This document shows, piece by piece, positions 1-64,000 of a stretch of DNA of 64,000 bases. The stretch's first letter is position 1, and every line of letters starts with the position of its first letter. The notes under the pieces were generated by a model. It ran no database searches, was not told the origin of the DNA, and was given only the letters and a program-made list of their open reading frames with translations. This stretch comes from Pseudomonas sp. PDNC002 (GTDB taxonomy: Bacteria; Pseudomonadota; Gammaproteobacteria; Pseudomonadales; Pseudomonadaceae), in assembly GCF_016919445.1 (NCBI RefSeq), contig NZ_CP070356.1:503501-567500 (forward strand), given 5' to 3'. Both the position numbers and the translations under genes were made by a program.

Positions 1-1
1 G

Positions 2-760
2 TGGATTCGCCAGGACCTCGCCATCGATGCGCCGACGCCACCGCTGCACCGCCTGCAGGATCGCTACTCGCTGCGCTGCGCGCCCCACGTGCTGGGCGTA
101 TTGGCCGACAGCCTGGGCCTGCTGCGGCAGTTCATCGAGATCGAACTGAACAGCGCCAACGACAACCCGATCATCGACGCCGAGGACGAACGCGTCCTCC
201 ACGGCGGGCACTTCTACGGCGGCCATATCGCCTTCGCCATGGACAGCCTGAAGAACCTGGTCGGCAACGTCGCCGACCTGCTCGACCGGCAGCTCGCGCT
301 GCTGGTGGACACCCGCTACAACCATGGCCTGCCGAGCAACCTCTCGGGCGCGCCGGCCGATCGCACGATGATCAACCACGGCTTCAAGGCCGTGCAGATC
401 GGCGCCAGCGCCTGGACCGCCGAGGCGCTGAAGAACACCCTGCCGGCCAGCGTGTTCTCGCGCTCCACCGAGTGCCACAACCAGGACAAGGTGAGCATGG
501 GCACCATCGCCGCGCGCGATGCCCTGCGCAGCCTGGAGCTCACCGAGCAGGTTGCCGCTGCGACGCTGCTGGCCGCGCAACAGGGCGTCTGGCTGCGCTG
601 CAACGAGGCCGGCGCGCGTCCGCTGCCGGCACCGCTGGGCGGCATGCACGAACAACTGGCGCAGGACTTCCCGCCGCTGATCGAGGATCGCGCCCTGGAA
701 GGCGAACTGCGCCTGTGCCTGGAGCGCATCCGCGCGCGCCACTGGGGGCTTTATGCGTAA
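2..760 (+). CDS. HAL/PAL-type aromatic amino acid ammonia-lyase, aryl polyene cluster (3' part)
   Basis: C-terminal part of a histidine/phenylalanine ammonia-lyase family enzyme; the reading frame is open through the left edge, so the start and the MIO-forming Ala-Ser-Gly lie outside the window. Visible family features are the YSLRCAPHVLG segment, ELNSANDNPIID, and STECHNQDKVSMG, which carries the conserved polar active-site residues. In aryl polyene clusters such lyases are thought to make a cinnamate- or coumarate-type aromatic acid from Phe or Tyr as the polyketide starter. Substrate preference cannot be read here because the selectivity loop is missing. The stop overlaps the start of the next gene by 8 nt, pointing to one operon. 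Confidence 0.85.
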   Translation, partial: WIRQDLAIDAPTPPLHRLQDRYSLRCAPHVLGVLADSLGLLRQFIEIELNSANDNPIIDAEDERVLHGGHFYGGHIAFAMDSLKNLVGNVADLLDRQLALLVDTRYNHGLPSNLSGAPADRTMINHGFKAVQIGASAWTAEALKNTLPASVFSRSTECHNQDKVSMGTIAARDALRSLELTEQVAAATLLAAQQGVWLRCNEAGARPLPAPLGGMHEQLAQDFPPLIEDRALEGELRLCLERIRARHWGLYA

Positions 761-1190
761 GGCCGGGGTGTTGCAGGCCGAGGTGGAAATCCTCGTGCCG
801 TTCTTCGACGTGGACATGATGGAAGTGGTCTGGCACGGCCACTACGTCAAGTATCTGGAAGTGGCGCGCTGCGCCCTGCTCGACAAGCTCGACCACAACT
901 ACGCGCAGATGCGCGAGGCGGGCTACGCCTGGCCGGTGATCGACCTGCAGCTGCGCTACGTGCGCGGCGCGCGCTTCGGCCAGCGCATCAGCGTGCGCGC
1001 CGACCTGGTGGAGTGGGAGAACCGCCTGAAGATCAACTACCTGATCAGCGACGCCGAAACCGGCGAGCGCCTGACCCGCGCCAGCAGCAGCCAGGTGGCA
1101 GTGGAAATCGCCAGCCGCGAGATGCAGATGGTCTCCCCGCCGGTGTTCATCGCCGCCGTGCAGCGCGCGCTGGAGGCCGAAGCATGCTGA
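753..1190 (+). CDS. 4-hydroxybenzoyl-CoA thioesterase family (hotdog) protein of the aryl polyene cluster
   Basis: A 145-residue single hotdog-fold thioesterase. The 4HBT-type active-site stretch FFDVDMMEVVWHGHYVKYLE lies at about residues 17-37, with the usual catalytic Asp upstream of the W-H-G-H-Y turn. Position and family match the thioesterase (ApeK type) that accompanies exporter genes in aryl polyene clusters; the likely job is release or editing of the acyl-ACP-bound polyene. The ATG sits inside the end of the lyase gene and the stop overlaps the next start (ATGCTGA), so translation is probably coupled on both sides. Confidence 0.85.
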   Translation: MRKAGVLQAEVEILVPFFDVDMMEVVWHGHYVKYLEVARCALLDKLDHNYAQMREAGYAWPVIDLQLRYVRGARFGQRISVRADLVEWENRLKINYLISDAETGERLTRASSSQVAVEIASREMQMVSPPVFIAAVQRALEAEAC

Positions 1191-1777
1191 AGCGCGTCTT
1201 GCTTGCCTGGGGTCTGCTGCTGGCTCCGCTGGCCCACGCCTTCAACCTGCCGCAACTGGCCGCGCAACTGGGCAAGCCGGCGGTGGTGCGGGGCGAATTC
1301 GTCCAGGAGAAACATCTGCGCTCCCTGCCGCAGCCGCTGGTGAGCAAGGGACATTTCGTCCTGGCCAAGCAGCACGGTCTGCTCTGGCTGCTGCAGACGC
1401 CGCTCAAGCAGGACTACCGCATTGACGACCAGGGCATCGCCCGGCGCGACGTCAACGGCTGGCAGCAACTGCCGCAACGCAGCGCCAGCGCACAGCAGAA
1501 CCGCCTGTTCCTCGCTGTGCTGGAAGGCGACAGCAGCGGCCTGCAACGGGATTTCGACCTCGCGCTGAGCGGCGAGTCGAACGACTGGAAACTTACCCTC
1601 ACGCCGCGCGCCGTGCTGCTCAAGCAGATCTTCGACAGCATCGAGATCGCCGGCGGCGAGCTGGTGCAGCGCATCGAGCTGCACGAAGCGCAGGGCGACC
1701 GCACCGTGCTGCGCATGAGCAGCAGCCAACCCGGCGACAGCCTGACCGATGCGGAGCGAAGCGACTTTGCCCGCTGA
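1184..1777 (+). CDS. LolA-like outer-membrane lipoprotein carrier family protein
   Basis: A 197-residue exported protein with a Sec signal peptide (MLKRVLLAWGLLLAPLAHA). The mature part follows the LolA-like pattern seen in aryl polyene clusters (VVRGEFVQEKHLRSLPQPLVSKGHF, then DYRIDDQGI). It presumably acts in the periplasm as a carrier for the hydrophobic polyene or polyene lipid; this is inferred from family and neighbours. The ATG overlaps the previous stop. It is shorter than the open frame, which extends upstream antisense-free into the thioesterase gene, but the signal peptide fixes this start. Confidence 0.85.
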   Translation: MLKRVLLAWGLLLAPLAHAFNLPQLAAQLGKPAVVRGEFVQEKHLRSLPQPLVSKGHFVLAKQHGLLWLLQTPLKQDYRIDDQGIARRDVNGWQQLPQRSASAQQNRLFLAVLEGDSSGLQRDFDLALSGESNDWKLTLTPRAVLLKQIFDSIEIAGGELVQRIELHEAQGDRTVLRMSSSQPGDSLTDAERSDFAR

Positions 1778-4097
1778 GCGGCCGCAGTGGTTGCCACGCC
1801 TGGTAATTGCCGGGCTGCTGGCGCTGCTCGCCCTCGCGGCCTGGCAATGGCGCCACGGCCCGCCGCTGAGCACCGATCTGCTGGAGTTAGTGCCCGGCAG
1901 CAGCCGTGACGCCTTGCAGAAGCAGGCCGAGCAGCGCATGCAGGAACCGCTTAATCGCGAGCTGATCGTGCTGGTTGGCTACCCCGAGCGTGACACGGCC
2001 ATCGCCCACGCCCGCGAGCTGGCCGAGCGCTGGCAAGCCAGCGGCCTCTACGAGAAGGTGCAATGGGGCGTGCAGGCCGATTTGCCCGCGCTGCGCGAGC
2101 AACTGCGCGCGGGTCGCCTGGCGCTGCTCAGCGACGACGACCGCCGGCAACTCGCAAACGACCCCGCCACGTTCATCCAACAGCGCGTGGAACAACTCTT
2201 CGATCCGTTCTCCGGCTTCGGCCTGGTGCCCAACGATCAGGACTGGTTCGGCCTCGCCCTGCGCATCCAGCAGCACCAGCCGCTGCCTTCGAAGGTGCAG
2301 CTGGACATCGGCAGCGGCGCGCTGGTCGCCGAGGAAGACGGCCGCAGCTGGGTGCTGCTGCGCGCCCGCACACGCGCCGATGCCTTCGACATGAACCTGC
2401 CGCGCGCGGTGGCGGCGCAGATCGCCGAGGCGCGCCAGCAACTGGCCGCCGATGACGGACAACTCGTCGCTGCCAGCGGCCTGCTCTACGCCGCCGATGG
2501 CCAGCGCCAGGCCAGCCGGGAAATGACCTGGGTCGGCGGCGGCGCCGCATTGGGCACGTTGCTCCTGCTGCTGCTCGCCTTCCGCCGCGTTCGCGCACTG
2601 CTGGCCTTCCTGCCGGTGCTGGTCGGCGTGCTGGCCGGCGCCACGGCGTGCATTGCGCTGTTCGGCAAGGTCAACCTGCTGACCCTGGTGCTAGGCGCAA
2701 GCCTGATCGGCGTCGCTTCGGACTACCCACTGCACTACCTGTCGAAAGCCTGGAGTCTCGATCCGTGGCAGCCCTGGCGCGCGCTGAAGCTGAGCCAGCG
2801 CGGGCTGTTCCTCAGCCTTGCGACCAACCTGATCGGCTATCTCGCCCTGGCCTGCACGCCCTTCCCGGCGCTGACCCAGGTGGCGACCTTCTCGGTGGCC
2901 GGGCTGCTCGCCGCCTACCTCTGCGTGATCGGCCTACTGCCACTGTTGTTGCGCGGCGATGCCCTCTCTCCGCAACCGCGTCTGCTCGGATTCGGCGTAC
3001 GCCTGATCCGCCTGCGTGAAGCACTGATCAAACGTACCGGAAGCTGGCCGCTGCTCGCCGTGGTGGCGCTGCTCTGCGCAGGCGGCTTGTGGCAGTTGCA
3101 GATCAAGAACGACCTGCGCCAATGGCTCGGCAGCCAGCCGCAATTGCTCGCCGAAGCCCAGGCCACCGCGCGCATCACCGGCTACCAGCCCACCAGCCAG
3201 TTCTTCCTGGTCCGCGCCGCCGACGAGACCCAGCTGCTGCAACGTCAGGCCGATCTGGCCGCGCGGCTGGACAAGCTGGTCGCCTCCGGGCAATTGAAGG
3301 GCTACCTCGCGCTCAACCAGTTGCTCGCCAGCGCCGCCCAGCAACAGAAGGCCCGTGAGGCCCTGCGCCAACTGCCGCAGCACTGGCAGGCACTGATTGA
3401 CCTGGGCATTCCGCAAGCCGCGCTGCAAGCCGAGCTGGAACAGCTGGAAAAACTCCCGCAGCAATCCCTCGACCAAGCCCTGAAAGGCCCGCTGGGCGAA
3501 CCCTGGCGGCCGCTCTGGCTGGGCACGGTGGACGGCGGCGTGGCCGGACTGGTGAGCCTGCAAGGGCTGTCCGATGCCGGCGTGCTGGCCGAGCAGGCGA
3601 AAGGCCTGGACGGCGTGCAGCTGGTGGATCGCCTCGGCGAGCTGAACCGCCTGTTCGCCGCCACCCAGGTCAGCGCCACCGAACTCAAGCTGCTCTCCTG
3701 CGTGCTGATCTTCGCCCTGCTGCTCAAACCCTTCGGTCCGCGCGGTGCCCTGCGCATCGTCCTGCTGCCGCTGCTGGCCGCGCTGTGCAGCCTCGCCAGC
3801 CTGGGTTGGCTGGGCCAGCCGCTGACGCTGTTCAGCCTGTTCGGCCTGCTGCTGGTGACCGCCATCGGCGTGGATTACACGATCCTCATGCGCGAACGCG
3901 TCGGCGGCGCGGCGGTGAGCCTGGTCGGCGTGCTGCTGGCGGCCATCACCACCTGGCTGTCGTTCGGCCTGCTGGCGCTCTCCAGTACGCCGGTGATCAG
4001 CAACTTCGGCCTGGCCGTAGGGCTCGGCCTGGCGTTCTGTTTCCTGTTCTGCCCCTGGGCGGGTGAGAGTCACCGGGAAGGAGTTCCGGCGTGCTGA
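1749..4097 (+). CDS. MMPL/RND-family exporter of the aryl polyene cluster
   Basis: A 782-residue inner-membrane transporter. After the first membrane segment (about residues 17-34) comes a large periplasmic domain, then a membrane bundle from about 260 to 400, a second periplasmic domain, and a final bundle from about 640 to 770. This is the duplicated MMPL/RND layout. Acidic intramembrane motifs LGASLIGVASDYPLHYL and TAIGVDYTILMRE are present in the two halves, as expected for proton coupling. The equivalent gene (ApeM type) is a standard part of aryl polyene clusters and is thought to move the product across the inner membrane. The start overlaps the LolA-like gene by 29 nt. Confidence 0.88.
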   Translation: MRSEATLPAERPQWLPRLVIAGLLALLALAAWQWRHGPPLSTDLLELVPGSSRDALQKQAEQRMQEPLNRELIVLVGYPERDTAIAHARELAERWQASGLYEKVQWGVQADLPALREQLRAGRLALLSDDDRRQLANDPATFIQQRVEQLFDPFSGFGLVPNDQDWFGLALRIQQHQPLPSKVQLDIGSGALVAEEDGRSWVLLRARTRADAFDMNLPRAVAAQIAEARQQLAADDGQLVAASGLLYAADGQRQASREMTWVGGGAALGTLLLLLLAFRRVRALLAFLPVLVGVLAGATACIALFGKVNLLTLVLGASLIGVASDYPLHYLSKAWSLDPWQPWRALKLSQRGLFLSLATNLIGYLALACTPFPALTQVATFSVAGLLAAYLCVIGLLPLLLRGDALSPQPRLLGFGVRLIRLREALIKRTGSWPLLAVVALLCAGGLWQLQIKNDLRQWLGSQPQLLAEAQATARITGYQPTSQFFLVRAADETQLLQRQADLAARLDKLVASGQLKGYLALNQLLASAAQQQKAREALRQLPQHWQALIDLGIPQAALQAELEQLEKLPQQSLDQALKGPLGEPWRPLWLGTVDGGVAGLVSLQGLSDAGVLAEQAKGLDGVQLVDRLGELNRLFAATQVSATELKLLSCVLIFALLLKPFGPRGALRIVLLPLLAALCSLASLGWLGQPLTLFSLFGLLLVTAIGVDYTILMRERVGGAAVSLVGVLLAAITTWLSFGLLALSSTPVISNFGLAVGLGLAFCFLFCPWAGESHREGVPAC

Positions 4098-5272
4098 CGG
4101 TCCTGTTCTGGCTGGCGATGCCGCCGCTGTTCGCCCTCGCGGTGATCGGCGGACGCCGCCTGCGTCTGCTGCCCATCGTCAGCCAGTTGCTGGTGGCGGG
4201 ACTGCTGTTGCCGGCGCTGTTCGTGGCGTTGCAGGGCCAGGGCTTCGAAGTGCGCACGCTAGTCACCGCGCCCTGGCTCAGGCTGCTCTACGACATCGGT
4301 TTCGCACTGCTGCTGGGACACATCCTCAGCGATGTGATCGACCTCGACGTCAGCCGCCAGAGCCTGAAGATCGCCCTGCCCAGCTTCGCCGTGCCACTGG
4401 TCTGCGGCATGGCCAGCGCCTGGTGGTTGCTGGGCGTGCGCGAGGGCATGAACGTGCTGGGCATCGGCCTGCTGTTCTCGATCACGGCGATCCCGGTGCT
4501 CTACCTGTTCCTGCGCAATATCGACTACCCCGAGGACGCTACGCGCCGGCTGATGCACGCGGCGGTGCTGATGGACCTGTGGTGCTGGAGCCTGTTCGGC
4601 CTGGCACAGAGCAGCAGCGATCCCAGCAAGCTGGTATGGCCGCTGCTGGCCGGTGGCGCGCCGTTGCTCCTGCATCTGTTGCGCGTGCGCCATGCGCTGG
4701 CCTACAGCGTGCCGTTCTTCGGCCTGATGATCGCCTTCCAGCACTGGCACCTGAACACCCTGGTGTTCGCCATCACCTGGCTGATGGCCCAGGCGGCGGT
4801 GCACCAGCCGTTCCGCCTGCCCGCGTCCCCACAGGTGGCGCAGGCGTTGCAGAACTACCTGCTGGTACCGCTGGTGCTGGCCTTCGGCATCCTGCAGATC
4901 GACTTCCACAACGCCCTCTCCGGTTACTCCTGGCTCTACCTCGGCGCGCTGCTGGTGCTGCCGGTGGCGAGCAAGCTGGTGGGTAGCTGGCTCGGCCTGC
5001 GCTGGGCGTTGCCCGGCACGGATCGGCGCACGTTATGGACGGAAAGTCTGCTGCTGAACATTCGCGGGTTGACCGAGATCGTCTTTCTCAATCTGCTGTT
5101 CCAGCAGGGCCACATCGACTCGCTGCTGTATTTCAGCCTGCTGCTGATGAGCCTGTTCGCCACCCTGCTGCCCGCGCTCTGCGGAATACGACGACCGCAC
5201 GGCGCCACTGTTTCCCAGCCCGATTCCCAGGACATTGCCCCGGCAAGGAGCCCTACTGATGCCCGCCCCTGA
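4091..5272 (+). CDS. Cation:proton antiporter-like multi-spanning membrane protein in the aryl polyene cluster
   Basis: A 393-residue protein with about 11-12 hydrophobic segments and a short polar tail. The arrangement resembles the CPA2/KefB sodium-proton exchanger fold: an acidic helix end (GHILSDVIDLD, about 76-86), FSITAIPVLYLF (129-140), and VLMDLW with a single membrane Asp (162) where antiporters carry D-D or Q-D. Start is GTG at 4091, overlapping the exporter stop by 7 nt (GTGCTGA). Such a gene is not part of the minimal aryl polyene set, so it may move ions to support the exporter or may have been recruited for another step. Function is not established. Confidence 0.75.
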   Translation: MLTVLFWLAMPPLFALAVIGGRRLRLLPIVSQLLVAGLLLPALFVALQGQGFEVRTLVTAPWLRLLYDIGFALLLGHILSDVIDLDVSRQSLKIALPSFAVPLVCGMASAWWLLGVREGMNVLGIGLLFSITAIPVLYLFLRNIDYPEDATRRLMHAAVLMDLWCWSLFGLAQSSSDPSKLVWPLLAGGAPLLLHLLRVRHALAYSVPFFGLMIAFQHWHLNTLVFAITWLMAQAAVHQPFRLPASPQVAQALQNYLLVPLVLAFGILQIDFHNALSGYSWLYLGALLVLPVASKLVGSWLGLRWALPGTDRRTLWTESLLLNIRGLTEIVFLNLLFQQGHIDSLLYFSLLLMSLFATLLPALCGIRRPHGATVSQPDSQDIAPARSPTDARP

Positions 5273-6497
5273 TCTGCAACAACGCACCGTCGTCGTCATC
5301 GGCGCCGGTCCGTCCGGCGCCATCGCCGCCGCCCTGCTCAAGCGCAAGGGCCACGACGTGCTGGTGCTCGAGCGCCAGCGCTTCCCGCGCTTCTCCATTG
5401 GCGAAAGCCTGCTGTCGCACTGCCTGGACTTCGTCGAGGAGGCCGGGATGCTCGACGCCGTGCTGGCCGCCGGCTTCCAGGTGAAGCACGGCGCCGCGTT
5501 CGGCTGGGGTGACCGCTATACGGCGTTCGACTTCCGCGACAAATTCACCGACGGCAAGGGTTCGACCTTCCAGGTCCAGCGCGCGCGCTTCGACCAGTTG
5601 CTGGCCGACCAGGCCGAGCTGCAGGGCGTGGAAATCCGCTACGAGGAAGAGATCGTCGCAGCCGACTTCGACGGAGCCTGCCCGCGCCTGCGCGTGCGCC
5701 GCCTGGACGGCAGCGAGTACGACGTGGAATGCGCCTTCGTCCTCGATGCCAGTGGCTACGGCCGCGTGCTGCCGCGCCTGCTCGACCTGGAAGCGCCGTC
5801 CGGCTTCCCGGTGCGCCGCGCGGTGTTCACGCATATCGAGGACCGCATCGACGCGCCGCACTTCGACCGCGAGAAGATCCTCATCAGTATCCACCCCGAA
5901 GAACGCGGCATCTGGTACTGGACCATCCCCTTCAGCGATGGCCGCACCTCCATTGGCGTGGTCGCCGAGGACCGCCATTTCGAAGGCAAGCTGGATGACC
6001 TGGACGCCTGCCTGAAAGACTTTTTCGACGCTGCGCCGAACCTGCGCCCGCTGCTGAAGAACGCCGTGTGGGACACCCCGGCGCGCACCCTCGGCGGCTA
6101 CTCGGCGAACGTGAAGCGCCTGGCCGGACCGGGCTTCGCCCTGCTGGGCAACGCGGCGGAATTCCTCGACCCGGTGTTCTCCTCCGGCGTCACCATCGCC
6201 ATGCGCTCCTCCAGCATGGCGGCCAACCTGCTTGACCGTCAGCTCAAGGGCGAGGCAGTGGACTGGGAAGGCGATTTCGCCCAGCCGCTCAAGCACGGTG
6301 TCGATACCTTCCGCGCCTATGTCGAGGGGTGGTACGACGGCAGCTTCCAGGACGTGATCTTCTACGAGAAGGCCTCGCCGGATATCCGCCGGATGATCTG
6401 CTCCATCCTCGCCGGCTACGCCTGGGACACGCGCAACCCCTTCGTCGCCGAACCGCAGCGTCGCCTGCGGGTGCTCTCCGAAATCTGCGCCAGCTAA
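5259..6497 (+). CDS. FAD-dependent halogenase-like oxidoreductase
   Basis: A 412-residue flavoprotein. The N-terminal dinucleotide fold has GAGPSG at 15-20 and an acidic residue ending strand 2 (VLER). Flavin-dependent halogenase signatures are present: Lys76 in FQVKHGAAFGW, WYWTIP at 219-224 (the WxWxIP motif) and FLDPVFSSG at 302-310 (the Fx.Px.Sx.G motif). Xanthomonadins, the Xanthomonas aryl polyenes, are brominated, so aromatic halogenation of the polyene head group is the best-supported guess; a non-halogenating oxidoreductase of the geranylgeranyl-reductase-like superfamily is the alternative. The ATG at 5259 follows AAGGAG at 5245-5250, so the open upstream codons are not used. Confidence 0.85.
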   Translation: MPAPDLQQRTVVVIGAGPSGAIAAALLKRKGHDVLVLERQRFPRFSIGESLLSHCLDFVEEAGMLDAVLAAGFQVKHGAAFGWGDRYTAFDFRDKFTDGKGSTFQVQRARFDQLLADQAELQGVEIRYEEEIVAADFDGACPRLRVRRLDGSEYDVECAFVLDASGYGRVLPRLLDLEAPSGFPVRRAVFTHIEDRIDAPHFDREKILISIHPEERGIWYWTIPFSDGRTSIGVVAEDRHFEGKLDDLDACLKDFFDAAPNLRPLLKNAVWDTPARTLGGYSANVKRLAGPGFALLGNAAEFLDPVFSSGVTIAMRSSSMAANLLDRQLKGEAVDWEGDFAQPLKHGVDTFRAYVEGWYDGSFQDVIFYEKASPDIRRMICSILAGYAWDTRNPFVAEPQRRLRVLSEICAS

Positions 6498-6512
6498 AGG
6501 ACAAGGACTGTC

Positions 6513-7241
6513 ATGACCCGCCCCGCCTCCACCTATGTCGAAGAAACCCGCTTCGGTTTCTGGTTCCTGCAAAGCCACACCTGGCAGCACCATGTGCTGC
6601 GCGTGGCGATCAACGACCTGAAGCGCCTGATCAGCTGGGACATCCCGCAGAACCCGGTACTGCTGGATGCCGGTTGCGGCCAGGGCCGCTCCTTCCGCCT
6701 GCTGCGCGATGCGTTCAAACCCGGCCGCATGATCGGCCTCGACGCCGACCCGCACAGCCTCGACTGCTCGGCGGTGGAAGCCGCGCGGGAGAACATCGAG
6801 GTGGAGCTGAACTGCGCCGACTGCGCCGACCTGATGCTGCCCTCGGCCAGCGTCGACATCCTGTTCTGCCACCAGACCTTCCATCACCTGGTGGAACAGG
6901 AGCGCGCCCTGGAAGAGTTCTGGCGCGTGCTCAAGCCGGGCGGCCTGCTGCTGTTCGCCGAATCCACCGAGGCGTACATCGATACCTGGGTCATCCGCTG
7001 GTTCTTCCGCCACCCGATGCACGTGCAGAAGAGCGCCGCGCAGTACCTGCAAATGCTCCGCGAGCAGGGCTTCGAATTCAGCGAGAAGAACGTCTCGTAC
7101 CCCTACCTGTGGTGGAGCCGCGCCAAGGACTTCGGCCTGTTGGAACGCTGGGGTCTGCGCAAACCCAAACCGTTCGGTCTGCGCGAGGAAACCCTGGTCA
7201 ACGCCGTAGTGCGCAAGCCTCTGGAGAACCGCCCCGCATGA
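6513..7241 (+). CDS. Class I SAM-dependent methyltransferase of the aryl polyene cluster
   Basis: A 242-residue Rossmann-fold methyltransferase. Motif I is LLDAGCGQG (50-58), followed by the acidic strand-2 end (IGLDADPHSLDCS) and a FHHLVEQERALEEFWRVLKPGG post-region typical of ubiE/type-11 enzymes. Aryl polyenes commonly carry methyl or methoxy groups on the aromatic ring, so ring C- or O-methylation is the likely role; which of the two cannot be told. The ATG lies 15 nt after the flavoprotein stop and the stop overlaps the next start (ATGA). Confidence 0.85.
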   Translation: MTRPASTYVEETRFGFWFLQSHTWQHHVLRVAINDLKRLISWDIPQNPVLLDAGCGQGRSFRLLRDAFKPGRMIGLDADPHSLDCSAVEAARENIEVELNCADCADLMLPSASVDILFCHQTFHHLVEQERALEEFWRVLKPGGLLLFAESTEAYIDTWVIRWFFRHPMHVQKSAAQYLQMLREQGFEFSEKNVSYPYLWWSRAKDFGLLERWGLRKPKPFGLREETLVNAVVRKPLENRPA

Positions 7242-7741
7242 TCCGCTGGCTGAGCCTTGCCCTGTTCCTGCTGCTGGCCGGTTGCGCCCAGCACGCGCCG
7301 CTGCCCTCCGCGTTGCCGCCGCTGGCCACGCCGTTGCAGCTGCACATTCAGCGCGAGCAGACGCAGGCCGGCCAACTGTCCACACAGGATTGGCTGCTGG
7401 TGATCCAGCAGGAAGGCGGGGCGCTGCGTTGGTCGCTGATCGATCCGCTCGGCATCCCGCTGTCACGCCAGTTGCTGCGTGACGGAGAATGGAGCAACGA
7501 CGGCCTGCTGCCGCCCAATCCGGAGGCTCGCGAGCTGTTCGCCGTGCTGCTGTTCGCCCTGACGCCGGACGCCGATCTCGCCGCGCGCTATCAGGCCGCG
7601 GACTACCAGACGGACGGCGCCACGCGCCACCTGCAACAGCGCTGGCAGATCACTTACCGTTCGGCGCAGGATTTCACCCTGCAATCCGCCGACACCCGCT
7701 ACCAGGTGACGCCCCTGAACGCCGAGAGCGCCGCGCCATGA
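7238..7741 (+). CDS. DUF3261 family lipoprotein of the aryl polyene cluster
   Basis: A 167-residue lipoprotein: the signal peptide ends in the lipobox LLAGC (Cys at about residue 17), and the mature part resembles DUF3261 proteins, which occur almost only in aryl polyene clusters (ApeN type). It is expected to be anchored in the outer membrane, where it could receive or insert the polyene, in a LolA/LolB-like relay with the LolA-like protein encoded at 1184-1777. It is translationally coupled on both sides by ATGA overlaps. Confidence 0.82.
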   Translation: MIRWLSLALFLLLAGCAQHAPLPSALPPLATPLQLHIQREQTQAGQLSTQDWLLVIQQEGGALRWSLIDPLGIPLSRQLLRDGEWSNDGLLPPNPEARELFAVLLFALTPDADLAARYQAADYQTDGATRHLQQRWQITYRSAQDFTLQSADTRYQVTPLNAESAAP

Positions 7742-8946
7742 CCGCCACCTACCTGAACGAGCTGGGCCTGATCTGCGCCCTGGGCAACGACTGCCGCGAA
7801 GTGGCCGCCGCGCTGCTCGCCGGTGAATCCGCCGGCATGCAGGTGCAGGCGGGCTGGGTGCCGGGCAGAAGCCTGCCGGTCGGCACGGTGAAGGCGCGCA
7901 TGGCGGCCATTCCCGACAAGCGCCACGACACCCGCAACAACCGCCTGCTGCTGGCCGCCGCGACACAGATCGACCCGGCCATCCGCGCCGCCGTCCAGCG
8001 CTATGGCGCCGCGCGCGTGGCGGTAGTGCTGGGCACCAGTACCTCGGGCATCCAGGAAACCACCCAGGGCATCCGTCATCACACCCTGCACGGTCAGTTG
8101 CCCGAAGGCTTCCACTACTCGCATCAGGAGCTGTCCGACCCGGCCGTGTTCCTCGCCGAACACTATGAGCTGGCCGGGCCGAGCTACGTGATTTCAACTG
8201 CCTGCACCTCCAGTGGGCGAGCCCTGCAGAGTGCGCGGCGGCTGCTGAACCTGGGGCAGTGCGACGCGGTGCTGTGTGGCGGCGTGGACAGCCTGTGCGA
8301 GCTGACGCTCAACGGCTTCGGCGCGCTGGAAGCCGTCTCTGACGAACGCTGCAATCCATTCTCGGCCAACCGCCAGGGCATCAACATCGGCGAAGGCGCC
8401 GCGCTGTTCCTGATGACTCGCGAGCCGTCCCGCATTGCCCTGCTCGGCGCCGGCGCCAGCTCCGACGCACACCATATTTCCGCGCCCGAGCCCGAAGGCC
8501 GTGGCGCCCGCGAGGCGATGCGCAAGGCGCTCACCGAAGCGAAACTGGCGGCCGACCGGATCGCCTACCTGAACCTGCATGGCACCGCGACTGCGCACAA
8601 CGACGCCATGGAAAGCCTCGCCGTCAGCGCCGAGTTTCCCGCTGGCGTGCCGTGCTCCTCGACCAAGCCACTGTCCGGGCATACCCTCGGCGCCGCCGGT
8701 GCGCTGGAGGCGGCGTTCTGCTGGCTGCTGCTGGGCGAGCACAACCCCGACAACCGCCTGCCGCCGCAGCGCTGGGATGGCGTCGCCGATCCGCAATTGC
8801 CGGTGCTGCAACTGGTCGGCGAGGACGCACCGCGGCTGCCCGCCGAAGGCCCGCGCTACCTGATGAGCAATTCGTTCGCCTTCGGCGGCAACAACATCAG
8901 CCTGATCCTGGGCGAGATGAGCAAAGATTCTGGAGTGACCCGATGA
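7738..8946 (+). CDS. Beta-ketoacyl-ACP synthase (first KS of the aryl polyene cluster)
   Basis: A 402-residue KAS I/II-type ketosynthase with an intact triad: Cys156 (STACTSSG), His281 (HGTAT) and His315 (KPLSGHTLG, with Lys310). It should catalyse Claisen condensation on ACP-bound chains. By order and family it matches ApeO, the elongating ketosynthase that pairs with a chain-length-factor-like partner (ApeC type) in E. coli; no such partner is visible here and it may lie left of the window. The start overlaps the lipoprotein stop (ATGA) and the end overlaps the dehydratase start. Confidence 0.9.
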   Translation: MTATYLNELGLICALGNDCREVAAALLAGESAGMQVQAGWVPGRSLPVGTVKARMAAIPDKRHDTRNNRLLLAAATQIDPAIRAAVQRYGAARVAVVLGTSTSGIQETTQGIRHHTLHGQLPEGFHYSHQELSDPAVFLAEHYELAGPSYVISTACTSSGRALQSARRLLNLGQCDAVLCGGVDSLCELTLNGFGALEAVSDERCNPFSANRQGINIGEGAALFLMTREPSRIALLGAGASSDAHHISAPEPEGRGAREAMRKALTEAKLAADRIAYLNLHGTATAHNDAMESLAVSAEFPAGVPCSSTKPLSGHTLGAAGALEAAFCWLLLGEHNPDNRLPPQRWDGVADPQLPVLQLVGEDAPRLPAEGPRYLMSNSFAFGGNNISLILGEMSKDSGVTR

Positions 8947-9410
8947 TCGACTGGCCGATCGCCTCCCTGCTGCCCCACGCGGGCGACATGATCCTCATCG
9001 ACGAAGTGCTCGACTTCGGCGACGAAGACATCCGCACGCGCCTGACGGTGCGCCCGGGCGGGCTGTTCAACGAGGCCGATGGCAGCCTGCCGGCCTGGGT
9101 CGGCGTGGAGCTGATGGCGCAGAGCGTCGCCGCCTATGCCGGCTGCCAGGCGCGCGTGCGCGGCGAGCCGGTGGAACTGGGCTTCTTGCTCGGCACCCGC
9201 CAGTACCAGTGCGACGTGGCGAGCTTCCCCGCCGGGTCCGAAATCACCATCCATGCCATCCGCACCCTGCAGGACGACAACGGCATGGGTGTCTTCGAAT
9301 GCCATCTGCAAGGGCCGGGCATCAAGGCGCTGGCGCGCCTGACCGTGTTCCGCCCGCCAGAGGTCGCAAGCTATCTACAAGAACCTGCTGTGAAAGAGCC
9401 AAGCGTATGA
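8943..9410 (+). CDS. Hotdog-fold 3-hydroxyacyl-ACP dehydratase of the aryl polyene cluster
   Basis: A 155-residue FabA/FabZ-like hotdog dehydratase (ApeP type). The catalytic His lies in LLPHAGDMILIDEV (about 8-21) and an acidic residue in GVELMAQSVAAYAG (about 56-69). It removes water from the 3-hydroxyacyl-ACP after each round of extension and reduction, leaving the trans double bond that builds up conjugation because no enoyl reductase acts. Overlaps both neighbours by 4 nt. Confidence 0.87.
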   Translation: MIDWPIASLLPHAGDMILIDEVLDFGDEDIRTRLTVRPGGLFNEADGSLPAWVGVELMAQSVAAYAGCQARVRGEPVELGFLLGTRQYQCDVASFPAGSEITIHAIRTLQDDNGMGVFECHLQGPGIKALARLTVFRPPEVASYLQEPAVKEPSV

Positions 9411-10135
9411 CTGACCCCATTCTGGTAACCGGCTCCAGCCGCGGCATCGGCCGCGCCATTGCCCTGCGTCTGGCCCAGGCCGGCCACGACATCGTGCTGC
9501 ATTGCCGCAGCGGCCGCGCCGAAGCCGACGCTGCGCAGGCCGAGATCCAGGCGCTGGGCCGCAGCGCCCGCGTGCTGCAATTCGACGTGGCCGACCGCGA
9601 GGCCGCGCGCACCATCCTCGAAGCCGACGTGGAAGCCCACGGCGCGTATTACGGCGTGGTATGCAACGCCGGCCTGACCCGCGACGGCGCCTTCCCGGCG
9701 CTGACCGAGGAGGACTGGGACCAGGTGCTGCGCACCAACCTGGACGGTTTCTACAACGTCCTGCACCCGGTAATCATGCCGATGATCCGCCGCCGCCAGC
9801 CGGGGCGCATCGTCTGCATCACCTCTGTGTCCGGGCTGATCGGCAACCGCGGCCAGGTCAACTACAGCGCCTCGAAGGCTGGCGTGATCGGCGCGGCCAA
9901 GGCGCTGGCCATCGAGCTGGGCAAACGCAAGATCACCGTGAACTGCGTCGCGCCTGGGCTGATCGACACCGCCATGCTCGACGAGCAGGTGCCAGTGGAG
10001 GAAATCCTCAAGATGATCCCCGCGCAACGCATGGGTACGCCGGAAGAAGTCGCCGGCGCGGTGAATTTCCTGATGTCGGCCGAGGCCGGCTACATCACCC
10101 GCCAGGTGCTGGCGGTCAACGGAGGGCTGTGCTGA
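9407..10135 (+). CDS. 3-oxoacyl-ACP reductase (FabG-like SDR) of the aryl polyene cluster
   Basis: A 242-residue short-chain dehydrogenase. The NADP-binding TGSSRGIG is at 8-15, CNAG at about 86-89, catalytic Tyr153 and Lys157 in YSASK, with Ser at 140/142 in CITSVSG. It reduces the 3-ketoacyl-ACP made by the ketosynthase (ApeQ type). It is cluster-specific rather than the housekeeping FabG, judging from its place between dehydratase and ketosynthase genes. The ATG overlaps the previous stop by 4 nt. Confidence 0.9.
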   Translation: MTDPILVTGSSRGIGRAIALRLAQAGHDIVLHCRSGRAEADAAQAEIQALGRSARVLQFDVADREAARTILEADVEAHGAYYGVVCNAGLTRDGAFPALTEEDWDQVLRTNLDGFYNVLHPVIMPMIRRRQPGRIVCITSVSGLIGNRGQVNYSASKAGVIGAAKALAIELGKRKITVNCVAPGLIDTAMLDEQVPVEEILKMIPAQRMGTPEEVAGAVNFLMSAEAGYITRQVLAVNGGLC

Positions 10136-11361
10136 TGAAGCGCGTGGTCATCACCGGCATGTCCGGCATCACCTCCCTGGGTTCGGACTGGGCGAGCATC
10201 GAGGCGAACTTCAGCGCCAACCAGAGCGGCATCCGCCGCATGGACGACTGGGACCGCTTCACCGAACTGAATACCCGCCTGGCCGGCCCGGTGCTGGATT
10301 TCAGCGTACCCAAGCACTGGACCCGCAAGCAGCTGCGCAGCATGGGCCGCGTCTCGCGCCTGTCGGTGGGCGCCGCCGAGCGCGCGCTGGCCGATGCCGG
10401 GCTGCTGGGCGACGAGTCGATCCGCGATGGGCGCATGGGCGTGGCCTGCGGCTCGTCCACCGGCAGTACCGACGAGATCAAGGCGTTCGGCAACATGCTG
10501 CTGAACTCGGTGGCCGACGGCCTCAATGCCAACTCCTACGTGCGCATGATGCCGCACACCACGGCGGCGAATATCAGCATCTTCTTCGGCCTCAAGGGCC
10601 GGGTGATCCCGACCTCCAGCGCCTGCACCAGCGGCAGCCAGGGCATCGGCTACGCCTACGAGGCGATCCGCTTCGGCCGCCTGCCGCTGATGCTCGCCGG
10701 TGGCGCCGAGGAACTGTGCCCGACCGAAGCCATGGTGTTCGACGCGCTCTACGCCACCAGCCTGAAGAACGACGCCCCGCACAGCACACCGCGGCCCTAC
10801 GACAGCGGCCGCGATGGCCTGGTGATCGGCGAAGGCGCCGGCATGTTGGTGCTGGAGGAACTGGAACACGCCCTGGCCCGTGGCGCGCATATCCACGCCG
10901 AGATCGTCGGTTTCGGCAGCAACGCCGACGGCCAGCACACCACCCGCCCCGAGCAGACGACCATGCGCCGGGCGATGGAGCTCGCGCTGGAGGACGCCGG
11001 ACTGCACGCCGACGCCATCGGTTATGTGAACGGCCACGGTACTGCCACCGAGCAGGGCGACATCGCCGAGACCCTGGCCACCAGCGAGCTGTTTGGCAGC
11101 CGCATGCCGATCAGCTCGCAGAAGAGTTTCCTGGGCCACACTCTGGGAGCGTGCGGTGCGCTGGAGTCCTGGTTCAGCATCGAGATGATGAACAGCGATC
11201 GCTACGTGCACACCCTGAACCTGGACGACATCGACCCGCGCTGTGGCGATCTCGATTACCTGCGGGGCGAGCCGCGCAAGATGAGTAACGAGTACGTGAT
11301 GAACAACAACTTCGCCTTTGGCGGGATCAACACCTCGTTGATCTTCCGCCGCTGGCGCTGA
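10135..11361 (+). CDS. Beta-ketoacyl-ACP synthase (second KS of the aryl polyene cluster)
   Basis: A 408-residue ketosynthase with Cys164 (SSACTSGS), His301 (HGTATEQGD), Lys330 and His335 (KSFLGHTLGAC), so it is catalytically complete and not a decarboxylase-only chain length factor. It matches ApeR, proposed in E. coli to start the chain. The gene shares one base with the reductase stop (TGATG). With the first KS it shows that the cluster has two separate condensing enzymes. Confidence 0.9.
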   Translation: MKRVVITGMSGITSLGSDWASIEANFSANQSGIRRMDDWDRFTELNTRLAGPVLDFSVPKHWTRKQLRSMGRVSRLSVGAAERALADAGLLGDESIRDGRMGVACGSSTGSTDEIKAFGNMLLNSVADGLNANSYVRMMPHTTAANISIFFGLKGRVIPTSSACTSGSQGIGYAYEAIRFGRLPLMLAGGAEELCPTEAMVFDALYATSLKNDAPHSTPRPYDSGRDGLVIGEGAGMLVLEELEHALARGAHIHAEIVGFGSNADGQHTTRPEQTTMRRAMELALEDAGLHADAIGYVNGHGTATEQGDIAETLATSELFGSRMPISSQKSFLGHTLGACGALESWFSIEMMNSDRYVHTLNLDDIDPRCGDLDYLRGEPRKMSNEYVMNNNFAFGGINTSLIFRRWR

Positions 11362-11414
11362 ACCGTTTCGCTGCACAACGCTACTGACCAACGACACTGC
11401 AAGGAGAGCAAGCC

Positions 11415-11813
11415 ATGTCCCGACTGATCCGCAGCCTGCTGCTGTGTGTGGCCACCGTGATGGCCGTCGGCTGTACCACCAAGCCCGTGGAGAACATCGA
11501 CCAGAGTCTGCCGCCAGACAGCAACCGCACGTCGGTGCAGGTGCAGGCGGCCATCCGCGACGCCCTGGAAGAACAGAAGTGGGAGGTGCAGCAGGATTCC
11601 GGCAACGTCATCTACGCCGCGATCACCGTGCGCGAACGCCACCACGCCGAGATCAGCATTCCGTACAGCAGCCAGCAGTACTCGATCAAGCTGCGCAGCA
11701 GCAGCGGCCTGGACGAGGAAGATGGGCAGATCCACCGCAACTACAACAAGTGGGTGGCCATCCTGAACAACAAGATCCTGCAGAACCTGCACCTCGCCCC
11801 GCCGAGCAACTGA
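11415..11813 (+). CDS. Small lipoprotein at the end of the aryl polyene operon
   Basis: A 132-residue lipoprotein (lipobox MAVGC, Cys at about residue 20). The mature domain is unrecognised: it begins with a polar linker, then an alpha-beta pattern (VQAAIRDALEEQKWEVQQDSGNVIYA) and a basic, aromatic stretch with YSSQQYSIKLRSSSG. A good ribosome binding site (AAGGAG) precedes the ATG. It follows the second KS by 53 nt on the same strand with no visible terminator, so it is probably cotranscribed. Role unknown; envelope location is inferred. Confidence 0.75.
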   Translation: MSRLIRSLLLCVATVMAVGCTTKPVENIDQSLPPDSNRTSVQVQAAIRDALEEQKWEVQQDSGNVIYAAITVRERHHAEISIPYSSQQYSIKLRSSSGLDEEDGQIHRNYNKWVAILNNKILQNLHLAPPSN

Positions 11814-11840
11814 TTTCCCCCATCGACAAGGAGTCGATCC

Positions 11841-12281
11841 ATGCAACGCAAGACCCTCGGGCTGCTCGCCCTCGCCCTCTGCGCGTCCATCCCCGGCATC
11901 AGCCAGGCTCGCGACACCACTCTGCACCTGCCCTTCGACGACGTCGTTGCCGAGGCGGTGAAGACCGGTAAGCTCGATGGCAGCGTGAAGTTCTACCTGG
12001 CGGGCAACCCGGCTGGTGACAAGCTGAAGGTGATCCAGTCCGGCGCCATCACCAACAAGAAGACCAACGCCTTCAACAAGAGCGACGAGGAAGCCTGCCG
12101 CTGGGCACTGCAATCGGCGCTGATCACCCTGCAGGATTCGGCGAAGAAGGCCGGCGCCACCGCCGTGACCAACATCGTCAGCTACTACAAGCGCAACGAG
12201 TACAAGGACGCCAAGCAGTTCGAGTGCCACGCCGGTGCGGTCATCGCCGGGGTTGCGCTGAAGGCGGACTACGCCAAGTAA
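11841..12281 (+). CDS. Small secreted protein, 'excinuclease ATPase subunit'-like family (name misleading)
   Basis: A 146-residue protein with a signal peptide (MQRKTLGLLALALCASIPGISQA) and a conserved core (DEEACRWALQSALITLQDSAKKAGATAVTNIVSYYKRNEY). Two cysteines, in EEACRW and FECHAG, could form a disulfide. Relatives are often labelled excinuclease ATPase subunit, but there is no Walker motif, and a periplasmic protein cannot be part of UvrABC. It has its own AAGGAG site 27 nt after the lipoprotein and is the last gene before a repeat hairpin. Confidence 0.72.
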   Translation: MQRKTLGLLALALCASIPGISQARDTTLHLPFDDVVAEAVKTGKLDGSVKFYLAGNPAGDKLKVIQSGAITNKKTNAFNKSDEEACRWALQSALITLQDSAKKAGATAVTNIVSYYKRNEYKDAKQFECHAGAVIAGVALKADYAK

Positions 12282-12308
12282 GCCCCTCCTCCGCGATGCG
12301 CCCTCGCT

Positions 12309-12392
12309 GTAGGGCGCATAACGCCTCAGGCGTTATCCGCCGGCCTCCCTCCGGGTAACGGCGGATAAAGCGTTCCGCTTTATGCGCCCTAC
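12309..12392. repeat. Dispersed palindromic repeat, GGGCGCATAACGC family
   Basis: Two outer arms TAGGGCGCATAA and TT(A/T)TGCGCCCTA enclose a second pair built on GGCGTTATCCGCCG and CGGCGGATAAAGCG, giving a long cruciform-capable element between the convergent ends of the aryl polyene operon and the LysR gene. A near copy lies at 18064-18133. It may also stop transcription from both sides. This is a REP-like extragenic element. Confidence 0.75.
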
Positions 12393-12418
12393 GATATCGA
12401 GCCTCCGCCCTTGAACCC

Positions 12419-13324
12419 TCAGCCGGCCCTGCCGGCCTGGACCTCCTGGGTCACCAGATCGAAGAACGACTGCGCCAGGCGTGACGACTCATTGCGCCGC
12501 CGCACCAGCCACACGGAGCTGGTCGCGCCCGGATCGCTCAGGGTGCGGTAGACGACGCCATCCACCCGCGTCCGGCGGAACGACGCCGGCAGCATCGACA
12601 CGCCCAGCCCCGCCGCCACCAGGCCGATGATGGTCATGGCCTCGCCCGCCTCCTGGGCGATGCGTGGGCTGAAGCCGGCTTGCCGCGACAACGCCATCAA
12701 CTGGCTGTAGAGCCCCGTGCCGTAGCTGCGCGGGAAGAACACGAAGGGCTCGTCGGCCAGCGCGGCGAACTCCAGGCCCTCCTGGCTGGCCTGCGCCAGC
12801 GGATGATCGGCGCGCAGCACGGCCACCAGCGGTTCGCTGAATAGCTCCACGGCTTCCAGGGTTTCCGGCAGCGGGATCGGACGAATCAGACCGACCTGCA
12901 CGCGCTCCTCCAGCAACGCCTGCACCGCCTGCCCGCTGCTCAGCTCCTGCAGGTCCAGGTGCACGTCCGGGTAGGCCTGGCGGAACGCCAGGATGGCGCG
13001 GGGGATGCTGGAGGTAAAAGGCGCCGAAGCGGTGAATCCGACCTTCAGCTCGCCGATCTCACCCTGGTGTGCGCGACGGGCCAGGAGCACGGCACGGTCC
13101 ACCTGCTGCAAGACCTGCCGCGCTTCGTCGAGAAACAACCGCCCAGCCTCGGTGAGCGCTACGCGACGGTTGGTGCGTTCCAGCAGGCGCGCGCCGATCT
13201 CTTCCTCCAGCGCCTGGATCTGCTGGCTCAGCGGCGGCTGGGAAATCCCCAGTTGCTCGGCGGCACGGCCAAAATGCAGCTCCTCCGCCACGGCGATGAA
13301 GTAACGCAGGTGTCGCAGTTCCAT
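12419..13324 (-). CDS. LysR family transcriptional regulator (YnfL-like)
   Basis: A 301-residue LysR protein. The N-terminal helix-turn-helix (MELRHLRYFIAVAEELHFGRAAEQLGISQPPLSQQIQ region, residues 1-37) is followed by the linker helix and an effector domain starting at about residue 90 (KVGFTASAPF). It is divergent from an MFS transporter, the same pairing as ynfL-ynfM in E. coli, so control of that transporter is likely. The start is the ATG at 13324, where the LysR consensus begins; the open frame continues upstream but would run through a repeat half-site. Confidence 0.88.
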   Translation of the reverse strand: MELRHLRYFIAVAEELHFGRAAEQLGISQPPLSQQIQALEEEIGARLLERTNRRVALTEAGRLFLDEARQVLQQVDRAVLLARRAHQGEIGELKVGFTASAPFTSSIPRAILAFRQAYPDVHLDLQELSSGQAVQALLEERVQVGLIRPIPLPETLEAVELFSEPLVAVLRADHPLAQASQEGLEFAALADEPFVFFPRSYGTGLYSQLMALSRQAGFSPRIAQEAGEAMTIIGLVAAGLGVSMLPASFRRTRVDGVVYRTLSDPGATSSVWLVRRRNESSRLAQSFFDLVTQEVQAGRAG

Positions 13325-13352
13325 GGTGTCCCCGCTGAAGCGCTGGTGCTTG

Positions 13353-13379
13353 GGTAGGAGCGGACCTTGTCCGCGATAG
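13353..13379. repeat. Half copy of the GTAGGAGCGGACCTTGTCCGCGA repeat
   Basis: A single arm of the repeat whose paired form is at 16701-16784. It forms only the small GCGGAC/GTCCGC hairpin here and lies just upstream of the LysR start codon, so it would be in that gene's leader. Confidence 0.65.
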
Positions 13380-13416
13380 GTTGAGCCCCGAACCAGGTGT
13401 TGAACCGACATTACCG

Positions 13417-13445
13417 ACGTTTGATTCGCAAAACAAATCAAACGT
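13417..13445. promoter_or_regulatory. Candidate LysR operator: 10-bp inverted repeat with 9-nt spacer
   Basis: ACGTTTGATT at 13417-13426 and AATCAAACGT at 13436-13445 are perfect inverted arms between the divergent LysR and MFS genes. The arms contain T-N11-A spacings, as LysR sites do, and an AT-rich stretch at 13450-13471 follows and could hold the transporter's -10 element. The operator role is inferred from sequence symmetry and position. Confidence 0.6.
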
Positions 13446-13592
13446 GTCGATTAATATATTGGAAATAATAAAGCCCGCTCCTTATCCTTTCCACACAAGC
13501 CCAATAACGACTACCAACCTGCTCCCTGCCTGGCCGCGCGGGCCCTTGCCGCCATTCCAGGCCCTCCTGCTGTTACCAACCTGAGGTGTGTC

Positions 13593-14978
13593 GTGAGTCA
13601 ACCTGCCCTGCGGGCTTTGCGGGAAGAACATCCCATGGCGGCCGAGCCGTCTGTCGCACCAGAGCCGTCTGCCGCCAACGATCCGGCGGAACTGCTGCCT
13701 GATCTGCGAGAAAGCGCGCGCGAAGCCAACAGCGACGTAGTGCGCGTCGTCGAAGAAATCGAAACCTACATCGAAAAAGGCACCCCGGCGTTCATGCGCA
13801 CGTCGCTGGCGCTGTTCTCCGGCGGCTTCGCCACCTTCGCCCTGCTCTACTGCGTGCAGCCGATGATGCCGGTGCTGTCCCAAGCCTTCAGCCTGAGCGC
13901 CGCGCAAAGCAGCCTGGTGCTGTCGATTTCCACCATCACCATGGCCTTCGGCCTGCTGGTCACCGGGCCGATCTCCGACGCCATCGGGCGCAAGTCGATC
14001 ATGGTCGCCTCGCTGGTCCTCGCCGCCCTGTTCACCATCGGCAGCTCGCTGATGCCGACCTGGCACGGCGTTCTGGCCATGCGCGCGCTGCTCGGCCTGT
14101 CGCTCAGCGGCCTGGCCGCAGTGGGCATGACCTACCTCTCCGAGGAAATCCACCCGCAGCACATCGGGCTGTCCATGGGGCTGTACATCGGCGGCAATGC
14201 CATCGGCGGCATGAGCGGCCGGCTGATCAGCGGCGTGCTGGTGGACTATGTGAACTGGCACGTGGCACTGGCCACCCTGGGCGTGCTCGCCCTGGCCGCG
14301 GCGCTGCTGTTCTGGCGCATCCTCCCCGAGTCGAAGAACTTCCGCCCGGCGCCGCTCAAGCCGCGCCAGCTGGCCGAAGGCTTCCGTGGGCATTTCCGCG
14401 ATGCCGGCCTGCCCTGGCTGTTCCTCGAGGCCTTCCTGCTGATGGGCGCCTTCGTCACCCTGTTCAACTACATCGGCTACCGCCTGCTGGCTGAGCCCTA
14501 CCACCTGAGCCAGGCCATTGTCGGCGTGCTCTCGCTGGTCTACCTGTCGGGCATCTACAGCTCGGCGTGGGTCGGCTCGCTGGCCGACAAGCTCGGTCGC
14601 CGCAAAGTGCTCTGGGCGATGATCGCGCTGATGCTCGGCGGCGTGCTGATCACCCTGCTGCAACCGCTGGCCCTGGTACTGGTCGGCCTGCTGATCTTCA
14701 CCTTCGGCTTCTTCGGCGCGCACTCGGTGGCCAGCAGCTGGATCGGCCGCCGCGCCTTGAAGGCCAAGGGCCAGGCCTCGTCGCTGTACCTGTTCAGCTA
14801 CTACGTCGGCTCCAGCGTCGCCGGGACCGCCGGCGGGGTGTTCTGGCACCACTATGGCTGGAACGGCGTGGGTCTGTTTATCGCCAGCCTACTGGGGATC
14901 GGCTTGCTGGTGGCCCTGCACCTGGCGCGGCTGCCAGTGTTACCTCGCGATCTCCCCGCACTCGGCAGAAATGGGTAG
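13593..14978 (+). CDS. MFS transporter, YnfM family
   Basis: A 461-residue major facilitator with about 12 membrane segments after a polar N-terminal extension of roughly 70 residues. The loop 2-3 motif appears as GPISDAIGRKS and its second-half counterpart as GSLADKLGRRK. The family is linked to export of small organic molecules; the substrate is unknown. The GTG at 13593 is the first in-frame start; an ATG at 13635 with GGAAG upstream is an equally good alternative and would shorten the tail by 14 residues. It is likely controlled by the divergent LysR. Confidence 0.85.
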   Translation: MSQPALRALREEHPMAAEPSVAPEPSAANDPAELLPDLRESAREANSDVVRVVEEIETYIEKGTPAFMRTSLALFSGGFATFALLYCVQPMMPVLSQAFSLSAAQSSLVLSISTITMAFGLLVTGPISDAIGRKSIMVASLVLAALFTIGSSLMPTWHGVLAMRALLGLSLSGLAAVGMTYLSEEIHPQHIGLSMGLYIGGNAIGGMSGRLISGVLVDYVNWHVALATLGVLALAAALLFWRILPESKNFRPAPLKPRQLAEGFRGHFRDAGLPWLFLEAFLLMGAFVTLFNYIGYRLLAEPYHLSQAIVGVLSLVYLSGIYSSAWVGSLADKLGRRKVLWAMIALMLGGVLITLLQPLALVLVGLLIFTFGFFGAHSVASSWIGRRALKAKGQASSLYLFSYYVGSSVAGTAGGVFWHHYGWNGVGLFIASLLGIGLLVALHLARLPVLPRDLPALGRNG

Positions 14979-15010
14979 TTTCTACACACGCAAAAATTTT
15001 CATACCTAAA

Positions 15011-15030
15011 AACGACATGGAACGGTCGTA
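15011..15030. promoter_or_regulatory. Upstream operator-like inverted repeat for the gabP promoter
   Basis: AACGAC at 15011-15016 and GTCGTA at 15025-15030 are inverted with an 8-nt spacer. The half-sites are the same as in the perfect palindrome at 15096-15111, and the two centres are 83 bp apart, about eight helical turns. Probably a second, weaker site for the same activator. Confidence 0.45.
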
Positions 15031-15095
15031 CAAAGACATTAATCTCAGATCAGATAACGCCTGCCAGGCGGGCGTTGTAGGATAAATTCCCAACC

Positions 15096-15111
15096 TACGA
15101 CTTAAGTCGTA
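15096..15111. promoter_or_regulatory. 16-bp perfect palindrome upstream of gabP
   Basis: TACGACTTAAGTCGTA is a perfect palindrome that ends 9 bp upstream of the sigma-54 -24 element. It is a candidate binding site for a dimeric regulator, possibly a sigma-54 activator. Confidence 0.55.
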
Positions 15112-15119
15112 ACAGAATG

Positions 15120-15135
15120 TGGCGCGATCCTTGCG
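15120..15135 (+). promoter_or_regulatory. Sigma-54 promoter for gabP
   Basis: TGGCGCGATCCTTGCG has the -24/-12 layout with GG-N10-GC spacing and matches the consensus TGGCAC-N5-TTGC(A/T) at nearly all informative positions. It predicts a transcript starting near 15146, about 75 nt before the gabP ATG. Sigma-54 control fits a nitrogen-source transporter. Confidence 0.65.
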
Positions 15136-15221
15136 TTTACTATTTCGAACGACTTGTTGGATTCCTGAAACGGACCTCGACTCCCGCAGTACGAAATTCC
15201 CTCCGTAGTTGTAGGTAAAGC

Positions 15222-16613
15222 ATGAGCAGCACCCCATCTTCCGAGCTCTCCCAGGGCTTGAAAAATCGTCACGTCACGATGCTTTCGATTGCCGGCGCCA
15301 TTGGTGCGGGCCTGTTCGTGGGCTCGGGTCACGCCATCGCCGAGGCCGGTCCGGCCGTTCTGGTTTCTTATCTGATCGCCGGCCTGCTGGTCGTACTGGT
15401 CATGCGCATGCTGGCCGAGATGGCCGTCGCGCAGCCCGACAGCGGCTCCTTCTCTACCTACGCCGACCGCTCCATCGGTCACTGGGCCGGCTTCACCATC
15501 GGCTGGTTGTACTGGTGGTTCTGGGTCCTGGTGATCCCGCTGGAAGCCAACGCCGCCGCGGCGATCATCCACGCCTGGTTCCCTGGCGCGCCGATCTGGG
15601 TCCTGGCCTTCGTGATCACCTCCGCGCTGACCGTGACCAACCTGTTCAGCGTGAAGAACTACGGTGAGTTCGAGTTCTGGCTGGCGCTGATCAAGGTCTG
15701 CTCGATCATCGCCTTCATCATGCTGGGCTGCGCGGCCATCTTCGGCTTCTCGCCCAACAGCGAAGTCTCCGGCATCAGCCACCTGACCAGCGAAGGCTTC
15801 CTGCCCAAGGGCTGGGGCGCCGTACTCGCCGCGCTGCTGACCACCATGTTCTCCTTCATGGGTTCGGAAATCGTCACCATCGCTGCCACCGAGTCCAAAG
15901 ACCCGGAGCAGCAGATCACTCGCGCCACCAACTCGGTGATCTGGCGTATCGCGCTGTTCTACCTGCTGTCGATCCTGATCGTGGTCTGCCTGGTGCCGTG
16001 GAACGACCCGCGTCTGGTGAGCATGGGCTCCTACCAGACCGTGCTGGAGCATCTGCACATCCCGTACGCCAAGCTGATCGTCGACATCATCGTGCTGGTC
16101 TCGGTGACCAGTTGCCTGAACTCGGCGCTCTATACCGCTTCGCGCATGATGTATTCGCTGAGCAAGCGCGGCGACGCGCCGAAGATCGCCCAGGTGACCA
16201 GCGTCAGCCGCACCCCGATCTACGCCGTGCTGCTGTCCACCGCCATGGCCTTCCTGTGCACCTTCGCCAACTACCTGGCCCCGGCTGAAGTGTTCAACTT
16301 CCTGCTGGCCAGCTCCGGCGCCATCGCCCTGCTGGTGTACCTGGTGATCGCCGTATCGCAGCTGCGCATGCGCAAGAAACTGCTCGCCCAGGGCCACCAG
16401 CTGACCCTGAAGATGTGGTTCTTCCCCTGGCTGACCTGGGCGGTGATCCTGTTCATCAGCGCCGCGCTGATCATCATGCTGATCCGCCCGGACCACCGCA
16501 TCGAAGTGGTCGCCACCGCGCTGCTGACCATCGTGGTCGTCTGCTCCGGCCTGCTGGTGTCCAACCGCCGCAAGGCCCAGCGCGCCGCCGGCCTGGTGGG
16601 CGACGCTGCGTGA
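15222..16613 (+). CDS. gabP: Amino acid permease, GABA permease (GabP) type
   Basis: A 463-residue APC-family permease with 12 membrane segments. The N-terminal LKNRHVTMLSIAGAIGAGLFVGSG region (about 11-34) contains the conserved first-helix substrate-binding GAIGAGLF. Overall pattern is closest to the GabP/aromatic permease (AAT) group, so uptake of GABA or a similar omega-amino acid with protons is likely, but substrate is inferred from family only. It stands alone, with a sigma-54 promoter upstream and an intrinsic terminator after the stop. Confidence 0.78.
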   Translation: MSSTPSSELSQGLKNRHVTMLSIAGAIGAGLFVGSGHAIAEAGPAVLVSYLIAGLLVVLVMRMLAEMAVAQPDSGSFSTYADRSIGHWAGFTIGWLYWWFWVLVIPLEANAAAAIIHAWFPGAPIWVLAFVITSALTVTNLFSVKNYGEFEFWLALIKVCSIIAFIMLGCAAIFGFSPNSEVSGISHLTSEGFLPKGWGAVLAALLTTMFSFMGSEIVTIAATESKDPEQQITRATNSVIWRIALFYLLSILIVVCLVPWNDPRLVSMGSYQTVLEHLHIPYAKLIVDIIVLVSVTSCLNSALYTASRMMYSLSKRGDAPKIAQVTSVSRTPIYAVLLSTAMAFLCTFANYLAPAEVFNFLLASSGAIALLVYLVIAVSQLRMRKKLLAQGHQLTLKMWFFPWLTWAVILFISAALIIMLIRPDHRIEVVATALLTIVVVCSGLLVSNRRKAQRAAGLVGDAA

Positions 16614-16650
16614 TGCGCTCTGATGGGGCTTGATGCTCCATGAGGGAATG

Positions 16651-16682
16651 AAAAGCCCCGCCTTATGGCGGGGCTTTTTTGT
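16651..16682 (+). terminator. Intrinsic terminator after gabP
   Basis: AAAAGCCCCGCC-TTAT-GGCGGGGCTTTTTT: GC-rich stem with a tetraloop and a run of T, 37 nt after the gabP stop. Confidence 0.9.
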
Positions 16683-16700
16683 TTCCGGCGACCGAGCTTT

Positions 16701-16784
16701 CGTAGGAGCGGACCTTGTCCGCGATCCGTCGGCAGGCGGCAGGCGGCAGCCGGGCGGTTTCGCGGACAAGGTCCGCTCCTACAA
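16701..16784. repeat. Paired dispersed repeat, GTAGGAGCGGACCTTGTCCGCGA family
   Basis: Left arm GTAGGAGCGGACCTTGTCC and right arm GGACAAGGTCCGCTCCTAC are perfect inverted copies around a 40-odd-nt GC-rich centre. Further family members are at 13353-13379 (half) and 52271-52345 (pair with compensating changes). It lies between two convergent terminators. Confidence 0.8.
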
Positions 16785-16845
16785 AGAACATCGCAGCTTC
16801 TTCCCAGCGGAGGAGAGTATGTTCGCGAACCCCGGAGCGAGAAAC

Positions 16846-16877
16846 GAAAAAGCCCCGCATACGCGGGGCTTTTTCAG
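16846..16877. terminator. Bidirectional terminator after hemE
   Basis: AAAAAGCCCCGC-ATAC-GCGGGGCTTTTT. It follows the hemE stop on the minus strand by about 14 nt and has T/A runs on both sides, so it can also stop plus-strand read-through. Confidence 0.88.
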
Positions 16878-16890
16878 TTCGGCGTCAGGC

Positions 16891-17955
16891 TCAGTGGTAC
16901 TGCGCCGACAGCTCGTGCACGGCCTCGAAGAAGGCGCCGGCATGGGCCGGGTCGACTTCCGGGGTGATGCCGTGGCCGAGGTTGAACACATGGCCATTGC
17001 CGTTACCGAAGGCACCGAGGATACGCGCGACTTCGGCACGGATGGCGTCCGGCTTGGCGTAGAGCACCGCCGGGTCCATGTTGCCCTGCAGGGCAACCTT
17101 GTCGCCGACGCGGGCGCGGGCGCTGCCGATATCGCAGGTCCAGTCCAGGCCCAGGGCTTCGGCGCCGGTATTGGCCATGGACTCCAGCCACAGGCCGCCG
17201 CCCTTGGTGAAGAGGATCACCGGCACGCGGCGACCTTCGTGCTCGCGAATCAGGCCGTCGACGATCTTCTGCATGTAGGCCAGGGAGAACTCCTGGTAGG
17301 CCGCCGCCGACAGCGCACCGCCCCAGGAATCGAAGATCTGCACCGCCTGCGCGCCGGCGAGGATCTGGCCATTGAGGTAGCTGGTGACCGACTGCGCCAG
17401 CTTGTCCAGCAGAGCGTGCAGAGCCTGCGGATTGTCGTAGAGCATCGCCTTGGTCTTGCGGAAGTCACGGCTGGATCCGCCTTCGACCATGTAGGTGGCC
17501 AGGGTCCAGGGGCTGCCGGAGAAGCCGATCAGCGGCACGCGGCCGTTCAGCTCGCGGCGGATGGTGCGCACGGCGTCCATCACGTAGCCCAGGTCTTTCT
17601 CCGGATCGGGGACCGGCAGGGCGTCGATATCGGCCTGGGTGCTCACGACCTTCTTGAAACGCGGGCCTTCGCCGGTCTCGAAGTACAGGCCCTGCCCCAT
17701 GGCATCGGGGATGGTGAGGATGTCGGAGAAGAGGATCGCCGCGTCCAGCTGCGGGTAACGGTCCAGCGGCTGCAGGGTCACTTCGCAGGCCATCTGCGGG
17801 TTCATGCACAGGCTCATGAAGTCACCGGCCTTGGCGCGGGTGGCGCGGTACTCCGGCAGGTAGCGGCCAGCCTGGCGCATCATCCAGACGGGGGTGACAT
17901 CGACGGGCTGCTTGAGCAGGGCGCGGAGGAAGCGATCGTTCTTCAAGGCAGTCAT
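16891..17955 (-). CDS. hemE: Uroporphyrinogen decarboxylase
   Basis: A 354-residue HemE, which removes four acetate carboxyls from uroporphyrinogen III to give coproporphyrinogen III in haem synthesis, in the cytoplasm. The signature [11 protein letters not shown] lies at about 27-37, with the active-site Asp in ILFSDIL and the [13 protein letters not shown] segment downstream. Length is standard. The ATG at 17955 was chosen because [14 protein letters not shown] is the usual N-terminus; upstream in-frame codons lie over a terminator. Separate from gltD by a terminator and repeat. Confidence 0.96.
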
Positions 17956-18000
17956 AACGGCATCCGGCAAAAAAGTGCGGGTATTTTCGCAAAGCCCAAA

Positions 18001-18032
18001 AGAAAAGGCACGGCGGGTGCCGTGCCTTTTGT
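18001..18032 (-). terminator. Intrinsic terminator downstream of gltD
   Basis: AGAAAAGGCACGG-CGGG-TGCCGTGCCTTTTGT region: stem GGCACGG/CCGTGCC with A and T tracts on both sides, placed between the gltBD end and hemE start. Confidence 0.82.
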
Positions 18033-18063
18033 CCATCGCGACAGTTTGTCGCTGCGTCAGCCT

Positions 18064-18133
18064 GGTAGGGCGCATAACGCCAGAGGCGTTATCCGCCGCG
18101 GCGGATAAGGCGTTCCGCCTTATTCGCCCTACC
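18064..18133. repeat. Dispersed palindromic repeat, GGGCGCATAACGC family (second copy)
   Basis: GGTAGGGCGCATAACGCC pairs with the region ending GCCTTATTCGCCCTACC, with inner arms GTTATCCGCCG and CGGCGGATAA. Same family as 12309-12392, here 9 nt past the gltD stop. Confidence 0.75.
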
Positions 18134-18142
18134 GGGGCACGA

Positions 18143-19570
<1,428 letters not shown>

Positions 19571-19588
19571 TCATCAAACTTCAGGCGC

Positions 19589-24034
<4,446 letters not shown>

Positions 24035-24069
24035 AGGGAACTCTCACCGGCAAAACTTTTATAAATTCC

Positions 24070-24272
24070 AGGGTCTGCTGACGTTTCGCCATCGCCCTGT
24101 TTCGCCGTGCAGGCTCGTTTCCCGCGCACCCTAAAGGCTCGGGCCGCATCTATCGTGCAGCGCCGCTTACGCCCCTGGTTCACCTGGAATGACCGTTCCG
24201 CGCGAGTTGCCACGTCTTACCCAACGTAGCGGCGGTTCCGGCCCTGGCCATGACGAAACGTCAGCAGACCCT
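24070..24272. repeat. 203-bp element with 19-bp perfect terminal inverted repeats, upstream of gltB
   Basis: AGGGTCTGCTGACGTTTCG at 24070-24088 and CGAAACGTCAGCAGACCCT at 24254-24272 are exact inverted copies 165 nt apart, with partial pairing a few bases further in. The interior is GC-rich and has short hairpins. It could be a MITE-like mobile remnant or a structured domain of the gltB leader RNA; I see no clear target duplication. A 60-codon open frame overlapping it (24031-24213, minus) is probably not a gene. Confidence 0.6.
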
Positions 24273-24435
24273 CTTCAAGCACTTCGCCTGTCTACCCGCT
24301 CAAGCGGCGAGTTTCCGATAGGCAAAGGGAGGTCATTGTACACACGGGGAAAGCGACGTCACTGAATTTTTTTGACGCACTGCTGACACCCTATGTCGCA
24401 TTTTTATAAGAATGCGACAAAAGAAACAAGCCAAT

Positions 24436-24475
24436 AAAAAAGCCGAGCCCCAGGGTATGGGGCTCGGCTTTTTCA
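24436..24475 (-). terminator. Intrinsic terminator after the damX-like gene
   Basis: AAAAAAGCCGAGCCCC-AGGGTAT-GGGGCTCGGCTTTTT: 10-bp GC-rich stem flanked by A and T runs, 22 nt beyond the damX stop on the minus strand; symmetric enough to work both ways. Confidence 0.9.
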
Positions 24476-24496
24476 GTATTGCGACAGTGCGACCTT

Positions 24497-26194
24497 TCAG
24501 CGCGCTCCGGCGATGTCCTGCTGGATGCTGGAGAAGGGACGCGCCCAGGGCTTGGAGGCCTGGATCTTCGCCGGCAATTTCTTGATCGCGGCCTGGGCGG
24601 CATTGCGGTCAGCGAAGTTGCCATAGGTCACGACGTAGAACGGCTTGCCTTGCAGGTTCTTGCGGAAGTAACGGTAGTCACCGCCGCCCTGCTGGCTGAT
24701 GAAGGCCTTGGCGCTGGCTTCCGAACCGGTGCCCAGCACCTGCACGGAGTAACGCGAACCAGCCTGGGACTGGTACCAGCTGCTTCCGCCAGCGCTGCCA
24801 CCGGTTGCCGCTGCGGGCTTGCTGGCGGGCTTGGCGCTGGCAACGGTAGTGGCAGGCTTGCTGGCCACCGGTTTGGCGGCCTGAACCGGCTTGGCCGGCG
24901 CAGTGGCGGCAGGCTTGACCGGCTCGGGACGCGGCGTGGCGGCCTGGGTCGGTGCAGGCTTGGTTGCCGGCTGCGCAACAGGTTGGGACTGGCTCGGCGC
25001 CGGCGGCACCGGATTCAGCGGTTTCGGGCCGTTGTTGGCCAGCGGCGTTACCGGCGGCGCAGTGGTGGTCACCGTCGGCGGGATGGCAGCAGACGGCATG
25101 CCGCCTTCGTCGGCATCTTCCTGTCCGCCGGCCTGGGCCAGCGGCTCACGAATCACCGGTTGGCTTTCGCCCACCAACGGCAGCGGCAGCGGCTGGTTGG
25201 AACCGGCGAACTCGACCGACGGACCGTTGCCCTGGGCATCCGGCTGTGGCGTCGCGCTTGGCTGCGCGGCCGTGCCATCACCCAGCGGCAGCTGAGACGA
25301 AGATTGCGCGGCAGTACCGGTCGCAGTTTCCGGCTTGCTGGTTTTGCCCTGCATGAACCAGGCGGCGATGACGCCAATGGCAACCACGCCGAGGATCGCC
25401 AGGTGTTTCTTCGGCAATTTGAAGCTCGGACCGGCAGCTTTGCGGGCACCGCCACGGTCAGCCAGCATTGCCTCGATCATTGCGTCGCGGGCGGTCTGGT
25501 TGATCGCACCCGGCCAACCACCGGACTGCTCGTGGATGTCAGCGAGCAGGTCGGCAGAGATCAGCTCGATGCCCTGCCCTGCTCCCTCCAGGCGCTGCGC
25601 CAGGTATTCGCGCGTCTCGTCCTCGCTGTAGGGCTGCAACTCGATGGCGTGGTAGCGCTCCTCGCCTTCGGACAGCACCTCCAGGCGCTGCAGCACTTCC
25701 GGCTCGCCGAACAGGAAGACATGCAGACGCGCCTCGCTGTTGCCCGCGGCCAGCAGCAGGAGGACTTCCAGAGCGTCGTCTCGCAGTTGCTCGGCATCGT
25801 CCACCAGCAGGTAGACGTCCTGGCCGGTGATCGCCAGTTGCGCGACCTTGGCCAGAATCGCCTCGATGCTGGTCTGGGTGATCCCCAGGCCCTGCGCCAG
25901 TTGGCGCAGCAAGGTGGATTCATCGGTGACCGAGCGGCCCGAAATGACCACGCTGGAAACCGCATCCTTGTTGGTGCTGGCCACCAGCGCCTGGCGCAGC
26001 AGCGTCTTGCCGCTGCCCAGCGGGCCGGTTACCGCCAGCAGCAGGTGGCTATAGCGAGCCAGGTGGTGCAGTTGGCCCAGCACCGGCTTGCGCTGGGCGG
26101 GGAAGAACTTGAAGCCGGGAACCCGCGGTGCGAACGGGTCATGACTGAACTGGTAGTGGGCCAGAAAGGCCTCGTCGGCATGCAAACTGGACAT
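24497..26194 (-). CDS. damX: DamX-like protein: AAA ATPase domain, transmembrane segment and C-terminal SPOR domain
   Basis: A 565-residue inner-membrane protein. The N-terminal ExeA/AAA-type ATPase domain has Walker A GPLGSGKTLL (about 56-65) and Walker B-like YLLVDDAEQL. A basic stretch and one membrane helix (HLAILGVVAIGVIAAWFM, about 268-285) follow, then a long Pro/Ala/Gln-rich periplasmic linker and a SPOR domain (SRYSVQVLGTGSEASAKAFI onward) that binds septal denuded glycan strands. It is expected at the division septum. It is 6 nt after aroB, in the same operon order as in other Pseudomonas. Confidence 0.85.
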   Translation of the reverse strand: MSSLHADEAFLAHYQFSHDPFAPRVPGFKFFPAQRKPVLGQLHHLARYSHLLLAVTGPLGSGKTLLRQALVASTNKDAVSSVVISGRSVTDESTLLRQLAQGLGITQTSIEAILAKVAQLAITGQDVYLLVDDAEQLRDDALEVLLLLAAGNSEARLHVFLFGEPEVLQRLEVLSEGEERYHAIELQPYSEDETREYLAQRLEGAGQGIELISADLLADIHEQSGGWPGAINQTARDAMIEAMLADRGGARKAAGPSFKLPKKHLAILGVVAIGVIAAWFMQGKTSKPETATGTAAQSSSQLPLGDGTAAQPSATPQPDAQGNGPSVEFAGSNQPLPLPLVGESQPVIREPLAQAGGQEDADEGGMPSAAIPPTVTTTAPPVTPLANNGPKPLNPVPPAPSQSQPVAQPATKPAPTQAATPRPEPVKPAATAPAKPVQAAKPVASKPATTVASAKPASKPAAATGGSAGGSSWYQSQAGSRYSVQVLGTGSEASAKAFISQQGGGDYRYFRKNLQGKPFYVVTYGNFADRNAAQAAIKKLPAKIQASKPWARPFSSIQQDIAGAR

Positions 26195-26200
26195 GGGACC

Positions 26201-27307
26201 TCAGTGTTCTCCTGCCTGACCGACCAGTGCCTGGTAGTCAGCGCGCAGTGTTTCTTCCAGAATCTCACGGGGGAATTCGGCGGTCACGACCGCGGCCCCC
26301 AGCCCTTGGAGCAAGACCAGACGCAAACGGCCATCGAGCACTTTCTTGTCGACGGCCATGTGTTCGAGAAAATGCTCGGCATTCATTTCCTGCGGCGGGA
26401 CGACCGGCAGCTTTGCCGCAGCGAGCAGGCGGATGCCACGATCACGCTCGCCCCGCGTCAACCATCCCAGCCGATGCGACATCTCAAGTGCCATCACGGT
26501 TCCCGCACCCACGGCTTCGCCGTGCAGCCAGACGCCGTACCCCATGTGGGTCTCGATGGCGTGGCCGAAAGTGTGGCCCAGGTTCAGCGTGGCGCGGACA
26601 CCGGTTTCCTTCTCGTCGGCGCCGACTACGCGTGCCTTGGCCGCGCAGGAGCGCTCGATGGCTTCGGTCAGCGCGGTGGACTCCAGCGCCAGCAGGTCGC
26701 CCATGCGCGCTTCCAGCCAGGTGAGGAAGGGCTCGTCGCAGATGAATCCGTACTTGATGACTTCCGCCAGGCCTGCGGACAACTCGCGGGGCGGCAGGGT
26801 AAGCAGGGTGGCGGTGTCGATGACCACGGCCTGGGGCTGGTAGAACGCCCCGACCATGTTCTTGCCCAGCGGGTGGTTGATGCCGGTCTTGCCACCGACA
26901 GAGGAATCCACCTGGGACAACAGGGTAGTCGGCACCTGGATGAAATCGACGCCGCGCTGGTAACAGGCTGCGGCGAAACCGGTCATGTCGCCGATGACAC
27001 CGCCGCCAAGGGCGATCAGCGTGGTCTTGCGGTCATGACGCGCCTTGAGCAGCTCGTCGAAGATCAGTTGCAAGGTTTCCCACTGCTTGTAGGCCTCGCC
27101 GTCGGGCAGCACGACCGAAGTGACTTTGTAGCCGGAGAGGGTCTTCTGCAGTCGATCCAGGTACAACGGCGCGATGGTTTCGTTGGTGACGATGGCTACC
27201 TGGCGGCCGCGGATGTGCGGCTCGAAGTAGCGCGGATCGTCCAGCAGCCCTTCACCGATATAGATCGGGTAGCTGCGATCGGCCAGATCGACGTTGAGTG
27301 TGCGCAT
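26201..27307 (-). CDS. aroB: 3-dehydroquinate synthase
   Basis: A 368-residue AroB, converting DAHP to 3-dehydroquinate in the shikimate pathway with NAD and a metal ion. Conserved segments: [52 protein letters not shown] and the metal-ligand His residues in [12 protein letters not shown]. Start is the ATG at 27307 (MRTLNVDL), the family N-terminus. It follows aroK by 50 nt, so the two shikimate genes are co-transcribed after pilQ. Confidence 0.96.
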
Positions 27308-27357
27308 GAAACCCCCAGGCAAGAAAGGGGACTAGGATACCGCAGATTGCAGCGCCG

Positions 27358-27876
27358 TTAATGGCGCTCCAACTCACGCAAGCGCTCAAGGATCTCCAGA
27401 ACGACCAGGCGCGGCGGCCGCTCGTCGGTTTCGATGATCACATCGGCAATTTCGCGATAAAGCGGATCGCGCATCTGCATCAGATCGCGAAGGATCTGAT
27501 CCGGATTGGGCTTCTGCAGGAGCGGGCGATTCTTGTCGCGCGCCGTGCGGGAAATCTGCTGCTCCACCGAGGCGTGCAGATAGATCACCTTGCCGCCGTC
27601 CTTGAGGATCAGGCGATTGGCGTCACGCATCACCGCGCCGCCGCCGGTGGCGATGACCATGCCACCTTCGGCGCAGAGCTCGGCGAGCATCGATTGTTCA
27701 CGCTCGCGGAAGCCCGCCTCGCCCTCGACATCGAAAATCCAGGGGATGTTGGCTCCGCAGCGCTGCTCGATCTCTTTATCCGAATCCTTGAAAACGAGGT
27801 GAAGCTCTTTGGCGAGAAGACGCCCGATGGTGCTCTTTCCAGCCCCCATCGGGCCTACCAGAATCAAATTGGACAC
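27358..27876 (-). CDS. aroK: Shikimate kinase
   Basis: A 172-residue shikimate kinase that phosphorylates shikimate at O3. Walker A is GPMGAGKST near the N-terminus; shikimate contacts are in [11 protein letters not shown] and GGGAVM. The GTG at 27876 gives the usual N-terminus ([14 protein letters not shown]). A TTG at 27888 that overlaps the pilQ stop (TTGA) is the alternative and would add 4 residues. No strong ribosome site is seen, so translation may be coupled to pilQ. Confidence 0.93.
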
Positions 27877-27884
27877 GACATTGA

Positions 27885-30026
27885 TCAACGGCCGACTGCA
27901 ATGGCCTGATTATTCATGATCCGCGGGGTAAGGAAAACCAGCAGCTCGTTCTTGCTGTCGGTTACCGAATCACGACGGAACAGTCGGCCCAGCACCGGAA
28001 CGTCTCCCAGGAACGGAACCTTGTCGGTCGCCTTGGTCTGGGTGTTGGAGAACACGCCACCAATCACGATGGTTTCGCCATCGTTGACCAGCACCTTGGC
28101 GTTCACCTCGTTCTTCTTGATCGGCGGCACGCCGTTCAGGGCGTTGGCGTAGTCCGGCTCATCCTTGTTGACCTTCACTTCCATGATGATGCGGTTGTCC
28201 GGAGTGATCTGCGGGGTCACTTCCAGGGACAGCGCAGCTTCCTTGAAGGATACCGAGGTCGCGCCGCTGGAGCTGGCTTCCTGGTAGGGAATTTCCGAAC
28301 CCTTCAGGATCTTCGCGGTTTCCTTGTCGGAGGTGACGACCTTCGGCTGGGAGACCACTTCGCCGTTGCCGCCTTTCTCCATCGCAGAGAGCTGCAGGTC
28401 GAGGATCGCGTTGTTGGACACGAAGCCGATGCCGATGCCGGAAGTGGCGTTGGTAGCACCCAGGTCAACCGACGGGGTCGGGGAGTTGCTGGTCGTCGGT
28501 AGCGTACATCCGCCACCGCCGAACGGGCCGCAACTGGTACCGTTGGAGCCGCCAGTGCCGATGTTGCCGTCTTTACCCCAAGCGGCCCAGTTACCGAAGG
28601 TGAAGGCACCGCCCCAACGAACGCCCAGGCTCTTGCTGTAGTCGACGGAGGCTTCGACGATACGTGCCTCGATCATTACCTGGCGAACCGGGATATCCAG
28701 CTGAGAAACGATACGACGCAGCTCGTCCAGGCGATCCTGAGTCTGGTAGGCGATGATGCTGTTAGTCCGATCATCCACGGTAATCGAGCCGCGGACATCG
28801 CCCTGACCGCCCGTCGGAGCACCCGGAGCGCCGCCAGTGACAGACTGGAACAGCTTGGCGATATCGGAGGCCTTGGCGTAGTTCACCTGGATCAGCTCGC
28901 GACGCAGCGGTGCCAGTTCGGAAATCTGCTTCTGCGCCTCCAGCTCCTGGCGCTCACGCGCCGCGATCTCGTCAGCCGGAGCAACCAGCAGGACGTTGCC
29001 CACCTTGCGCTTGTCCAGACCCTTGGTCTTGAGCACCAGGTCCAGCGCCTGGTCCCACGGCACATTCTGCAGACGAAGCGTGATGTTGCCCTGAACGGTG
29101 TCGGAAGCCACCAGGTTCAGGTCGGTGAAGTCTGCAATCAACTGCAGTACCGAGCGCACGTCGATGTCCTGGAAGTTCAGCGACAGCTTCTCGCCGGTGT
29201 AGGCGAAGTTATCCTTCTTGCGCTTCTCGGCATCGTCCTGGGTCAGCGGCTTGATGCTGACAGTCATGCGATTATCGGTCTGATAGACCAGGTAATCGTA
29301 CAGACCGGTAGGTTCGATGGTGATGCTGGCCTTGTCGCCCGCCGCCGAAGCGTTGACGAACTGCACCGGCGTCGCGAAATCCTTCACGTCCAGGCGGACA
29401 CGGAGATTGTCAGGCAGCTGGGTCCGCGGGAAGTCGAGACGGATCTTGCCGCCCTGCTCCTGGATGTCGGGGCTGACGGTCGGATCGGAAAGATCGATCA
29501 CGACATTGCCTTCACCCTGCTCGCCACGCTGGAAATCAACATTGCGGATGGCCTTGCCGGCCGGAATGTAAGGCTTGGGCGCAGCCGGCCTGGCGACCGA
29601 TGCGGAGGAGGTCGGCGCCGCCGACGCGTTGGCGGAGGCAGCGGAGCCCGCCCCACCGACCACGATATAAAGGTTCGAACCGTCCGAACGGGTGCTGTAC
29701 GGAACCAGAGTGGTCAGGTTCACGATCAGGCGCGTACGGTCCTTGGCCTCGACCACCGTGAGGCTGCGGGCATTGCCCACACCCAGTTCACGATTCTTGC
29801 TGCCCAGCTTGTTCTGTACGCCCGGCAGGTCCAGCGCGATTCGCGCCGGTTGCTCGATCGTGTAGCCGCGCGGCGCGGCGATGGGCTCATCGAAGCCCAG
29901 TTTCAATTCGACGCGATCGCCCGGAAGCGCCGCCACATCGACACTCTGAAGATTGGCCGCCAACAGGGCCGGCGCGAAGACTGCCGCGAGCAGGGAAATG
30001 CTCAGGCGAGAAAGTACTCTGTTCAT
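27885..30026 (-). CDS. pilQ: Type IV pilus secretin
   Basis: A 713-residue outer-membrane secretin that forms the pore for the type IV pilus. After the signal peptide ([24 protein letters not shown]) come two AMIN domains ([20 protein letters not shown] and a second from about 165), the STN/N0 region ([22 protein letters not shown]), the N1 domain and the C-terminal secretin domain ([16 protein letters not shown]). A Gly/Ser/Thr-rich loop with two cysteines lies in the secretin N-terminal part. Start is the ATG at 30026; the in-frame codons upstream lack a signal peptide. Confidence 0.95.
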
Positions 30027-30079
30027 CGTCTGATTCCGTCGTGCAGACTGCTGTTTGTTATGCATGTTCATCCCCGCCC

Positions 30080-30604
30080 TTAGGAGCGTTCCTTGAGAGT
30101 CAGGCTGCGCGGACGCTCAAGCCAGCCACCCTCACCGTCAGGAACGATTTCGACCACGTCGATCTTGCCTTCGCTGATCGCAACGATCTTGCCGTCGTTG
30201 CGCCCCAGATAGTCGCCGACTCGCACGCGATGCACCCCTCCTGCACCGCGCACCAGCGCGAACGTACCCTGCTCGTTGGCCAAGGTACCGACCATTTCGA
30301 AGGTTTCGATGTTGAAGCCCTCGAGGAACTGCTTGACCCGCGTTTCATCGGGTTTGACGACCCGGTTCCCCTTCTGCTTGACCGCCAGGTCGATCTTCAC
30401 GGGCGGCTGGAACGGGCTACGCAGGGCCGCTGCACTGTAGGTGAAGGCTTCATAAGGCTGGAACTTCGGCAGCGGCTCGATAGCCCCTTTCGGGCGAGCG
30501 CGCACTTCATCCATGTAGGCCTGCAGATCGCCGAAATCACTACCCGATCCGCATCCGTTCAGGCTCAGCAGCAGAAGACTGCAAATGATCAGCCGAGCCC
30601 TCAT
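30080..30604 (-). CDS. pilP: Type IV pilus inner-membrane lipoprotein PilP
   Basis: A 174-residue lipoprotein (lipobox SLNGC). Its disordered N-terminal region (FGDLQAYMDEVRARPKGAIEPLP) contacts PilN/PilO and the C-terminal beta domain (FEMVGTLANEQGTFALVRGAGGVHRVRVGDYLG) contacts PilQ, so it links the inner-membrane alignment complex to the secretin. Overlaps pilO by 4 nt and precedes pilQ by 53 nt. Confidence 0.95.
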   Translation of the reverse strand: MRARLIICSLLLLSLNGCGSGSDFGDLQAYMDEVRARPKGAIEPLPKFQPYEAFTYSAAALRSPFQPPVKIDLAVKQKGNRVVKPDETRVKQFLEGFNIETFEMVGTLANEQGTFALVRGAGGVHRVRVGDYLGRNDGKIVAISEGKIDVVEIVPDGEGGWLERPRSLTLKERS

Positions 30605-31245
30605 TTGGCAGCTCCCGGCGCATTCACTTTCACGCCCTTGTCGTTATAGCGGTAGGTCTTCGCCAGGATACTCATGCGCAGCTTGGAGGTGCTGTCGGGG
30701 CTCACGGGCTTGATGTCGAAATCATGCAGGGTGACGATCCGCGGCAGGCTGGACACGCCACTCACGAAGGTCGCCAGGTCGTGATAGCCGCCGACCACGC
30801 TGATCTGGATCGGCAGCTCGATGTAGAACTGCTGCGCCGATTCCGGCAGCAGCTTGATCTCTTCGAACTCCAGACCACTGCCCAGACCGGTGCGGGTGAT
30901 GTCCTCCAGCAGGCCAGGAACCTCGGTATCGCTCGGCAGCTGCCGCAGCAACGCACCGAACGACTCCTCCATCTCCTTCATCTGCGCCTTGTAGGCATCC
31001 AGGTTCGCCGCCTGGAAGGCTTTGGCCGAGAACTGCTCCTTGAGCGTCACTTCCTCCTGGCGCTGCTGATCAAGCTGCGCCTCGAGGTCCTTGAGGTGGA
31101 AGTTGTAACCAAGCGCCAACATGAGGATCAGCAACAGTACGCAGGCGATGACCTTGACCGCCGCCGGCCAGGAGCCGATGTTGTTCAGATCAAGATCGTT
31201 GATGTCGATCTTGCGCAAGCTTTCCAGCGAACTGGCCAGACTCAT
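30601..31245 (-). CDS. pilO: Type IV pilus alignment protein PilO
   Basis: A 214-residue bitopic protein: short cytoplasmic tail, one membrane helix (AVKVIACVLLLILMLALGYNF), a coiled coil (LKDLEAQLDQQRQEEVTLKEQF) and a ferredoxin-like periplasmic core. It pairs with PilN in the alignment complex. Start and stop overlap pilN and pilP by 4 nt each. Confidence 0.95.
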   Translation of the reverse strand: MSLASSLESLRKIDINDLDLNNIGSWPAAVKVIACVLLLILMLALGYNFHLKDLEAQLDQQRQEEVTLKEQFSAKAFQAANLDAYKAQMKEMEESFGALLRQLPSDTEVPGLLEDITRTGLGSGLEFEEIKLLPESAQQFYIELPIQISVVGGYHDLATFVSGVSSLPRIVTLHDFDIKPVSPDSTSKLRMSILAKTYRYNDKGVKVNAPGAAK

Positions 31246-31837
31246 TTCTTGGCTCCTTGCGCTGCGTTCTTCTTGTCGTCCTGCTTGTCCTCATCCGGCT
31301 GCGTCTGCCTGACGGTCAGCTGGAAGACGTTGGCCTGGTCCAGGGCTCCCTGGGTAACCGCCTTCACTTCGGTCAGGTTCGGCGAAGCCAGCCATTCCGA
31401 GGCATCGAGGTTACGCATGAGGTTGGATACGCGGTTGTTCGACTCCGCGGCCCCCGAGATGGAGATGGCGTTGCCGTTCATCTTCAGCTCGGTGAAATAG
31501 ACGCCATCGGGCAAGGTGCGAACCAACTGGTCGAACACGCGACCGATGATGGGCCGGTTACCCTGCAGGTCCTGGATGATCTTCATCCTTTCGAGCAACT
31601 GCTGACGACGGGTCTTCAGCTCGCTGATTTCCTTGATGCGCGCGTCCAGCACGGCGATTTCCTTGCGCAGGAAATCATTGCGCGCGTTCTGGTTCTCGAT
31701 GGCCGAATTGAAGTACTGGTCACCCAGGAACACCAGCGCACCAGAGGCCAGAAAAACCGCACCCAGAGTCACCAGGAAGCGCTGCTTGCGCTCCTCCCGC
31801 AGCTGTTCCCGCCACGGTAATAGGTTGATGCGTGCCA

Positions 31838-31838
<1 letters not shown>
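31242..31838 (-). CDS. pilN: Type IV pilus alignment protein PilN
   Basis: A 198-residue bitopic protein. The N-terminal INLLPWREQ motif, which docks into PilM, is at residues 4-12, followed by a membrane helix (LVTLGAVFLASGALVFLG), a coiled coil and a periplasmic fold. The C-terminus is Lys/Asp/Gln-rich. Overlaps pilM by 1 nt and pilO by 4 nt. Confidence 0.95.
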
Positions 31839-33087
<1,249 letters not shown>

Positions 33088-35529
33088 ATGCGCCTGCTGA
33101 AGTTTTTGTGGTGGACCTGCGTCACCATTATTTGTGGATTGCTGCTCAGTTTCAGCGGCGCCTATCTGTACCTCAGCCCGAACCTCCCGTCCGTGGAGGC
33201 CTTGCGCAATGTGCGGCTGCAGATGCCGTTGCGCGTGTACAGCAGTGATAACAAATTGATAGCAGAGTTTGGCGAGATGCGCCGAACGCCGATTCGATTT
33301 GCTGAAATCCCCCCGGATTTCACTCACGCACTGTTATCGGCTGAAGATGACAATTTCGCCAACCATTATGGCGTCGACGTTAAGAGCCTGATGCGTGCTG
33401 CCGCGCAATTATTGAAGACAGGCCACATCCAAACCGGTGGCAGCACCATCACCATGCAGGTGGCGAAGAACTACTTCCTCACCAACGAGCGTAGTTTCTC
33501 CCGCAAGATCAATGAGATATTGCTCGCCCTGCAGATCGAGCGCTCGCTCACCAAGGACGAGATCCTCGAGCTCTACGTCAACAAGATCTACCTGGGCAAC
33601 CGCGCCTATGGCGTGGAAGCCGCCGCTCAAGTCTATTACGGCAAATCCATCAAGGACTTGAGCCTGGCCCAGATGGCGATGATCGCCGGCCTGCCCAAGG
33701 CGCCCTCGCGCTACAACCCGCTGGCCAACGCAGCACGCAGCCTGGAGCGCCGTAACTGGATCCTCGAGCGCATGCTCAAGCTTGGATTCATCGATCAGCC
33801 GCGCTACGAGGCAGCGATCAAGGAGCCCGTAGGCGCGTCCTACCACGTCCAGACACCGGAACTGGCCGCCCCCTACATTGCCGAGATGGCCCGCGCCGAG
33901 CTGGTCGGACGCTTCGGCGGGGACGCCTACACCGAGGGTTATCGCGTCTACACCACCGTGCGCAGTGATCTGCAGGAAGACGCGAACACCGCCCTGCGCG
34001 AAGGTCTGCAGGACTATGATCAGCGCCACGGTTATCGGGGCCCCGAAACCCGACTGCCGGGCAAAACTCGCGACGCATGGCGCCAGGCCATTGCCCAGCA
34101 ACGTCCGCTGGGCGGCCTCGAACCGGCCATCGTCACCCAGGTCGAGAAGAGCGGCGCCATGGTGATGACCCGCGACGGCAAGGAAGAAGCGCTGAGCTGG
34201 GACGGCATGAAGTGGGCCCGCCCCTATCTGAGCAACAACAGCATGGGCCGCATGCCGAGCCAGCCCAGCGATGTGGTGCAGGCCGGTGATGTGATCCGTG
34301 TGCAGCGCCGCGACGATGGGTCGCTGCGCTTGACCCAGGTGCCGGCGGCTCAAAGCGCGCTGGTCTCGCTCAATCCGCAGGACGGCGCGATCATGGCGCT
34401 GGTCGGCGGTTTCTCCTTCGAGCAGAGCAACTACAACCGCGCGACCCAGGCCCGTCGTCAGCCCGGCTCCAGCTTCAAGCCGTTCATCTACAGCTGCGCA
34501 CTGGACAACGGCTTCACCGCCGCCTCGCTGATCAACGACGCCCCGGTGGTGTTCTACGACGAATACCTCGACAAGGTATGGCGGCCGAAGAACGACACCA
34601 ACACCTTCCTCGGCCCGATCCCCATGCGCGAGGCGCTGTACAAGTCGCGCAACATGGTGTCGATCCGCATCCTGCAGGCGCTGGGCGTCGATCGCGCGCG
34701 CAATTGCATCAGCAAGTTCGGCCTGAACAAGGATGACCTGCCGCCGAACCTGTCCATGGCCCTGGGCACCGCGACCCTGACTCCGATGGAGATCGCCAGC
34801 GCCTGGACCGTCTTCGCCAATGGCGGGTTCAAGGTCTCGCCCTATGTCGTCGAGCGCATCGAAAGCCGCGACGGCCAGGTGCTCTACCAGGCCAACCCGC
34901 CGCGCGTGCCCAACGATGACGAGCAACTGGACCCGGCCGCCCAGGCACAAGCCCAGCCGGCCAGCACCAACGCCTTCGGCAATGACGATCCGGGCCAGGC
35001 CAAGACCACCATCGAGCCGGCCGCCGCCGAGCGTGTCATCGACGCCCGCACCGCCTACATCATGACCAGCATGCTGCAGGACGTGATCAAGCGCGGCACC
35101 GGTCGCCGGGCCCTGGCGCTCAAGCGCGACGACCTGGCCGGCAAGACCGGCACGACCAACGAATCGAAGGACGCCTGGTTCTCCGGCTTCAACGCCGACT
35201 ACATGACCACCGTCTGGGTCGGCTTCGACCAGCCGGAAAGCCTCGGTCGTGCGGAATACGGCGGCAACGTCGCATTGCCGATCTGGATGCGTTACATGGG
35301 GGCCGCGCTGAAGGACAAGCCGTCGCACCTGCTGCCCGAGCCAGCCGGCATGGTCAGCTTGCGCATCGACCCGGTCACTGGCCGAGCTGCACCGCCTGGA
35401 ACACCGGGCGCCTACTTCGAACTGTTCAAGAACGAGGACACGCCGCCGTCCATGAGCGAGCTGGCACCTGGCAGCGCCCCTGGCAGTGGCATGCCGGCGG
35501 AGGAAGAAGCGCCGATCGATCTGTTCTGA
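33088..35529 (+). CDS. ponA: Penicillin-binding protein 1A (bifunctional transglycosylase/transpeptidase)
   Basis: An 813-residue class A PBP. After an N-terminal membrane anchor (about 8-28) the glycosyltransferase domain has SAEDDNFANHYGVD (catalytic Glu), GGSTITMQVAKNYFL and ERSLTKDEILELYVNKIYLGN. An OB-like insert follows, then the transpeptidase domain with PGSSFKPF (Ser of SxxK), SRN in YKSRNMVS and KTG in LAGKTGTTN. It polymerises and cross-links peptidoglycan. The C-terminal tail is Pro/Gly/Glu-rich. Divergent from pilM, as in P. aeruginosa. Confidence 0.95.
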   Translation: MRLLKFLWWTCVTIICGLLLSFSGAYLYLSPNLPSVEALRNVRLQMPLRVYSSDNKLIAEFGEMRRTPIRFAEIPPDFTHALLSAEDDNFANHYGVDVKSLMRAAAQLLKTGHIQTGGSTITMQVAKNYFLTNERSFSRKINEILLALQIERSLTKDEILELYVNKIYLGNRAYGVEAAAQVYYGKSIKDLSLAQMAMIAGLPKAPSRYNPLANAARSLERRNWILERMLKLGFIDQPRYEAAIKEPVGASYHVQTPELAAPYIAEMARAELVGRFGGDAYTEGYRVYTTVRSDLQEDANTALREGLQDYDQRHGYRGPETRLPGKTRDAWRQAIAQQRPLGGLEPAIVTQVEKSGAMVMTRDGKEEALSWDGMKWARPYLSNNSMGRMPSQPSDVVQAGDVIRVQRRDDGSLRLTQVPAAQSALVSLNPQDGAIMALVGGFSFEQSNYNRATQARRQPGSSFKPFIYSCALDNGFTAASLINDAPVVFYDEYLDKVWRPKNDTNTFLGPIPMREALYKSRNMVSIRILQALGVDRARNCISKFGLNKDDLPPNLSMALGTATLTPMEIASAWTVFANGGFKVSPYVVERIESRDGQVLYQANPPRVPNDDEQLDPAAQAQAQPASTNAFGNDDPGQAKTTIEPAAAERVIDARTAYIMTSMLQDVIKRGTGRRALALKRDDLAGKTGTTNESKDAWFSGFNADYMTTVWVGFDQPESLGRAEYGGNVALPIWMRYMGAALKDKPSHLLPEPAGMVSLRIDPVTGRAAPPGTPGAYFELFKNEDTPPSMSELAPGSAPGSGMPAEEEAPIDLF

Positions 35530-35530
35530 C

Positions 35531-35563
35531 CAAAAGGCCCCTCGTAGAGGGGCCTTTTCTTTT
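35531..35563 (+). terminator. Intrinsic terminator after ponA
   Basis: CAAAAGGCCCCTC-GTA-GAGGGGCCTTTTCTTTT, immediately after the ponA stop. Confidence 0.9.
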
Positions 35564-35717
35564 CACGCACGAATGCCAAGGAATGATTCTCAACAAAATC
35601 ATGGCATTTAGCCAAATCATTGATTAACCTGACGTTTGCAGCGGCGAACAACCCCGGACCTCCGACCCCATCCGGCGCGTCAGGGGCTTCCCGCAGCAAC
35701 GTCTCCAGGACCTCCCT

Positions 35718-36185
35718 ATGCTGCGCATCCTGCTTGGCTGGCTGTTCTGTCTACTTGCTCTCCTGCTCGCAGCCCCGCTGCTGCGCCTGCTGGCACAACC
35801 TCGTCAGCTCGCCCCCGCTCCCGACCTTGTGTATCTCGACCAGTTTCTCTCCGCGCTGATTGCCAGCGCAGGCCTGGCGGGGCTGCTGATCGCGTTCCTG
35901 CTTCGCCTGGCGGGTAGGGTTTCGGTAGCGCTCCTGCTGCTCGCACCGGCGATGACGCTTTGCGCCTGGCACCTGACCCACACGCACCTTGGCCCGGTGT
36001 CCCCCACCTCGGAGCAATACCGGCTGCTGTTGGCAGGGCTGGCGCTCTACGCGCTGGTGCTGGCGGGTATCAATTGGCTGAACCGCGGAGAGAGCGGGCC
36101 GCGCACCGTCCTTCGCTATCTGGGCCTGGCATCTCTGCTGCCCTGGAGCCTCGGCCTGCTCTACCTGGGGCGTCTGTACTACTGA
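35718..36185 (+). CDS. Small membrane protein of unknown function
   Basis: A 155-residue, strongly hydrophobic protein with four to five membrane segments, rich in Leu and Ala, and no recognisable motif. AGGA at 35706-35709 precedes the ATG. Its last 7 nt overlap the convergent end of the metallopeptidase gene. A 154-bp AT-rich stretch after the ponA terminator (35564-35717) would hold its promoter. The amino acid pattern supports a real gene, but I do not recognise the family. Confidence 0.6.
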   Translation: MLRILLGWLFCLLALLLAAPLLRLLAQPRQLAPAPDLVYLDQFLSALIASAGLAGLLIAFLLRLAGRVSVALLLLAPAMTLCAWHLTHTHLGPVSPTSEQYRLLLAGLALYALVLAGINWLNRGESGPRTVLRYLGLASLLPWSLGLLYLGRLYY

Positions 36186-36673
36186 GGCAGATCGCGCCAG
36201 GTCAGGTAGACGCGCAGGTCGAACTCCAGCTGGTGATAGCCAGGCAACATGTGCTCGCAGAGCTGGTAGAACGCCTTGCTGTGATCGCGTTCTTTCAGAT
36301 GCGCCAGTTCGTGAACCACGATCATCTGCAGGAACTCAGGCGCGGCGTCCTTGAAGAGCGAGGCGACGCGGATTTCCTTCTTCGCCTTGAGCTTGCCGCC
36401 CTGCACGCGAGAGATCGCGGTGTTCAGGCCAAGCGCCCGCTGTACCACGTCCAGCTTGTTGTCGTAGAGCACCTTGTCCACCGCCGGCGCGGTACGCATG
36501 TACTGCTGCTTGAGGTCCATGGCGTAGCCGTACAGCGCCTTGTCGCTCTGCACATCGTGGCGGCCGGGATAGCGGCGCTCCAGGTACTCGCCGAGGCGGT
36601 CCTGCTCGATGAGCTGGCGCACCTGGTCCTGGAGCTGTGGAGGATAGGCCTGGAGATAGCGAAGCGGCTGCAT
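36179..36673 (-). CDS. YgjP-like zinc metallopeptidase domain protein
   Basis: A 164-residue protein of the YgjP/DUF45 family. The zinc site is HELAHLKERDHSKAFY (HExxH at 121-125 with a third His at 131), as in WLM-like gluzincins. The N-terminal region is helical (LQDQVRQLIEQDRLGEYLERRYP). Cellular substrate unknown. The ATG at 36673 is the only sensible start. Confidence 0.8.
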   Translation of the reverse strand: MQPLRYLQAYPPQLQDQVRQLIEQDRLGEYLERRYPGRHDVQSDKALYGYAMDLKQQYMRTAPAVDKVLYDNKLDVVQRALGLNTAISRVQGGKLKAKKEIRVASLFKDAAPEFLQMIVVHELAHLKERDHSKAFYQLCEHMLPGYHQLEFDLRVYLTWRDLPQ

Positions 36674-36722
36674 GGGGAACGACTGGCGGATGAACTGGAC
36701 GCCAGTCTACCCCATTCGCGCT

Positions 36723-37493
36723 TCACCCTAATGCGCGGGTGCTGTACGCCTCGGTACGGTACGGCACCGCTACCTCGCTCCGCCCCTTGAGGTCCGGGTG
36801 GCTGGCAATAAGCTCACGCAACTGTTCGGCGACACGTTGCTTCTGCTCCTCCGGCAACGCGGCGATGAAGCTCACCGAGAGCACCCGCGCGACAATCACC
36901 TGCTCCGGCGGCCCCACGTGCTGGTAGCTGAATTCGCGCAGGCGCAACGGCTCGAAGCGCGCGCCGGAAAAGGCCTGGCGCCATAGCCCGGTGTGGAAGC
37001 GTGGCGTGCTGCCCTCGTAGCGTTCGACGATGCGCGTCATTTCGACCACCCAGTCGACGCTTTCGTCGCGCACGTTCCAGACCAGCCCAAGATGACCGCC
37101 GGGACGCAGGACGCGATGGATCTCGTGCAGCGAGCGCTCGTTGGCAAACCAGTGGAAGGCCTGGGCGCAGGTGAGTGCATCGATGCTCTGCGCGGCCAGC
37201 GGCATGGCCTGGGCGGTCCCGTGGAGCACCTTGGCACCGGGCAGTTTCTCGCTCAATTGTTCACGCATCGCCGCCACCGGCTCGATGGCTGTCACTTGCG
37301 CGCCGGTGCGCATCAGCAGCGCAGTGAACTTGCCGGTGCCGGCACCGAGGTCGACGACCTCTTTTCCGGCTCCGATATCCAGCTCTCCGCCGAGCCAGCC
37401 CAGCAGTTCCTCGGGATAATCGGGCCGACCGAGGGAGTAGGTTTTCGCTTCGCGGGAAAAGCCTTCCTGCGCACTGCCGTGTACATCCGTCAT
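36723..37493 (-). CDS. Class I SAM-dependent methyltransferase (type 11)
   Basis: A 256-residue methyltransferase. Motif I VVDLGAGTGKFT (about 46-57), acidic end of strand 2 (VTAIEPVAAM), and the post-motif ALTCAQAFHWFANERSLHEIHRVLRPGG. The family covers small-molecule methylation; substrate unknown. Start is the ATG at 37493 (MTDVHGSAQEGFSREA); upstream in-frame sequence is Arg/Ser-rich and looks non-coding. Confidence 0.82.
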   Translation of the reverse strand: MTDVHGSAQEGFSREAKTYSLGRPDYPEELLGWLGGELDIGAGKEVVDLGAGTGKFTALLMRTGAQVTAIEPVAAMREQLSEKLPGAKVLHGTAQAMPLAAQSIDALTCAQAFHWFANERSLHEIHRVLRPGGHLGLVWNVRDESVDWVVEMTRIVERYEGSTPRFHTGLWRQAFSGARFEPLRLREFSYQHVGPPEQVIVARVLSVSFIAALPEEQKQRVAEQLRELIASHPDLKGRSEVAVPYRTEAYSTRALG

Positions 37494-37530
37494 CGTGCCT
37501 CCAGATTCCGGCCGGCCCGAGCACCAGCGC

Positions 37531-37944
37531 TCAGCGGAACCGGCAGGTGTTTCCGTCAAGATAACTACGGTAGCAGCTGAGCAGGCGCGATTCCTTGATA
37601 CGACAGCGTTTCTGTCGGCACTCGCTGGAAAACTCGAAACGGCCGCCGTCCGGATCGGCCAACTGGATGCGGATCGCCGGCCAGCCCTTCTTCGGTGCCT
37701 TCTCCGGGGTGCTGAGCACGCGGTTTTCATTTTCCACCAGCGCGGCGCCCGCCTCGGCGTAATCGAAGACGAACAGCAGGGTGCGCGAGGTCTTCAGCGT
37801 GCACTCCTGGTGCGTCAGGCAATTCTGCGCGTCCACGGGCAACTCCACAGGCGGCTTGGGCGGTGGCGCGGGCGGCTGTGCCGGGCGCAGCGAGCAACCC
37901 TCGAGAAGCGCCAGCAGCAAGACGGAAAACAAGGCACGCAGCAT
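37531..37944 (-). CDS. Small lipoprotein, hypothetical (downstream of fba)
   Basis: A 137-residue lipoprotein (signal ending LLEGC), then a Pro-rich linker and a cysteine-rich domain (NCLTHQECTLKTSRT, CRQKRCRIKESRLLSCYRS, GNTCRFR: about seven Cys). The spacing suggests disulfides in the periplasm. Unrecognised family, but its place beside fba matches a lipoprotein-like gene next to the aldolase gene in P. aeruginosa. Confidence 0.68.
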   Translation of the reverse strand: MLRALFSVLLLALLEGCSLRPAQPPAPPPKPPVELPVDAQNCLTHQECTLKTSRTLLFVFDYAEAGAALVENENRVLSTPEKAPKKGWPAIRIQLADPDGGRFEFSSECRQKRCRIKESRLLSCYRSYLDGNTCRFR

Positions 37945-37968
37945 CGGCGATTTCCTTCTGGCGGATAC

Positions 37969-37997
37969 GAAAGAGCCCCGCAGGGCGGGGCTCTTCA
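37969..37997 (-). terminator. Intrinsic terminator after fba
   Basis: GAAAGAGCCCCGC-AGG-GCGGGGCTCTTC: GC stem with short A and T flanks, 42 nt past the fba stop on the minus strand. Confidence 0.8.
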
Positions 37998-38038
37998 GCT
38001 CTTCAGAAACAGAGCGAGAGCGGGAACCTGGCTCGAGA

Positions 38039-39103
38039 TCAGTTGACCTTCGACACCAGCTCACCCTTGGCGTAACGCTGGAACATGCCTTCCAGGGAGA
38101 TCGGCTTGATCTTCGAGGCATGGCCGGCGGTGCCGAAGGCTTCGTAGCGAGCGATGCAGATATCACGCATGGCGACGATGGTCTTGGCGAAGAACTTGCG
38201 CGGGTCGAACTCGCTCGGCTGCTCGGCCATCATGCGGCGGATGGCGCCGGTGGAGGCCAGGCGCAGGTCGGTGTCGATGTTGACCTTGCGCACGCCGTGC
38301 TTGATACCTTCGACGATTTCCTCGACCGGCACACCGTAGGTTTCCTTGATGTCGCCGCCGAACTCGTTGATCACCTTCAGCCACTCTTGCGGCACCGAGG
38401 AGGAGCCGTGCATCACCAGGTGGGTGTTGGGGATACGCTTGTGGATTTCCTTGATGCGCTCGATGGAAAGCACGTCGCCGGTCGGCGGTTTGGTGAACTT
38501 GTAGGCGCCGTGGCTGGTGCCGATGGCGATGGCCAGGGCGTCGACCTGGGTCTTCTTGACGAAGTCCGCAGCTTCTTCCGGGTCGGTCAGCAGCTGGCTG
38601 TGGTCCAGCACGCCTTCGGCGCCAACGCCGTCTTCTTCGCCGGCCATGCCGGTTTCCAGGGAGCCCAGGCAGCCCAGCTCACCTTCCACGGATACGCCGC
38701 AGGCGTGGGCGAAGGCAACGGTCTGCTGGGTCACGCGGACGTTGTACTCGTAGTCGGCCGGGGTCTTGCCGTCTTCCTTCAGCGAGCCGTCCATCATTAC
38801 CGAGCTGAAGCCCAGCTGGATGGAGCGCTGGCAGACGTCAGGGCTGGTGCCGTGGTCCTGGTGCATGCACACCGGGATGTGCGGGAACTCTTCGATGGCC
38901 GCGAGGATCAGGTGGCGCAGGAAAGGCGCACCGGCGTATTTGCGCGCACCGGCGGAGGCCTGCACGATCACCGGAGAATCGGTCTTGTCGGCCGCTTCCA
39001 TGATGGCGCGCATCTGCTCGAGGTTGTTGACGTTGAAAGCCGGAACGCCGTAGCCGAACTCGGCGGCGTGGTCCAGCATTTGGCGCATGCTGATGAGTGC
39101 CAT
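38039..39103 (-). CDS. fba: Fructose-bisphosphate aldolase, class II
   Basis: A 354-residue zinc-dependent aldolase, splitting or forming fructose-1,6-bisphosphate in gluconeogenesis and glycolysis. Zinc and substrate residues are in [49 protein letters not shown] and [11 protein letters not shown]. Length fits the Calvin-cycle-type class II group used by Pseudomonas. It follows pgk in the same direction, with two small lipoprotein genes in between. Confidence 0.95.
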
Positions 39104-39144
39104 GGTTTTCGCTTCTCCCAGAAGTCGGGCTCAATTACATAATT

Positions 39145-39171
39145 TGAAAGCCTGCCGTAGGGGCAGGCGCT
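39145..39171 (-). terminator. Terminator-like hairpin after the MliC-like lipoprotein
   Basis: GCCTGCC-GTAGG-GGCAGGC (39151-39169) followed on the minus strand by TTTCAAATT. The T-tract is short. It sits just upstream of the fba start, so fba probably has its own promoter. Confidence 0.6.
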
Positions 39172-39207
39172 GTTCAAGTCTTCCGGCAGATGCCGGACAG
39201 TCGGCGC

Positions 39208-39546
39208 TCAGCGCGCCTTGCAACCACGGCCAATGAGGTCGTTGCTCTCGACCCAGTAGACCAGGCCCTGGTCGCCTTTGATGCTCAATCCGATCAGCCC
39301 GTCGCTATAGAAAGCGCCGGAGCCGCCGGGTTCCTCCTCCAGGTGATGCACCACGTCATCCTCGCCCAGGCGCAGATCGACAACCGCCTTGCTGGGGTCG
39401 ACATAACGCCACAGCACTTCGGCCTGACTGTCGCAAACCCAGTGGTTCCAACCACCCTTCTCAGCGGACTTGCCGTCGGGCGACGAGTGGCTGGAGCAGC
39501 CTGCCACCAGCGCGAACGCCAGCGCGGGGACGAAATAACGAAGCAT
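39208..39546 (-). CDS. MliC-like lipoprotein (putative lysozyme-inhibitor fold)
   Basis: A 112-residue lipoprotein (LVAGC lipobox). The mature domain has the MliC/PliC layout: WVCDSQAEVLWRYVD, a beta-strand VVDLRLGEDDVVHHLEEE, SGAFYSDGLIGLSIKGDQGLVYWVE, and a C-terminal GRGCKAR, with the two Cys likely bonded. MliC proteins inhibit c-type lysozyme in the envelope; activity here is a guess from fold. Start ATG at 39546 from the signal peptide. Confidence 0.65.
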   Translation of the reverse strand: MLRYFVPALAFALVAGCSSHSSPDGKSAEKGGWNHWVCDSQAEVLWRYVDPSKAVVDLRLGEDDVVHHLEEEPGGSGAFYSDGLIGLSIKGDQGLVYWVESNDLIGRGCKAR

Positions 39547-39688
39547 CGGGCGATTCTCCATTCGGGCGGACGCGCCGCCAGATATCCAATGCACCAGATT
39601 GCCCGTCCCGCCACAGGAACGCCAGTGCCGCCGGCGCTTCCACGCCGACGACACCACGGGATCGTGAACCCGACCGGTCAGTGGTTGC

Positions 39689-39883
39689 TCAAGGGCAATT
39701 CACTGGTTTCTGGTCGGGCGTCGGATCGCCGCTGCTCTGGCTTTCCACCCGCTCGCGGTTCTGGTCAGAAGGCACCATGACCGCGGGCGGGCTCATCACT
39801 TCACAGGTACTGGGAGAACCGCCGCCACCGGCGCATCCCACCAGAACCAGGCAAAACGACAACAAGGGCGTGACAGCTCGCAT
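39689..39883 (-). CDS. Very small lipoprotein, hypothetical
   Basis: A 64-residue predicted lipoprotein: signal MRAVTPLLSFCLVLVGC, then a Gly-rich and Pro/Ser/Gln-rich unstructured tail with two more Cys. It lies 75 nt downstream of pgk. No known family; the clean lipobox and the position of a matching small gene beside pgk in P. aeruginosa support it. Confidence 0.6.
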   Translation of the reverse strand: MRAVTPLLSFCLVLVGCAGGGGSPSTCEVMSPPAVMVPSDQNRERVESQSSGDPTPDQKPVNCP

Positions 39884-39958
39884 GACCTTTCTCCTTGGCA
39901 TCCGTACAAGGCTTGAGACCCGAGGATGCCGGAGAGGTTTGCTTTACCGTCGCGCTCC

Positions 39959-41122
39959 TCAGGCCTTGGCGCGCTGTTCCAGCACTTCCACGGCCGGCAG
40001 GACCTTGCCCTCGACGAACTCGAGGAAGGCGCCACCACCGGTGGAAATGTAGGAGATCTGCTCGCCGATGCCGTACTTGTCGATGGCAGCCAGGGTGTCG
40101 CCACCGCCGGCGATGCTGAAGGCAGAGCCTTCGGCGATGGCCTTGGCCAGGGTCTTGGTGCCTTCGCCGAACTGGTCGAACTCGAACACGCCGACCGGAC
40201 CGTTCCACAGGATGGTCTTGGAGGTCTTCAGCAGCTCGGCGAACTGGGCGGCGGTCTTCGGGCCGATATCCAGGATCATGTCGTCGTCAGCCACGTCAGC
40301 GATGTCCTTGACGGTGGCAACAGCGGTCTCGGCGAATTCCTTGGCGACTACGACGTCGACCGGCAGCGGCACGCTGACCTTGGCGGCGATGGCCTTGGCG
40401 GTGTCGACCAGGTCGGCTTCGTACAGCGACTTGCCGACTTTGTGGCCCGCTGCGGCGAGGAAGGTGTTGGCGATGCCGCCGCCGACGATCAGTTGGTCGC
40501 AGATCAGCGCCAGGCTGTTCAGCACGTCGAGCTTGGTGGACACCTTGGAGCCGGCGACGATGGCCGCCATCGGGCGGGCCGGGTTGCCCAGGGCCTTGCC
40601 CAGGGCTTCCAGCTCGGCGGCCAGCAGTGGGCCGGCCGCGGCGACCTTGGCGAACTTGGCCACCCCGTGGGTCGAGCCCTCGGCGCGGTGGGCGGTGCCG
40701 AAGGCGTCCATGACGAATACATCGCACAGGGCGGCGTATTGCTGGGCCAGCTCGTCGGCGTTCTTTTTCTCGCCCTTGTTGAAGCGCACGTTTTCGAACA
40801 GCACGACTTCACGCGGCTTCACGTCGACGCCACCCAGGTAGTCCTTGACCAGCGGCACGGCGCGGCCCAGGGCCTTGGACAGGTAATCGGCGACCGGCTG
40901 CAGGCTGTTCTCCTCGGAGAACTCGCCTTCGGTCGGGCGGCCCAGGTGCGAGCAGACCATTACTGCCGCGCCCTTCTCCAGGGCCAGCTTGATGGTCGGC
41001 AGCGAAGCCAGGATGCGCGCGTCGCTCTTGACCACACCGTCCTTCACCGGAACGTTGAGGTCTTCGCGGATCAGTACGCGCTTACCTTGGAGGTCGAGGT
41101 CGGTCATCTTCAACACGGTCAT
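39959..41122 (-). CDS. pgk: Phosphoglycerate kinase
   Basis: A 387-residue PGK. The N-domain has [14 protein letters not shown] and SHLGRPTEG; the C-domain has the nucleotide-binding [28 protein letters not shown] and [14 protein letters not shown]. It transfers phosphate between 1,3-bisphosphoglycerate and ADP. 28 nt after epd in one operon. Confidence 0.96.
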
Positions 41123-41150
41123 GACAGTCAGTCCTGTAGGGGCTGTTTGA

Positions 41151-42197
41151 TTAACGTTCGGTAGCGGCGACCTGCAGGAAGTGCCCTGCAGTGTCGAGCA
41201 TGCGGTTGGCGAACCCCCACTCGTTGTCGAACCAGGCCAGCACGTTCACCAGGCGGGGGCCGGAAACGCGGGTCTGGCTGCCATCGACGATGGCCGAGTG
41301 TGGGTCATGGTTGAAATCGCAGCTGGCGTGGGGCAGCTCGGTGTACGCCAGCAGGCCTTTCAGCGGGCCCTCGGTGGCGGCCTGGCGCAGCACGCGGTTG
41401 ATCTCCTCGGCAGACGTATCGCGGGAGACCTGCAGGGTGATGTCCAGGGCCGAGACGTTCACCGTCGGCACCCGAATGGCTTTGGCCTGGATTCGCCCGG
41501 CGAGTTCCGGCAGCAGGCGTTCGATGCCCCGCGCCAGCCCCGTGGACACCGGGATCACCGACTGGAAGGCCGAGCGCGTGCGACGCAGGTCTTCGTGGTG
41601 GTAGGCGTCGATCACCGGCTGGTCGTTCATCGCCGAGTGGATGGTGGTGATCGAGACGTACTCGATGCCCACCGCCTCGTTCAGCAACTTGAGCAACGGC
41701 ACGCTGCAGTTGGTGGTGCAGGAGGCGTTGGACACCAGCGTTTCGGCGCCGGAGAGGCCCTGCTGGTTGATCCCGAAGACCACGGTGGCGTCGATGTCCG
41801 CCTCGCTGGCCATCGGTTGGGAGAACAGCACCCGCGGTGCGCCGGCCGCAAGGAAGCGTTCGCCATCGGCGCGGGTGTTGTAGACGCCGGAACATTCCAG
41901 CACCAGGTCGACGTCCAGGGCGCGCCAGTCGATGGCCTCGGGTTCGGCTTCGCGGAACACCTTCACGCAATCGGCGCCGACGTGCAGGCAGCCATCGGCG
42001 ACGCTCACCTCGCCGGGGAAGCGGCCGTGGGTGGAGTCGAAACGGGTGAGGTATTCCAGGCTGGCGAGGTCCGCCAGGTCGTTCAGGGCAACGATGGAGA
42101 AACCGGCCTTGGCTCCGCGCTCGTGCAGGGCACGGAACACGCAGCGGCCGATGCGGCCGTAGCCGTTGAGGGCAACTCGGTAAGGGCGCTTGGACAT
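41151..42197 (-). CDS. epd: Erythrose-4-phosphate dehydrogenase (GapB/Epd)
   Basis: A 348-residue GAPDH-fold enzyme. NAD-binding NGYGRIGR at 10-17; catalytic Cys in [10 protein letters not shown]; catalytic His in [11 protein letters not shown]. The epd-pgk-fba order and the neighbouring tkt gene point to D-erythrose-4-phosphate dehydrogenase (pyridoxal phosphate pathway) rather than glycolytic GAPDH; the two cannot be fully separated by sequence alone. 59 nt after tkt. Confidence 0.88.
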
Positions 42198-42256
42198 TGT
42201 TATCCCTTGGTGATCGCTGCCGGGGCGTGATGGGCCCCGGCAGGTTCAGGCGCTCG

Positions 42257-44254
<1,998 letters not shown>

Positions 44255-44299
44255 CGCTGAATCTCCTGCGGGGGCTGCTTCGAAAGATCGAAGGGAATG

Positions 44300-44330
44300 A
44301 AAAAAGGCCGGTATTTTCGCCCAGCCGGCC
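44300..44330 (-). terminator. Terminator-like hairpin inside the tkt leader (candidate attenuator)
   Basis: On the minus strand GGCCGG and CCGGCC (6 bp, all G/C) enclose a 13-nt loop and are followed by TTTTTT, 46 nt before the tkt ATG. A second hairpin, CTTCGA/TCGAAG at 44278-44293, lies between it and the ribosome site. It would end transcription before tkt unless opened. Confidence 0.55.
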
Positions 44331-44417
44331 CCCGCGGGGCAATGACAGATCGGCAGATGCCTGATGCAAGGCACCGGCTTGAGTCATCCGACTGGTCAAA
44401 AACCACTCATCAGCCAA

Positions 44418-44435
44418 TATCAAAACTTTTTGATA
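44418..44435. promoter_or_regulatory. SahR-type operator, TATCAAAA-CT-TTTTGATA
   Basis: Perfect 8-bp inverted arms with a 2-nt centre, 44 bp before the start of the ArsR/methyltransferase regulator gene. Regulators of this family (SahR) control methionine-cycle genes such as metK and usually their own gene; the motif assignment is inferred from its symmetry and place. Confidence 0.6.
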
Positions 44436-44441
44436 CAGCTA

Positions 44442-44470
44442 TTGCCCACCCCGAAACCCGCGACTAGACT
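44442..44470 (+). promoter_or_regulatory. Candidate promoter of the sahR-metK unit
   Basis: TTGCCC (44442-44447), 17-nt spacer, TAGACT (44465-44470). Predicted start near 44477, only about 3 nt before the ATG at 44480. No Shine-Dalgarno is seen, so the message may be leaderless. Confidence 0.4.
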
Positions 44471-44479
44471 GCGCGACCT

Positions 44480-45481
44480 ATGAGTCTGCGCCTGCCCGAA
44501 ATCCGCCACGACGATTGCGACCAGTTGGCTGCCCTGTGCAAGGCCGGCGGTGATCCGCTGCGACTGAACGTGCTGCGCGCCCTGGCCAACGATTCGTTCG
44601 GCGTACTCGAGCTGGCGCATATCTTCGGCGTCCGCCAGTCGGGCATGAGCCATCACCTCAAGGTGCTGTCCCAGGCCGGCCTGGTCGCCACCCGCCGCGA
44701 AGGCAACGCGATCTTCTATCGCCGCGCCCTGCCCCAGGGCGAAAGCCTGGGTGGAACGCTGCACGGCGCGCTGCTCGACGAGGTCGACGAACTGGCGTTG
44801 CCGGACGACGTCAGCGCACGAATCACCGGCGTGCATGCCCAGCGTGCCGCCGTGAGCCGCGACTATTTCGCCCGCAGTGCGGAGAAGTTCCAGGCCACGC
44901 AGGACCTGATCGCAGGACTGCCGCAATACCGCGAAAGCGTGCTGGCGCTGCTCGATGCCCTGAGCTTCGCCCCTGGCGCCACGGCGCTGGAAGTGGGCCC
45001 CGGTGACGGTGGATTCCTCCCCGAACTGGCCCGTCGCTTCGAAGCGGTCACCGCGCTGGACAACAGCGAGGCGATGCTCGACATGGCGCGGCAACGTTGC
45101 GCCAGCGAAGGTTTGAATAACGTCCGGCTGCGGCTGGCCGACGCCCTGCAGGACGCCGACGACGCGGCGGACTGCGTGGTGCTGAACATGGTGCTGCATC
45201 ACTTCGCCGCACCGGCGGAAGCCCTGAAGCAACTGGCGCACCTGGTGAAACCCGGTGGCAGCCTGCTGGTGACGGAGCTCTGCAGCCACGACCAGAGCTG
45301 GGCCCGTGAGGCCTGCGGTGATCTGTGGCTGGGTTTCGAACAGGAAGACCTGGCCCGTTGGGCCGACTCCGCGGGGCTCGCGCCCGGCGAAAGTTTGTAC
45401 ATTGGTTTACGAAATGGCTTTCAGATCCAGGTGCGGCACTTCGCCAAACCGGATTCGCGAAGCGTCCTCACCCACCGGTAA
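44480..45481 (+). CDS. ArsR-family regulator fused to a SAM-methyltransferase-like domain (SahR type)
   Basis: A 333-residue two-domain protein. Residues about 15-85 form a winged helix (GDPLRLNVLRALANDSFGVLELAHIFGVRQSGMSHHLKVL) with no ELCVCDL-type metal site, so it does not look like a metal sensor. The C-terminal half is a Rossmann domain (motif I ALEVGPGDGGF at about 171-181) that in SahR binds S-adenosylhomocysteine. It lies 17 nt upstream of metK, which it probably represses when adenosylhomocysteine is low. Regulatory role is inferred from the family. Confidence 0.8.
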   Translation: MSLRLPEIRHDDCDQLAALCKAGGDPLRLNVLRALANDSFGVLELAHIFGVRQSGMSHHLKVLSQAGLVATRREGNAIFYRRALPQGESLGGTLHGALLDEVDELALPDDVSARITGVHAQRAAVSRDYFARSAEKFQATQDLIAGLPQYRESVLALLDALSFAPGATALEVGPGDGGFLPELARRFEAVTALDNSEAMLDMARQRCASEGLNNVRLRLADALQDADDAADCVVLNMVLHHFAAPAEALKQLAHLVKPGGSLLVTELCSHDQSWAREACGDLWLGFEQEDLARWADSAGLAPGESLYIGLRNGFQIQVRHFAKPDSRSVLTHR

Positions 45482-45498
45482 ATGATAGGAACCGTTAG

Positions 45499-48505
<3,007 letters not shown>

Positions 48506-48510
48506 GCGCC

Positions 48511-49815
48511 TCAGCGCATCTGGAAGGCTTCCTGGTGGAAGCGGTTGCGTGGCATGCCCTGGCGGCGCAGGTCGCGGCGCAGCAGCTCGGCGAGTCCCTG
48601 CGGACCGCAGAACCACACGCTGGGCCAGCACCCCTGCGGACCGGGCTGCAACTCCAGATGGGCGGACTGCAGCCGACCTTCCGTCTCGCTGTAATGCACG
48701 CGCAGGTCGATCCGCGGCAGCGTCGCACACAGCTCACGCAAGCGGCCGGCGTAGATGGCGTCGGACGGTGTCCGAACGCAGTACAGCAGCGTCACGTCCG
48801 GGCAATCTGCCGACCGCTCCTGCAGCGACTCGAGCCAGGCGAGGAACGGCGTGATGCCGATTCCGCCAGCGATCCAGACCTGCCGCTCGCCCTTGTCGCG
48901 GCGAAAGTCGAAACGTCCGTAAGGGCCTTCCACCTTCACCGGATCACCGACCTTCAGACTGTCCTGCAGGCGCTCGGTGTAGTCGCCCAGCGCCTTCACG
49001 CTGAATCGCACTTCCCCGTTGCCCTGGTCGGCCCCGGAAAGGGTGAACGGGTGCTGGCCTTCCAGGCGGTCGCAGGTCAGGAAGGCGAACTGGCCGGCGC
49101 GGTGCTGCCATCGTCCCTGCAGCTTGCAGGTGACTTCCAGCATGCGATCGCCGGGACGTTCGACGGCGACCACTACGCCGTCATGGGTGCGCTGCCGGCC
49201 GATCTGCCCCGCCAGCGACCAGAGCGCGCACAGGCTGCCCGCCGCCGCGCAGAGCGCCACCAGCCAGCCGACCGGCTGCGTCCAGTAGCCCGCTGGCGCC
49301 AGCACCACGCCATGGAAGGCGAGCACCAGGTAAACCACCGCGAGGGTTTTGTGGACATAGCGCCACAAGTGATAGGGGAAGCGCTGCCAGAGTGTGATGA
49401 CCAGCATCGCCGCCAGCAGCCAGGCCGACCACTCGCCCAGGTCCTTGGCCGAGCCGCGGAACACGTCGAGGAAGGTTTCCACCCGCGGCCCCTTGGCCGG
49501 CTTGGCGATGTATTCGGCCAGCAGTGGCCCGCCCAGCTCCATCAGGTAATGCAGCAGGCCTAGCACAATGGCGAGAATGCCCGCCCACTTGTGTGCGCGG
49601 TACATGCGATCGAGGCCGTCCAGCGGCTTCTCCAGCCAGACCGGGCGCACCGCCAGCAGCATGATCAGCGACATCAGCGCAAAGGATGCGACGCCGGTGA
49701 AGAGAATGGCCTGCTTGCGCAGCACCCAGATATCCAGCGCGGCTGGCGGGTCGATGTAGAGTGCCAGGCCGAAGCTTGCAGCCACGGCCAGCAGCACGAT
49801 CCAGATGAGTTTCAT
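48511..49815 (-). CDS. Ferric reductase-like transmembrane oxidoreductase (FAD/NADPH)
   Basis: A 434-residue flavocytochrome-like protein. The N-terminal half has about six membrane segments with His-bearing helices (RAHKWAGILAIVLGLLHYLM, YVHKTLAVVYLVLAFHGVVL) for haem. The C-terminal half has an FAD domain (HPFTLSGA) and an NAD(P)H domain (WIAGGIGITPFLAWL, VWFCGPQGLAELL). It likely reduces ferric iron or another acceptor at the membrane. The ATG at 49815 follows AAGGAGG (8 nt), which fixes the start. Confidence 0.84.
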   Translation of the reverse strand: MKLIWIVLLAVAASFGLALYIDPPAALDIWVLRKQAILFTGVASFALMSLIMLLAVRPVWLEKPLDGLDRMYRAHKWAGILAIVLGLLHYLMELGGPLLAEYIAKPAKGPRVETFLDVFRGSAKDLGEWSAWLLAAMLVITLWQRFPYHLWRYVHKTLAVVYLVLAFHGVVLAPAGYWTQPVGWLVALCAAAGSLCALWSLAGQIGRQRTHDGVVVAVERPGDRMLEVTCKLQGRWQHRAGQFAFLTCDRLEGQHPFTLSGADQGNGEVRFSVKALGDYTERLQDSLKVGDPVKVEGPYGRFDFRRDKGERQVWIAGGIGITPFLAWLESLQERSADCPDVTLLYCVRTPSDAIYAGRLRELCATLPRIDLRVHYSETEGRLQSAHLELQPGPQGCWPSVWFCGPQGLAELLRRDLRRQGMPRNRFHQEAFQMR

Positions 49816-49985
49816 AGGTCCTCCTTGGGGGCGCCAAAACGACAGGCCCAGACGGAAGCTGAAGGATTCTTCTGAATCATCCCTTAATTTCTTGTGGGAA
49901 TAGGACAAGGACTGGCGATACCATGACGCAGGTCAAGCGCGGGGCTCTGCTGCCCCGGGCGCCTCCATTCCGGCCAGCCAATACC

Positions 49986-50735
49986 ATGCGCCTGCGTGTC
50001 CTTTCCGATCTGCACCACGAACACTTTCCCGACGGTCGCCGCGAGCTGCCGGCGGCGCCAGCCGATGTGGTGATCCTGGCCGGCGACATCCACGAGCACC
50101 TGCAAGGTCTGCACTGGGCCCGCGAAGCGTTTCCCGACAGCGAGATCATCTACGTCGCCGGCAATCACGAGTTCTATCACTCCGACCTTGCCGACCTGAC
50201 CCAAGCCATGCGCAACCTGGCACGGGCACTGGATATCCACTTCCTGCAGAACGATGCCGTGACGATCGGCGGCGTGCGCTTCCTCGGCGCAACCTTGTGG
50301 ACCGACTTCCAGCTCTACGGCGAACGCGCGGCGGAACTGGCCCGCGAGCAGGCCCGCCAACTGATGCCGGATTTCAACACGGTGGACTACTTCACCCAGC
50401 CGTTCACCCCGGAGATGAGCCGCGAGCAGTGCGAAGCCTCGTGCGCATGGCTGGAGACGGAGCTGGCGCAATCCTTCACCGGCCCTACGGTGATCGTCAC
50501 CCACCATGCACCCAGTGCCCGCTCCATCCCGGCGCACTATGTCGGCGACGCACTCTCCCCGGCCTTCGCCTCGAACCTGGAACATCTGGTGGAACGCTGC
50601 GACCTCTGGATCCACGGGCACGTGCACGAGTGCCTGGACTACCGCATCGGCAAGGCGCGGGTGGTGGCGAACCCCGGCGCATATCCGGGCGAGGACAGCG
50701 GCTTCGATCCCTACCGGGTGATCGATCTGGAGTGA
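49986..50735 (+). CDS. Metallophosphoesterase (calcineurin-like)
   Basis: A 249-residue cytoplasmic phosphoesterase. The five metal-site blocks appear in order: SDLHHEHF, AGDIHEH, AGNHEFYH, THHAPS and GHVHECLDY. Substrate unknown (phosphodiesters in general). The ATG at 49986 (MRLRVLSDLHHE) gives the normal N-terminus. Its start faces the ferric-reductase-like gene; its end is 7 nt from the convergent esterase gene. Confidence 0.84.
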   Translation: MRLRVLSDLHHEHFPDGRRELPAAPADVVILAGDIHEHLQGLHWAREAFPDSEIIYVAGNHEFYHSDLADLTQAMRNLARALDIHFLQNDAVTIGGVRFLGATLWTDFQLYGERAAELAREQARQLMPDFNTVDYFTQPFTPEMSREQCEASCAWLETELAQSFTGPTVIVTHHAPSARSIPAHYVGDALSPAFASNLEHLVERCDLWIHGHVHECLDYRIGKARVVANPGAYPGEDSGFDPYRVIDLE

Positions 50736-50742
50736 AGGACTT

Positions 50743-51711
50743 TCAGGGCCGCAGGTCGCTGAAGAAGCGCCAGATCTCGGCGGGGCCATCCAGTTGCGGA
50801 TCGGCCTGGCCCAGCAGGCGTGGCGGCCGGTAAACCGGCTGCGAGAGCAGATGCCCGCCGCCGTGCACCGTCAGCAGCTCCACGGGAGGACCGCCACTCG
50901 CGTCCCAGCGTTGCCGCTGTGTCCAGACCGGCCCGGCCTCGGTGAGGCGATCCTGCACGGGCTCGCCGTTCTGTCCATTGCGCCGCGCCAGGGCCGTCGC
51001 GGAGTCTTCGGCGGATAGCACGTTGCCGCGATCGCCGAAGCCGAACAGGGTCACGCGGCCACCGGCGTAGGGATTGATCGGGTCCCGCGTGCCGTTCATC
51101 AACAGGGCAGCCGTGGGTTGCCGGGCAGGCGCGCAGGCGTCGTTGTCGGCGGTGGGCAGGCTGGCGGCCACCGCGGCTACGCCATCCACCACGTCCGGCG
51201 CTTCGGCTGCCAGGCGCAGCGCCATCTGGCCACCGTTGGAGTATCCGGCGACGAACACCCGCGCCGGGTCCACCGCGCGCTCGCGCTGCAAACGCTCGAT
51301 CATCCCGGAGAGAAAGCCGACGTCGTCGATGTTCAACGCGCGGGCGCTGTAGGACGCAACCCGCCGGCAGTCATTCCAGTGTCCCTCGAATCCATCGGGG
51401 TAGAGCACCAGGAAACCGTCGCGGTCAGCCAGCGCATCGAAGCGATAGCCGCTGTCGCGGCGCATGCGCTGGCCGTTGCTCTGCGAGCTGTGCAGCACCA
51501 CCAGCAGCGCCGGGTGTTCGGCCAGCTTCTGCGGCACATAGAGCACGTAGCTGCGGCGCCGCTCGCCCTGCCGCACCGAGGCGTCCTCGCTGGTGCCAGT
51601 CAGCACCGGCGACTGCTTCAGCTCGCCAGGCACATACCACCAGGCGCCGACCAGCAGTGCCAGCACCAGCAGCGCGATCAGCGTCTGCACGACCCGTATC
51701 GCCACCCGCAT
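50743..51711 (-). CDS. Polyhydroxybutyrate-depolymerase/feruloyl-esterase-like alpha/beta hydrolase
   Basis: A 322-residue LpqC-type esterase with an N-terminal membrane or signal helix (about 7-28). The catalytic Ser is in FVAGYSNGGQMAL, Asp in NGTRDPINPY and His in VHGGGHLL; the oxyanion region is LLVVLHSSQSNG. Exported or membrane-tethered; acts on ester polymers or esters of aromatic acids by family. Actual substrate unknown. Confidence 0.8.
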   Translation of the reverse strand: MRVAIRVVQTLIALLVLALLVGAWWYVPGELKQSPVLTGTSEDASVRQGERRRSYVLYVPQKLAEHPALLVVLHSSQSNGQRMRRDSGYRFDALADRDGFLVLYPDGFEGHWNDCRRVASYSARALNIDDVGFLSGMIERLQRERAVDPARVFVAGYSNGGQMALRLAAEAPDVVDGVAAVAASLPTADNDACAPARQPTAALLMNGTRDPINPYAGGRVTLFGFGDRGNVLSAEDSATALARRNGQNGEPVQDRLTEAGPVWTQRQRWDASGGPPVELLTVHGGGHLLSQPVYRPPRLLGQADPQLDGPAEIWRFFSDLRP

Positions 51712-51861
51712 ACCGCTTCTCCTTGCCCGCCCGGCGGGCCTTGCGAGTCCTGGCCTGGTTCTGAGGCAATTGTCCTGAGGCAGCCCCTACGCCGCCCGTC
51801 CATGGCAAACTCTAGCCGTTGACTCCAACGTCATAGTGTTTGGTAACCAAGGATTCCGAAA

Positions 51862-52260
51862 ATGTTCCGAAGCTCTGCCCTGACGGCCGCCCTCCTCGCC
51901 CTTGGCTGCGCCAGCCCGCTGCTCGCCGCCGATGCGGCCGGGCAACCGCTGACCGGCTGTGCCGCCAAGCGCGCCGCCATCGAAACCCAGCTCGAACAGG
52001 CCAAGGCCCAGGGCAACGGCAACCGCGTCGCCGGCCTGCAGACCGCCCTGGAAAAGGTGAAGACCTATTGCACCGACGCCAGCCTCACGCAGGAGCGCAA
52101 GCAGAACGTGCTGGATGCCGAGAAGGAAGTTGCCCAGCGCGAGAAGGATCTGCGCAAGGCAATGAACAAGGGTGACGCCGAGAAGATCGAGAAGCGCAAG
52201 GACAAGCTGGCCGAGGCCCGCGCCGAGCTGGAGCAGGCCAAGCGCGAACTGGAAGAGTAA
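51862..52260 (+). CDS. DUF1090 (YqjC-like) periplasmic protein
   Basis: A 132-residue exported protein: signal peptide to about residue 23 (CASPLLAADA), then DUF1090: TGCAAKRAAIETQLEQAKAQGN and, from about 70, a Lys/Glu/Ala-rich coiled coil (LTQERKQNVLDAEKEVAQRE onward). Two Cys (GCAAK, YCTDA) may form a disulfide. Function unknown; periplasmic chaperone-like roles are only guesses. Confidence 0.82.
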   Translation: MFRSSALTAALLALGCASPLLAADAAGQPLTGCAAKRAAIETQLEQAKAQGNGNRVAGLQTALEKVKTYCTDASLTQERKQNVLDAEKEVAQREKDLRKAMNKGDAEKIEKRKDKLAEARAELEQAKRELEE

Positions 52261-52270
52261 GCGTCTCGCT

Positions 52271-52345
52271 GTAGGAGCGGATCTTATCCGCGATCCGATC
52301 GATAGATCGGTCTGAAAGCTTCGCGGATAAGATCCGCTCCTACAA
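52271..52345. repeat. Paired dispersed repeat, GTAGGAGCGGATCTTATCCGCGA family
   Basis: GTAGGAGCGGATCTTATCCGCGA and TCGCGGATAAGATCCGCTCCTAC are inverted arms around GATCGATAGATC. Compared with 16701-16784 the arms carry the changes ACCTTGT to ATCTTAT on both sides, so pairing is kept. It sits between the convergent DUF1090 and cytochrome genes and may end both transcripts. Confidence 0.8.
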
Positions 52346-52356
52346 AAGCGCGCGCG

Positions 52357-52824
52357 TCAGAGCGCGCGGAATTTCTTGTGGCAGGCTTCGCAGGCGTCTT
52401 CCACCGCGGCGAAGTCCTTGCGCACGCTCTCAGGCGTCGGCGCTACCTGGCGGGTGTTTTCGCCCAGGGCGCGGACGGCCTGCTCGAAGGTCTTGGCGTC
52501 GGCCTGGAACTCCAGCTGGCGCTGCCAGATTTCCGCCTTGGCGCGGGTGTCGTCGCTTTCCACCTTGTCAGCCGGCGGCTGGGTGGTCGGGAAGTACTGC
52601 CAGGGCTTGTCCGCCAGTTCACCCAGCTTGGCCGAGTTCGCACGGAACTTGTCCGCATCGAAGGGAATACGGCCGCGCAGCATGCCGCCCATGTCCTCGC
52701 TGGTCTTGAGCATTTCCTTGAACACCGCCTGGCGCTTGTACTCCGGCGAGTTGGGGTCCAGGCGATGACAGCCGGCGAGCGCCGTACCGGCAAGCAGCAG
52801 AACGAGCAGGGTCTTCAACTTCAT
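52357..52824 (-). CDS. Cytochrome c' (class II c-type cytochrome), lipoprotein form
   Basis: A 155-residue four-helix-bundle cytochrome. The haem motif CEACHKKFR is 8 residues from the C-terminus, as in class II cytochromes. The N-terminus is a lipoprotein signal (LAGTALAGC), so it is anchored in the envelope. Probably binds NO or carries electrons, by family. ATG at 52824 from the lipobox; upstream codons are not signal-like. Confidence 0.83.
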   Translation of the reverse strand: MKLKTLLVLLLAGTALAGCHRLDPNSPEYKRQAVFKEMLKTSEDMGGMLRGRIPFDADKFRANSAKLGELADKPWQYFPTTQPPADKVESDDTRAKAEIWQRQLEFQADAKTFEQAVRALGENTRQVAPTPESVRKDFAAVEDACEACHKKFRAL

Positions 52825-52968
52825 GGGGGACTCTTGTAGGACGGCTGGACACGGAAGCGCCGGATTATCCGCCCCGTTCCCCGAATGATCCAGACCGCAC
52901 GCCGGTCGCTGCGGCCATCCGCCGCAGCGCCACGCCATTCGTTCAGCTGCCGTTCAGACAGCGTCGGA

Positions 52969-53355
52969 TCAGGCGGAAACGACGAAGATCGCGATGATCA
53001 GCGCCATGCCGAGGAACCATGCCAGCGAGCGCAGCATCGCCAGGTCGGCGATGTAGAAGATCAGATAGAGCAGGCGGCTGGTGACCCAGGCGATGGCCAG
53101 GCGGTCGATGGTGGCGGGCTCGGCGTTGTTCACCACGTAGGCGATGATCACCGCCGCGGCGAAGGCCGGGGTCACTTCGAAGCTGTTCATCTGGAAGGCG
53201 TTGGCGCGCTTGCGGTAACCCTCCAGGCTGGCGAGGAAGGTGCGCGGATCATGGTTCTGCCGGGGGCCGAAACCGCCGCCGGTGAACTTGGCGATGCTGG
53301 TGCCCACGTAGGGCAGGAAGAACGCGATCAATACGCACCAGAAAGCGATTGGCAT
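52969..53355 (-). CDS. MAPEG family membrane protein
   Basis: A 128-residue protein with four membrane helices and the loop pattern NHDPRTFLASLEGYRKRANAFQMNSFEVTPAF, typical of bacterial MAPEG proteins (YecN/PA-type). Role in glutathione or lipid metabolism is only a family association. Confidence 0.85.
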   Translation of the reverse strand: MPIAFWCVLIAFFLPYVGTSIAKFTGGGFGPRQNHDPRTFLASLEGYRKRANAFQMNSFEVTPAFAAAVIIAYVVNNAEPATIDRLAIAWVTSRLLYLIFYIADLAMLRSLAWFLGMALIIAIFVVSA

Positions 53356-53413
53356 GGCCCAGATCTCGTGGAGGGGGAAGCGCGTAGGTTAGACACTCTA
53401 ACCAGAAGCGTCC

Positions 53414-53450
53414 TTGACCGTGCAGCCGGCAGAGGCGACAGCACGGTCAA
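53414..53450 (-). terminator. Hairpin at the 3' end of the OmpA-like gene
   Basis: TTGACCGTGC (53414-53423) and GCACGGTCAA (53441-53450) pair over 10 bp around a 17-nt loop, 4 nt beyond the OmpA-like stop on the minus strand. There is no T-run after it, so it is more likely an mRNA-stabilising or weak terminator structure. Confidence 0.5.
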
Positions 53451-53454
53451 TGAT

Positions 53455-54399
53455 TCAGCGCAAAACGATCTCGACGCGACGATTGAGTGTCCGCCCGGTT
53501 TCTTCGGTATTGCTGGCGACTGGGGACAGCGAAGCGACACCGTAGGCCGCAAGGCGCTCGGCAGCAACACCGTAGCCGCTGCCTAGCGCCTGGACTACCG
53601 CATCCGCACGCCGCTTCGAGAGGTCGAGATTGCCGTCGAGCGAGCCCGTGTTATCGGTGTGCCCAACGATGTAGACCTTCAGCTCCGGATTATCCTTGAG
53701 CAGTTTGGCGATCTGCTCGAGGGTGGCTTTGGACTCTGGCTTGATCTCAGTCTTGCCGGAGTCGAAATGCACGCCATAGACCGCGACCCTGCCGGCAGCA
53801 TCGAGATTTTTTTTCAGCTCGGAGGACTCTTCGAGCTTGATCTGGTTCTGCGCCATCGGCTGGACATCGACGACCTCCTGAAACACCTCGGTGTCCCCTC
53901 GGTCGACATTGCGCCTGGCGATCAGCAACAGATAGCTGTCACCGTCCGAGGCTTGGCGTTTGCTCAAAATCAGTCGGCTGTCACTGTAAATGTTTGCATC
54001 GAAATTCACTGCGGGCCCAGACCGCCTCAGCAGGTTGGTCACGGAGTCCCCGCACTCGTCATACCCCTGACATTCGAAAAGCGTTTCAAATCCCTTAGCG
54101 CCGGTCGCCTGTTGATAATTGCGCAACACTTCCAGCGCGCTCTTTTGCCCAGGGATTCGGTAATCAATAGCGGTAATCCGCCCTTCCAGCTTCAACACGG
54201 CATCGTCGGGAAGGTTTTTCAGATCGCCAATCTTGCCCTTGGGCAGCGACACCTCGTCGAAATCGACTTGCTGGTAGCGAGCGATTTCCGCTCCGGCAAA
54301 TCGCCCGATCAGTGGATGGTCGACCGAGCCTTCGACATCGGCAGCCTGTGCGGCAGACATGGTGCCCAGCAGAGCGAACGAACAGAGTAAGTAGCGCAC
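53455..54399 (-). CDS. OmpA family protein with N-terminal DUF4892 domain
   Basis: A 314-residue periplasmic/outer-membrane protein: signal peptide (MRYLLCSFALLGTMSAAQA), DUF4892 domain (about 24-185; includes YQQATGAKGFETLFECQGYDECG) and a C-terminal OmpA-like peptidoglycan-binding domain (VHFDSGKTEIKPESKATLEQIA, HTDNTGSLDGNLDLSKRRADAV, Arg-rich end NRRVEIVLR). No beta-barrel is seen. Base composition is clearly lower in GC than the neighbours, suggesting a different history. Confidence 0.83.
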   Translation of the reverse strand: MRYLLCSFALLGTMSAAQAADVEGSVDHPLIGRFAGAEIARYQQVDFDEVSLPKGKIGDLKNLPDDAVLKLEGRITAIDYRIPGQKSALEVLRNYQQATGAKGFETLFECQGYDECGDSVTNLLRRSGPAVNFDANIYSDSRLILSKRQASDGDSYLLLIARRNVDRGDTEVFQEVVDVQPMAQNQIKLEESSELKKNLDAAGRVAVYGVHFDSGKTEIKPESKATLEQIAKLLKDNPELKVYIVGHTDNTGSLDGNLDLSKRRADAVVQALGSGYGVAAERLAAYGVASLSPVASNTEETGRTLNRRVEIVLR

Positions 54400-54488
54400 T
54401 GGAAAAACCTTCGGCTTGAGGAGGTGAGTCGCCTTTTACCAACTCACGCTCCCCCTCCCAATAGCCCTCTCTACTTAAGGGAAGCCCC

Positions 54489-55319
54489 CTACAACTTCAT
54501 CAGCAATATGCCAAAAAGAACGAGCGTACAGGCCGCCAGGCGCGGCAGGCCGAAGGGTTCCTTGAGGAAGCGCATGCCAAACAGCACCACCAGCAGCACG
54601 CTGGTCTCGCGCAGCGCGGCGGCCTCGGCGATGGAGCCCAGCTGCATGGCCCAGAGCACCAACCCGTAGCTGAGCAGCACGCAGAAGCCGACGCTCAGCC
54701 CGAGCTTCCAGTCGTTGATCCAGAACTTGGCAAAGGCGCGCGTGCGCCCGAACAGCGCCACCAGCGGGAACGGCAGGCCCGACAGCAGCGAAAGCCAGAC
54801 CAGGTAGTCCAGCGGGTGCGGCCAGAGCTTCAGCGCGTTGCCGTCGGTCCAGGTGTAACTGCCGATGCACAAGCCCATCAGCAGCACAGTGGGGAAAGCG
54901 ATCCACGGCAGCTTCGACCCGCCGCCGCCCTTGAGCAGGAACAGCATGCCGATGGGGATGAGCAGGATGCCAATGATCTGCTTGTCGGTGAGGTGCTCAC
55001 CGCCGAATGTCAGGGTCAGCGCCAGCACTACCAGCGGTGACAGGCCGCGCATCAGCGGGTAGACGAGCCCCAGGTCGCCGACCTTGTAGGCCTGGATCAG
55101 CAACACGCGGTAGACCAGTTGCAACGCCACGGCGGCCAGCAGCCAGGGCCAGACTTCCGCGGGCGGTATCTCGATCCAGGGCAGCAGGACCAGCGCCGCG
55201 GCCAGGCCGACCATATCCATGCAGGCAACCACCAGCAGGCGGTCATTGCTGAATTTGACGAGGGTGTTCCAGGTGGCGTGCAGCAGGGCGGCCAGCAGCA
55301 CCAGGGTAGTGGCGAGCAC
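54489..55319 (-). CDS. EamA/DMT family transporter
   Basis: A 276-residue transporter with about 10 membrane helices in two EamA repeats (LLHATWNTLVKFSNDR early; SVLLVVLFGMRFLKEPFGLPRLA in the second half). Substrate unknown (metabolite exporter by family). Start is GTG at 55319, with AGGAG upstream; that site lies inside a hairpin at 55330-55347. Confidence 0.82.
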   Translation of the reverse strand: MLATTLVLLAALLHATWNTLVKFSNDRLLVVACMDMVGLAAALVLLPWIEIPPAEVWPWLLAAVALQLVYRVLLIQAYKVGDLGLVYPLMRGLSPLVVLALTLTFGGEHLTDKQIIGILLIPIGMLFLLKGGGGSKLPWIAFPTVLLMGLCIGSYTWTDGNALKLWPHPLDYLVWLSLLSGLPFPLVALFGRTRAFAKFWINDWKLGLSVGFCVLLSYGLVLWAMQLGSIAEAAALRETSVLLVVLFGMRFLKEPFGLPRLAACTLVLFGILLMKL

Positions 55320-55329
55320 GAAAACGAAC

Positions 55330-55347
55330 TCCTGGTATAGACCAGGA
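55330..55347 (-). promoter_or_regulatory. Hairpin covering the EamA ribosome binding site
   Basis: TCCTGGT-(4 nt)-ACCAGGA: 7-bp arms with a tetraloop. On the minus strand the second arm contains the AGGA of the Shine-Dalgarno sequence, 10-15 nt before the GTG start, so it could block translation when folded. Alternatively it is a small operator. Confidence 0.45.
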
Positions 55348-55465
55348 TGATTCTACCCCGAGCCACCCCGTTGCCGGCAAGCGTGAGCTGTTTCGGACAC
55401 TTCCGTATGACCCATCGGCCGGAACTGGCCTAGACTGGGCCTTTTCGCCAGCACGAGCGCCTGCC

Positions 55466-56080
55466 ATGCCACGCCTGTTCAAGTTCCTGACCGCTTACAT
55501 CCTCGTCACCCTCCTCTCCGGCTGCGGCTACAACGCCATGCAGGCCGGCGACGAGCAGGTGAAGGCCGCCTGGTCGGAAGTGCTCAACCAGTACCAGCGT
55601 CGCGCCGACCTCATCCCCAACCTGGTGAGCACCGTGAAGGGCTACGCCTCCCATGAAGCCGCCGTGCTGACCCAGGTGACCGAGGCCCGCGCCAAGGTGG
55701 GCAGCACCACGCTCAATGCCGACCAACTGGGCGACGAAGCGGCAGTGAAGCGCTTCCAGCAGGCCCAGGGCGAACTCAGCTCGGCGCTCTCGCGCCTGCT
55801 GGTGGTCACCGAGAACTACCCGCAGCTCAAGGCTGACGGCCTGTTCAAGGACCTGCTGACCCAGCTCGAAGGCACCGAGAACCGCATCACCGTCGCCCGC
55901 GGCCGCTACGTGAAAGCGGTGCAGGAGTACAACGTGATGATTCGCCAGTTCCCGCAGGTGATCACCGCGAAAATCTTCGGCTACCAGCCCAAGGCCAACT
56001 TCAGCGTGGAGAACGAAGCTGCGATCTCCACCGCGCCTAAGGTGGACTTCGGCAACGCGCCGGCGCAACCCGCGCAATGA
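55466..56080 (+). CDS. LemA family protein
   Basis: A 204-residue LemA protein: N-terminal membrane segment (FLTAYILVTLLSGCGYNAM; includes a Cys that fits a lipobox) and the helical LemA core (WSEVLNQYQRRADLIPNLVSTVKGYASHE, IPRQFPQ-type ending). Its gene overlaps a TPM-domain gene by 4 nt, the usual pair. Function is not settled; membrane stress roles are suggested for the pair. Confidence 0.88.
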   Translation: MPRLFKFLTAYILVTLLSGCGYNAMQAGDEQVKAAWSEVLNQYQRRADLIPNLVSTVKGYASHEAAVLTQVTEARAKVGSTTLNADQLGDEAAVKRFQQAQGELSSALSRLLVVTENYPQLKADGLFKDLLTQLEGTENRITVARGRYVKAVQEYNVMIRQFPQVITAKIFGYQPKANFSVENEAAISTAPKVDFGNAPAQPAQ

Positions 56081-57057
56081 CCCTGCCGCGTTGGCTGCTG
56101 GCCGCCCTGCTGCTGTGCTGGGCGGTCATGCTGCAGGCGGCGCCGGTGGCCATCCCGCCGCTCAGCGCCCGCGTCACCGACCTCACCCAGACGCTCGATG
56201 CCGGGCAGCGCACGCAGCTGGAAAACCAGCTCGCCGGCCTGGAGCAACGCAAGGGCGCGCAAATCGCCGTACTTCTAGTCCCCACCACTGGCGAGGACAG
56301 CATCGAGGACTACGCGGTGCGCGCCTTCGAGCAGTGGAAGCTGGGCCGCAAAGGCGTGGACGACGGCGTACTGATGGTGATCGCCAAGAATGACCGTACG
56401 CTGCGCATCGAAGTCGGCTACGGGCTGGAGGGCACCATCACCGACGTGCAGGCCGGGCGGATCATTCGCGAACAGATCGTGCCCTTCTTCCAGAAGGGTG
56501 ACTTCGCTGGCGGTATCCAGGCCGGCGTGAACAGCCTGATCGCGCTGATCGAGCCCCCGGTTAACGCCGCCACCCCGGACAGCTCCGATGACGAGCTGCC
56601 TCGAACCGGTCCGGCGGAGAACTACAGCGACGCTTACTCGAACCGCAACGCGACCGCTGCCGAGGAAATCCCGCCCACCCGCCTGGCGGCAATGCTGGGC
56701 CTGCTGGTCGGCGTGCCGCTGCTGGGCATGCTGCTGCCGGTGTCGTGGATGCGCCAGCGCAGCATGGGCCGCTACCTACTGTGCAGCGTATTGGTCGGCG
56801 GTATTGCTGCCGGCGTGCTGCTGTTCAGCGAGGCTAATCCCGAAGCGCTGCAACAACAGATGATTGGCGCCTTCTCGATCCCGCTGGTGCTGTACATCTT
56901 CTTCCTGCCGCCGATGTGGCTGACCATGGGCGTGCTGCAACTGCTCATGACGATCATCAGCTCGATCGGCCGCGGCGGGCGTGGAGGCGGCGGTGGCGGT
57001 GGCTTCCGTGGCGGCGGTGGTTCCAGCGGCGGCGGCGGGGCCTCCGGCCGCTGGTAA
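56077..57057 (+). CDS. TPM domain protein (YgcG family)
   Basis: A 326-residue protein: signal peptide (about 1-26), periplasmic TPM domain (VTDLTQTLDAGQRTQLENQL, and EVGYGLEGTITDVQAGRI at about 110), two to three membrane helices from about 205 to 300, and a Gly-rich tail (RGGRGGGGGGGFRGGG...). Coupled to lemA by an ATGA overlap. TPM/LemA partners probably act together in the envelope. Confidence 0.87.
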   Translation: MTLPRWLLAALLLCWAVMLQAAPVAIPPLSARVTDLTQTLDAGQRTQLENQLAGLEQRKGAQIAVLLVPTTGEDSIEDYAVRAFEQWKLGRKGVDDGVLMVIAKNDRTLRIEVGYGLEGTITDVQAGRIIREQIVPFFQKGDFAGGIQAGVNSLIALIEPPVNAATPDSSDDELPRTGPAENYSDAYSNRNATAAEEIPPTRLAAMLGLLVGVPLLGMLLPVSWMRQRSMGRYLLCSVLVGGIAAGVLLFSEANPEALQQQMIGAFSIPLVLYIFFLPPMWLTMGVLQLLMTIISSIGRGGRGGGGGGGFRGGGGSSGGGGASGRW

Positions 57058-57067
57058 TCCAGAGCCC

Positions 57068-57844
57068 TCAGAGGGCGGCGACGCCCTGCTCTTCCTCGCG
57101 GATCGAGCGCAGCACCTGGCGCTGCAGGTCGATGAACTCGGCGCTGGCGGCCATGTCCTCGTGGCGCGGGCGGCCGAGTTTCACGTCGAAGGTGGTCTTG
57201 ATCCGCCCCGGCCCGAGCCCCATCACCACGATGCGATCAGACAGGTAGACCGCCTCTTCCACGTCGTGGGTGACGAACATCACCGTCAGCCGGTGGGTTT
57301 CCCAGATGCGCGTGAGCAGCTCCTGCATCTGATGGCGGGTCATCGCGTCCAGCGCGCCGAAGGGTTCGTCCATCAGCAGGATTTTCGGCCGGTACGACAG
57401 TGCGCGGGCAATCGCCACGCGCTGTTTCATGCCGCCGGACAACTCGTTCGGATAGGCCTCGGCGAACTTCGTCAGCTTCACCAGCTCCAGGTGTTCGTCG
57501 GCGATTTCGCGGCATTGCGCACGGGACAGGCCAGCGGCCTTGAGGGCGAACTCGACGTTCTGCCGCGCAGTGAGCCAGGGCAGCAGCGTGTAGGACTGGA
57601 ACACCACGCCACGGTCCAGGCCGGGCCCGGTGATCGGCACGCCGTCGACCTTCACGCTGCCGCTGTCGAAGTCTTCCAGGCCGGCAGCGATGGACAACAG
57701 CGTGCTCTTGCCGCAGCCGGAGGTGCCGACGATGGAGACGAACTCGTTGTCCGCCAGCGTCAGGTCGATGTTGCGCAGCACCTCACGGCGCTCCTTGCCG
57801 ACCGCGAAGCTCTTGTTCAGGCCGGAGATTTCCAAAGTCGCCAT
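57068..57844 (-). CDS. ABC transporter ATPase, taurine/nitrate/sulfonate type
   Basis: A 258-residue ATPase: Walker A GTSGCGKST, signature LSGGMKQRVAIARAL, Walker B ILLMDEPFGALD, and the His-loop VTHDVEEAVYLSD. Belongs to the TauB/SsuB/NrtD group. Shares one base with the permease stop (TGATGG) as the last gene of a three-gene operon. Confidence 0.9.
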   Translation of the reverse strand: MATLEISGLNKSFAVGKERREVLRNIDLTLADNEFVSIVGTSGCGKSTLLSIAAGLEDFDSGSVKVDGVPITGPGLDRGVVFQSYTLLPWLTARQNVEFALKAAGLSRAQCREIADEHLELVKLTKFAEAYPNELSGGMKQRVAIARALSYRPKILLMDEPFGALDAMTRHQMQELLTRIWETHRLTVMFVTHDVEEAVYLSDRIVVMGLGPGRIKTTFDVKLGRPRHEDMAASAEFIDLQRQVLRSIREEEQGVAAL

Positions 57845-58650
57845 CAGTTGCGCCTCCGGTTGTAGCGGAACAGGACCTTCTCGCCAGCGCGCATGGCCTG
57901 GTCGGTGATCAGGCCGAGGAAGCCGAGCAGCAGGATGTAGCCGATGATGGTGTCGGTCTGGAAGAAGCGCTGGGACACGGTGATGCGGTAGCCCAGGCCC
58001 GAAGTCGCGGCCACCAGCTCGGCCAGCACCAGCCAGGTCCAGGCCCAGCCGAGACTGATCCGCAGGGCGTCCCAGATACCCGGCAATGCGCTGGGCAGGA
58101 CGATCTTCAGGAGGATGCGGCGATCCGGCATGCCGAGGGTGCGGCCGAGGCCGACGAAGTCCGCCGGCACGCGCTTGATCGCGTCCATCACCATCAGCAC
58201 CTGCTGGAAGAAGGTGCCGATCCAGATGATGAGGAATTTCTGGAAGTCACTGGTGCCGGCCCAGAGGATGGTCAGCGGGACGAAGGCGACCACCGGCATG
58301 TAGCGCACGAAGTCCACCAGCGGCTCGGTGGCGGCCTTCCAGAAGCCGTAGCAGCCGGCGAACACGCCGATCACGATGGACATCACCGAGGACACTAGGA
58401 AGGCCACGGCGATACGGTACACGCTGACCTTGAGGTCCGACCACAGCGTGCCATCGGCGGCCAGCTTGAGCATGCGCGCCCAGACGTCGCCGGGCGCCGG
58501 CAGGAATATCTTCGGCACCGCGCCGCTGGCGCCGGCCAGCCACCAGAGCAGCGCCAGCAGGACGAACACGGCGCCGCCGATAAGCAGGAAATGGCGCTGC
58601 GCGATCGGCTTGCCGATGGTGAACAGCGGGTTGCATTTGCGGGCTTTCAT
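57844..58650 (-). CDS. ABC transporter permease, taurine/nitrate/sulfonate type
   Basis: A 268-residue permease with six membrane helices and the ATPase-contact loop DALRISLGWAWTWLVLAELV near the C-terminus. Start is the ATG at 58650 (MKARKCNPLF); the upstream in-frame codons are polar and lack conservation signs. Follows the binding-protein gene by 83 nt. Confidence 0.88.
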   Translation of the reverse strand: MKARKCNPLFTIGKPIAQRHFLLIGGAVFVLLALLWWLAGASGAVPKIFLPAPGDVWARMLKLAADGTLWSDLKVSVYRIAVAFLVSSVMSIVIGVFAGCYGFWKAATEPLVDFVRYMPVVAFVPLTILWAGTSDFQKFLIIWIGTFFQQVLMVMDAIKRVPADFVGLGRTLGMPDRRILLKIVLPSALPGIWDALRISLGWAWTWLVLAELVAATSGLGYRITVSQRFFQTDTIIGYILLLGFLGLITDQAMRAGEKVLFRYNRRRN

Positions 58651-58733
58651 GTCGGGCTCGTCGAACGGAGAAAGACGCGCGCCGGCTCGGGGCCGGCGCG
58701 CGCCATGTATCAAAAGATCAAGGCATCAGAGGA

Positions 58734-59741
58734 TCAGAGTGCCTCGACGAAGCGCGCGTCGATGGCCTGCGCCGGGGTCACCGGTTGCTGCAGGATGCCA
58801 GCTTCGCTGGCGGCTTTCTGGATGTGCTCGAACGAGCCCTTCTGGAAGGCGCCCTTCAGCTCGGCCTGGTTCTCTTTCACCGAGTAGAAGTGCACGCCGT
58901 CGAAAGCGCTGGTCAGTTCGGACTCGTCGGCACCCACACCCTTGGCGATGGCGGCGCGGCCTTCGGCGCTCTTCTCGTTGTAGTGCTTGAGACCGGCTTC
59001 CCAGCTCTTGATCAGCGCCAGCACCTGGCCGGGACGCTCCTTCAGCACCTCGTCGCGCACCACGAACACGTCGCTGATGATGCCCGGGTCATCCGAGCCC
59101 TTGTACAGCAGGTTGACCTTGGGGTTCTGCTGCTTGGCGGCGGACAGGTACGGCTCGTAGGTGACGGCGGCCGGGACCTGGCCGGCGATCAGCGCGCTGC
59201 CGGCGTTGGCGGCGGGCATCGGCACCGGCTGCACGTCGGCGATGGTCAGGCCGGCCTTGCGCAGGGCGCTGTGCAGGAGGATGTCGCTGGTGGTGCCTTC
59301 TTCATAGGCGACCTGCTTGCCCTTGAGGTCGGTCAGGGTCTTGATCGACGGGTCGACGATCAGCGCGTCGGCGCTGGTGCTCTGGTCCAGCAGCAGGACG
59401 ATCTTCACCGGCAGGCCGGCGGCGACCATGGCCATGGCGGTGTGGGTAGCGAGGTTGCCGCCATCGATCTGGCCGCTGGCCAGGGCGGCGTTCATGTCCT
59501 TGTCTTCGGTGAAGTTGACCAGCTCGACCTGCTCCAGGCCGTTGGCCTTGAAGGCGCCGGCCTGCTCGGCGACGTACCACTGGCCGTAGCCCAGCCAGGG
59601 CTGCATGCCCATCTTGAAGGTGCCGGCCTCAGGCTTGGTGTCGGCCTTGATCGCGGCGGCGTGCGCGGCGCCGGCCAGCAGCAGGCTGGCGCAGGTGGCG
59701 ACGGCCAGTTGGCGCAGTGCGGATGCGAAGGTGGTGTGCAT
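58734..59741 (-). CDS. ABC transporter substrate-binding protein, taurine/nitrate/sulfonate type
   Basis: A 335-residue periplasmic binding protein: signal peptide (ending AGAAHAAA), then MQPWLGYGQWYVAEQAGAFKANGL, DMNAALASGQIDGGNLATHT and EEGTTSDILLHSALRKAGL, as in the NMT1/SsuA-like group. Ligand is unknown; no oxygenase or desulfonating gene accompanies it. GGAGAG lies before the ATG at 59741. Confidence 0.86.
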   Translation of the reverse strand: MHTTFASALRQLAVATCASLLLAGAAHAAAIKADTKPEAGTFKMGMQPWLGYGQWYVAEQAGAFKANGLEQVELVNFTEDKDMNAALASGQIDGGNLATHTAMAMVAAGLPVKIVLLLDQSTSADALIVDPSIKTLTDLKGKQVAYEEGTTSDILLHSALRKAGLTIADVQPVPMPAANAGSALIAGQVPAAVTYEPYLSAAKQQNPKVNLLYKGSDDPGIISDVFVVRDEVLKERPGQVLALIKSWEAGLKHYNEKSAEGRAAIAKGVGADESELTSAFDGVHFYSVKENQAELKGAFQKGSFEHIQKAASEAGILQQPVTPAQAIDARFVEAL

Positions 59742-59936
59742 GGTCTCTCCCCGGTCATTGTTTTGCAGCGGCATTCTCTGGGAATGGAGCACTGCTGGAT
59801 CGGCGGGGAGCTTGCGTCGGCCCATGCCCGCCGTGGGCGGGCACAGGCTCACATTCAATCGACGCAAATGCAAAGGTTTTCGCCGCGGTTCGGCTTGGCT
59901 CCGGGCACGCTGGCAATCACCTTGGCGAGCCAGCCA

Positions 59937-60344
59937 TCAGGGCTGGGGAATGGCGTCGTCCTTGAACTGGTCCTTGATGTACTTGATCTCGGTGCGACCG
60001 TGGGGCGCCGGTTGGCCATCGGGGCCGATGTTCACGAAGACCATCTTGTCGACCGTGAGGATGCTCTTGCGGGTGATCTTGTTGCGCACCTCGCAAGTCA
60101 GGGTGATCGAGGTGCGGCCGAACTCGGTGGCGGTGATGCCCAGCTCGATGATGTCACCCTGGCGCGCGGAACTGACGAAATTGATCTCCGAGATGAACTT
60201 GGTGACCACGCGCTGGTTGCCCAGCTGGATGATGGCGTAGATCGCCGCCTCTTCGTCGATCCATTTCAGAAGGCTGCCGCCGAACAGGGTGCCGTTCGGG
60301 TTGAGGTCTTCAGGCTTGACCCATTTGCGGGTGTGGAAATTCAT
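59937..60344 (-). CDS. Acyl-CoA thioesterase, YciA-like hotdog protein
   Basis: A 135-residue thioesterase. The hotdog active-site segment DLNPNGTLFGGSLLKWIDEEAAIYA is at about 13-37, with Asn-Gly and Asp as in the acyl-CoA hydrolase family, followed by VVTKFISEINFVSSARQGDIIEL. It hydrolyses short- or medium-chain acyl-CoA. Independent gene; AAGGAG precedes the ATG. Confidence 0.85.
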   Translation of the reverse strand: MNFHTRKWVKPEDLNPNGTLFGGSLLKWIDEEAAIYAIIQLGNQRVVTKFISEINFVSSARQGDIIELGITATEFGRTSITLTCEVRNKITRKSILTVDKMVFVNIGPDGQPAPHGRTEIKYIKDQFKDDAIPQP

Positions 60345-60491
60345 GGAAGCTCCTTCTTGGGAGGTTGCGCCTCGTGAGCGCGATGACGGGGAAAGCCCCG
60401 CCGGCTATGCAAGTCTGGACCCGGCCGGTGCCAGATAACTTGCCATGACTCAGACCTGTTCAACATCTTGCGAGCTAGAGCAGAACAAGGC

Positions 60492-60552
60492 GGAAACAGG
60501 CTGAAAAAGCGGAGTTTACGTTCTGTAAATGAGCATTTTTCAGCCTGTTTCC
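60492..60552. repeat. Imperfect palindromic repeat, GGAAACAGGCTGAAAAA family
   Basis: GGAAACAGGCTGAAAAA (60492-60508) and TTTTTCAGCCTGTTTCC (60536-60552) are perfect 17-bp inverted arms; the 27-nt centre holds a smaller pair TTTAC/GTAAA. The motif looks like a dispersed extragenic repeat, but I see only one copy here. It lies just past the LysR stop. Confidence 0.6.
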
Positions 60553-60582
60553 AACGCAGTTATGCCGACGCGCAGCAGATGT

Positions 60583-61491
60583 TCAGCCGAGCCCGGCTTC
60601 GGCGCGGTACTGCGCCGCCTCGTCGACCAGCCAGTCGCGGAAAGCGCCCAGGGTCGCCGATTCCACCTTGCGCTCGGGAATCATCAGGTAATAGGCATTT
60701 TCGCTCAAATAGGCATGTTGCATCGGCACGATAAGCCGCCCATCCGCCAACTCGTGCTGGATCAGCATCGGCGGGATCAGCGCCACGCCCATGCCGTGCA
60801 TCGCCGCCTGGGCGAGCATGGAGAACAGCTCGTAGCGCGTGCCGCTCATGTCGTGCGCCACGCTCATCCCGAGCGAACCGAACCACTGGCGCCAGGCGTA
60901 GGGCCGGGTGGTCTGTTGCATCAGCGGCAACTCGGCGATCTGCACGGCGGACAGCTCGGTGCGGCCATCCAGCAATTCCGGTGAGCACACCGGCACCGGA
61001 TTCTCGTGCATGAGGAAGTTGGCCACCGTGCCGGACCACACGCCGTCGCCGAAATACAGCGCCGCGTCGAACTCGGTGTCGGCGAACAGGAAGGGCCGAG
61101 TGCGGTTGGTCATGTTCACCGTGACTTCCGGGTGCAGGCGCTTGAAGTCCTTCAGCCGTGGCAGCAGCCATTGCGTCGCAAAGGTCGGCACCACTGCGAG
61201 TTCCAGGGTACCGCCGCCCTGCTGGCCCATCACCGCCAGGGTGTCGCGCTCCACGGCGTCCAGGCGCTGGGCGACGCGGCGGCTGTAATTCAGCCCGGCC
61301 TCGGTCAGCTTCACCCCGCGCCGCGAGCGGCGGAACAGCTCGACGCCGAGGAACTCCTCCAGCGTGGCGATCTGCCGGCAGATGGCGCTCTGGGTCAGCG
61401 ACAGCTCGTCGGCAGCCTTGGTAAAGCTCTCATGACGGGCGGCGGACTCGAAGGCGACCAGCGCCGCGGTGGTCGGGATCTTGCGTCGCAT
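60583..61491 (-). CDS. LysR family regulator (GcvA-like), divergent from gcdH
   Basis: A 302-residue LysR regulator: helix-turn-helix in TAALVAFESAARHESFTKAADELSLTQSAICRQI (about 7-41) and effector domain from about 92 (LELAVVPTFATQWLLPRLKDF), GcvA type. Divergent from glutaryl-CoA dehydrogenase, so likely controls glutarate/lysine breakdown genes (GcdR-like role, inferred). ATG at 61491 by family alignment. Confidence 0.86.
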   Translation of the reverse strand: MRRKIPTTAALVAFESAARHESFTKAADELSLTQSAICRQIATLEEFLGVELFRRSRRGVKLTEAGLNYSRRVAQRLDAVERDTLAVMGQQGGGTLELAVVPTFATQWLLPRLKDFKRLHPEVTVNMTNRTRPFLFADTEFDAALYFGDGVWSGTVANFLMHENPVPVCSPELLDGRTELSAVQIAELPLMQQTTRPYAWRQWFGSLGMSVAHDMSGTRYELFSMLAQAAMHGMGVALIPPMLIQHELADGRLIVPMQHAYLSENAYYLMIPERKVESATLGAFRDWLVDEAAQYRAEAGLG

Positions 61492-61718
61492 CGAATGCCT
61501 CTTCGGAATATCGTGATGCGCAGGAATCGCCAAAAAGGCCTGAAATAGAGGCGAACAGGCAAAATCCAGCAACAGCCAAGCGATTACGGATTGACAAAAT
61601 AGCACAACAGCGTGCGAATTAGTCGGTTGCCCGGCTTCCCGACGGCTGACTAGGATGGCCCACACCGAGCCCGCCTAGACTTGTGCGGGTCATTCACCGT
61701 CTGCGTTCGAGGTTCTCC
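61492..61718. promoter_or_regulatory. Divergent LysR/gcdH intergenic region
   Basis: Two plus-strand promoter candidates: TTGACA (61591-61596) with a weak -10, and TTGCCC (about 61627-61632) 18 bp before TAGGAT (61651-61656). TAGTC/GACTA arms flank the latter -35 and might be part of a LysR site. None is strong. Confidence 0.35.
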
Positions 61719-62900
61719 ATGGCGACCAAAGCAAGCTTCAACTGGGAAGATCCGCTGCTGCTGGATCAGCAACTCACCGAAGAAGAGCGCATGGTGCGCG
61801 ACAGCGCCCAGCAGTTCGCCCAGGACAAGCTGGCCCCGCGCGTGCTGGAAGCCTTCCGCCACGAGCAGACCGACCCTGCGATCTTCCGCGAGATGGGCGA
61901 AACCGGCCTGCTCGGCGCGACCATCCCCGAACAATACGGCGGCAGCGGCCTGAACTACGTGTGCTACGGCCTGATCGCCCGCGAAGTCGAGCGCATCGAT
62001 TCCGGCTACCGCTCGATGATGAGCGTGCAGTCCTCCCTGGTGATGGTGCCGATCAACGAATTCGGCAACGAAGCCACCAAGCAGAAATACCTGCCGAAAC
62101 TGGCCAGCGGCGAATACATCGGCTGCTTCGGCCTGACCGAGCCGGACCACGGCTCCGACCCGGGCTCGATGATCACCCGCGCCAAGAAAGTCGACGGCGG
62201 CTACCGCCTGACCGGCGCCAAGATGTGGATCACCAACAGCCCGATCGCCGACGTCTTCGTGGTCTGGGCCAAGGATGACGAAGGCCAGATCCGCGGCTTC
62301 GTCCTGGAAAAAGGCTGGGAAGGCCTGTCCGCCCCGGCGATCCACGGCAAGGTCGGCCTGCGCGCCTCGATCACCGGCGAGATCGTGATGAACAACGTGT
62401 TCTGCCCGGAAGAAAACGCCTTCCCGGACGTGCGCGGCCTGCGTGGTCCGTTCACCTGCCTGAACTCCGCCCGCTACGGTATCTCCTGGGGTGCCCTGGG
62501 TGCCGCCGAAGCCTGCTGGCACACCGCTCGCCAATACACCCTGGACCGCAAGCAGTTCGGCCGCCCGCTGGCTGCCAACCAGCTGATCCAGAAGAAGCTG
62601 GCCGACATGCAGACCGACATCGCCCTCGCCCTGCAAGGCTGCCTGCGCCTGGGCCGGATGAAGGACGAAGGCACTGCTGCCGTCGAAATCACTTCGATCA
62701 TGAAGCGCAACAGCTGCGGCAAGGCCCTGGACATCGCCCGCCTGGCCCGCGACATGCTCGGCGGCAATGGCATCTCCGACGAGTTCGGTGTGGCCCGCCA
62801 CCTGGTCAACCTGGAAGTGGTCAACACCTACGAAGGTACCCACGACGTCCACGCGCTGATCCTCGGCCGCGCCCAGACCGGCATCCAGGCGTTCTTCTAA
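61719..62900 (+). CDS. gcdH: Glutaryl-CoA dehydrogenase
   Basis: A 393-residue acyl-CoA dehydrogenase of the glutaryl-CoA type, which dehydrogenates and decarboxylates glutaryl-CoA to crotonyl-CoA in lysine and glutarate breakdown. Typical segments: [64 protein letters not shown], and the catalytic Glu in [22 protein letters not shown]. The ATG at 61719 ([15 protein letters not shown]) is the family start; 12 upstream codons are not conserved-looking. Confidence 0.93.
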
Positions 62901-63026
62901 GTAATGCCTCGCGCTGGCCCTCCCGGGTCAGCGCACGCTTTACCTCTCGCCCGAGAGGCCCCGGGGAGGACCGTGGAGTCCCCGCACCGCGTCCTCCCCG
63001 CCCCTATCCAAGCTGCAGGTGATTGC

Positions 63027-64000
63027 ATGTCCGGCGCCCTTTCGCACATCCGTGTCCTCGACCTCTCCCGCGTTCTCGCCGGCCCCTGGGCCGGGCAGAT
63101 CCTCGCCGACCTCGGCGCGGAAGTGATCAAGATCGAGCGTCCCGGCAGCGGCGACGACACCCGCGCCTGGGGCCCGCCGTTCCTCAAGGACGCCGATGGC
63201 CGCGACACCAGCGAAGCGGCGTATTACCTGTCAGCGAACCGCAACAAGAAGTCCCTGACCATCGACTTCACCCAGCCCGAAGGCCAGCGCCTGGTGCGCG
63301 AGCTCGCCGCCAAGGCCGACATCGTGCTGGAGAACTTCAAGGTTGGCGGCCTGAAAGCCTACGGCCTGGACTACGAGTCGCTGAAAGCGCTGAACCCGAA
63401 GCTGATCTACTGCTCGATCACCGGCTTCGGCCAGTTCGGCCCCTACGCCAAGCGCGCCGGCTACGACTTCATGATTCAGGGCCTGGGCGGCCTGATGAGC
63501 CTGACCGGGCGCTCCGACGCCGAAGAAGGCGCCGGCCCCGTGAAAGTGGGTGTCGCGCTGACCGATATCCTCACCGGCCTCTACTCGTCCACTGCGATCC
63601 TCGCCGCCCTCGCCCACCGCGATGTCAGCGGCATTGGCCAGCACATCGACATGGCGCTGCTGGACGTGCAGGTCGCCTGCCTGGCCAACCAGACCCTGAA
63701 CTACCTGACCACCGGCAACCCGCCGCGTCGCCTGGGCAACGCGCACCCGAACATCGTGCCGTACCAGGACTTCCCCACCGCCGACGGTGACCTGATCCTC
63801 ACCGTCGGCAACGACGGCCAGTTCCGCAAGTTCGCCGAACTGGCGGGCCACCCGGAATGGGCCACCGACGAGCGCTTCGCCACCAACCAGGCGCGCGTGG
63901 CGCACCGCGAGGTGCTGATCCCGCTGATCCGCCAGGCCACCGTGATGCGTACCACCGCCGAGTGGATCGCTGTGCTGGAACAGGCCAGCGTGCCGTGCGG
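63027..64000 (+). CDS. CaiB/BaiF family CoA-transferase (5' part), probably succinyl-CoA:glutarate CoA-transferase
   Basis: The first 324 codons of a class III CoA-transferase, running off the right edge. N-terminal SHIRVLDLSRVLAGPWAGQILADLGAEVIKIERPG, then GFGQFGPYAKRAGYDFMIQGLGGLMSLTG; catalytic Asp expected in GVALTDILTGLYSS. Placed 126 nt after gcdH in the same direction, it would activate glutarate for the dehydrogenase. AGGTG lies before the ATG at 63027. Substrate assignment rests on neighbourhood. Confidence 0.86.
   Translation, partial: MSGALSHIRVLDLSRVLAGPWAGQILADLGAEVIKIERPGSGDDTRAWGPPFLKDADGRDTSEAAYYLSANRNKKSLTIDFTQPEGQRLVRELAAKADIVLENFKVGGLKAYGLDYESLKALNPKLIYCSITGFGQFGPYAKRAGYDFMIQGLGGLMSLTGRSDAEEGAGPVKVGVALTDILTGLYSSTAILAALAHRDVSGIGQHIDMALLDVQVACLANQTLNYLTTGNPPRRLGNAHPNIVPYQDFPTADGDLILTVGNDGQFRKFAELAGHPEWATDERFATNQARVAHREVLIPLIRQATVMRTTAEWIAVLEQASVPC

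Follow-up and report, generated by a model that had tools for sequence, protein, structure and literature searches.

The window, a 64,000-nt stretch of the Pseudomonas sp. PDNC002 genome, begins within a run of genes for aryl polyene (APE) biosynthesis on the plus strand. Using annotated Pseudoalteromonas APE proteins as references, we traced these genes from a point some 6.9 kb upstream of the window as far as position 11361. The run encodes, in this order, a chain-length factor, an acyltransferase, two ACPs, ApeG, an AMP ligase, ApeI, a glycosyltransferase, an acyltransferase, an aromatic ammonia-lyase, a thioesterase, a LolA-like protein, an MMPL transporter, a membrane protein, a flavoprotein, a methyltransferase, a lipoprotein in the place of ApeN, a ketosynthase (KS), ApeP, FabG and a further KS (Table 1). 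With ACPs, AMP ligase, KS/CLF, KR, DHs, thioesterase, LolA and MMPL in one run, this is an APE cluster, as an earlier reading made from the letters alone (the sequence-only reading) had proposed.

Table 1 Genes of the APE run within the window and motifs of the encoded flavoprotein.
Feature	Position	Strand	Evidence
Aromatic amino acid ammonia-lyase, C-terminal part; gene begins at -781	1..760	+	60% to annotated Pseudoalteromonas enzyme; ASGD motif
Acyl-CoA thioesterase (ApeK-like)	753..1190	+	Reference and Pfam match
LolA-like carrier (ApeL-like), start approximate	1187..1777	+	NCBIfam LolA2_flexi 2e-14, below cut-off, for the longer frame 1013-1777; position
MMPL/RND-like transporter (ApeM-like)	1749..4097	+	NCBIfam and reference match; no Pfam match at 1e-4
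Membrane protein, antiporter-like by eye only	4091..5272	+	No NCBIfam or Pfam match
Type I APE flavoprotein P0001, halogenase superfamily, 412 aa	5259..6497	+	Open ORF
GAGPSG, FAD-binding GxGxxG, residues 15-20	5301..5318	+	Sequence position; aligned with relatives
Lys76 (in KHGAAF), halogenase active-site Lys column	5484..5486	+	Alignment
WYWTIP, WxWxIP motif, residues 219-224	5913..5930	+	Alignment
GNA, residues 297-299; Asn298 vs Asp in Type II and five aligned solved halogenases	6147..6155	+
FLDPVFSSG, Fx.Px.Sx.G motif, residues 302-310; Asp304 at FxEP Glu column	6162..6188	+	Alignment
SAM-dependent methyltransferase	6513..7241	+	Methyltransf_11 3.3e-23
Lipoprotein in ApeN/DUF3261 place	7238..7741	+	Named by position; lipobox-like start by eye
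Beta-ketoacyl synthase (ApeO-like)	7738..8946	+	Reference and Pfam match
ApeP-like dehydratase	8943..9404	+	PF22817 1.3e-18; reference match
FabG-like reductase (ApeQ-like), start approximate	9401..10135	+	NCBIfam, reference and Pfam match
Beta-ketoacyl synthase (ApeR-like)	10132..11361	+	Reference and Pfam match

The LolA-like protein gave no match to the Pseudoalteromonas LolA reference, and the lipoprotein matched neither Pfam nor the Pseudoalteromonas DUF3261 protein; it has relatives of 50–60% in Pseudomonas and Stutzerimonas loci. Homologs of the membrane protein lie directly upstream of the flavoprotein gene in 17 of the 80 loci around the best 80 of at least 593 relatives, and an excerpt on the APE genes of Azoarcus names arcG, a Na/H antiporter, among them (PMC3949708). 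The ammonia-lyase region expected to bear on the choice between Tyr and Phe reads FHGCGLG. Opposite the flavoprotein and methyltransferase genes, a 737-aa open frame (window 5253-7466, minus strand) is read as an artefact of high GC content.

The flavoprotein, in the following called P0001, had been singled out for its halogenase-like motifs. Its reading frame is open, and GAGPSG, Lys76, WYWTIP and FLDPVFSSG stand at residues 15, 76, 219 and 302, as described there. In our alignments, the Lys76 column holds the conserved Lys of five solved halogenases, CndH, Mpy16, 8zop (FasV), ChlB4 and CmlS, and also that of five PF04820-core proteins whose genus is presumably Pseudoalteromonas; Asp304 aligns to the FxEP Glu of the same core proteins. 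We take this Glu to be E346 of PrnA. The active-site Lys used to recognize flavin halogenases is K79 in PrnA, and the Lys76 column was set by the ten proteins just named. Together with WxWxIP, this Lys is a criterion for flavin halogenases in an excerpt of PMC5945002. The Lys and the motif residues thus all occupy halogenase positions, the outcome on which the sequence-only reading had made its assignment depend.

We refer to the clade of P0001 as Type I and to the flavoproteins of xanthomonadin-like APE clusters, which are 30–35% identical to Type I and form a separate clade, as Type II. WxWxIP is kept in 132/132 Type I matches. Just before FxDP, Type I reads GN and Type II reads GD: Asn298 replaces the Asp of the GD motif in all 131 scored Type I proteins, in contrast to GDA in 12/12 scored Type II, and the five PF04820-core proteins have Leu in this column. 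The active-site Lys was scored by script in 11 of 12 Type II proteins; the remaining one (L241) reads KPAAD, so the Lys is present there too. The motif residues are therefore kept in both types, and they are missing in QhpG hydroxylases. Of the loci from the 299-genome search described below, the ortholog alignment omits L005, L007, L009, L011, L012, L021 (in-frame TAA) and L033 (partial).

P0001 matches the Pfam family Trp_halogenase (PF04820) with 80.7 bits (E 1.4e-22, cut-off 21). Its best PDB match by phmmer is 3nix (E 3.4e-111), a flavoprotein/dehydrogenase of Cytophaga hutchinsonii (Bacteroidota) from structural genomics whose title gives no function; CndH, Mpy16, 8zop (FasV), ChlB4 and CmlS follow (E 1e-44 to 3e-35), and Bmp2 and PltA are likewise among the matches. 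P0001 has the halogenase fold, and the fold ranking again places 3nix first, then the halogenases ChlB4, Mpy16, PltA and Bmp2. Pfam, phmmer, alignment and fold thus agree on the superfamily, in line with the family signatures claimed from the letters. The suggested relationship to PrnA and BrvH was not supported: PF04820-core proteins exceed 600 bits among the matches listed, vs 80.7 for P0001, which therefore does not look like a member of the tryptophan/indole-halogenase core (PrnA, RebH, BrvH), and since its nearest solved structures after 3nix are ChlB4, Mpy16, PltA and Bmp2, it resembles those instead. These four are 25–29% identical to P0001 and have other substrates; ChlB4 and Mpy16 have GD where P0001 has GN. 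All four act on carrier-bound substrates and, by this resemblance, the substrate of P0001 may be bound to a carrier protein as well.

Two further models matched below their cut-offs, the NCBIfam QhpG model NF049967 (6.7e-33, 114 bits, cut-off 240) and GG-red-SF for geranylgeranyl reductases (1.1e-34). QhpG, a hydroxylase of a tryptophylquinone precursor described as similar to halogenases in an excerpt of PMC7876137, belongs to the same superfamily as P0001, but three QhpG family members lack the Lys, the IP and FxDPxxSxG, all of which P0001 has. The source genome also encodes, outside the window, a QhpG-family monooxygenase (G000:C1:4921662-4922930); its gene overlaps the sole further P0001 match there.

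In a tree including PF04820-core and QhpG rows, the clade of Type I and 3nix had a support of 98 and Type II of 100. The deep order of this tree is unreliable (supports 12–55), and we read its grouping of the core proteins with Type I (support 100, branch length 4.1) as long-branch attraction. An unrooted tree without these rows yielded 100 for Type I with 3nix, 100 for Type II and 88 for the five solved halogenases; L205 and L206 are omitted from both trees, as the script selected no protein at these loci. On these comparisons, P0001 is a predicted FAD enzyme with a single domain; it belongs to the flavin-dependent halogenase superfamily, and its clade, which includes 3nix, is found with APE clusters.

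To follow this association, we searched 299 evenly drawn Pseudomonadota genomes with P0001 (threshold E 1e-20). Matches occurred in 41 genomes, 30 of them at 45–100% identity (orthologs) and 11 at 29–34%. The APE ketosynthase ApeR was matched in 29 of the 30 ortholog genomes, G046 being the exception, and by eye comparison of coordinates all 29 have it on the contig of the flavoprotein gene, no more than about 18 kb away. Seen from the other side, an APE ketosynthase was found in 43 genomes, of which 29 carry Type I and 14 do not. Within the genus of the window the gene is present in 7/25 genomes. Two of the genomes with an APE ketosynthase and an ammonia-lyase gave no flavoprotein match (G162 and G243) and offer natural comparisons.

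A scan of named genomes yielded at least 593 relatives; Pseudomonas, Vibrio, Shewanella, Burkholderiales and Myxococcota are carriers among the matches listed, as are Neisseria and Acinetobacter records with orthologs among those from a plasmid collection. Around the best 80 of these at least 593 relatives, the commonest neighbors were an MMPL gene upstream (49/80) and a KS gene downstream (38/80). A core was counted as complete where ApeR, an AMP ligase and either a glycosyltransferase or an acyltransferase were in view; this applied to 59 of these loci, 55 of them with an ammonia-lyase and 21 with a methyltransferase. Type I also occurs in Vibrio plantisponsor and two Grimontia species, and at 54–60% identity it is present in 87 of the 197 genomes searched in the Grimontia family (one more matched at 37%). 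At four inspected loci of this family the flavoprotein and methyltransferase genes are divergent from the first genes of the APE run, which is fully in view only for G575; three of the four genomes, G575 (38.8%) among them, have a GC content of 39% and look Aliivibrio-like. The public annotation of the orthologs listed is split between 'tryptophan 7-halogenase' for one and 'NAD(P)/FAD-dependent oxidoreductase' for others.

The E. coli APE cluster (L004) contains neither the flavoprotein nor the ammonia-lyase gene, and both are absent from all six ketosynthase-bearing genomes of a family (f13) taken to be Enterobacteriaceae. The words FAD and oxidoreductase are likewise absent from an excerpt on the E. 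coli APE genes (PMC8253772).

The sequence-only reading had further drawn on the brominated xanthomonadins, a comparison that was not supported. The family of Stenotrophomonas was searched in 149 genomes: Type I occurs in 18 of these (one split, G448) and a best match of 30–35% in 74, but none has both; 50 genomes have no match, and 7 of the 99 matching ones, with weak, short or 27–42% matches (one of 42%, spanning 160 residues at the end of a contig), fit neither class and were not counted. Six loci of the 30–35% class were inspected (L243, L246-L250), and all have APE-type neighbors in a xanthomonadin-like composition. Type II shares with Type I the superfamily and the motif residues and, at these six loci, the APE-type neighborhood. 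We infer that genus g159 is Xanthomonas. Outside this family, one locus with a 31% match has APE-type genes nearby (L245) and one with 33% has none (L244). By its place in the trees, P0001 falls outside the Type II clade. Since the two clades are distinct, the analogy to brominated xanthomonadins concerns a distant relative.

P0001 is thus real and conserved, a halogenase-like tailoring enzyme in a cluster of known type, and halogenation by it is plausible. Halogenation of the APE aryl ring via reduced FAD is the best single reading, and we give it an even chance. A general reductase would supply reduced FAD, which would react with O2, and the resulting C4a-hydroperoxide would oxidize chloride or bromide to HOX. 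This would pass through a tunnel to Lys76 and Asp304, which may steer it onto the phenolic ring of an ACP-bound aryl starter or of the aryl polyene. Family, fold, conserved catalytic positions and place in the cluster are observed; the halide co-substrate, the aryl ring as target and the halogenated product are presumed. That all of Type I consists of working halogenases, in a line apart from the xanthomonadin halogenases, and that halogenated APEs are widespread and overlooked in Gram-negatives, is possible but doubtful.

Aryl polyenes can indeed be halogenated by a flavin enzyme, as deletion of altN abolishes the bromination of alterochromide and leaves unbrominated forms (excerpt of PMC5577590). 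The polyene of alterochromide is made from coumarate, according to the same excerpt, and AltN, which brominates this coumarate-derived aryl polyene, is likened to P0001 by function, not by sequence. Type I occurs in 2/59 genomes of the genus taken, by likeness to the named L039, to be Pseudoalteromonas. Searches with P0001, PF04820 and the ammonia-lyase did not positively locate the alterochromide cluster in these 59 genomes; the flanks of the one inspected Pseudoalteromonas-like Type I locus contain no NRPS-sized ORF, nor do the regions L061, L062 and L064, which surround weak matches to P0001. All 59 have at least one PF04820 match at E 1e-20, with up to 20 per genome.

Several points stand against halogenation by P0001. 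In the open-licence literature we found no product of any Type I cluster, and Vibrionaceae carry Type I, while the V. fischeri APE is not known to be halogenated, in line with what the sequence-only reading states for Vibrio aryl polyenes. The family-wide Asn298 departs from the GD motif, as does the Leu of the five PF04820-core proteins, and there are the matches of P0001 to the models for QhpG and geranylgeranyl reductases, both below cut-off. In Azoarcus, the cluster includes a gene annotated as halogenase, possibly of another type, yet its pigment arcuflavin is read as a non-brominated heptaene in the excerpted account (PMC3949708). Stenotrophomonas was set aside as evidence for halogenation: the genome of L126, which carries Type I and whose record is labelled S. 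maltophilia, also encodes a PF04820-core protein of 628.7 bits, and the strain may not be a true S. maltophilia. Halogenated pigments in Xanthomonas maltophilia are reportedly the subject of a 1985 paper, judging by its title.

Alternatively, P0001 may be a flavin monooxygenase on a halogenase scaffold, hydroxylating either the polyene or its aryl head group and sharing a starter route with the ammonia-lyase. Its relative QhpG is a hydroxylase, and E. coli and the six f13 genomes lack flavoprotein and ammonia-lyase together. The 43 ketosynthase genomes divide into 23 with both, 6 with the flavoprotein only, 2 with the lyase only and 12 with neither (Fisher p 1.3e-4). When each family is counted by a single row, however, significance is lost (10, 6, 1, 5; p 0.15), and we take the association as a hint at a common starter route rather than as a result. 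The halogenase motif residues are kept throughout Type I, and WxWxIP has been suggested to prevent monooxygenase action (excerpt of PMC5945002). Moreover, the altN deletion leaves the coumarate-derived polyene intact, merely unbrominated (excerpt of PMC5577590), so no hydroxylation step is needed in the alterochromide pathway. We consider hydroxylation rather unlikely.

Another flavin reaction, such as desaturation, reduction or isomerization for the pigment or its anchoring, appears improbable. Such a core role would explain the place beside transporter and ketosynthase, with MMPL upstream in 49 of the best 80 loci, and is consistent with the GG-red-SF match and the family-wide Asn298. It fits poorly with APE clusters that lack the gene, in E. 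coli and in 14 of 43 ketosynthase genomes, and with the fold ranking, in which halogenases come first, 3nix aside.

That P0001 is a halogenase dependent on bromide or chloride supply, most Type I producers mainly making unhalogenated APE, is quite improbable: the Azoarcus pigment (excerpt of PMC3949708) and the pigment mixtures with 0–2 Br of two Xanthomonas clusters with a halogenase gene (excerpt of PMC3691225) would agree with it, but the strict conservation argues for regular use. In the same excerpt of PMC3691225, Lysobacter has no halogenase gene and its pigment no bromine pattern.

Few bacterial pigments are as widespread as aryl polyenes. With Type I in 29 of 43 APE-ketosynthase genomes of the 299 sampled, many APE structures may have to be revisited. 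If Type I halogenates, many APE producers make halogenated pigments; if it does not, complete halogenase signatures fail to predict halogenation, which matters for genome mining.

Two Type I copies are interrupted, one by an in-frame TAA (L021 1501-2718, G066) and one by a split across two frames (L230, G448), possibly through decay or sequencing error.
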